IMG/VR virus record: IMGVR_UViG_3300027749_000353
Span: 1 to 31,423 of that record
DNA from: a virus
Length of the DNA: 31,423 bases
Strand: one strand, 5' to 3'
In this document: positions 1-31,423 of the stretch, piece by piece
How positions within the stretch are numbered: position 1 is the first letter of the stretch
How the letters are laid out: each line of letters begins with the position of its first letter
The notes under the pieces: model-generated
Told to the model about the DNA's origin: nothing
The model's database searches: none
The model's input: the letters and a program-made list of their open reading frames with translations, nothing else
Position numbers and translations under genes: made by a program

Positions 1-142
1 TGAAAACGGGAAGAGTAACGCTTGAATCACCAGTAGCGGAGATTGGCACACCACTAGCGAAAGCCAAAAGGCGAATCGCTTGGTTCGTTGCCAAATTGCT
101 TGGGTGAATTGTTACTGTACTTGCTGGTCCTGGATTTGCCAT
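1..142 (-). CDS. Small virion-associated protein, C-terminus cut by window edge
   Basis: An ATG at 142 opens a frame that runs off the left edge after 47 codons (it begins MANPGPASTV). An AAGGAA ribosome-binding site lies about 8 nt upstream. It follows the coat gene in the same late operon, where P22-like phages carry small decoration, completion or unknown virion proteins. No motif can be recognised in the visible part. The residues are small and neutral (Ala, Thr, Ser, Gly), compatible with a beta-rich structural protein. Function is inferred from position only. Confidence 0.6.
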   Translation of the reverse strand, partial: MANPGPASTVTIHPSNLATNQAIRLLAFASGVPISATGDSSVTLPVF

Positions 143-170
143 GATATTTATTCCTTAAAAAAGTTAATGA

Positions 171-1427
171 TTAAGCGGCAACGCGGCAAGCCAACTCAGG
201 ATACAAAGGCGCCCATCCATACAACACATCTAAGCGTGTAGGAATGCTGTCATTGTTAATCGTATATTGGCGTACCACACGCATGGAAAGACCAATTTCC
301 TTATCGCTTGCACGACCAGCAAAATGGACACCCTCAGGTAATTCTAAATCTGCCACAGCCAAGCAAAACGCATTACGATGCATGATTATGTTTTGTGGAG
401 ACACAACACCTGTGCTGTTGAATTGAGTAACAGCGGCGGTTGCAGAGGTGCTAGGGATAGACACGTTCTGGAACTGACCAGCAGTAATCACAGCAGGAGA
501 AACAATCACAGAACCAGACGAACCAGAAGCGATTGCAACAGTTTGCTTAACAACGAAGTTACGCAACTTGTTAGAGCCGTAGGCTTGGCGGTTTTGTGGG
601 TTGACAGCGTAAACGCCAGCGATGGTGAAAGTGTCACCAGCGTTGAGATTCAGAGTACCCGTGTTAGCGGCAGTCACAGTAATAGTGCTAGAAGATGCCC
701 AACCAGAAGTTAGGAAGCCAGTAGCAGTAGTAGTAGCGACAGAAGCAGTCACAGTAGTGGTGCTGTTGTTACCAAAAGTTTGTGCAACGACGTTTTGATC
801 TAATTTCCAATTCATTCCGCCGCTGTCGCGCCCCATAAGTCCTTTGCGATATTGCTCGCCAATGGCTTCTTGAGGTACAAACAAACCTTTCAAACTGTCA
901 ACGATGGTTGCAGATGTGAATGGCTCAACGATACATGAACGGCGGCCATCGCGTGGTGCGCCCTCGCTGTCCAAGTAAGCGCCGGCAGTCAAATAGGTAA
1001 TCAAACCAGTTGGAGGCGTACCAGCAGTACCGACGATGTTGGCGGTTTGCAATGTAGCCATTGCCATTCCGTCTCTATCTATCTTATTTGCTATGGCGGC
1101 CACTGCGGGTTTGAGAACTCGATCTGAAAACATGTCGAGGCTCAATGCAAGGTCTTGAGTCGTAAATTGTGTGTCAACGTGAAATTGAGTTGAAAGTGTT
1201 ACTGGCACACTTGTCTCATTAAAGTCTTCAACATTTAACGCTGGTCCTGTTGTTCCGATGAAGCGGCCAGGCTTACGAACATTAACGGTTGCGCCAATTT
1301 TCGCACCAACTACTGCGAATTGATCGTCATAGTTGCGGTCGACTTCTGAAGTGAATGTCAATTCGTTTTCTAAAACCATCAATGCTTCATTGGTGATTTT
1401 CGATATGGTCAATAAATTATTTGCCAT
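171..1427 (-). CDS. Major capsid protein, P22 gp5-like coat
   Basis: The 418-aa product is close in length to P22 gp5 (430 aa) and has the family's look: an N-terminal stretch with LTISKITNEALMVLEN, then RKPGRF near residue 52, and a long beta-rich middle full of Thr, Val and Ser (about residues 215-340). It should form the HK97-fold icosahedral shell on a scaffold. It lies directly after the scaffold gene, as in P22. The start has an AAGGAAAT ribosome-binding site just upstream. Family assignment comes from sequence pattern plus gene order (portal, scaffold, coat). The Thr/Val-rich middle may correspond to the inserted I-domain of P22 coat, but I cannot confirm that by alignment. Confidence 0.9.
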   Translation of the reverse strand: MANNLLTISKITNEALMVLENELTFTSEVDRNYDDQFAVVGAKIGATVNVRKPGRFIGTTGPALNVEDFNETSVPVTLSTQFHVDTQFTTQDLALSLDMFSDRVLKPAVAAIANKIDRDGMAMATLQTANIVGTAGTPPTGLITYLTAGAYLDSEGAPRDGRRSCIVEPFTSATIVDSLKGLFVPQEAIGEQYRKGLMGRDSGGMNWKLDQNVVAQTFGNNSTTTVTASVATTTATGFLTSGWASSSTITVTAANTGTLNLNAGDTFTIAGVYAVNPQNRQAYGSNKLRNFVVKQTVAIASGSSGSVIVSPAVITAGQFQNVSIPSTSATAAVTQFNSTGVVSPQNIIMHRNAFCLAVADLELPEGVHFAGRASDKEIGLSMRVVRQYTINNDSIPTRLDVLYGWAPLYPELACRVAA

Positions 1428-1460
1428 GTCATTTCCTTAAAAAATTAAAAAAGATTAGGT

Positions 1461-2339
1461 TTAGCGAATCTTCCCTGCCTTGCGAGCCTCTTTCCATGCT
1501 TGAAATGTTCCGTGCCAATCACCATTGGTGGACATCGGTACATCAGCAGGACTAGACCCTCTCAGCGGTTGGATTGGCGCTGGTGCTTTACTTCGAGCAA
1601 TCGTTTTAGGTTCTGGTGGCGTTTCCTTCACTTCAAACCTAGCCTCTAACTTACCTATCTCTCGCAACGCTTGTTTAGCAGACAACCCTGCAATACGCTT
1701 TGCGACATCGTCATTCTCAGCCAGATGGTACAGGATTTGTGGCCCTACATCGCTCTCAAGAATCGCGTCACGAATATCGTCATTTACGACTACATCACTA
1801 GACGCAACAATGTCATCAAAGTCTGGCAAGTCGGCTTTGGCTTTCTGAACCTTACTAGCCCATTGGTCGATGACCTTTTGGCGTTCTGCTTCAGCCTTTG
1901 CCTTGGCTTCGTCTTGCTTCATTTCAGCGATTCGCTTGTCTGCTGTGTACTCTGCTAGAGCCTTCGCATATTCAAACGCATCGTTGAACTGGCTGGGTTG
2001 TGGCTCTTCATCGACTTTAGGCGCTTGTGGCGCTGGCTGTCTCTCAAGTGCCGCTAAACGGGCTTCTAAGGCTTCCCTTGCGGTACGTTCTTGTTGCGCT
2101 TCTTTACGCGCTTCTTCCCGTTGCTTGGTTATCTCAGAAAATCGTCTTTCGAGTTTCGGATTTGCTTTAGGCTTTTCCTCTTGCTCTTTTTCTATCTCAG
2201 GTTCACTCCGTTCCGCTTCCTCGGTTGGCTCTGCTTGCACAGCCTCAACTTCGGGTTGGTCGGCTAAACCTAATCTATTTGCATAAAACTCTGCCGAGTT
2301 TTCGCTGGTCAAAACTTGACCGGCTTCTTTGTCAGACAT
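1461..2339 (-). CDS. Capsid scaffolding protein
   Basis: This is a 292-aa, highly charged, mostly helical protein. Residues 35-115 are almost all Glu, Lys, Arg, Gln and Ala in a heptad-like pattern (coiled coil), followed by a second charged helical stretch around 125-175. The C-terminus is basic (AWKEARKAGKIR), as in P22 gp8, where a basic C-terminal hairpin binds the coat protein. It sits between portal and coat, the invariable place of the scaffold in P22-like phages, and P22 gp8 is of similar size (303 aa). The call rests on position, size and composition. No catalytic motif is expected. Confidence 0.8.
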   Translation of the reverse strand: MSDKEAGQVLTSENSAEFYANRLGLADQPEVEAVQAEPTEEAERSEPEIEKEQEEKPKANPKLERRFSEITKQREEARKEAQQERTAREALEARLAALERQPAPQAPKVDEEPQPSQFNDAFEYAKALAEYTADKRIAEMKQDEAKAKAEAERQKVIDQWASKVQKAKADLPDFDDIVASSDVVVNDDIRDAILESDVGPQILYHLAENDDVAKRIAGLSAKQALREIGKLEARFEVKETPPEPKTIARSKAPAPIQPLRGSSPADVPMSTNGDWHGTFQAWKEARKAGKIR

Positions 2340-2356
2340 TACGTGTCCCTACGGAT

Positions 2357-2380
2357 TTACCCAGTTAACCTAACTGGTAA
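2357..2380 (-). other. Hairpin between portal and scaffold genes
   Basis: In the 67-nt gap between the portal stop and the scaffold start, the minus-strand transcript can fold CCAGTTA-GGT-TAACTGG. A further TTA/TAA pairing past one bulged G gives about 10 pairs. No U-run follows, so it is not a typical terminator. It could be an RNA-processing or attenuation element that lets scaffold and coat accumulate differently from portal. That role is inferred. Confidence 0.35.
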
Positions 2381-2406
2381 GGTTTGGTGGAGTTTGTACC
2401 ACTAAT

Positions 2407-4506
2407 CTATTGTTGTGTCAATGGATTGCCGCCTTGACTGATGTCTTGCTCGGCAAAACGCATGGCTTGGTTCTGTTCAGCGTTTCGTTTGTCAATCTCT
2501 GCGTTAAGCCTTGCCGTGTCCATGTGGTGCAACAGCAAGTCCGTGATTGCTTCAATCTCAATCTTGTTCTGCGAGGTAATGGCGCGGGTGTTTTGGTCGT
2601 TGACCTTAACCTCTGCCATCGTTTCGGTGTTGTGTGCCTTGGCGGTTTGGCGTAGCAATTCGCGCTTGGTCTCGTTGTCCTGTTTGACTTGCTCGATGTC
2701 ACCGCGTTGTTGGATAAGCGTTTGCATGGCTTGCATTTGCTGTTGCATATCTTGCACTTGCTTCTTAGCCGCCATAATTTGCATCTGCACTTGAGGCGGA
2801 ATGTCTGATTTCTCGTCAATTTGGCTCATTGGGTTCATAGCCGCCAATCGGTCAGCAATGATGTCAGCGCCTGGGAAGTCCATGTTTCTGAACACTAAGT
2901 CACCAGCCACATTGAACAGTTCTGGCTTAGACAGTAACGGCATCATGGCATCCACGGCTTCTTGGCGCTTGCTGTTGTAGCCTGGGCCTGTTTCCATCAC
3001 CACATCGTATTGGCCAATTGACATGTTGTTCAAGATATTGCCAACAGCGTCTTGCTGGTTGACGCTCAACATATCTGGCTTGCCATCCTCACCAATGATT
3101 CGCAGAACACGCGCCGTGTCGTAAATCTTAGGCATTAAATCCAAGCAAATCTTGCCAACATGGGCAATTGAACGGGTCAGGTTGTCGTAGTAATCGTAGT
3201 TTGTCAGGTCAACTTGCTGTTGCTGGCCGTTTAAAGCCTTGCCAGAGATATTGCCTTGACCTAGTTGGGCAGGGTCAAAAATGCCCATGATGGCTTTTAT
3301 GTCATCCGAGACCATACCAGCCGCCAGCATCGTGCCTTGTGGCGGTGGCTCTGGTTGTAGGCGTTGTGGAGGTGGCGCTGTACGACCCTCAATGTCTGTC
3401 TGCTTGTAGCGCAACAGAGGGAACGATTTGATGTTGGCTTGCGCCCAGTCGTTTTCGTGACCCTCGTCTTGACCCTCTGCCATAACCCACTTGGCTTTAG
3501 GCGCAAGAGCAATAGATTCGGTGATAGAGGTCTGCCAGAAGTTATACATACGCTGGCTGTCTTTGGCGTAGCGCACCATACCGAACTTCTTGCGCTTGTC
3601 ACCGATAACCACATGACGGCCATAAACAGGCACGATGGGAATGTAACGGCTTGCCCAATCACGCTCTTCGATAACCTCGATAGCAGTCAATTTCTTGTAT
3701 TTAATGGTCTTTTTGAACGACTCACGGGTGTCAATGACTGTGATGCCTGCCATTGCTAGGCGGTTAAAGAAGTCTTTGTCATCAGCAAAGGTAGCCGTTC
3801 CATCGCTCAAAAGATAAAGTTTTGCTTTTTCGCGTACTGTGTAGTAATACTCGGCTAGGCGAATATCCTCTTTAGTAATCCACTCCGACTGACTGTCACC
3901 CGTACCGCGTTGGGTAAACGATGTGCCATCGTCATTGTCTGGGTACATTGACCTAAACACTTCTTTGCTCATCATTGTGGTGATTAAGCATTTCTCAGCG
4001 TCTGAGCCGTCTGGTAAAACAGAATTGGGGTCAAAGTAGACTGTGAACGGGTTATCCACAGGGTCGATGTAGATTTCTTGGTCAAACGAATCCTCAGACA
4101 CATAGTCTGTACGGACACGCATAAAGCCCCAACCCATACGAACCGCATAGTCAAAGGCGTTGTCATAGGCGTGGTCTGCGTTGGAATTGACCTCAATGTG
4201 ACGAATAATGCCTTGAATGTCTTGCGCTTCCACCATTTGTTCGTGCGTGTTAGTAGCGTGAACTTTGATGCGTGGGCGTTGCTGGCGCTGTTGATTGGCC
4301 ACCTGGCGGCAGTAGCCGTCTAGTTTGTTGATGGTCAGAACTGGGCGTGATTCGAGATTACGGCTGTTTTGGAGTTCAACTGGCCATTGGTCACCGCTGA
4401 CGAACTTTAAATCTTCAAGCGCCTCTTGGCGGTTCATCGTGTCTGCGTCATTGCAGAACTTGAGGAACTGAATTGCCTCGGTGATTACTGGGTCAAAGTC
4501 ATCCAT
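2407..4506 (-). CDS. Portal protein, P22 gp1-like
   Basis: The product is about 700 aa (P22 gp1 has 725). It would form the dodecameric channel through which DNA is packaged and leaves. The N-terminus has FLKFCNDADTMNRQEALEDL and FVSGDQWP, typical of P22-type portals. The C-terminal 130 residues are Gln-rich and coiled coil (MQQQMQAMQ, then charged helices), matching the barrel/C-terminal region of this family. The frame is open back to a TTG at 4521, but the ATG at 4506 is preferred: it follows the large-terminase stop by 2 nt. Gene order terminase-portal-scaffold-coat supports the assignment. Confidence 0.92.
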   Translation of the reverse strand: MDDFDPVITEAIQFLKFCNDADTMNRQEALEDLKFVSGDQWPVELQNSRNLESRPVLTINKLDGYCRQVANQQRQQRPRIKVHATNTHEQMVEAQDIQGIIRHIEVNSNADHAYDNAFDYAVRMGWGFMRVRTDYVSEDSFDQEIYIDPVDNPFTVYFDPNSVLPDGSDAEKCLITTMMSKEVFRSMYPDNDDGTSFTQRGTGDSQSEWITKEDIRLAEYYYTVREKAKLYLLSDGTATFADDKDFFNRLAMAGITVIDTRESFKKTIKYKKLTAIEVIEERDWASRYIPIVPVYGRHVVIGDKRKKFGMVRYAKDSQRMYNFWQTSITESIALAPKAKWVMAEGQDEGHENDWAQANIKSFPLLRYKQTDIEGRTAPPPQRLQPEPPPQGTMLAAGMVSDDIKAIMGIFDPAQLGQGNISGKALNGQQQQVDLTNYDYYDNLTRSIAHVGKICLDLMPKIYDTARVLRIIGEDGKPDMLSVNQQDAVGNILNNMSIGQYDVVMETGPGYNSKRQEAVDAMMPLLSKPELFNVAGDLVFRNMDFPGADIIADRLAAMNPMSQIDEKSDIPPQVQMQIMAAKKQVQDMQQQMQAMQTLIQQRGDIEQVKQDNETKRELLRQTAKAHNTETMAEVKVNDQNTRAITSQNKIEIEAITDLLLHHMDTARLNAEIDKRNAEQNQAMRFAEQDISQGGNPLTQQ

Positions 4507-4508
4507 AT

Positions 4509-5774
4509 TTATCCCATCCAACCTAAGGGTTGACCATAGTTTTGATTCTGAACCCTACGCTTTGGCTTGGGTTCGTTAATCATCAATCCAATGTATCTAA
4601 ACGCATCCGCGCCATGACTGTATATGTCGTGAAGCGGTTGGCGGCTAAATTGCCCCGTTTCTGGGTCTACATCGTAACGATAATGTCTAAGGCATTGTAG
4701 ACCATCGTGGCAATTTTCTCTATCAAACCAACAATTTCTGAATATAGTTCGTGCCGCATTGATGCTGTCCACTATTGGTGTTCTCTCAATTATCCGTGTT
4801 TTGTGGCCGGCGGCCCTTACAATTTCCTCAATGGATTTGCCGTTGCTGGCCAGCGTTTTATTCTGTGCATCGTGCGGTAACCACAGCGTGTCGTAAATAT
4901 ATCCATAGGTTTGCAACAAGGCTAAGTAATGGCTGATGGTTTGCTGGTTGTCTTCGTGATAGCGGATGAGTCTAGTCTCCATCCCCACAAACTGAAGCAC
5001 CCAAAAGGCTGTGCTGTCCGCCCAACCAAGGTCAAAGATTACATGGCATGGCTTTGTCGGGTCGTAGTTGACCTTGGTGATACGCCCGTCTAACTCTGCC
5101 ACTTGCATCTCGTTGGCAAAGATAGCGCCATCAACTGTAAGCCTGCACAAGCCTTCCCAGACTGTTTGATAGGCGCTTGGGTCACGGCTTTTAAGCGCAT
5201 CCTTCTCCAGCGCCAGCACTTCTGGAAACCAAGGGTTGTCGTTCCAGTTAATCTTTTGAACTACTGCACCCTCTGGCGGTTTAAGAACAAAGCGCTGGTA
5301 GGTTTCATCTGTTTCCAACTCAGGGTTGAAAGTCACCCAGATTTCAGAGCCTTCCTTACGGATGGTTGGGATAAGAGTGTTCCATGACATGCGGCTGACT
5401 GTCTGGGCTTCTTCCACCCAGCAAATGTCAATACCCTCGTAGGACTTTACATTGGCCACATTGTTTTTAAGACCAACAAAGGCAAACTCTGTACCGTTTC
5501 TGCCACGAATGCTGTTCTGAGTTATTTCATAAATCGAGTGCATGTTCATCAACTCGATTTGGTCACACAACAGTTTATGGACTGAGTCTTTGATGGAGGT
5601 TTGAAACTCGCGCGCGCAAAGGACTCGGATAGGGCTTCGCGCTCCAAGGATTAATAGGGCTTTTGCGGCCGAATGTGACTTGCCTGCCCCTCTTCCCCCA
5701 AAGTAGATTTTATAACGCGCCTTGTCGAACAGGCTGGCCATCTTGACGGGGAACTGAGCGTTCGTGTCACTCAT
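4509..5774 (-). CDS. terL: Terminase large subunit
   Basis: The 421-aa packaging motor pumps DNA into the prohead through the portal and cuts the concatemer. Walker A is GGRGAGKS (26-33). Walker B is IDICWVEEA (115-123), with the catalytic Glu at 121. The coupling motif VTFNP is at 147-151. The RNase H-like nuclease shows acidic residues in FDLGWADS (D248), LPHDAQ (D302) and SHGADAFRY (D390). This is the Terminase_3/PBSX-like family, of full length. Its start overlaps the end of the small subunit by 8 nt, and the portal start follows closely, implying one packaging operon. Confidence 0.95.
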   Translation of the reverse strand: MSDTNAQFPVKMASLFDKARYKIYFGGRGAGKSHSAAKALLILGARSPIRVLCAREFQTSIKDSVHKLLCDQIELMNMHSIYEITQNSIRGRNGTEFAFVGLKNNVANVKSYEGIDICWVEEAQTVSRMSWNTLIPTIRKEGSEIWVTFNPELETDETYQRFVLKPPEGAVVQKINWNDNPWFPEVLALEKDALKSRDPSAYQTVWEGLCRLTVDGAIFANEMQVAELDGRITKVNYDPTKPCHVIFDLGWADSTAFWVLQFVGMETRLIRYHEDNQQTISHYLALLQTYGYIYDTLWLPHDAQNKTLASNGKSIEEIVRAAGHKTRIIERTPIVDSINAARTIFRNCWFDRENCHDGLQCLRHYRYDVDPETGQFSRQPLHDIYSHGADAFRYIGLMINEPKPKRRVQNQNYGQPLGWMG

Positions 5775-6117
5775 TAGGCTTTACAAAGGTCACATTGATG
5801 CCCGTCAGAGGTTCACCATCCGCACCCGTGACTTCGTTCTTAACAGTCTCAGACCACTTCATTTGGGTCTTTGTCCACCAAATTAGGCTGGTTGTGTCCC
5901 CTGCCACAGCCTTCGAGAACAGCGTCTTGGCTATTTGCCCGTTGGCTTTTGCCTTTCCCGTGTCCAGTTCGGTGCGGTAATACTTTCGCAGGGTTTTATC
6001 GTCTATCCCCACCAAAATGGCTATTTGCTCGTGGGGCAAGCCTAACCCGCTGGTGCTTTCGACCATTCTGCGGGATTCATCGGTTGGCTTGTGAGCCTCT
6101 TGTGGAATTACTGGCAT
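5767..6117 (-). CDS. terS: Probable terminase small subunit
   Basis: The product has 116 aa. Residues about 28-48 form a helix-turn-helix (GLPHEQIAILVGIDDKTLRK), which fits recognition of the packaging site by small terminases. The C-terminal part has KTQMKWSETVKNEV, common in small phage DNA-binding proteins found next to terL. It overlaps the large subunit start by 8 nt, the classic terS-terL arrangement. The function is inferred from the HTH and the neighbour. It could be another phage HTH protein, but nothing else nearby would serve as the small subunit. Confidence 0.75.
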   Translation of the reverse strand: MPVIPQEAHKPTDESRRMVESTSGLGLPHEQIAILVGIDDKTLRKYYRTELDTGKAKANGQIAKTLFSKAVAGDTTSLIWWTKTQMKWSETVKNEVTGADGEPLTGINVTFVKPNE

Positions 6118-6145
6118 GTTTTATAAAGGGGAACTCGTTATATAT

Positions 6146-7342
6146 TTAAGCAGTTTCGGTTACTTCTGTCAATAAAGTGGCTTTCTTGCCTGTGAAGTCT
6201 TCCCACCGCTTTACGATTACATCGCAGTATTTTGGGTCTAACTCCATCAGTCTGGCATAACGGCCATGCTTTTCTGCGGCCAGCATGGTTGTTCCGCTTC
6301 CACCGAATGAATCCAACACAATATCACCGCCTTTGGTGTTATTAAGCATTTGGTATTCAAATAGTGCCACGGGCTTCATTGTGGGGTGTTCGCCATTCTT
6401 TGTGGGTTTGTCAAACTCAAGGATGGTGGTTTGCTTGCGGTCTGCCGACCAAAGGTGTCCTGCGCCCTCTTTCCACCCATACAGGCAGGGTTCGTGTTTC
6501 CAATGGTAGTCCTGTCTGCCCATGACAAGGCTGGACTTCTTCCAGATTAAGCATTGGCGGACTTTCCAGCCAGCGTCTTGTGCCGCACCGCGAAAGTTAT
6601 ATCCTTCGGAGTCTGCATGCCAAATGTAAAAGACTGCGCCTGGCTTCATTACCAAGTCAGCGGTTACATAAGCGTCTCTCAGGAACTGACGAAACTGGTC
6701 ATCGCCCATGTCATCGTTTTGGATTGTCAGCCCTGTGCCGCCTTCGTAAGCGACGTTATAAGGTGGGTCTGTTAACCACATGTCCACCAATTGGCCATCG
6801 CACAGTTTTTCCATGTCAGTAAGACTGCAAGAGTCTCCACACATTAAGCGGTGCTTGCCAAGTAGGTAAATGTCACCCAGTTTGGTTGTTGGTTCTTCTG
6901 GGGCTTCTGGAACTGCATCCTCGTCTGTCAGCCCTTCCACAACCTCTGGCTGAAGTAAGGCGGCTATTTCTTTTGGGTCAAAGCCAAGGATGTCCAGCGC
7001 AAAGCCGTCTGCCAAGAGGTCGTTTAACTCTATAGTCAGCATCTCGTTATCCCACCCAGCATTTAGCGCTAGGCGGTTGTCGGCAATGATGTAGGCTTTC
7101 TTTTGGGTTTCTGTCAGGTCTTTTAGTTCTATGGTGGGAACTTCGGTGTGGCCTAACTTACGGGCGGCCATGAGCCTGCCATGCCCTGCAATGATGCCGT
7201 TTTGTCCGTCTATCAGTATTGGGTTGGTCCAGCCAAATTCCTTAATGCTTGCCGCGATTTGTGCCACCTGTTCATCAGAGTGGGTTCGGCTGTTTTTTAC
7301 ATAAGGGATTAGTTCTATGACCTTCTTCTGAGTTATTTTCAC
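6146..7342 (-). CDS. DNA methyltransferase with N-terminal ParB-like domain
   Basis: This is a 398-aa, two-domain protein. Residues 8-95 are a ParB/Srx-type domain (GIIAGHGRLMAARKLG, 49-64). Residues 155-380 are an amino-methyltransferase with DPPY at 192-195 (target-base pocket), HPTMKP at 319-324 and the SAM-binding FGGSGTT at 346-352. With DPPY before the SAM motif this resembles beta-class N6-adenine or N4-cytosine enzymes. It would methylate phage DNA, most likely against host restriction. The start is GTG at 7342, which overlaps the TGA of the upstream gene (GTGA), so translation is probably coupled. The site specificity cannot be read from sequence. Confidence 0.92.
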   Translation of the reverse strand: MKITQKKVIELIPYVKNSRTHSDEQVAQIAASIKEFGWTNPILIDGQNGIIAGHGRLMAARKLGHTEVPTIELKDLTETQKKAYIIADNRLALNAGWDNEMLTIELNDLLADGFALDILGFDPKEIAALLQPEVVEGLTDEDAVPEAPEEPTTKLGDIYLLGKHRLMCGDSCSLTDMEKLCDGQLVDMWLTDPPYNVAYEGGTGLTIQNDDMGDDQFRQFLRDAYVTADLVMKPGAVFYIWHADSEGYNFRGAAQDAGWKVRQCLIWKKSSLVMGRQDYHWKHEPCLYGWKEGAGHLWSADRKQTTILEFDKPTKNGEHPTMKPVALFEYQMLNNTKGGDIVLDSFGGSGTTMLAAEKHGRYARLMELDPKYCDVIVKRWEDFTGKKATLLTEVTETA

Positions 7343-7482
7343 TTTTTTGCCTTGGCTTTTTGGGCTTCCCGCTTCTCAGCGTAGGCAATTGCAACGGCCT
7401 GCTTAACTGGTTTACCAGCCTTCATCTCGGTTTTTATGTTTTCTTTAAACGCTTTGGGTGTCGCTGACTTCTTGAGTGGCAT
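7339..7482 (-). CDS. Small Lys/Ala-rich conserved phage protein (DUF6496-like)
   Basis: The 47-aa product (MPLKKSATPKAFKENIKT...) is very basic, with a pattern seen in many phages: KxFxxNIKxEMxAGKPxKQAVAIAY. I chose the ATG at 7482 because GGAGAAG stands 5 nt upstream; the longer open frame upstream has no such site. Its end overlaps the methyltransferase start (GTGA) and its beginning overlaps the end of the preceding small gene. Possibly it binds nucleic acid through its Lys residues. The function is unknown, and the family label is from memory of the motif. Confidence 0.7.
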   Translation of the reverse strand: MPLKKSATPKAFKENIKTEMKAGKPVKQAVAIAYAEKREAQKAKAKK

Positions 7483-7615
7483 CGTTCTTCTCCAGTTCGG
7501 ATAGTGTCCATTGACATTGCTGTAACGCACCATTGATTTGGTGCAACTGTTGTTCAAGTTCCTTACCTTTGCTGATTAGGTCTTGAATTCTTAGGTTTAT
7601 CAGTTCTTTGGTCAT
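7445..7615 (-). CDS. 56-aa coiled-coil protein
   Basis: This short gene lies between two small genes. ATG at 7615 overlaps the TAA of the upstream gene (TAATG), and the frame stops at 7445. The product begins MTKELINLRIQDLISKGKEL and continues with Glu, Gln and Leu in heptad spacing, so it is probably a helical oligomer. It overlaps the next gene's start by 38 nt and carries that gene's ribosome-binding site (GGAGAAG). The coupling to both neighbours is the main support. The function is unknown. Confidence 0.6.
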   Translation of the reverse strand: MTKELINLRIQDLISKGKELEQQLHQINGALQQCQWTLSELEKNDATQEVSDTQSV

Positions 7616-7887
7616 TAGCAGTTCCAGTTCTTTAATGATGCTTTTGCCCGTTCAGCAGGGCCTTTGGCGTTCTTTACAACGCCTTCCATACGCGCGCAGA
7701 AAGAGGCCTTCCTGCCCTTATCTTTCTCGGTCTTGGGGTTGGGTGCTGGCGGCTTCAAATGGCTTCCATTCTTGGCGTTGTATTCAGCGCGACCCTTAGC
7801 GGTCATGCCTGCACCCTTGTCGGTTGGGTTGTAGGTTTTATCTTTGCCCGTGGTCTTGTGTGGGATGGGCTTGTCGTGCTTTTTCAT
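7615..7887 (-). CDS. Small basic protein, DUF6321-like
   Basis: A 90-aa Lys-rich protein. The segment MTAKGRAEYNAKNGSHLK (about 28-45) followed by FCARMEGV (about 63-70) and a Trp-containing C-terminus (SLKNWNC) matches the DUF6321 pattern known in many phages. The function of that family is not established. The start overlaps the upstream stop by ATGA (7884-7887), and its own stop overlaps the next start by TAATG. The basic charge suggests nucleic-acid contact, which is an inference only. Confidence 0.75.
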   Translation of the reverse strand: MKKHDKPIPHKTTGKDKTYNPTDKGAGMTAKGRAEYNAKNGSHLKPPAPNPKTEKDKGRKASFCARMEGVVKNAKGPAERAKASLKNWNC

Positions 7888-8042
7888 TTCTTTGCGGTCT
7901 TAGCAGATTGTTTAAATGCTTCAGCAGTCGGTGCGCCCTTTGTGCCAGGCTTTCTCATCTTCTCGACGGGCTTGCCTTCTGCCTTCTCGCGTTCGATACG
8001 AGCCTGTTTTTTGTGAATATTTGCATAAAGTCCAGGTTTCAT
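7884..8042 (-). CDS. Small Lys-rich conserved phage protein
   Basis: The 52-aa product (MKPGLYANIHKKQARIER...) contains KMRKPGTKGAPTAEAFKQSA, a pattern that recurs in small phage proteins. The ATG at 8042 is chosen because GGAGGA stands 3 nt upstream and because it overlaps the GroES-like stop by ATGA; the frame is open a further 11 codons without a comparable site. It is strongly basic. Function unknown. Confidence 0.7.
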   Translation of the reverse strand: MKPGLYANIHKKQARIEREKAEGKPVEKMRKPGTKGAPTAEAFKQSAKTAKK

Positions 8043-8329
8043 GATTCCTCCAAAACTGCACAAATGTCTTGCCAACTCATTTTAAGGTGACGCTCACCAT
8101 CTAAGTTTAGTTCCTCAAACTTCAAGTATTCAGCGCTGTAATCCTTCGCTAGCGTACCAAAGACAATCTTGTCCCCAACATTAACGCCTTGAAACAATGC
8201 ATCCTCGCCAGCCGCAATGACTGTCCCGATGGAATCGGCTTCTGCCATCGTACTGGTATCTAGGATTAGAGATTTGACCCGTGGTTCGGGTTTGACAATG
8301 ATTTTGTCACGCAAAGGTTTAATTTCCAT
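8039..8329 (-). CDS. GroES-like co-chaperonin (Cpn10)
   Basis: The product has 96 aa, the size of GroES (97). KPLRDKIIVKPEP opens the protein; GTVIAAGEDA (35-44) and VNVGDKIVFG (49-58) match the Cpn10 barrel; MSWQDICAVLEES matches the GroES C-terminus. The mobile loop (about 18-33) keeps a hydrophobic tripeptide (LIL, 21-23), which in GroES binds GroEL. The roof loop between the two barrel motifs is short (ALFQG). Phage co-chaperonins such as T4 gp31 help fold the coat protein in the host GroEL. It is the fourth gene of an overlapping accessory chain. The start lies inside the end of the upstream gene. Confidence 0.85.
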   Translation of the reverse strand: MEIKPLRDKIIVKPEPRVKSLILDTSTMAEADSIGTVIAAGEDALFQGVNVGDKIVFGTLAKDYSAEYLKFEELNLDGERHLKMSWQDICAVLEES

Positions 8330-8576
8330 CTAACACCTCTACTTCGCCAGTAAAAGGGTTTTCATGAATCATTGACTTCTTTGGCCTGCCCATTTTCTTT
8401 TTAGGCAAAAAATCCCCAGAAGGCTCTGGGGTAACTTCGGCAACTGCTTTGCTCGAAAACTCTCCGCACCACTCTTGTGGACTGCGGTTTTGATAGGTAG
8501 GAAATCTACGACACAAACCCAGAATCGAGTTGTTGTCAAAGTAGTTTCTACATTCTCTACAATTCTCTACAGCCAT
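8319..8576 (-). CDS. Small Cys-containing protein, possible zinc binder with AT-hook-like motif
   Basis: In this 85-aa product four cysteines (C6, C9, C22, C37) in the arrangement CxxC...C...C, with WCGEF at 36-40, suggest a small zinc-binding fold; similar Cys patterns recur in phage proteins. Residues 59-67 (KKKMGRPKK) have the GRP core of an AT-hook. The site AAGGAG lies 7 nt before the ATG at 8576. It overlaps the GroES-like start by 11 nt. A DNA-binding role is an inference. No precise family is recognised. Confidence 0.65.
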   Translation of the reverse strand: MAVENCRECRNYFDNNSILGLCRRFPTYQNRSPQEWCGEFSSKAVAEVTPEPSGDFLPKKKMGRPKKSMIHENPFTGEVEVLDGN

Positions 8577-8600
8577 ATCAACTCCTTTTTGATGTGGTTA

Positions 8601-8636
8601 GAAGCCCCGTAAGTCCCGACTGACTTATGGGGTTTC
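8601..8636 (+). terminator. 15-bp hairpin followed by T-rich stretch
   Basis: Arms 8601-8615 and 8622-8636 pair with a 6-nt loop. On the plus-strand RNA all 15 positions pair, two of them as G-U. On the minus-strand RNA the same two positions become A-C mismatches. GCTTTT follows on the plus side. It therefore looks like a terminator read on the plus strand, although it lies just after the stop of the minus-strand gene ending at 8641 and no plus-strand gene lies upstream. It may limit antisense transcription or act in both directions. Confidence 0.45.
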
Positions 8637-8640
8637 GCTT

Positions 8641-8859
8641 TTAACGATAGTTTTCGCGTTTGTGTTCGTAGCAAACGCCAGCAGTACGGCCAGTATTGAA
8701 CTCGCCTTCCATGCCCATCGTTTTATCCTCTTTGCCCATGGCAACGCCACCGACGATTTTGCCCTTGCGCTCACCAGAAGTGTCGCTAGACAGAACGCCT
8801 TTAGGCATCTTTTCGCCTGATGCACCAGACTTAAACATTTCTTTGTCCATTTTTCCCAT
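8641..8859 (-). CDS. Small Gly/Lys/Met-rich protein of unknown function
   Basis: The 72-aa product begins MGKMDKEMFKSGASGEKMPK and has repeated Gly-Lys turns and a single Cys near the end (TAGVCYEHKREN). The ATG at 8859 has an AAGGAA site upstream; the longer frame to 8901 would run through the palindromic control region and is rejected. It is the first gene of a leftward accessory operon, right after a candidate promoter with TATAAT at 8905-8910. I do not recognise a family with a known role. Confidence 0.65.
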   Translation of the reverse strand: MGKMDKEMFKSGASGEKMPKGVLSSDTSGERKGKIVGGVAMGKEDKTMGMEGEFNTGRTAGVCYEHKRENYR

Positions 8860-8882
8860 GATATTTCCTTGCAAGGTTAATC

Positions 8883-8910
8883 GACATTGTACAATGTCCA
8901 TACCATTATA
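8883..8910. promoter_or_regulatory. 16-bp perfect palindrome and leftward -10 box in divergent intergenic region
   Basis: GACATTGTACAATGTC (8883-8898) is a perfect 16-bp palindrome between two divergent genes. Read leftwards, a perfect TATAAT occupies 8910-8905, with a weak -35 (TTGTAG) 16 nt upstream. Transcription would start near 8898, so the palindrome would cover the start site like an operator. A rightward -10-like TACAAT (8890-8895) lies inside the palindrome. A second short palindrome, CCTTGCAAGG, is at 8867-8876. The protein that would bind is not known. Confidence 0.5.
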
Positions 8911-8922
8911 GGAGTTTTTTCA

Positions 8923-9138
8923 ATGCCTACAAATTTTAAAATTACCGAGTCAAAACGCCAACCTACAACTGGCGGTCACTATGTGATGGAACGGGAATAC
9001 AAAAAAGAATCTCGTAAGGTTGCTGAACTCGAAAAAGAGTTAAAAGAGCATGAAAAGACAGATATGGCTCACGCTCATCCTATGCACAGAAGCCATGAAG
9101 CACAGCCACAAGCAGGAATTCCTGCACTTCGTAAGTAG
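8923..9138 (+). CDS. 71-aa helical protein, lone plus-strand gene
   Basis: The product begins MPTNFKITESKRQPTTGGHY, then has a charged coiled-coil stretch (REYKKESRKVAELEKELKEH, about 23-42) and a His-rich tail (AHAHPMHRSH). TAGGAG stands 7-9 nt before the ATG. An alternative TTG start at 8887 would place coding inside the palindrome and is less likely. It is the only plus-strand gene in the left 12.9 kb, divergent from one minus-strand operon and convergent with another. Function unknown. Confidence 0.6.
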   Translation: MPTNFKITESKRQPTTGGHYVMEREYKKESRKVAELEKELKEHEKTDMAHAHPMHRSHEAQPQAGIPALRK

Positions 9139-9352
9139 TTGATAGCCGCCCTCATAAAGCAGAGATGTTCAACTTCCTTGGTATTTGCACAATTCAAGGA
9201 AAATAAGGCGCTAACCCTTAATACGGCTACCAACACGGCTGGGGACTGCGGGGGTCACAGGGTTCATTTCCTATCCCCTATTGCTGTACCAAAATGGCTT
9301 GTACAGAGCCACCAATCCCCATGCGTGTTGATACTAAGTTTATTTTAGCCAT
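9139..9352. other. Intergenic stretch between convergent genes
   Basis: I see no convincing gene here. It holds an inverted repeat CTGTAC (9284-9289) / GTACAG (9301-9306) with an 11-nt spacer, and GGGGA/TCCCC arms at 9241-9278. A short TTG-started open frame on the plus strand has no ribosome-binding site and unlikely composition. Confidence 0.4.
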
Positions 9353-9648
9353 AAACCCCGCTTTTGTAGTTCTTGCAGGGTTTTTTCATATGCGTTATCC
9401 CACATAGCCTGCCGTTCTTCCTTAGATAGGCACATTCCTTGGTCTAACTGAGCATGGCATGGGTAGCACAAAGCGGCTGTGTATTCGTCTGAAGCCTTTA
9501 TCCCACGCCCTTTGCCGTGTTTAGCCCAATTACTGTGTGCCGCTTGCGTCTGACCTTCTGCACCGCAATGCTGGCAAGGCAAGTCAGCAACATTCTTTAG
9601 GTGGTTCTTGCTTCTGAAGTAATTAAACTTGGGAATAGGTGATGCCAT
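9340..9648 (-). CDS. Cys/His nuclease-like protein (YbcO/HNH type)
   Basis: The 102-aa product has metal-ligand candidates C25, C28, H38, C61, C64 and H65: CQHCGAEG, then AAHSNWAKHGKGRG, then CYPCHAQLDQ. This layout (CxxC, a His after a loop, CxxCH, then xLDQG) is typical of small phage HNH-fold or YbcO-like nucleases and of DUF968/DUF1364 proteins in nin regions. The start at 9648 follows a GGGGGGC stretch; the frame is open to 9726 inside ninB. The neighbours ninB and rusA support a role in DNA recombination or processing. Exact family not certain. Confidence 0.65.
   Translation of the reverse strand: MASPIPKFNYFRSKNHLKNVADLPCQHCGAEGQTQAAHSNWAKHGKGRGIKASDEYTAALCYPCHAQLDQGMCLSKEERQAMWDNAYEKTLQELQKRGLWLK
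9353..9386 (+). terminator. Candidate plus-strand terminator overlapping the end of the convergent gene
   Basis: AAACCC and GC on the left pair with GC and GGGTTT on the right, with one mismatch and a 13-nt loop. Six T residues (9381-9386) follow directly. This would stop transcription from the plus-strand 71-aa gene. The structure lies inside the coding end of the minus-strand gene ending at 9340. Confidence 0.4.
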
Positions 9649-10033
9649 GCTCTGCCCCCCACGCGAGTAAAAATTCCACGAACTCGGTGGCCTGTTCTTT
9701 TGTAAATTTCCGTGTTTGAAATCCAAGTTGCACTATTCCAGTTCCATCAAGGCTTGGGATTATTTTGCTACCGCCCACATTTATGTCTTTTATGAACTGG
9801 TCAACCAGTAAGCGTTTCCAATCCTCGGCATCCCATTTTGCACCCAAGTGGCTGGCTTGTTTGGCTATTTCGCCAATCATGGCGTGATACTTTTCCTCTT
9901 GTTGACGGCTTTTGTTCGCAGTTTTGATTTCCAAAGTTAACTGTTTGCCAGCATTTAGGGCGGTCAGAACCTTTGGCCACAGGCTTACCATCAAAGACTT
10001 AGCCTGCGCTTCACCTGTTAAATCGAATCGCAT
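9623..10033 (-). CDS. ninB: NinB/Orf recombination protein
   Basis: The product has 136 aa (lambda NinB/Orf is about 146). The segment KSRQQEEKYHAMIGEIAKQ (about 42-60) and TRKFTKEQATEFVEFLLAW (about 107-125) match the NinB family, which binds ssDNA and helps strand exchange as a mediator for Red/RecA-type recombination. It overlaps rusA by 16 nt. Placement with rusA and a YbcO-like gene resembles the nin region of lambdoid phages. Confidence 0.85.
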   Translation of the reverse strand: MRFDLTGEAQAKSLMVSLWPKVLTALNAGKQLTLEIKTANKSRQQEEKYHAMIGEIAKQASHLGAKWDAEDWKRLLVDQFIKDINVGGSKIIPSLDGTGIVQLGFQTRKFTKEQATEFVEFLLAWGAEHGITYSQV

Positions 10034-10446
10034 TCTTGCACCATCACATTTGCGCCAGCATCCTCGGCATAAACCTTTTTGATGTGCGCTTCAACAATTT
10101 GCGAATCATCAACATATACAATTCCATTTATTGCGTCTGTAATACTTTTGTAGCAATTATCTATATCCACGCGTTTTGGATATTCCAAACCCGCTAAACA
10201 GGCTTCCTTGCGCCTTTTTGAATAAGAAGGGGGAACGGCAAAGCGTAGGTACAAAAATACAGTTAATGCCCCTTTTAGCGGGTCTGAAGCGCCAATTGCT
10301 TGTCGGGCTTTAAGTGCCACATGAGTTTCGTAATCAATTGTCTTGGCATCGGTGTAAGTTTGCACAAACTGACCGCGCCTGGCAAATCGTGGTCGGCCCT
10401 TTGGCACAGGGTCACCATCAACTGTGAATGTCACTACTAGGCTCAT
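10018..10446 (-). CDS. rusA: RusA-like Holliday junction resolvase
   Basis: The 142-aa product cuts four-way junctions, resolving recombination or replication intermediates before packaging. VPKGRPRF (14-21) is the typical N-terminal motif. RVDIDNCYKSITDAINGIVY holds catalytic candidates D94 and D96 with K100 and D104, and VDDSQ gives D113/D114. These match the RusA pattern (E. coli D70, D72, K76, D91). The start overlaps the upstream stop by ATGA (10443-10446), so it is probably coupled. Confidence 0.93.
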   Translation of the reverse strand: MSLVVTFTVDGDPVPKGRPRFARRGQFVQTYTDAKTIDYETHVALKARQAIGASDPLKGALTVFLYLRFAVPPSYSKRRKEACLAGLEYPKRVDIDNCYKSITDAINGIVYVDDSQIVEAHIKKVYAEDAGANVMVQECDSI

Positions 10447-10663
10447 TTAATACTTTCAGTCGTTGAACAATCAAGGTAGCGAGAGTAGGAAAATCCGACT
10501 TCAGCGCTTTTGACATATACCGAGCGTGGTCGATAGTCGCTGGGTTCATAACCATCAACGCATAGTGGTTCGCCAAATGGTCGACATAAGTCCCCTGTCC
10601 GTTCCAAGGCTTCAGTTGCGCCAGCCACGGACATTCCATCTCTGATTTTGTCAAGGATTGCAT
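10418..10663 (-). CDS. 81-aa alternative-frame ORF overlapping the 79-aa gene and rusA
   Basis: In the +1 frame relative to the 79-aa gene, ATG codons at 10663 and 10639 open a frame to 10418. Its C-terminal half (YVDHLANHYALMVMNPATID, then SKALKSDFPTLATLIVQRLK) has helical, hydrophobically patterned sequence that looks more natural than the competing frame. No clear ribosome-binding site precedes either ATG, and it overruns the rusA start by 29 nt. It could be a true overlapping gene, or the second half of a gene reached by frameshift from the 79-aa frame. Kept as uncertain. Confidence 0.35.
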   Translation of the reverse strand: MQSLTKSEMECPWLAQLKPWNGQGTYVDHLANHYALMVMNPATIDHARYMSKALKSDFPTLATLIVQRLKVLNEPSSDIHS

Positions 10664-10682
10664 GGGCTTCAGATTTCGTCAT
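10443..10682 (-). CDS. 79-aa protein of unknown function
   Basis: ATG at 10682 directly follows the TAA of the 299-codon frame upstream, with a GGAG site 8 nt before it. Its TGA overlaps the rusA start (ATGA). Those two junctions favour this frame. The first 32 residues (MTKSEAHAILDKIRDGMSVA, then ALERTGDL) look helical and protein-like. The rest (DGYEPSDYRPRS, then SAEVGFSYSRY) is less so. A second frame is open across most of this stretch. It may be one gene with a frameshift or two overlapping genes. Confidence 0.55.
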   Translation of the reverse strand: MTKSEAHAILDKIRDGMSVAGATEALERTGDLCRPFGEPLCVDGYEPSDYRPRSVYVKSAEVGFSYSRYLDCSTTESIK

Positions 10683-11586
10683 TTAGGATTCTCCAAGCGG
10701 TTGCTGCACAAAGTGGGACTTGTCCGTTTCCAATGGCTTTAAGTCTGTGTGACCCAGCGGCCAACCCATGAGCCATTCGACCCACATTGGGTTCAGTTTC
10801 CCACCAGCGTGAGTCGCTAGCGAAGGTGTATCCCTGTTGTACTCGCTTGGACTCGCACATTCCTTTGAGTTGTGTGCTGTCGGTGTTGGAAACATTTTGT
10901 CCCTGACCGCTTGGTTGATTGAGTATTGCGCTGGTTGCCCCGATTTCCTTTTGGCAGTCCACAATTCCTGTGTTCCTCTCGCCCCGCAATTCGCATCGGG
11001 CGTTGGCCAACTCTCCATGCGCTTTTTTAAGGCTTTTCTGCTGTTGCTCCCACCATCTAATCCTGTTGTGTTGGGCGTGTGGAAGGTCACCATTCCATCT
11101 GGCAACAATCCAGATTCTGTCCCTCTGATGGTTTGCTCCAATGTTCGCTGCTCCCAGCACTCCCCACCGCGCATCAAACCCCATTGCGGCCAAGTCTGCG
11201 AGAACTCTTCCAAGTCCTCTAGAAGTGAGCATTGGTGAGTTTTCCACGAACGCGTATCTAGGTCGTACTTCGTGAATGATGCGCGCCATTTCTCCCCACA
11301 TTCCGCTTCGCTCTCCGTCAATTCCTGCCCCTTTTCCAGCAGCGGAGATGTCTTGACAGGGAAATCCTCCCGATACGACATCAACAATGCCTCTCCAAGG
11401 CTTTCCGTCAAAGGTTTGAACGTCATCCCAAATCGGGAAAGGCGGGAGAAGTCCGTCATTTTGTCGAGCGCACAATACGCTTGCGGGATAGGCTTCCCAC
11501 TCAACAGCGCAGACTGTTCGCCATCCCAAGAGGTGTCCCCCAAGTATTCCTCCACCAGCACCCGCGAATAAAGCCAACTCATTCAA
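10669..11586 (-). CDS. C5-cytosine DNA methyltransferase (Dcm-like)
   Basis: This is an about 305-aa enzyme that transfers a methyl group to carbon 5 of cytosine. From the TTG at 11586: SAM motif LFAGAGGG (6-13), catalytic GGFPCQDISA with Cys77, the EN motif as ENS (115-117; ENV is usual), QRDRIW (154-159) and the C-terminal RLKAIGNGQVP. The region between about 165 and 265 is the target-recognition part. An upstream TTG at 11619 has no ribosome-binding site. The TTG at 11586 overlaps the upstream TGA (TTGA) and gives the family's usual start (MNELALFAG). GGAGGT lies only 3 nt before it, which is close. A 299-codon second frame overlies the gene. Confidence 0.88.
   Translation of the reverse strand: MNELALFAGAGGGILGGHLLGWRTVCAVEWEAYPASVLCARQNDGLLPPFPIWDDVQTFDGKPWRGIVDVVSGGFPCQDISAAGKGAGIDGERSGMWGEMARIIHEVRPRYAFVENSPMLTSRGLGRVLADLAAMGFDARWGVLGAANIGANHQRDRIWIVARWNGDLPHAQHNRIRWWEQQQKSLKKAHGELANARCELRGERNTGIVDCQKEIGATSAILNQPSGQGQNVSNTDSTQLKGMCESKRVQQGYTFASDSRWWETEPNVGRMAHGLAAGSHRLKAIGNGQVPLCAATAWRILNDEI
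10683..11582 (-). CDS. Possible 299-aa overlapping gene nested in the cytosine methyltransferase
   Basis: In the +1 frame of the methyltransferase a frame is open for 299 codons. Its ATG (11582) directly follows the upstream TGA and has GGAGGT at an ideal 7-nt spacing. Its TAA is directly followed by the ATG of the next gene. The product has ordinary-looking motifs: SRLSRFGMTFKPLTE (46-60), TWPQWGLMRGGECWEQ (130-145), repeated WPTPDA/FPTPTA (192-197, 231-236) and LNPMWVEWLMGWPLG near 263-277. From general knowledge, similar sequence strings are common in phage and bacterial data beside such methyltransferases, but their function is unknown. Part of the apparent conservation could be forced by the methyltransferase motifs in the other frame. 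Confidence 0.5.
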   Translation of the reverse strand: MSWLYSRVLVEEYLGDTSWDGEQSALLSGKPIPQAYCALDKMTDFSRLSRFGMTFKPLTESLGEALLMSYREDFPVKTSPLLEKGQELTESEAECGEKWRASFTKYDLDTRSWKTHQCSLLEDLEEFSQTWPQWGLMRGGECWEQRTLEQTIRGTESGLLPDGMVTFHTPNTTGLDGGSNSRKALKKRMESWPTPDANCGARGTQELWTAKRKSGQPAQYSINQAVRDKMFPTPTAHNSKECASPSEYNRDTPSLATHAGGKLNPMWVEWLMGWPLGHTDLKPLETDKSHFVQQPLGES

Positions 11587-11825
11587 AATACCTCCCCGTC
11601 GTTTTCGGTTTCGTTCCAATGCCTAATAGTCTGAGTAACAGTTTTAGCAACTGTTGGGCGCTTGTAGTCGCTTGGGTTCTTCTCCCATTGATGCTTGGAA
11701 CACTTAGGCTTATCGCCACTCATGTGGACTGACCAACGATTTGGGCAACCAGGCACAGAACACATTAAGCGTTGCATATCGTCAAAGGTAGATTCTTGTT
11801 TAGGGGTTGGTTTTGCGAATGTCAT
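11583..11825 (-). CDS. Small putative zinc-binding protein
   Basis: In this 80-aa product C22, C27, C42 and H45, with H34 between, are arranged as CSVPGCPNRWSVH...PKCSKHQW, which suggests one zinc site. The protein precedes the methyltransferase and follows the replication gene; its start overlaps the replication stop (11822-11825, ATGA). Its TGA lies at the junction where both downstream frames start. A DNA-binding or replication-accessory role is possible but not shown by any known family motif. Confidence 0.7.
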   Translation of the reverse strand: MTFAKPTPKQESTFDDMQRLMCSVPGCPNRWSVHMSGDKPKCSKHQWEKNPSDYKRPTVAKTVTQTIRHWNETENDGEVF

Positions 11826-12592
11826 TTAGCGTACTTTCCATCTATGATTTTTTGAAAATTGGCGGCGTTAACCACCCACTCTAGGTCTGGCCGCCAAGTT
11901 CTGCCCTTGGTCTCAAACCCGTTGGCCAGGCTTGTGTCGTTGGCAATGTAGCCAAAGAACGAATCCCACCACTTCAACCCTTCCTCGGTTGTTTTGTAGC
12001 CCTCTGGTGAGTATGCCGAAGGTTTGCCAGCCTGTATCCACCTTTGCCGCATATTTGTTTGGCGGTTGCCTTCCCAAGTTCTCGGTTGGGTCAGGTGGGT
12101 TAAATGCTTTCCCCATAGTTTTAATAATTCGGCATGGGGGCAAGGCGGGAACTTAGTTCCCGACAATGAAGGTTTACCTTCTTTAATATTGGTTCTTGGT
12201 TCTTGGTTTATGGTTAGTGGTTCTTGGTTAGGTGGCGGTTTGTGTACGGGTTGTTCACGCTTCGTGCGGTTTTCTCTACGCTTCGCTTCCCTTTCCAAAG
12301 CGATTCGTTTGTTTGTCTCAGAATTGCTGTGGTAATTTTCAAGTTCCTCGCGGATTCTGTTTTGGACATAAACCCCATTTTCCAAAACAAAAAACTTCTT
12401 CAAAACAAAGGTAACGGCTTCAATTTCCTCGGTGCTGGATGCCCAAGTCCATTCAAGCGCTTCTTCTAAGGTAGGGAATGTTTCGCGGTCGTAACACGCA
12501 TCCAACAAAAGCGTGTACGAGCCGTGTTGAAGCATGGTCAAGCGACCAGTTTTCTTGGCGTAATCGCCAATATTCTTTTTGTAGTAATGCAT
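11822..12592 (-). CDS. Replication initiation protein, YdaU/DUF1376-like
   Basis: The 256-aa product's N-terminal 90 residues (HYYKKNIGDYAKKTGRLTML, then YTLLLDACYDRE) match the DUF1376/YdaU domain, a winged-helix-like domain found in phage replication proteins. A low-complexity linker (about 115-140) repeats NQEP. The C-terminal part (WWDSFFGYIANDTSLANG, then WRPDLEWVVN) is the tail usually seen in such proteins. It probably binds the origin and recruits host helicase, like lambda O/P. The linker DNA carries iteron-like repeats. An AAAAAGG site precedes the ATG. Confidence 0.8.
   Translation of the reverse strand: MHYYKKNIGDYAKKTGRLTMLQHGSYTLLLDACYDRETFPTLEEALEWTWASSTEEIEAVTFVLKKFFVLENGVYVQNRIREELENYHSNSETNKRIALEREAKRRENRTKREQPVHKPPPNQEPLTINQEPRTNIKEGKPSLSGTKFPPCPHAELLKLWGKHLTHLTQPRTWEGNRQTNMRQRWIQAGKPSAYSPEGYKTTEEGLKWWDSFFGYIANDTSLANGFETKGRTWRPDLEWVVNAANFQKIIDGKYAK
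12191..12240. repeat. Iteron-like GGTTCTTGGTT repeats, candidate replication origin
   Basis: GGTTCTTGGTT occurs at 12191-12201, overlapping again at 12198-12208 and once more at 12219-12229. Further GGTT words lie between and after them (TATGGTTAGT, GGCGGTT). The repeats lie inside the linker of the replication gene and create its NQEP repeats. In lambda, the O protein likewise binds iterons inside its own gene. Origin function is inferred from this parallel. Confidence 0.5.
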
Positions 12593-12700
12593 CAGTTTTA
12601 CCTTTTTAACGCACCTTTAAAGAAACAAAGGCAGGGGAAGGTGTAACCCTCTTCGGAACAGTGATCAAGCCATTCCTAGCCTCGTTTCAACAAGTATAAC
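12593..12700 (-). other. Leader between cro-like gene and replication gene
   Basis: No gene is visible in this stretch. The minus-strand RNA contains CACCTT (12639-12634) and AAGGTG (12615-12610), which can pair across a roughly 18-nt pyrimidine-rich loop just before the replication gene's ribosome-binding site. It may tune translation of that gene. Confidence 0.3.
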
Positions 12701-12853
12701 CTAAGTAAACCAACTTGGTCGAAGTAATTGCAATTGCCATATTCTTTGTTGTGGGACAGTTTTCCACTTGGAAATCGCCGCCTGGCTAATTCCTAATAAT
12801 TTGGCAAGGTCACCCTGTGAGCCTGCCAGCGCAATAAACTTTTGTTTGTCCAT
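12701..12853 (-). CDS. Cro-like transcriptional regulator, 50 aa
   Basis: ATG at 12853 and TAG at 12701 enclose a 50-aa protein beginning MDKQKFIALAGSQGDLAKLL. Residues about 14-32 are a helix-turn-helix: a Gln-x-x-Leu-Ala entry, then LLGISQAAISKWK, as in P22 Cro (which has ALGISDAAVSQWK). The tail is short (QLQLLRPSWFT). It lies at the start of the leftward early operon, next to palindromic operator candidates. An AAGG is only 1-2 nt before the ATG; a -10-like TACAAT at 12865-12860 raises the possibility of a nearly leaderless message. It probably represses early promoters. Confidence 0.8.
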   Translation of the reverse strand: MDKQKFIALAGSQGDLAKLLGISQAAISKWKTVPQQRIWQLQLLRPSWFT

Positions 12854-12866
12854 GCCTTAATTGTAC

Positions 12867-12880
12867 ATAATCTAGGTTAA
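12867..12880. promoter_or_regulatory. Operator-like site near the cro start (imperfect copy)
   Basis: ATAATCTAGGTTAA matches the perfect palindrome at 12935-12948 at 12 of 14 positions. On the leftward strand it overlaps a -10-like GATTAT (12872-12867), with TTGCTT 17 nt upstream. Binding here would repress transcription of the cro-like and replication operon. A third, weaker resemblance (11 of 14) is at 12696-12709, at the end of the cro-like gene. An inverted repeat GTTGC/GCAAC is at 12881-12896. Confidence 0.45.
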
Positions 12881-12934
12881 GTTGCAAATAAGCAACATAA
12901 ACAGATTTATTTTCAAATACTTGTGAATATTTGC

Positions 12935-12948
12935 TTAACCTAGGTTAA
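12935..12948. promoter_or_regulatory. Perfect 14-bp palindrome, operator candidate for rightward early promoter
   Basis: TTAACCTAGGTTAA is a perfect palindrome. It overlaps a candidate rightward promoter: TTGTGA at 12921-12926, then 17 nt, then GTTAAT at 12944-12949. This promoter would drive the plus-strand early genes from 12998. The likely binder is the adjacent Cro-like protein. A small CCCT/AGGG stem followed by TCTTTT (12961-12986) lies in the leader. Confidence 0.55.
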
Positions 12949-12997
12949 TATTCAGTCATGCCCTAGCAAAAGCAAAAGGGTCTTTTAAGGAGTTAGT

Positions 12998-13216
12998 ATG
13001 AAAGCAGATAGATTCACAAATCTTCGCATCATTGAACAAACAACCGATGCCTTACGTACCGAATATGTTGTTTCAAGCAACACAGATATTTGGTCAGTTA
13101 CACAGCGCAACAGCAGTTGGTTTGTAACACACCAAGGTAGACATTACCGCGCAGTTACCGACACTCCACAAGGTCAAACAATATTGACATTTGTAAAAGA
13201 GCAGGTGTACGCATGA
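12998..13216 (+). CDS. Early protein of unknown function, 72 aa
   Basis: First gene of the rightward early operon, with AAGGAG 6-7 nt before the ATG. The sequence begins MKADRFTNLRIIEQTTDALR and then has alternating polar/hydrophobic strands (EYVVSSNTDIWSVTQRN, then SSWFVTHQGRHYRAV), suggesting a small beta-rich protein. Its stop overlaps the next start by ATGA. First early genes in phages often act on host functions, but nothing here identifies a target. Confidence 0.65.
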   Translation: MKADRFTNLRIIEQTTDALRTEYVVSSNTDIWSVTQRNSSWFVTHQGRHYRAVTDTPQGQTILTFVKEQVYA

Positions 13217-13479
13217 AAGCAGAACACAGCGAATTCGACTGCATGGTGTGCGAACACCACGATGCACCAGGCGTTGACCTTGAGTGCTACTTTGACCCAT
13301 CCACAGCCAACCTCTGGTTTGTCTATATCGGTGACGCACTTATCACCGATTTACTGCGCGACACAGTAATCCAGTCCTTAGAACGCGGCTACGCCAAAGC
13401 AATACAAGAACAAGTTGACAACGACAAACTTGACTATGCACTTGCCCGTTATGAAAGCAAAAACTATGAAGCACTCTAA
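13213..13479 (+). CDS. Early protein of unknown function, 88 aa
   Basis: The acidic 88-aa product starts with an ATGA overlap. It has three cysteines (DCMVCEHHDAPG and LECYFDP) and a helical C-terminal half (SLERGYAKAIQEQVDNDKLD). The CxxCxHH pattern could bind a metal, but it is not a recognised family. It continues the tightly packed early operon. Confidence 0.65.
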   Translation: MKAEHSEFDCMVCEHHDAPGVDLECYFDPSTANLWFVYIGDALITDLLRDTVIQSLERGYAKAIQEQVDNDKLDYALARYESKNYEAL

Positions 13480-13606
13480 TTACACCCAAAACGCCATAGA
13501 AGGCCCTTACACCCCCACACGCCCTAGCAAGGCTGACCAAGTAATTCTTTGGCTCTCAGGCTTTGTTTGCGGTCTTATCTTTGCCCTTTTAATCACAGGA
13601 AACTAA
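13451..13606 (+). CDS. Small single-pass membrane protein
   Basis: The frame starts at ATG 13451 (51 aa) or ATG 13466 (46 aa), overlapping the previous gene's end. The C-terminal 23 residues (VILWLSGFVCGLIFALLITG) form one clear membrane helix; the N-terminal half is polar with several Thr and Pro. It could act on the host membrane early in infection, or be a minor lysis or exclusion factor; the sequence does not decide. No strong ribosome-binding site is visible, so translation may depend on coupling. Confidence 0.5.
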   Translation: MKAKTMKHSNYTQNAIEGPYTPTRPSKADQVILWLSGFVCGLIFALLITGN

Positions 13607-13607
13607 C

Positions 13608-13841
13608 ATGAAACTCGAACTAGACATCAGCGACCTCAAGTATTTCATTGCTGAATACATCAAAGAAAAGTACAACATGGAAACGCTGGAAAGCAACTTC
13701 ACTTACGACTTAATTGACTTTGATGAACACTTATTTGGGCTTAACTGCGAAGTTATGGACAAAGACGAATATGCGCGCATAAAAGCAGAAATTGATGAAG
13801 AGAAAAGACTTGAAGAACTTAATAAAGGAACTACTGTATGA
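13608..13841 (+). CDS. Acidic early protein of unknown function, 77 aa
   Basis: AGGAAACTAAC leads into the ATG 1 nt after the preceding stop. The 77-aa product is strongly acidic and helical (DISDLKYFIAEYIKEKY near the start; KDEYARIKAEIDEEKRLEEL near the end). It overlaps the ERF gene by ATGA. The small, acidic character with tight coupling to a recombinase may point to a regulator or inhibitor of a DNA enzyme. That is speculative. Confidence 0.65.
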   Translation: MKLELDISDLKYFIAEYIKEKYNMETLESNFTYDLIDFDEHLFGLNCEVMDKDEYARIKAEIDEEKRLEELNKGTTV

Positions 13842-14401
13842 AAAACATTTCCACAGCATTGGTCAAAGCGCAAAAAGCCTTTGCACCAGCCCTAAAAACC
13901 GCCACAAACCCCCATTTCCGCAGTAAGTATGTTGACCTGGCATCTTGTGTGGAGTCGGTGATTGACGCGCTAAACGACAACGGAATATTCTTATTTCAAA
14001 CAACCTCTGAACACACAGATGGCATCATTTGCGAGACAAGTTTCTTGCACGAATCAGGTGAACGCTTAGATTGCGGCAAACTGTTCTTTCCAGCACCAAA
14101 ACACGACCCCCAAGGGTTTATGTCGTGTTTGACTTACATCCGTCGAGCGTCTTTGATGGCCGCAACAGGGCAAGCGCCAGAAGATGACGATGGAAATGCG
14201 GCCAGCAAAAAGCCTGCGGTCAAAGAAACCAAGGCTAATCACAACGCCATGCAAGACCACATCACAGCAATTAGCGAATCAACCAATGTTGAAGAACTGC
14301 AAGCCCGTTTTAAAGAAGCATACAAAGCCGCAGGCACAGACAAAGAATGGCTTGAGGCGGTAACTGGTGCAAAAGATTTAATGAAAAGGAAACTTAAATA
14401 A
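13838..14401 (+). CDS. erf: ERF-family single-strand annealing recombinase
   Basis: In this 187-aa product the ERF domain covers about residues 5-130: NPHFRSKYVDLASCVESVID (24-43), GIFLFQT, then TYIRRASLMAATGQAPEDDD, the family's conserved end. P22 Erf anneals complementary single strands and circularises the genome after entry. The C-terminal 55 residues are charged helices. The gene is followed by an exonuclease gene (TAATG overlap) that would supply its single strands, as in the Red and Erf systems. Confidence 0.92.
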   Translation: MKNISTALVKAQKAFAPALKTATNPHFRSKYVDLASCVESVIDALNDNGIFLFQTTSEHTDGIICETSFLHESGERLDCGKLFFPAPKHDPQGFMSCLTYIRRASLMAATGQAPEDDDGNAASKKPAVKETKANHNAMQDHITAISESTNVEELQARFKEAYKAAGTDKEWLEAVTGAKDLMKRKLK

Positions 14402-15021
14402 TGGAACAACGCACAGAAGAATGGTTTGCCGCCAGATTAGGCAAAGTCACCGCTAGTCGTGTGGCAGATGTAATTGCCAAGACCAAAACGGGTTATTCCG
14501 CTAGTCGAGATAACTACATGGCTCAATTAGTTTGTGAAAGGCTAACTGGTCAGCAAGGGGAATCGTTTACAAACGCCGCTATGCAACACGGAACGGATAC
14601 TGAGCCACTTGCAAGAAGCGCCTATGAAGCCCATGCCGACCTAATGGTTGAGGAAACAGGCTTTGTACAGCATCCAAAGATTGAAATGGCTGGCGCTAGT
14701 CCTGATGGCTTGGTGGGCTTGTTTGGTATGTTGGAGATTAAGTGTCCAAACACGGCTACCCACATCGACACGCTGTTAACCCAGTCTGTGCCAACAAAAT
14801 ACATCACTCAGATGCAATGGCAGATGCGTTGCTGTGAGCGCCAATGGTGCGACTTTGTGTCCTTTGACCCGCGTCTGCCACAAGAACTTCAGTTGTTCGT
14901 TAAACGGGTTGAATTTGACCCCGAATATGTAGCAATGTTGGAGAAAGAAGTTACCCAGTTCCTGTCGGAGTTGGATACAAAAGTAAATAAATTAAACAAC
15001 TTGAAAGTAAAAAATGTCTAA
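14401..15021 (+). CDS. YqaJ/lambda-type exonuclease
   Basis: In this 206-aa product the PD-(D/E)XK core has E68 (MQHGTDTEP), D102 (GASPDG) and E112-x-K114 (LEIKCP). The N-terminal RTEEWFAARLGKVTASRVAD is typical of the YqaJ family. It digests one strand of duplex ends to give 3' single strands for the adjacent ERF annealing protein. It is slightly shorter than lambda Exo (226 aa) but has all key residues. The start overlaps the erf stop. Confidence 0.92.
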   Translation: MEQRTEEWFAARLGKVTASRVADVIAKTKTGYSASRDNYMAQLVCERLTGQQGESFTNAAMQHGTDTEPLARSAYEAHADLMVEETGFVQHPKIEMAGASPDGLVGLFGMLEIKCPNTATHIDTLLTQSVPTKYITQMQWQMRCCERQWCDFVSFDPRLPQELQLFVKRVEFDPEYVAMLEKEVTQFLSELDTKVNKLNNLKVKNV

Positions 15022-15235
15022 AACACAATACGAAGTTAGCGTCATCACAGGTAAATACACCAACAAAGACGGACAAGAAAAGAACCGCTATCAACGCATC
15101 GGCTCGGTTATCGAGACCAAAAACGGGCCTATGCTGAAGTTTGACTGTATGCCTATCGTTGAAGGCGGTTGGTCTGGTTGGGCGTACATGAACGCACCAA
15201 AACCTAAAGATGACTTTGCGGATGTCGACTTTTAA
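15014..15235 (+). CDS. Possible ssDNA-binding protein, 73 aa
   Basis: The body (SVITGKYTNKDGQEKNRYQR, then IGSVIETKNGPMLKFDCMP) alternates like a small beta barrel. The C-terminus is acidic and ends in Phe (PKPKDDFADVDF), which resembles the acidic tip of SSB proteins (DDDIPF). Lying right after ERF and exonuclease, it may cover ssDNA made by the nuclease. It is shorter than a normal OB-fold SSB, and the identification rests on context and tail. Confidence 0.5.
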   Translation: MSKTQYEVSVITGKYTNKDGQEKNRYQRIGSVIETKNGPMLKFDCMPIVEGGWSGWAYMNAPKPKDDFADVDF

Positions 15236-15707
15236 TTATGTCGAAGTTCCTTTAACTGAAACTGAAATTATGGTTTGCACATATATCGGTAAGTTGAGGA
15301 ATCATGTCACCAGTCAGTTTGCCAAAGACCGCAGGCAAGACAAAACCATTGATGGCGTGAAAATGTCCATTGATGGTGTGCTTACCGAATATGCGGTGTC
15401 TAAGTACCTAAAACTGCCGTTTGACCTTAATTGCGACTTTCGTAAGTTTGGGGCTGACTTGGTGACACGCAAAGGCAAAAAGATTGATGTTAAGTGCGCC
15501 AAGAAGATTGGTGGCAACCTTAACGCGGTCTTTTGGTCTGGCACAAAACCCGTTGATGTATTCATCTTGACCGAACTCCACACCTCTTGTGTGCGGATTA
15601 TTGGGTGGATTTACCGAGAGGATTTCTTGGTAGAAGATAACCTGATTGACACGGGCAATGGAGAATACTACTCTCTTAAACAATCGCAACTAACACCATT
15701 TGTATGA
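15210..15707 (+). CDS. Putative PD-(D/E)XK nuclease
   Basis: The product has up to 165 aa. GVLTEYAVSKYL holds a conserved-type Glu (E60), then FGADLVTRKGKKIDVKCA places D83 and D93-V-K95 as in the PD-(D/E)XK fold, followed by a strand (VDVFILTEL) and VRIIGWIYREDF. The substrate is unknown; it could process replication or recombination intermediates or degrade host DNA. The start is uncertain: ATG codons at 15210, 15222 and 15270 are in frame and none has a strong site. Confidence 0.65.
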   Translation: MTLRMSTFNYVEVPLTETEIMVCTYIGKLRNHVTSQFAKDRRQDKTIDGVKMSIDGVLTEYAVSKYLKLPFDLNCDFRKFGADLVTRKGKKIDVKCAKKIGGNLNAVFWSGTKPVDVFILTELHTSCVRIIGWIYREDFLVEDNLIDTGNGEYYSLKQSQLTPFV

Positions 15708-15901
15708 GACATATCGGCATATCCATTCCACACCGCCCAACAGAAGAAGATGAAGCCTTTAACGAAATAGAGCGTAGGTCAAAAGTCAAACAAGAATTGA
15801 TTAAATTGCCCTTTAAAGAGGCTAAATTGCAAGCAGAGGTGTTGGCATTAACCATTGCAGTTAAAGCGCTTACAGAGCGCGTAGAAAGGCTAGAAAAGTG
15901 A
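15704..15901 (+). CDS. 65-aa coiled-coil protein
   Basis: ATG overlaps the previous stop (ATGA). After a short N-terminus (MRHIGISIPHRP) the product is charged helix throughout, with an end pattern LALTIAVKALTERVERLEK that fits a leucine-heptad coiled coil. Probably oligomeric. No function can be assigned. The stop overlaps the next start as GTGA. Confidence 0.65.
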   Translation: MRHIGISIPHRPTEEDEAFNEIERRSKVKQELIKLPFKEAKLQAEVLALTIAVKALTERVERLEK

Positions 15902-16083
15902 ACGCATTTCACCCACAGTTTATGGCAACCTATTACCCAAAGTTCTGGGATTTTTCCAAGAGCCAACAGGCACTAACAGCAGAGCGCGAGATGGCTAAAC
16001 GAAGTATCAAGCCTAAACGCTTTTATGTTTATGCTTTGGCAGACAGAATCAAACCACCTAAAAGAAGGTATGTAAACCTATGA
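15898..16083 (+). CDS. 61-aa basic protein of unknown function
   Basis: GTG at 15898 overlaps the previous stop (GTGA); an internal ATG at 15922 is possible. The product is basic and aromatic (FMATYYPKFWDF near the start, KPKRFYVYALADRIKPPKRR at the end). No motif is recognised. The charge would suit nucleic-acid binding. It overlaps the next gene by ATGA. Confidence 0.55.
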   Translation: MNAFHPQFMATYYPKFWDFSKSQQALTAEREMAKRSIKPKRFYVYALADRIKPPKRRYVNL

Positions 16084-16340
16084 CACAAGATGAAATCATC
16101 GAATTGGCTAAACAGGCTGGTTATGACGAGCATCAAGCAAAGTTTGATACACGGATTGAAGCCATTGCCAAACTGGTAGCAGAGAAAGCCTTTGAGGAAG
16201 GGTTTTATGCGGGGTTTAAAGCGTCAGGAGAGGGCTGGAACGGTGAATGCCCATTCAACGATTTAGGTTTAGACATTCAACAAAACGAGAGTATTCAGCA
16301 CGAACTTGAATTAGCAATCAAAGCAAGGGGACAAACATGA
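16080..16340 (+). CDS. 86-aa helical protein of unknown function
   Basis: The start overlaps the previous stop by ATGA. The sequence begins MTQDEIIELAKQAGYDEHQA and has AIAKLVAEKAFEEGFYAGFK, resembling many small phage proteins in early operons whose function is unknown. It is acidic and helical, with one Cys. Its own stop overlaps the small membrane gene after it. Confidence 0.65.
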   Translation: MTQDEIIELAKQAGYDEHQAKFDTRIEAIAKLVAEKAFEEGFYAGFKASGEGWNGECPFNDLGLDIQQNESIQHELELAIKARGQT

Positions 16341-16441
16341 TTGAAAGCATATTAACCATTATTGTCGTGCTACTTATTGGCGCGTTTATAGGCGCTGGCA
16401 TCCTTGTAGCAGTCTTGTGGGTAAGCGCTGACAAAGATTAA
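16337..16441 (+). CDS. 34-aa single-helix membrane protein
   Basis: ATG at 16337 overlaps the upstream stop (ATGA), and TAA ends at 16441. The product is almost one membrane helix (ILTIIVVLLIGAFIGAGILV, then AVLWVS) with charged ends. It is the last plus-strand gene and shares 4 nt with the end of the endolysin gene on the other strand. It may help lysis or modify the host membrane. Support is the coupling and the complete open frame. Confidence 0.5.
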   Translation: MIESILTIIVVLLIGAFIGAGILVAVLWVSADKD

Positions 16442-16887
16442 GCGTGGTACTCGGCTTCTGTAAGGATGCCAATCTTGTACTTGCCTTCTGGCTTGAAGAT
16501 GGTCAATGATTCTTGGCGCATCTCAGGCGCAAACGACAGATGCATCCACCGACCGAACTCGTGTATACATTGGTCAAATTTGATGCCATTTTTTAGAACA
16601 ATCTGACATAACTCGTAAGGAGTATGAGCAGTAGAAGAGCAGTCAATAGCCCAGCCATCCATGTGACTGGATACTTTAGAACCGCCAACAGCAAGATTAA
16701 CATCGGGCAAGCGTAGCCAAGAATTAACACGAAGAGCGCCTGTGACATTTCGCACCTCCTCTAGTTTCTCAGCCGCCACTTTCATGTTGGCTAACTGTTG
16801 CTCATTGGGCTGGTTATCAATGCCCATGCGTGTAGCAGTCTCGCTATATGTAGCCTCTTCTAGCGTAAAGTGATTGGATAAGTTCAT
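16438..16887 (-). CDS. Endolysin, peptidase M15 family
   Basis: The 149-aa product is a zinc peptidase that cuts peptide bridges of peptidoglycan. SSHMDGWAIDCS gives H75 and D82, and HEFGRWMHLSF gives E110 (catalytic) and H116, the M15 ligand set. The N-terminal NHFTLEEATYSETATRMGID matches the M15_3 group. It has no signal peptide, so release needs the adjacent 3TM holin, whose stop overlaps its start by ATGA. Confidence 0.9.
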   Translation of the reverse strand: MNLSNHFTLEEATYSETATRMGIDNQPNEQQLANMKVAAEKLEEVRNVTGALRVNSWLRLPDVNLAVGGSKVSSHMDGWAIDCSSTAHTPYELCQIVLKNGIKFDQCIHEFGRWMHLSFAPEMRQESLTIFKPEGKYKIGILTEAEYHA

Positions 16888-17357
16888 TTCTTTTTCATTT
16901 CCGCTAGTTTTTCAACAGTTCTGCCACCAAAGTAAGCGCCCATAATCAACATTCCCCATTGCCCTAACAAGGTTACATAGGCTTCGTTGGCATTTAAGCC
17001 AAAGGCAGACATCATGGCAAACAGGAAATAGCCCACAAAGATGGCTACAAGGCTCATAGGGCGTATGTTCTTAGACAGCCAAGAGTCAGATGCCATATCT
17101 GCTGACCAGCGCCCTGTGACATTGTTATCTTCGTTCTTCATAGCGTCTGCCGCTACTTTAATCATCTCTAATTCAAGTTCTGCTATCTTCTGCGCGGCTT
17201 GTGGGTCACCAGCAATAGCCTTGGCTACCGCCTCGACAGAATCGCCAACACCCAAGCGACTAGCAATAGCGCTAACAGCGGCACCGCCCAAAGGCCCAGC
17301 AACAGCAGTAGCAAGAGTAGGCGCAATGCCTTTAAGCAAGTTAAATAAATCATTCAT
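16884..17357 (-). CDS. Holin of the 3TM (GTA_holin_3TM) type
   Basis: The 157-aa product has an N-terminal hydrophobic Ala/Gly stretch (about 10-35), a charged helix with LELEMIKVAADAMKNE, then WSADMASDSWLSKNIRPMSL. Two clear membrane helices follow (101-120 and 127-146), and the tail is Lys-rich. This order is typical of the 3TM-superfamily holins. It would form membrane holes that free the endolysin encoded next. The start overlaps the preceding stop (TAATG). Confidence 0.88.
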   Translation of the reverse strand: MNDLFNLLKGIAPTLATAVAGPLGGAAVSAIASRLGVGDSVEAVAKAIAGDPQAAQKIAELELEMIKVAADAMKNEDNNVTGRWSADMASDSWLSKNIRPMSLVAIFVGYFLFAMMSAFGLNANEAYVTLLGQWGMLIMGAYFGGRTVEKLAEMKKK

Positions 17358-17500
17358 TACTTTTCCCTTAATTGTTGTAACTGTCGGTTAATCTGACGCT
17401 CTTTCTTTTCTATTCGCATTTCAGCCTTCTGAATTTTTATCCACATCATCACCATTACAGGAGTAATGATTAAGATAATGGACAAAATCACGCAAAGCAT
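17357..17500 (-). CDS. Small membrane protein of the lysis cassette, possible spanin-like
   Basis: The chosen ATG at 17500 has GAGGGA 8 nt upstream and follows the previous stop by 2 nt, giving 47 aa; longer versions (58 or 63 aa) start within the upstream gene. Residues 1-22 are a membrane helix, followed by a charged coiled coil (RIEKKERQINRQLQQLREK). This layout resembles the inner-membrane spanin but is much shorter. It lies beside holin and endolysin. Spanin role is an inference. Confidence 0.6.
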   Translation of the reverse strand: MLCVILSIILIITPVMVMMWIKIQKAEMRIEKKERQINRQLQQLREK

Positions 17501-17502
17501 AA

Positions 17503-18174
17503 TCAGAATCCCTCGATAAATGAATTTATCCATACGGCATAAAGCCAAGAAACAATGAGTAGCACCAAGAACAATCCCATGCTAAGTTCAATCTTTTCTT
17601 GTCTAAACCTTTCCCGTTGATAGGCTTCGCGTTGCCTTCTGATTCTAATTTGTTCTTTTCTCTTTTGTTGTTCTACTTGTACCTTAGAGTAAATCTGGTT
17701 GTAGTTGTCCCAGAGTGGCCCTAACTGATAAGGCACATTCGCGCCTCTCATCATTCCACTTAGTTTTACATAGGATTGGTCTAATTCGTTTTTGTAAACA
17801 GAGAGTTCCAAAATCGTTTGAGGGTCTGGGTCAACGCTTCTAAATACTTCTTCATATTTAATTTCAACATATTCGGTTAACTCCTTATGATGTTTAAAAA
17901 ATTGTCCTAAATGTCCAATAAATTGTTGGACTATTTCGGATTCGTTTGGGATGTGGTTTGTGTAGGTTTCCTTCTTTTTGCCCACAGGCTTGACTTCAGA
18001 AACGGGCGTTTCGGTTTTAGCACCAAACAATCCCGCAAAAAATGACCAGATAGATTTTGCTTCTTTGACAATAGTTTGTGCGTCATCGGTAGCCTTTTTT
18101 ATCTTCTGAACGGCTACTTTGCCTTGGTTAAGCGCGTCACAACAATAGGTAATCCCATCGTATGCAAGTTGCAA
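17503..18174 (-). CDS. C-terminally membrane-anchored helical protein in lysis region
   Basis: The product has 223 aa from the TTG at 18174. A long charged helical body (EQQKRKEQIRIRRQREAYQR near 165-185) is followed by a C-terminal membrane helix (GLFLVLLIVSWLYAVWI). The frame stays open to an ATT at 18210, which would give DPITIGVAF right after the start, a common beginning in such phage proteins, with GGGGTG upstream. The real start may therefore be ATT. Function unknown: virion-associated or lysis-related protein. Confidence 0.65.
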   Translation of the reverse strand: MQLAYDGITYCCDALNQGKVAVQKIKKATDDAQTIVKEAKSIWSFFAGLFGAKTETPVSEVKPVGKKKETYTNHIPNESEIVQQFIGHLGQFFKHHKELTEYVEIKYEEVFRSVDPDPQTILELSVYKNELDQSYVKLSGMMRGANVPYQLGPLWDNYNQIYSKVQVEQQKRKEQIRIRRQREAYQRERFRQEKIELSMGLFLVLLIVSWLYAVWINSFIEGF

Positions 18175-18211
18175 TGCTTTGAATGCAACGCCAATGGTAA
18201 TCGGGTCAATG

Positions 18212-18406
18212 TCACACCCCGAATAGTTTGTGAACGATGGTTGCCGCCACGCCTGGCCCTAACAACACGCAAGCCATAACCGCATACAAAAGATATTCAA
18301 TCTTGGTCATGCGCTTATCACCAATCGCCAATGATTCTTCGATATTCTTGTATCGTTCAGCGCAAATTGCTTCATGTACTGCCATACGGGTTTCTATATC
18401 TTCCAT
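18212..18406 (-). CDS. XhlA-like small membrane protein
   Basis: In this 64-aa product the first 36 residues are a charged helix (AERYKNIEESLAIGDKRMTK), followed by one membrane helix (about 38-57, LLYAVMACVLLGPGVAATIV). This matches the hemolysin XhlA/holin-associated pattern. It is placed upstream of the holin and endolysin and probably assists lysis. The collar-fibre gene ends 2 nt before it. An alternative reading is a small virion membrane component. Confidence 0.7.
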   Translation of the reverse strand: MEDIETRMAVHEAICAERYKNIEESLAIGDKRMTKIEYLLYAVMACVLLGPGVAATIVHKLFGV

Positions 18407-18407
18407 C

Positions 18408-19151
18408 TTAGGCTTTCTGGATAAATGCCAAAGCGTAGTAAGGGTTCAAGATGCTAAATGATGTACCAGAACCAGCGGCTGTAATTGTTGTTGCCACAGT
18501 AATGCCAGTAACAGCAGAACCAGTATTAGACGCGCCACCAGAAGCAGAACCGCCACCAGAGCCTGCTGGGTTTGTGTAATTAGCAACGCCATTTGAATGC
18601 ACATGACCAGGGTCTGTAACAGTAGAGGTAGCCGTGTGCGTATGCGATGGCATATTGTTGGTGGTCAGCGTTACGCTAGACACACCACCAGTTCCATTCA
18701 CCGCATAAGTAGAACCAGCACCAATGATAAATCGGTCTGTCAGGTTAGGCGTTCCGTTTGAGCCGTCACACAAATACCAACCAGATGGGATAGAACCAAT
18801 CGAGCCAGACCACATGGAAATAAGACCAGCAGGAATAGTAGCCCCAGAAGCAGGCTGTGTACCAATAATTCCATACAAGTTGTCGTATGTTTGTATGGTA
18901 GTTCCGCCAGAGTCTTTTAGTACAAACTTGTAATTAAAGCCGTAGGTTAGCCATATCTCATTGGTGGGTCTGCCATCAGTACCCAACACAATAGGGTTGG
19001 CGTTAGCCGTTGCACCCGTGTTGTCGGTATATGTCGCTAGAGGCGTAGATGAACCCGCTTGGTAGGTATAGATTAGACCGCCAGCAAGGGGTTGACCAGT
19101 AGTGGTAAAGAACTGAAATCCGTTGCCGATTGGGGAGAGATTGACTGCCAT
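18408..19151 (-). CDS. Tail fibre/collar domain protein
   Basis: In this 247-aa product the N-terminal 100 residues (FQFFTTTGQPLAGGLIYTYQ, then GRPTNEIWLTYG) are a virion-binding beta domain common in phages of this type. Residues 106-146 are the phage tail collar domain (IPSGWYLCDGSNGTPNLTDR), followed by SHTHT (H170, H172), a typical metal-site pattern of short fibres. The C-terminus ends NPYYALAFIQKA, as usual. It probably contacts the host surface. It belongs to the late leftward operon. Confidence 0.85.
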   Translation of the reverse strand: MAVNLSPIGNGFQFFTTTGQPLAGGLIYTYQAGSSTPLATYTDNTGATANANPIVLGTDGRPTNEIWLTYGFNYKFVLKDSGGTTIQTYDNLYGIIGTQPASGATIPAGLISMWSGSIGSIPSGWYLCDGSNGTPNLTDRFIIGAGSTYAVNGTGGVSSVTLTTNNMPSHTHTATSTVTDPGHVHSNGVANYTNPAGSGGGSASGGASNTGSAVTGITVATTITAAGSGTSFSILNPYYALAFIQKA

Positions 19152-19160
19152 GTATGTCCT

Positions 19161-21701
19161 TTAGGGTCTATTCGGTAGCATATTGTTTAATTCTATGCGT
19201 GGTGTTGTGCTAATACCAGCAGTAGGCGAAACCATGCGATTTACAGATTCTTGCTGTGCTTTTTGTGCCGCTTCAGTTGCTAAACGCTCTTGTCTTGCTT
19301 TAAACATAGGTTTTAATGCCGCCGCAACAACGCCACTTTTGCCACCAGTTGCTAAACTTAAACCAGTTTCTGCTAGTCCACCAACAAATTCTTTTGCGGC
19401 TTCGCGTTCTGATGTTTTTGTAGTTTGCGACACATTCGCGCTACCGCCTGCTTTATTTCTGACATGTTCAGATAAACTAGCAACATCTCCAATGTTTCTT
19501 AGTCTGTTTGCCACTTCTGAACCAGCAACCAAATCTAAGCGTGGGCCAAGTTTATTTAGTTCCTTATTCAAAGCCGCTTGACTGACATTTCCCTTGTCAT
19601 CTATTACGCCAGATTTTTGTTTTAGATGGTCAGCCAAACCAGCAATAATTTCTTGATGTGCTGGCGAATCTTTGCCAACCAATTCAATCGCTCTGCTTAA
19701 ATCGGCAGGCGTTGTTTTGTTACCAGCAATAAAGTTTTCAAAGAATCCATTAGCCGCAGGATGCGGAACATTACCCATCATTACTTCTGTTGGCGTTCTG
19801 TTATCTTCATAAGCCATTTGATAAAGTTTGTTGTATGTTGGCTTTTTAGGGTCAAGTATTTCTTTTTGCGCTCTAAACAAATTTCTTGCATTATCTGCAA
19901 GCCCTTTGAATTGAATAGCAGTTTCATCAGTTAGTGGCAATTCCTCTAATGCATCTTGAATATGACCAATAGCATTTCTTACATTACCATCTTTTTCGGC
20001 TCTTCTAGCAGTTGCTAATTGAGTTCTAAGATTTTCAAATTTATTAAGGTTTAAATCTTTTTCACCAGTAGCGTAATCGCTTAGTCTTTTTTTCCATGTG
20101 TCTGGCAAAAAGTCTATGTCATCACTTGCATTTAACTTTTCTAAAGCAATTTCAGAAACCTTTTTAGCATCTAATGGAAACTTTCCATTGTTTGCTTCTT
20201 CTAATTTTGTATAAGCATTTTTAATGTTTTGGTTATCAACATCAACTCTGTTGACTTTCACATCTTCCAAAATATTATTTGCTTTTCCTTGTTGCCCAAC
20301 ACCAGAATGACTAGGCGCAAATTCTTCTTTTACATTGTTAAACCCTTTAATTAAAAATGGGTCGCGTTCTGTAAATTTTCTGCGTAAATCTTCATAGCCT
20401 GGTTTGGAATTTAAGTTGTATTCATCTGACAATTTAGCAACATCTTGCAACGCTTGCGCTTCAGTAGGAACAAAGTCTTTATCTACTTTGGCAAATTTGT
20501 TGTGAATTTCTATTGCTTTTAAATCTTGTGGAGTAACTTCTAATGGGTTTTTATTTGCAAAAGTTGCTTGCAAGTCTGGTCGTGCTTCAGACAAAGCAGA
20601 ACGCACAGCATTTGTGTGTGCAACAGCCGCCGCACCACCACTTTGGAATTGCGGGTTTACTTGTGGCGTTACTTGTGGTTGCGCTTGCTTGGCGGCAAGT
20701 TGTTGAGCCATTTGCCCTCTAACATCTTGCACAACTTCACCAGCACCAGTTACGGCTCTCGCTATTGGAGGCACAACAGTCTTGGCAACTTTTGGCGCGG
20801 CAAGCAAACCAGCGTTGATTGCAAACTCCGCATCTTGTTCTGATATTCCAAATGCTTGTGAAATCTCTTTTGCTTTAGATTGCGTGTATTGCCCAAGTTG
20901 ACGCAATGGCGCAGTCAATACATCTTTTTCATAGGCAGGCGTTCCAGCCGTACCCGTTAGTTTTCCAATAGGTTGTGAAATTAAGCCCGCTGTTCCGTAG
21001 GCTGTTTCTGCGGCTTGTTCTGGTGTTCTACCAAAAGCCCTTAAACCGCCATATCCAGCAAGACCAAGCAATGCAGATGGTGCGCCAGCAATAACATCAC
21101 CAATAGCCGCTAACGAACCGCCCATGCCTTCTGTGGATGGTGGTTTACGCGCTTCAATAACATCACGCCTACCAGCCATTCTTGGGTAAATACCAAATGC
21201 GGCTTGATTGGCTATTTTTTCTTCTGGTGTAGGCGGTATGACTTCTTCTTTGCCTGATGCTGTTTTTATCGTTGGCGCAACGGGTCTATCAAAGAAATCA
21301 GATTCTTTTTTAGCGCCACCAATAGGCTCTCTGCCCATAACCATGTTTACATAGTTTGTTGGGTCTTTTTTAATAAACCCACCATATTGCGCCAAAGCCT
21401 TTTCTACATCACCATCGTTTTGGTCAACAAGTTGTTGTAAATAAGTTCGCGCCGCGCCTCTGGCTTCATTTCTATTTTTGGGGTTAAACTTTAATCCTTG
21501 TGCCAACAACATTTTTGTTGTGTTTGGCATAAATTGATAAGAGCCTTCTGCGCCAGAATCAGGATTTACTACATCTTCTGGCTTTCCACGACTTTCAACT
21601 TGTTCTAAGCGGTCAAGTAATTCGTTAGTTACCAAATTAGGGTAGGACTTTTTTACTGTTGCTTTAGGCGATTTAGGGCGGTCAAAGAAATCATCTTCCA
21701 T
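19161..21701 (-). CDS. Internal virion protein with lytic transglycosylase domain (gp16-like position)
   Basis: In this 846-aa product residues 25-115 are a transglycosylase (SLT) domain: catalytic Glu36 in EQVESRG, GAEGSYQFMP (50-59) and YGGF at the end. It would open peptidoglycan locally during DNA entry. The rest is helical with a hydrophobic Gly/Ala stretch (about 205-250), then charged helices to the end. In P22 the ejected proteins are gp7, gp20 and gp16; this gene takes the third place. Its start overlaps the upstream stop (TAATG). Confidence 0.85.
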   Translation of the reverse strand: MEDDFFDRPKSPKATVKKSYPNLVTNELLDRLEQVESRGKPEDVVNPDSGAEGSYQFMPNTTKMLLAQGLKFNPKNRNEARGAARTYLQQLVDQNDGDVEKALAQYGGFIKKDPTNYVNMVMGREPIGGAKKESDFFDRPVAPTIKTASGKEEVIPPTPEEKIANQAAFGIYPRMAGRRDVIEARKPPSTEGMGGSLAAIGDVIAGAPSALLGLAGYGGLRAFGRTPEQAAETAYGTAGLISQPIGKLTGTAGTPAYEKDVLTAPLRQLGQYTQSKAKEISQAFGISEQDAEFAINAGLLAAPKVAKTVVPPIARAVTGAGEVVQDVRGQMAQQLAAKQAQPQVTPQVNPQFQSGGAAAVAHTNAVRSALSEARPDLQATFANKNPLEVTPQDLKAIEIHNKFAKVDKDFVPTEAQALQDVAKLSDEYNLNSKPGYEDLRRKFTERDPFLIKGFNNVKEEFAPSHSGVGQQGKANNILEDVKVNRVDVDNQNIKNAYTKLEEANNGKFPLDAKKVSEIALEKLNASDDIDFLPDTWKKRLSDYATGEKDLNLNKFENLRTQLATARRAEKDGNVRNAIGHIQDALEELPLTDETAIQFKGLADNARNLFRAQKEILDPKKPTYNKLYQMAYEDNRTPTEVMMGNVPHPAANGFFENFIAGNKTTPADLSRAIELVGKDSPAHQEIIAGLADHLKQKSGVIDDKGNVSQAALNKELNKLGPRLDLVAGSEVANRLRNIGDVASLSEHVRNKAGGSANVSQTTKTSEREAAKEFVGGLAETGLSLATGGKSGVVAAALKPMFKARQERLATEAAQKAQQESVNRMVSPTAGISTTPRIELNNMLPNRP

Positions 21702-23041
21702 TATTTATTCCCCAAAAAGCGGTCACCTTCTACAAGTTTATCAATGTTTTTAGACTTCTTTTTAAGTTCTGCCGCTTGTTCGTCAGTAATTGTCTTATGC
21801 ATTTTTTGGCGAAACAAATCTTTTTCTGCTTGTGATTTTGTTGATTCTTTCATGGCTTGTGCCATAAAAATCAATGGGTCAGAATTTTCATTCCATGCTT
21901 GTTGGAATTGTCTAGCATGAACCAAAGCGTTTTCAGTAGAAGTCTTTTTAGCGTAATTGTTAAAGCCTTTGTTAAATTTCTTTAAAGCGACTGTACTTGA
22001 ATCAACTCTATCAATAATGCCATCCAAAGCCTCTTTGGTAATATCTGGACTACCTAATGTGGTTTTGATAGATGCTCTAGCCGCATCAGTATCGCCACCC
22101 ATTGCGCCTACATTTCGCACATACAAATCTTCTAAATTTTTGTTTAGAGTTTCATATTCAGCATCACCAACAGCAGATTTAATAGCATTACGCAACGCTT
22201 GACCAGTCAAACTGCCTTTAGCAGAATTTATAGTTTCACGAATTTTACGGATGCTTTGCGTCATTTGATTGGCGGCATCTAAAGCGTTAATGCTGTCTTT
22301 TTGTATCTTGTCACCTTCGTTATAACGCGCTTTTTGGCGCTCGTTAAGTTGCATGACAGAACCAGCAGGAATTGGCATATCTTCCTTAAACAATTCATTG
22401 CCTTTGCCTTCTGTTGGTTTTGGTGTTGTTTCTGCGCCAATTTGCTTGAGTTCGCCTGTTGCAGGTGTAAATTGGTATTCAATATCGCCAATTTTCTTAA
22501 TCTGTGGCAAGTTTTGACCAGCAAGAGTTTCAGCACCGCCAGCAAGCGCAGTACCGCGTTCTAAGTGACTTGCAAAACCTTGTGGGCTTTGCATAATTTG
22601 ACGAACCAACCCATTTCTTTGATGCTCAATTTCTAACGGAGTTAAATCGTTTTCTTCTAATCTTGATACAAAATCAGTATTAACCAATTTAATAAGTTTG
22701 TTCATTTGCTGTTGTTTTTCTTCTTCTGATGCATCTGCTTTTAATTTTGATGCCGCAATTACATCTGGGTGACTTCTTAAAGACGCGCCAGCCTCTAATG
22801 CAATTTGCCTTTTTACACCACCAAGTTTTACTTCTGATTCTCTAGTTTTTGATTCTTGTTCACGAACCGCCAATGGGTTCATTTTTTTTGCTTGCTCAAT
22901 CTCCATTTGTGCTTTTTGCAAAACCAAAGGATTGGCTTGTTCTGCTTGCTGATAAGCCTGTGCGCCACGCGCAATATTGAGCATATCTCCAAGAGACATT
23001 GGGGCTGGAGGTTTAATTTGTAGTGCTACTGGTTCTGCCAT
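21701..23041 (-). CDS. Helical internal virion/ejection protein (gp20-like position)
   Basis: The product has 446 aa, almost all charged or amphipathic helix: AEQANPLVLQKAQMEIEQAK near 33-52, KQQQMNKLIKLVNTD near 110, then a long helical C-terminal half. It has no enzymatic motif. It lies between a p32-like protein and the transglycosylase protein, the place of P22 gp20. It probably enters the cell with DNA and helps form the ejection conduit. Assignment rests on position and composition. Confidence 0.65.
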   Translation of the reverse strand: MAEPVALQIKPPAPMSLGDMLNIARGAQAYQQAEQANPLVLQKAQMEIEQAKKMNPLAVREQESKTRESEVKLGGVKRQIALEAGASLRSHPDVIAASKLKADASEEEKQQQMNKLIKLVNTDFVSRLEENDLTPLEIEHQRNGLVRQIMQSPQGFASHLERGTALAGGAETLAGQNLPQIKKIGDIEYQFTPATGELKQIGAETTPKPTEGKGNELFKEDMPIPAGSVMQLNERQKARYNEGDKIQKDSINALDAANQMTQSIRKIRETINSAKGSLTGQALRNAIKSAVGDAEYETLNKNLEDLYVRNVGAMGGDTDAARASIKTTLGSPDITKEALDGIIDRVDSSTVALKKFNKGFNNYAKKTSTENALVHARQFQQAWNENSDPLIFMAQAMKESTKSQAEKDLFRQKMHKTITDEQAAELKKKSKNIDKLVEGDRFLGNK

Positions 23042-23043
23042 GA

Positions 23044-23889
23044 TTATTCACCCGTAAATGATGGGATAAGTCCTTGACCACCGCCCATTTTTATACCTTG
23101 ACCACCACCCATAGTTGGGTCGTTTGGCGCGTAATTTGTAGTCATTCCACCGCCTCCAGTTAACCCATAATTTGCTGTTGGAGTTCTTTGGCCCAATAGT
23201 TGAGACAACATATATGAATTTCCAGCATTTTGTAAACCACCAGAAATAGCGTTAGCCGCACCTACTGTGCCACCCGCTTGTGCCGCACCAATGTTTGCCA
23301 TCGTGTTGCCAATAGTTCCCGCGGCTGTTGTACCTGTACCTGCACTTGTGTTGTAAGCGTTTTGACCTAAACCAGCAATGCCAGCCAAGGTGTTGTAAAT
23401 GTTTGTCCGTAATCCTAAATTACGATTAAAGTAATTTCCATACTCTTGGCTTGCTGACCCTTGAACATAATCTTCAAGCCCTTTTAATGCATTGCCACCA
23501 ATCATTCCACCACCAACATTGGCGGCTCTATTAGCGGCTTCTGTACCTTGTTGCAAGCGAAATTGGTAACCAGGGTCTATGCCTTTAGCAAAATCTTCTG
23601 GCGTAATTTCTTTGGTTAAAAAACCGCTTCCAACACCAGTACCAGTTGGGTTTCCATTGGCATCGTACATTTGATAAGTGCCAGAACCCAATGCGCCTAA
23701 TTGATTTAACGCATTAACACCAGCCGCACGACCTGGCGCGCCTTGTTGTTGCGTTGTATTAAATACTTGCCTATTAAAGTCTAAAGCATTTGCCTCTGAT
23801 TGGGCTTGTTTGTTTGCACCACTTTCAGCGGCATTAGCACCAATCAGACCACTAACAATGTTTGCACCCGCTACATAAGCCCAAGGCAT
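23044..23889 (-). CDS. DNA transfer/ejection protein, p32-like (gp7-like position)
   Basis: The 281-aa Gly/Ala/Asn-rich protein has EDFAKGIDPGYQFRLQQGTE (about 98-117) followed by GGGMIGGNALKGL. This 'DPGYxFRLxxG' pattern is typical of phage proteins called DNA transfer protein p32. The N-terminus (YVAGANIVSGLIGANAAESG) is hydrophobic and could enter the membrane during injection. Order with the next two genes matches the three P22 ejection proteins. Confidence 0.75.
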   Translation of the reverse strand: MPWAYVAGANIVSGLIGANAAESGANKQAQSEANALDFNRQVFNTTQQQGAPGRAAGVNALNQLGALGSGTYQMYDANGNPTGTGVGSGFLTKEITPEDFAKGIDPGYQFRLQQGTEAANRAANVGGGMIGGNALKGLEDYVQGSASQEYGNYFNRNLGLRTNIYNTLAGIAGLGQNAYNTSAGTGTTAAGTIGNTMANIGAAQAGGTVGAANAISGGLQNAGNSYMLSQLLGQRTPTANYGLTGGGGMTTNYAPNDPTMGGGQGIKMGGGQGLIPSFTGE

Positions 23890-23890
23890 A

Positions 23891-24250
23891 TTATTCCCCT
23901 TTAATCAAGACTTCATCTACTTTAGAAACATCTGTTTCTTCAGTAGCATGAATACAAAACCACACAGCATCTTCTAAAGACACAATTCTGTGATAAATAC
24001 CAGCCTTAATTTCTATGCAGGCTGGCGCACTAAACTCTTGCATTGTGTTATCAGTTTCCACAATCACACGACCTTTAGCCAAAATGCTTAAATGCGAATA
24101 CGCATGGGCATGAGAACCAGCCTCATAACCAGCAGGCAAAGTCATTTGTTTGGCATACAGTCCATCAGAAAAGTGATGCAAAGTATTTAAATCCACTTCA
24201 AAAGTGCCTTGTTTTTCAGCAAAAGATTGAGATGGAGTCATGTTATACAT
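23891..24250 (-). CDS. Cupin-fold protein
   Basis: The 119-aa product has GSHAHAYSHLSILAKG (45-60) carrying H47, H49 and H53, and a second half with H87 (GIYHRIVS). This is the small single-domain cupin pattern with a likely metal site. The ATG at 24250 overlaps the preceding stop region; a second ATG at 24241 directly follows that stop. It lies between neck and ejection genes, so it is expressed late. A structural or enzymatic role cannot be decided. Confidence 0.8.
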   Translation of the reverse strand: MYNMTPSQSFAEKQGTFEVDLNTLHHFSDGLYAKQMTLPAGYEAGSHAHAYSHLSILAKGRVIVETDNTMQEFSAPACIEIKAGIYHRIVSLEDAVWFCIHATEETDVSKVDEVLIKGE

Positions 24251-24479
24251 TGTAATATGGCACTTTGTATGGAACGCCATTTATTGTTATATTGATGAAG
24301 CCAACAGGGTTTGCAGGCAAGGTGGCCGAGCCAGCCGTAGCCGTAGCCGCAGAACTGAAGTTGAGCAGATTAAGGAAGAACTGTTGCCACGCCCTTGTGG
24401 GTCGCTTAGTCTGTCCATCCAAGAACTCAGTCTGTGGATATGGGTTTAACTGCGAGGTGTTGGAAATGCCCGTAGCCAT
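24243..24479 (-). CDS. Small conserved virion protein, 78 aa
   Basis: The N-terminal half has PQTEFLDGQTKRPTRAWQQF (15-34), a pattern found in many phage structural genes near neck proteins. The C-terminus, NITINGVPYKVPYYNV, is a short beta hairpin typical of the same group. The start overlaps the gp10-like stop (TAATG). It may sit at the tail tip or neck. P22 has the tail needle gene (gp26) at this place, but this protein is too short to be a needle. Confidence 0.65.
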   Translation of the reverse strand: MATGISNTSQLNPYPQTEFLDGQTKRPTRAWQQFFLNLLNFSSAATATAGSATLPANPVGFINITINGVPYKVPYYNV

Positions 24480-26365
24480 TAGTTTTCCCCTGCCGTTGCT
24501 TTTAGGTTAGCCGAGATAATTACAGCGTTGATTGGGTCGCTTACAACCACCTCAAACACTCTATCTCTAGCCATGCCCAATCTGCGCCAAATAGCACGAT
24601 TCTTGTACTTACCTATTTTGCCGATAGAAGTCCAATATTCTTTTGACCAAGTAGAACCGCCATCGTTTGACCATCTCAACATGGCTTGTGGGTCAGCGCC
24701 TACCACTTCGTTGTTCAAAGGTGTAGTAATACCCGTCAAACCAACACCAGGTTGAAACTGAATTTGCAGTTCATCAAAGTATTGACGTTGAAAGTCAGAC
24801 ACTAAGTGTGGCGCTCTGCGAAGTCTACGGGTGTACTGTCCGTTGTCGGTGTAGTTGTTCTTGTCAATTTCATAGATAGAGCCGTCTTGATAGTCACCCA
24901 CCAAAACTAGCCCTTGGAACACCGCACAGCAATTACCCCTGTGACGGGTATAAGTGCCGTCATTGTTTGTGTATAGCCATTTGTGCCACATCCCAGAGGC
25001 TAAGTCATACGCCCAAGTTAACTCTAGCGTAGGGAAAGACACGACATAAACTTCGTGACCTTCTAATTGGTAAGTCCAAGCAATAGCATTGTCTACATAT
25101 TGATTGGTAATGGAATTCTCAACCGCATGGTTAGATATGCGAGTAGGCACATAGCCCTTCATTTGCATAATTTGCGCTTGACCTCGGTTGTTACGGGAAA
25201 CATAACAGAATGAGTCACCAAAACGGGCAACAGAGAATTTAGCCGCAATGCCGTGTTGGGTGTTAGTGCCTGGTATGCGCTGGAAAGGGAAAGGGTTTCC
25301 ACCCACATCTGTCCAAACCTCCGAGGAAGCCTCACCCATAAGGTAGACCTCTCGGTGGTCAACAATGAGAGCCACTAGGTTATCTGGCGAGCCATCTTTG
25401 CTAGAAAATGAAGTATTGCCAGAAATAGGGGATAGAACGCCAGAAGCACCCCATTGCTGAGATGCAGGGCGGTTATATACAAAGTAATTGTCAACAATGT
25501 CACAAGTCTCACCGCCTGAGAAAGCGCCATCGCTAGACGGCAAAACAGTCCAATTAAGGGCGTACATCGTGATGGATGCGATTGTCTGTGAGTTATTTAT
25601 TGTGTAAGTACCTGCGCCACCAGTACCCGTTCCCAACGCGGTAATAATTGTTTGAGTCGTAATGCCAGCACCTTGGATGGTTTGTCCAACATATAAAGTA
25701 CCGCTAGTTACAGTTGCAACAGTTAAAGTCGTTCCAGATATAGCGGCAGTTACCACAGCGCCTGGGCTTGATGTGTACATCTGGCTAGAAGCGATTGTTT
25801 GGGATAACCCTATGGTGTATGTACCCGTTCCACCGCTACCGCTTCCAAGAGCCGTTATAACTGTTTCTTGTAACGCGCCAACAGCAAATAAGTTTTGACC
25901 GACCGCCAAAGTACCAGACTTTACGCTAGTAACAGTCAAAGTCGTACCAGATGTAGAACCCGTAAACACAGCGGCAGTTACAGTAGAAATGCGCCATGTA
26001 TAGCGATATGTTCCGTCTACGATGTAAGCGTTGATTCCATTATCAGAAATGGTGACGCGACCAGTTGTGCTATTTAACTGACCAATCATGGTAGGGTTTA
26101 AAGTGCTATTAAGCACATACACATAAGCGCCACAAACAGCCAACATTTGAGTGCCCCCAGATAGTGTGCGTAAGCCACGAACCTCTTGTTGGTTGGGCAG
26201 AATGGCTTTAATCGTTAGACCTGGCGTTGGATAAAGCGCCACCACGCCTCGGTCACCAGGCTGTTTAAGTGGGTCAACTTCTGGAAGGAAGTTTATGCAC
26301 TCATTCGAGTCTTGGTAAACCGAAGTTGCTGGGTAGGAAGGGCCAACAAAGCCAAAATCTGCCAT
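24479..26365 (-). CDS. Packaged-DNA stabilisation/tail hub protein, P22 gp10-like
   Basis: The 628-aa product begins [20 protein letters not shown] and has [15 protein letters not shown] and [17 protein letters not shown], matching the P22 gp10/Phage_stabilise family, which closes the portal channel after packaging. P22 gp10 has 472 aa; the difference is mainly two inserted Gly/Thr-rich domains at about 131-198 and 204-268. The body resumes with propeller-like strands ([20 protein letters not shown]). It follows the gp4-like gene directly. Confidence 0.88.
25562..25975 (-). repeat. Two tandem inserted beta domains in the gp10-like gene
   Basis: Copy 1 (25772-25975) and copy 2 (25562-25756) encode about 65-68 residues each: [19 protein letters not shown] / [19 protein letters not shown], then [10 protein letters not shown] / [15 protein letters not shown] and SQTIAS. 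They are clearly homologous at protein level but diverged in DNA. A third copy lies in the gp4-like gene (26891-27106). They look like spread accessory Ig-like or similar surface domains. Confidence 0.75.
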
Positions 26366-27346
26366 TTAGACAAAGCCCCCAGTAAGAATCCAACCAGCGT
26401 CTTTGGCGCGTGAGTTCATCAAAGCATCTGGGTATCTTGCCACTTGCAACGGACTCATGTTGTTGCGCTTTAGCGTAGCCTTGGCTTGTGCGGCATAGGC
26501 GTTAATCATCTGTATTTGAACCGCGCTTGCTTTGCCATACATAGGCATCAAACGCTCGGCTAGACACCATCTGAGAGCCATTGAATAGCCTTGTGGCAAT
26601 ACGATGTTGTCGTACAAAGTGCCATATCTGCTAAAAATGGTGTTGGCAAACAAGTGCATCTCACCTTGTGAGGGGTTTGGCCACACAAACAAATTACCCG
26701 TATCAGCGCCAGGATTAAAGTAAATCGCTTTTGGCCAAGGGCCATTTAGCGTCTTTAATCCAATCATTTCGTAGTCTTGTAGGGCAAGCACAGAGATGGG
26801 GTAGTCCAAGCCACCATTGAGGATGGGTTGACCATTGGATGTGGTGTTAATACGCACAAAGGCAGAGTTAATCTGCAATGGTTTTTCGTAGTAAGCGGTT
26901 ATCGTGGTCGAGGAAACCGTCTGACTGAAGTTGAGTTTGTATGTTCCAACTTCGTTGACATTACCGCCAGCGCCCGTCAAAAAGTCAACAATCTTTGTTC
27001 CAGAGGTAACGCCAGTTCCACTTAGGGTTTGCCCTTGTGCCACAGCGCCAGAGCCAATAGCGGTAACAGTTAGCACATCACCAGTAATTGAGCCTGTGAA
27101 AGACGCGCCAATAAAATTAGCGGTAGAAGCGACTGGGCCAATCGTGTACTGAGTCTGACCCGCTATGACTGGGAAAATAATCTCAGTCACATTGAAAACC
27201 ATCATGTCCTCGTTAGACCATTGGTCTATGAGGTCGTTAAGCATATCAAAAGCGTCTGTGGCGGCATCAGAACTGGGCGTTTCGCCAGCCTCTAAAGCAC
27301 CAATGTCTTTTAATGCTCTGCTGATAATGTCGATTGGCTGAGTCAT
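26366..27346 (-). CDS. Head-tail connector/tail accessory factor, P22 gp4-like
   Basis: In this 326-aa product the N-terminal 70 residues ([20 protein letters not shown], then [20 protein letters not shown]) and the C-terminal part ([20 protein letters not shown]) match the P22 Tail-4 family, which binds under the portal. P22 gp4 is 166 aa; the excess is largely an inserted Gly/Thr domain at 81-152 ([18 protein letters not shown] to [10 protein letters not shown]), related to those in the gp10-like protein. It precedes the gp10-like gene, as in P22. Confidence 0.88.
26891..27106 (-). repeat. Inserted beta domain in the gp4-like gene (third copy)
   Basis: About 72 codons resembling the two domains in the neighbouring gp10-like gene: [46 protein letters not shown]. 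Without it, the flanking sequence would join into a typical gp4 fold (YTIG before, YYEKPLQIN after). Confidence 0.7.
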
Positions 27347-27348
27347 GG

Positions 27349-27666
27349 TTATCCCAGATTAGGCGTAAAAACCTGTTTTGCCCAAGGAAAGTCTGTGTTT
27401 ACCTCGTTTTTTAGGTAATTTAACTGTTCTTCTAGGCGTGATTTTAATGACTTTGGGTCATCTTGCATATACATTTCTTTTAGACAGTTGATTATGTCTA
27501 ACTCTTTGATTTGCTCGTATGGAATGGTTATCTTGCCATCCACATCGGCATGACCTTCGCTTTCAACGACTTTGCCTTCGTCTGTGGCGGTTACTAAGTA
27601 ATAAACGCTTTTTAGGCTGTCACCAACCGAGGTAGTCTGAAGAACTTTCCAAACAAATGTTGTCAT
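27349..27666 (-). CDS. Conserved phage protein, about 105 aa
   Basis: ATG at 27666 overlaps the previous stop (ATGA), giving a product beginning [20 protein letters not shown]; the open frame to 27702 lies inside the preceding gene. It has two alternating strands ([28 protein letters not shown]) and a helical C-terminal half with [15 protein letters not shown]. It is a kind of small protein common near fibre genes in marine and freshwater phages. Function not known. Confidence 0.65.
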
Positions 27667-28004
27667 GCAACGGCATCCCAAGATTGGTTTTGTTCGTTCC
27701 ATGTGTATTGCTGATCATCTGTTGGCATAGCCACAGGGCAAACCCACAAACAAGTATTTTCTACTAATGTCCAACTTGGATATGGCTTTGGAGGAATGAA
27801 AGCATCGCGTTGTTCGTCATAGGTATAACCCACACCAGCGTAGTTCTTACGCAAAGGTGTACCGCCATTAGCGTGTTGACCACCATGCGTGTTGTATGAA
27901 GTTTGCACCCATCCGTGACCAAAGATGCCAGAGTCAATGACATCCTGTTCTGCCACTATGACCTGAACTACTAACCCGTTTTCTACTTTTGCAAAATGTG
28001 ACAT
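27663..28004 (-). CDS. Conserved virion-associated protein, 113 aa
   Basis: The sequence begins MSHFAKVENGLVVQVIVAEQ and has NGGTPLRKNYAGVGYTYDEQ and AFIPPKPYPSWTL, a pattern seen in many phages of aquatic bacteria. It ends with beta strands (QQYTWNEQNQSWDAV). It lies between the large adhesin and the neck genes, so it may be a tail or fibre accessory. No enzyme motif. An AAGGAAA site precedes the ATG. Confidence 0.7.
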   Translation of the reverse strand: MSHFAKVENGLVVQVIVAEQDVIDSGIFGHGWVQTSYNTHGGQHANGGTPLRKNYAGVGYTYDEQRDAFIPPKPYPSWTLVENTCLWVCPVAMPTDDQQYTWNEQNQSWDAVA

Positions 28005-28013
28005 TGCGTTTCC

Positions 28014-30524
28014 TTAAAAAGTAATTGTTCCTGATGAGGTAAATGTGTAGATGTTATTACCACCACTTGTTGTAAATGATGGTGAACCAGTTGTGGTTGC
28101 TTGGCGATATGCAGATGAATAAGAAATTATCACAACGCCAGAACCGCCAGCACCGCCTGCTTGATTAGCAGAAACAGCATAACCACCACCACCACCACCA
28201 CCCGTGTTTGCAGTACCTGCACCGCCTGGGCCTTGAGTGGAAGTAGGACTAGAACCACCGCCCCCAGCACCGCCTGTACCGCCAGATGAGGGGTTATTTC
28301 CACCAGCACCGCCGCCGCCTGCGTAAGTTACACTTGAGCCAGAAATGCTTGACGCTGTTCCAGCGCCACCATTGCCTCGGCTTGTTGCTCCCACTCCCGC
28401 AGTTCCAACAGCACTAGAACCACCGCCGCCACCGCCTTCATCATCATTTGTAGAGCCGTTGCCGCCGTTAAATCCTTGACCAGAAGTAGCAGTGCCACCA
28501 GCAAGAGTAGAGGAAGAATTTGAGCCATTACCGCCACCGCCAGAGCCGCCATTGCCGCCAGCCCCACTTGTGCCTGCACCACCGCCACCACCACCAATGC
28601 TTGTTATAGAAGAAAAAACAGAATTTACGCCTTGACTTCCATTTCCCTGCGATGCGCCACCAGCGCCGCCTGCACCAATAGTTACTGTGTATGAAGTACC
28701 ACCAGATACAGACAATGTGCTAGTCAAATAGCCACCAGCGCCACCACCGCCTCCACCACCAGCGCTACCGCCACCAGTACCAGCCGCACCTCCGCCGCCA
28801 GCAACAACTAAATAACTAACAGATGATGTTGCACCAGCCAAAGACCCGCTAGAGGTAAATGTGTGAATAGTGTTACCACCAGAAGATGTGACTGTTCCAC
28901 CACCAAACTTTTGTGAGCCAGCGTAAGAGATGATTACAACGCCAGAGCCGCCATTGCCTGCATCATAAAATGTATTGGTTAACCGACCTGATGCACCGCC
29001 ACCACCGCCAGTATTTGCTGTACCTGATGTACCCACCCCAGAAGTGCCGCCAGCACCGCCGCCACCAGAGCCACCAGAACCGCCTGACCATGCACCGCCA
29101 GCATTTACCGCACCTCCACCGCCACCACCACCTGCGTATGTGACGCTAGAGCCAGAGATGCTTGAAGATGCGCCAGCACCGCCGCTACCAGCATAACCAC
29201 CTGCATTGCCACCGCCAGGGCTACCCCCAACAGCACCCGCACCACCACCGCCTGATTGGTATGGGGCAGACGCAGAACTTGCGCCGCCATTATTTCCTTG
29301 CCCAGCCGTTCCCAAACCACCAGCGGCATTATAATAAGCACCGCCTCCGCCTGACCCACCGTTTCCAGTTGCAGTTCCATCTTTACCCAACCCGCCGCCA
29401 ATCGCTACAACGGAAAGGATTGACGAGTTTGTGCCGTTTGCTGAAGCCGCCCCAGAAGCCAAACCACCAGCACCACCCGAACCCACGGTGACTGTGTAAA
29501 TGGAATTAGAGTCTAGCGACAAGCCAGAGCCTGTCAACATACCACCAGCGCCACCACCACCGCCCCAAACTGAACCACCACCACCGCCAGCCACTACTAA
29601 GTAACTTGCAGATACAGATGAAAAAGGGCTAAGTGCGCCAGATGTATTGAATGTGTGAATAAAGTTACCACCCGATTGGGTAATAGTTCCACCACCAAAT
29701 AATTGAGTTGCGCTTGTGTATGAAATGATTACTACGCCAGAACCGCCAGCACCGCCAATATATCCAGCGGTAGAGTTGTTTGCGCCATCAGTATTACCAG
29801 CACCGCCACCGCCTGTATTAGCCGTTCCAGCGTTGGCTGGGTTTGCTGTGCTTGCCGTACCACCACCACCCGCACCACCTGTTCCGTTAGAGCCACCAGA
29901 AGATGGTCTACCAGCACCCGCACCACCGCCCGCGTAAGTTACAGATGTTCCAGAAATACTTGATGCTGAACCAGCACCACCATTACCACCGCTTGTAGTG
30001 GTTGCATTTGAACCTACTGCACCAGCACCACCACCACCAGAACCTCCATCATCAAGAGAAGTTCCTGAATTATTTCCTTGAGATGGGGATGTTGAAGGTG
30101 TATTGCCAGAACCAGCCGAAGCGCCCGCAAGAGAACCACCACCACTTCCACCACTTCCACCAGCACGGCCACTTACGGCTGAAGTTGCGTTATAGCAAGC
30201 ACCAAAACCACCACCAGCAGAAGTGACAGTATTAAATACAGAACTAGAACCTTGCGTTGCGTTATAACCCGTTGAACTGCTACCACCCGCACCACCGGCG
30301 CCTCCAGCCCCCACTGTTACTGCATAAGTAAGAGTAGGGTTAAGTGTGGTTGTGCCATTTCTAAATCCACCACCTCCACCACCAGCGCCAGCGTTTCCCA
30401 CAGTAGATGCACCGCCACCACCGCCACCGCCAGCAACCACAAGATAACTAGCAGATACAGATGCGCCACCAGTCCACCCAAATGCCGCTAGTGCCGCGCC
30501 ACCGATTTTGGATAAGCGTGGCAT
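28014..30524 (-). CDS. Large Gly-rich tail adhesin with three repeated modules
   Basis: The 836-aa product is very rich in Gly, Ser, Ala and Thr. Three modules (about 23-303, 304-567, 568-836) each begin with SxSYLVVAGGGG-like sequence, continue with YTVTVGxGGAGG, SSISGxSVTYAGGG and GTANTGGGG, and end with GVVIISY followed by FGGGT...SGGN.IHTF in modules 1 and 2. Such runs match the glycine-rich domain family; polyglycine-II helices in phage tip adhesins are built from similar sequence. It probably binds the host surface. N-terminal residues 1-20 likely attach to the virion. Confidence 0.85.
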   Translation of the reverse strand: MPRLSKIGGAALAAFGWTGGASVSASYLVVAGGGGGGGASTVGNAGAGGGGGGFRNGTTTLNPTLTYAVTVGAGGAGGAGGSSSTGYNATQGSSSVFNTVTSAGGGFGACYNATSAVSGRAGGSGGSGGGSLAGASAGSGNTPSTSPSQGNNSGTSLDDGGSGGGGAGAVGSNATTTSGGNGGAGSASSISGTSVTYAGGGAGAGRPSSGGSNGTGGAGGGGTASTANPANAGTANTGGGGAGNTDGANNSTAGYIGGAGGSGVVIISYTSATQLFGGGTITQSGGNFIHTFNTSGALSPFSSVSASYLVVAGGGGGSVWGGGGGAGGMLTGSGLSLDSNSIYTVTVGSGGAGGLASGAASANGTNSSILSVVAIGGGLGKDGTATGNGGSGGGGAYYNAAGGLGTAGQGNNGGASSASAPYQSGGGGAGAVGGSPGGGNAGGYAGSGGAGASSSISGSSVTYAGGGGGGGAVNAGGAWSGGSGGSGGGGAGGTSGVGTSGTANTGGGGGASGRLTNTFYDAGNGGSGVVIISYAGSQKFGGGTVTSSGGNTIHTFTSSGSLAGATSSVSYLVVAGGGGAAGTGGGSAGGGGGGGAGGYLTSTLSVSGGTSYTVTIGAGGAGGASQGNGSQGVNSVFSSITSIGGGGGGAGTSGAGGNGGSGGGGNGSNSSSTLAGGTATSGQGFNGGNGSTNDDEGGGGGGSSAVGTAGVGATSRGNGGAGTASSISGSSVTYAGGGGAGGNNPSSGGTGGAGGGGSSPTSTQGPGGAGTANTGGGGGGGYAVSANQAGGAGGSGVVIISYSSAYRQATTTGSPSFTTSGGNNIYTFTSSGTITF

Positions 30525-30525
30525 A

Positions 30526-31423
30526 TTAGGCGAACTTAGTTTGTGAAGCCAAAACAGTAAATGTCGCGCTTCCAGTTTTCACAATTACATAAGTGTAAGA
30601 ATCCACCGCACTAGCATTGCCAGAAGTCGGTGCAGAACCGCCTTGCCACTTAGGTGTAACGCTGTTTCCATCAATAGTTACAGCAGAATTGTAGTAAGCC
30701 GTAGCGCCATTAGTTACCAAGAAAGTAGCCGATAGCGATTGACCAGTAGACATGACAGTATCCAAAGATGTACCGCTAGTGCCTCTAAAGTTCAAAGTAA
30801 AGTTACCAGAGGCGCTTGATGTGTAGTACAAAACAACTTGGGTTAGCGTATCAAAGTTAATTGTTCCCGTTGCCGCAGTTGCAGAAACAGTTGCGGTTTC
30901 ACGGATTGTGGTTGCTAACTGGTTGGTAATCGCTGGACTAGCAATGCCTGTTACCGACAATACACCCGTAGAAGGGTTAAATTGGAACTTGGTTGAACTT
31001 GTGTATTCAGTCGTTAAGTTACCGCTTGTAGCCGCCGCAAACAATGGATAACGGGTTGCGTTAGTCGTTGTATCGTCTGTAATCGTTGCGTATGCAAGCG
31101 TGTTCCAAGTCGGTGCGCTCGAACCATTTGAGGTTAGAACTTGACCGCTAGTACCTGCGGCAGTAAATGCGTAAGCAGTACCAGTACCATAGGGGACAGC
31201 ACCAGCAGTAGCGGTTGCAGTTGAATTAGTACCCCCGTTTGCAATAGGAAGTGTTCCTGTCACACCAGTTGTTAAAGGCAAGCCAGTTGCGTTTGTTAGC
31301 GTTCCCGATGATGGCGTACCCAAAGCACCGCCATTCACCACAAAAGAACCAGCAGAACCCACCGCTACGCCCAAAGCAGTAACAACGCCAGTTCCAGTTG
31401 TAATTGTCGAAGGCGCAGTAGCC
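30526..31423 (-). CDS. Tail fibre protein, N-terminus beyond the window
   Basis: The frame is open to the right edge (a TTG at 31374 is not a true start: upstream codons still read ITTGTGVVTALGVAVGSAGS). Repeats such as GTLTNATGLPLTTGVTGTLP, IANGGTNS and GTSGQVLTSNGSSAPTW are hallmarks of phage fibre shafts. The C-terminal half is beta-rich (VVLYYTSSASGNFTLNF, then SYTYVIVKTGSATFTVL) and probably a head domain. No chaperone domain is seen at the end. It is the gene before the Gly-rich adhesin. Confidence 0.8.
   Translation of the reverse strand, partial: ATAPSTITTGTGVVTALGVAVGSAGSFVVNGGALGTPSSGTLTNATGLPLTTGVTGTLPIANGGTNSTATATAGAVPYGTGTAYAFTAAGTSGQVLTSNGSSAPTWNTLAYATITDDTTTNATRYPLFAAATSGNLTTEYTSSTKFQFNPSTGVLSVTGIASPAITNQLATTIRETATVSATAATGTINFDTLTQVVLYYTSSASGNFTLNFRGTSGTSLDTVMSTGQSLSATFLVTNGATAYYNSAVTIDGNSVTPKWQGGSAPTSGNASAVDSYTYVIVKTGSATFTVLASQTKFA

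Follow-up and report, generated by a model that had tools for sequence, protein, structure and literature searches.

A conserved reading frame inside a phage C5 cytosine methyltransferase gene is likely to encode the second chain of the enzyme

We conclude that a minus-strand locus in the window, i.e. the whole stretch of DNA that was analysed (the 31,423-base sequence of a virus record), is likely to encode a two-chain C5 cytosine methyltransferase (MTase) in two overlapping frames, a reading to which we assign a probability of about 0.78 in the absence of expression, complex or methylation data. According to this model, one shared ribosome-binding site would start two chains 4 nt apart. The frame-0 product (alpha chain) would represent the catalytic large domain with motifs I-VIII, an unconserved linker and motif X, which would bind AdoMet and carry out catalysis, and the +1 product (beta chain) would be the recognition chain, composed of an N-terminal half encoded opposite the catalytic domain, 1-6 exchangeable 'PTP' cassettes of about 37 aa and motif IX. 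The two chains would associate into one MTase, in which the cassettes would act as target-recognition domains (TRDs), and an enzyme with such a cassette array may modify a number of different restriction sites and in this way shield the phage DNA from several restriction systems. The physical complex, the recognition of DNA by the cassettes and the anti-restriction role are inferred from the anatomy of C5 MTases and are not backed by activity data.

Two overlapping frames behind a shared start region

The MTase open reading frame (ORF; 10669..11619, minus) is open from position 11619, and its first possible start is a TTG. Since the arrangement NTG-A-ATG, i.e. two starts 4 nt apart, is conserved, we placed the likely frame-0 start at the TTG at 11586, which results in a C5 cytosine MTase of 305 aa (10669..11586, minus) that matches PF00145 at 4.7e-30. 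The +1 ORF of 299 aa (10683..11582, minus) begins with an ATG 4 nt past the frame-0 start and is located wholly within the MTase ORF on the same strand. A first-pass annotation, made from the letters of the window, had described a 299-codon frame in the +1 register of a C5 MTase gene, and this description held, as both ORFs are present. The +1 protein matches the PHROG family phrog_1008 at 9e-28, and no significant match was obtained in Pfam, NCBIfam, PADLOC or PDB searches. Neighbours of the locus are RusA, NinB and a DUF1376 replication protein. Past the MTase, two further overlapping ORFs of 81 and 79 aa are found on the minus strand at 10418-10682, and relatives of both occur in the same arrangement in MW202462 (L001), so that a second dual-coding pair is conceivable here.

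In the shared start region (11583..11605, minus), the Shine-Dalgarno (SD) sequence GGGGAGG is followed by TATTTTGA-ATG. The frame-0 start thus reads GGGGAGG-TATT-TTG and the +1 start GGGGAGG-TATTTTGA-ATG, which corresponds to an SD spacing of 4 nt and 8 nt, respectively. Among relatives, 248 of the 253 unique start regions have an ATG as the +1 start, and in 142 of the 206 regions with a detectable SD the latter is located 7-9 nt before this ATG (most commonly 8 nt, followed by 9 and 7), which is just 3-5 nt from the frame-0 start. Of 32 loci that lack a frame-0 start at -4, 30 retained the +1 ATG. In addition, where the second codon of the MTase encodes Asn, it is AAT in 101/101 cases, compared to 32% AAT among the other Asn codons. 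From these features, which rest on sequence alone, we conclude that the +1 frame has a translation start of its own.

These observations also bear on a programmed frameshift, in which frame-0 ribosomes would move to the +1 frame after motif VIII and produce one fused chain. Such an event would join the catalytic domain and the cassettes, and frame 0 indeed stops shortly past motif VIII in four loci (L199, L245, L246, L255). However, a frameshift requires neither an open N-terminal half of the +1 frame nor a conserved ATG with an SD, both of which are observed, and no shift site is shared at the frame-0 stops, where TAG, TAA and TGA occur in unrelated contexts. We consider this explanation very unlikely and rejected it because the frame-0 stops lack a common site.

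Both frames are maintained as coding sequence

The first-pass annotation had argued that the open run in the +1 frame is too long for chance and that a real second gene is favoured over a conserved shadow of the MTase motifs, and it had named stops or neutral change in the +1 frame among homologues as the result that would refute this. We looked for this result and did not find it, and both arguments held. At a locus identical to that of the window (L015), none of 1000 synonymous shuffles within the gene gave a +1 run of 299 codons, the mean being 100. Across 105 non-redundant relatives, shuffling of MTase-synonymous codons predicted 691 stops in the +1 frame and 204 were observed, most of which represent the terminal stop or a stop next to the start. 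When loci were chosen solely by MTase similarity (n = 80), 97.5% had a +1 frame open over ≥85% of the MTase, and the median +2 run in these loci was 47 codons.

Stops are also depleted when the analysis is restricted to the part opposite the catalytic domain. For 115 divergent loci (under 85% nucleotide identity), in which the MTase protein was kept and the synonymous codons of each gene were shuffled, 9 stops were observed in the N-terminal half of the +1 frame versus 342 expected, and 111 of the 115 loci were stop-free in this half versus 5 expected. The +2 control showed an excess of stops over the same half (1032 observed vs 813 expected). The loci share common ancestry and are therefore not independent draws; the shuffles were done within each gene. 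At all distances, +1 proteins were more similar to each other than predicted by the synonymous-shuffle null, and the excess was larger than in the +2 control. It persisted below 35% MTase identity, a range in which synonymous codons have reached saturation (0.34 vs 0.32 expected); the mean z of the +1 similarity was 2.6 in this range, versus 0.6.

After motif VIII the roles of the two frames are swapped. In the linker, the +1 frame encodes 'PTP' cassettes, of which we counted 535 in 284 unique +1 proteins, 1-6 in each protein and with a median length of 37 aa. They fall into 128 clusters, and cassettes of one type are shared by distant phages and occupy different slots, i.e. the cassettes recur and move between slots. 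Known TRDs are about 40 aa long, and the region between motifs VIII and IX of these loci holds several exchangeable domains of about this size. Changes within cassettes at +1 codon positions 1, 2 and 3 had means of 0.22, 0.18 and 0.49, respectively, a pattern seen in 19 of 20 clusters; frame-0 identity within cassettes was mostly 26-50%, and +1 identity was well above this. The +1 frame is accordingly the one under purifying selection in the linker. The first-pass annotation had taken the PTPTA repeats in the MTase linker as pointing to a second gene, and this was confirmed, as 19/20 cassette clusters evolve as +1 coding sequence. Frame 0 nevertheless stays open in the linker, where 17 frame-0 stops were observed versus 455 expected after shuffling of the +1 codons, and 140 of 146 regions were stop-free versus 13 expected; the third frame served as a control and showed 609 versus 581 stops. 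Since stops are depleted in both frames, each chain must stay open where the DNA serves the other chain. Frame 0 is the dominant one in the catalytic part, where change at its third positions is lower than in RusA. This sample is modest, and because the frame-0 control genes provide few pairs per identity bin, the comparison of synonymous rates is merely supportive.

The rival explanation is a shadow ORF, in which the +1 frame is open merely as a consequence of MTase residues and codon bias and no protein is made. Frame 0 dominates the catalytic part, as is also seen in cluster 10 of the cassette analysis, so that some of the +1 similarity is indeed forced. However, codon shuffles that preserve the MTase yield about 40 times more stops than observed (342 vs 9), the +1 start codon and its SD spacing are conserved, and conservation within 19 of the 20 cassette clusters is far higher for the +1 reading than for frame 0. 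In the linker, the pattern of change across codon positions refutes a shadow, which the codon shuffles reject as well, so that we regard it as all but excluded. From these results we conclude that both frames are open beyond chance across the overlap and that selection acts at the amino-acid level in both, as expected of a dual-coding gene; purifying selection covers the whole overlap in both frames. The +1 ORF is thus a real second gene, a statement that is inferred from sequence alone, without expression data.

Probable division of the MTase parts between two chains

In frame 0, motif IV (GGFPCQDIS; 11344..11370, minus), which includes the catalytic Cys, is invariant. The match to M.HhaI is confined to residues 13-175 and stops at motif VIII (HQRDRIWIVA; 11101..11130, minus), and motif X (HRLKAIGNGQVPLCAATAW; 10693..10749, minus) corresponds to predicted C-terminal helices of the large domain. 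A structure model of the frame-0 protein comprises the large domain and, at motif X, C-terminal helices, with residues 197-257 being disordered; a folded recognition domain is missing from this model, and motif IX is absent from frame 0 as well. The window therefore encodes a large chain with motifs I-VIII and X that lacks motif IX, as in M.EcoHK31I.

The +1 proteins carry no catalytic motifs. In the window, the N-terminal half contains a conserved motif (TWPQWGLMRGGECWE; 11151..11195, minus) just upstream of frame-0 motif VIII, and P132, G135 and G140 of this region are invariant. It is followed by cassette 1 (FHTPNTTGLDGGSNSRKALKKRMES; 11010..11084, minus; cluster 0, 69 loci), cassette 2 (WPTPDANCGARGTQELWTAKRKSGQPAQYSINQAVRDKM; 10893..11009, minus; cluster 4, 32 loci) and cassette 3 (FPTPTAHNSKECASPSEYNRDTPSLATHAGGK; 10797..10892, minus; cluster 1, 61 loci), and by a motif-IX-like segment (LNPMWVEWLMGWPLG; 10752..10796, minus). 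The C-terminus of the +1 chain ends with LNPxWVEWLMGxPxGW, and in single-frame relatives this motif is located directly ahead of motif X in the MTase frame, where it aligns to positions 277-320 of PF00145 with weak E values (0.13 and 0.35). The assignment of the +1 motif as motif IX is an inference that rests on position, similarity and these weak Pfam scores only. For the +1 chain, AlphaFold produced a poor model (pLDDT 54), and therefore no fold backs a recognition domain; a sequence match to known TRDs was also not found. An alignment of highly diverse +1 proteins was too variable to be used in scanning.

The distribution of the parts among relatives is informative about their relation. In a census based on regular expressions, 312 loci had motif X in frame 0 and the cassettes together with motif IX in +1. 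Rare relatives deviate from this arrangement. Motifs IX and X are both in the +1 frame, with frame 0 stopping before motif IX, in L246, L255, L270, L285 and the Streptomyces phage Vash (gp32/gp33, motif X being on gp33); both are on the MTase chain, with the cassettes in +1, in L013, L330, ReT1v-2, CheeseTouch and others. The catalytic domain, a cassette and motifs IX and X are found in a single frame in PFR1 and L342, and the catalytic domain, the cassettes and motif IX are in cis with motif X elsewhere in L418 and L360. One cassette ('LLPTPxVNDMGxGKT...') is located in cis in L342 and in the +1 frame in L343. The chain assignment hence varies and the parts list is constant, as expected for chains of one enzyme. 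The first-pass annotation gave no function for the +1 product, and the present data suggest that it is a second subunit of the MTase itself.

Separately, three loci (L012 from Klebsiella phage BUCT711, L173 and L174) have C-terminal halves that are shortened or frame-switched and are apparently intermediates in an exchange of chain ends. Nonsense in the +1 frame was found in L021, L075 and L135, and an in-frame stop in the catalytic region of frame 0 with an intact +1 frame in L155, L192, L203, L243 and L290. Loci with nonsense in one frame could reflect sequence errors or decay; for the latter five, decay, sequencing error and another function of the +1 chain all remain possible and cannot be distinguished.

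Alternatively, the +1 product could be a real protein with a function of its own outside the MTase, such as an inhibitor, a regulator or another anti-restriction factor. In favour of this are the lack of any fold or domain match for the +1 product and its conserved N-terminal half, which has no known role. However, cassettes and motifs IX and X switch chains among relatives, cassettes can occupy the position of a recognition domain on the same chain as the catalytic domain, and frame 0 lacks a folded recognition domain. Furthermore, the cassettes carry a net positive charge (mean +2.4), unlike a DNA mimic. An independent function therefore appears unlikely. Against the two-chain reading, it has to be noted that the conserved N-terminal half of the +1 chain is without an explained role.

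Distribution, precedents and implications

The same +1 relation of the two frames was found in 324/324 first-round loci, which include bacterial genomes of Pseudomonas, Acinetobacter, Burkholderia, Akkermansia and Desulforhopalus, presumably as prophages; extrachromosomal records of Leptospira and Acinetobacter match too. In a distant MTase subfamily (Paenibacillus phage type), 71 of 74 loci have a +1 ORF at p < 0.05, which starts at about codon 55, and the MTase groups of phage N15 gp58 and of Nodularia have one as well, the latter with a +1 run of 207 codons from codon 35 in a run-length test. As the +1 ORF of phage N15 (L333) lies inside gp58, the idea is testable in a standard E. coli system. 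Altogether, the overlap recurs in phages or prophages of Pseudomonas, Acinetobacter, Paenibacillus, Streptomyces, Bacteroides, Akkermansia, cyanobacteria, Leptospira and others.

The records we examined often annotate one frame only, so that either the MTase or its partner is missing. In five GenBank records (PP083311, MG592659, PP438429, OP131587 and PP079418; L003, L008, L325, L326 and L332) the +1 frame alone is annotated, either as 'hypothetical protein' or as an MTase, and the true MTase frame is not annotated though it is present in the DNA. The statement in the first-pass annotation that similar strings occur as free-standing proteins in phages was not supported, since the MTase frame is present in all 324 loci; among the loci examined we found no free-standing +1 gene, and wherever the annotation suggests one, an MTase frame overlaps it. 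The family phrog_1008, named 'DNA methyltransferase', corresponds to the +1 family (84/84 aligned +1 proteins match). Its +1 members lack catalytic motifs despite this name, which was apparently inherited from the overlapping MTase gene.

The nearest precedent is M.EcoHK31I (YGGCCR), a two-polypeptide C5 MTase with motifs I-VIII and X on the large polypeptide and motif IX on the second (PMC3404938), i.e. with the division that is inferred for the window. Its two genes reportedly overlap in different frames. M.EcoHK31I differs in that a single specificity is reported for it and its TRD is predicted to reside in the large chain (PMC3404938), whereas the +1 chain of the window carries a variable cassette array and has nearly the full length of the MTase, in an arrangement that occurs in hundreds of phages and prophages. 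By analogy, the frame-0 linker could be the recognition domain, with the +1 chain providing only motif IX and the cassettes being otherwise employed. This is supported by the published assignment for M.EcoHK31I (PMC3404938) and by the fact that frame 0 remains open through the linker. However, the linker is disordered and poorly conserved, and the +1 reading alone is conserved there, so that we regard this alternative as improbable and favour the cassettes as the putative recognition domains.

In M.AquI (CYCGRG), motifs IX-X are on the small subunit (PMC3404938), which resembles Vash gp32/gp33, L246, L255 and L270, where catalytic and C-terminal motifs are on separate chains. In contrast, the window has motif X on the catalytic chain and hence does not place both IX and X on the small chain, and its genes overlap over nearly their whole length. 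Fragments of M.SssI, M.HhaI, M.BspRI and M.BsuRI complement one another (PMC3404938). In the MTases of temperate Bacillus phages, several recognition domains are arrayed in one chain (PMC12707154; PMC8936443); these multispecific enzymes of SPR, phi3T, rho11 and H2 protect against many restriction-modification systems. Their TRDs are in cis, whereas in the window the array is in the second reading frame, and cassettes were located on the catalytic chain in rare loci only. No sequence match was shown between the window cassettes and the Bacillus phage MTases.

The window locus thus combines the ideas of a split MTase and of tandem TRDs, and its new aspects are the breadth of the arrangement, the location of a cassette array in the second frame and the evidence for selection. 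No paper describing a locus of this type was found in the open-access literature searched, which is not proof of novelty. To our knowledge, few full-length same-strand overlapping genes that are kept over such divergence have been documented in dsDNA phages. On balance, we lean slightly towards the bolder reading that these loci belong to a superfamily of phage C5 MTases that is large and has mostly gone unrecognised. In this reading, nearly the entire gene would be used in two overlapping frames, the second of which would encode an array of exchangeable recognition cassettes, and specificity would evolve through the shuffling of cassettes on one chain, with the catalytic chain being encoded by the same DNA. 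If recognition is indeed the role of the cassettes, the locus would give a readable catalogue of recognition modules, could be used to predict the restriction systems that a phage evades and could provide material for two-part targeted methylation tools. The same premise would also explain the apparent absence of a recognition domain in these phage MTases.
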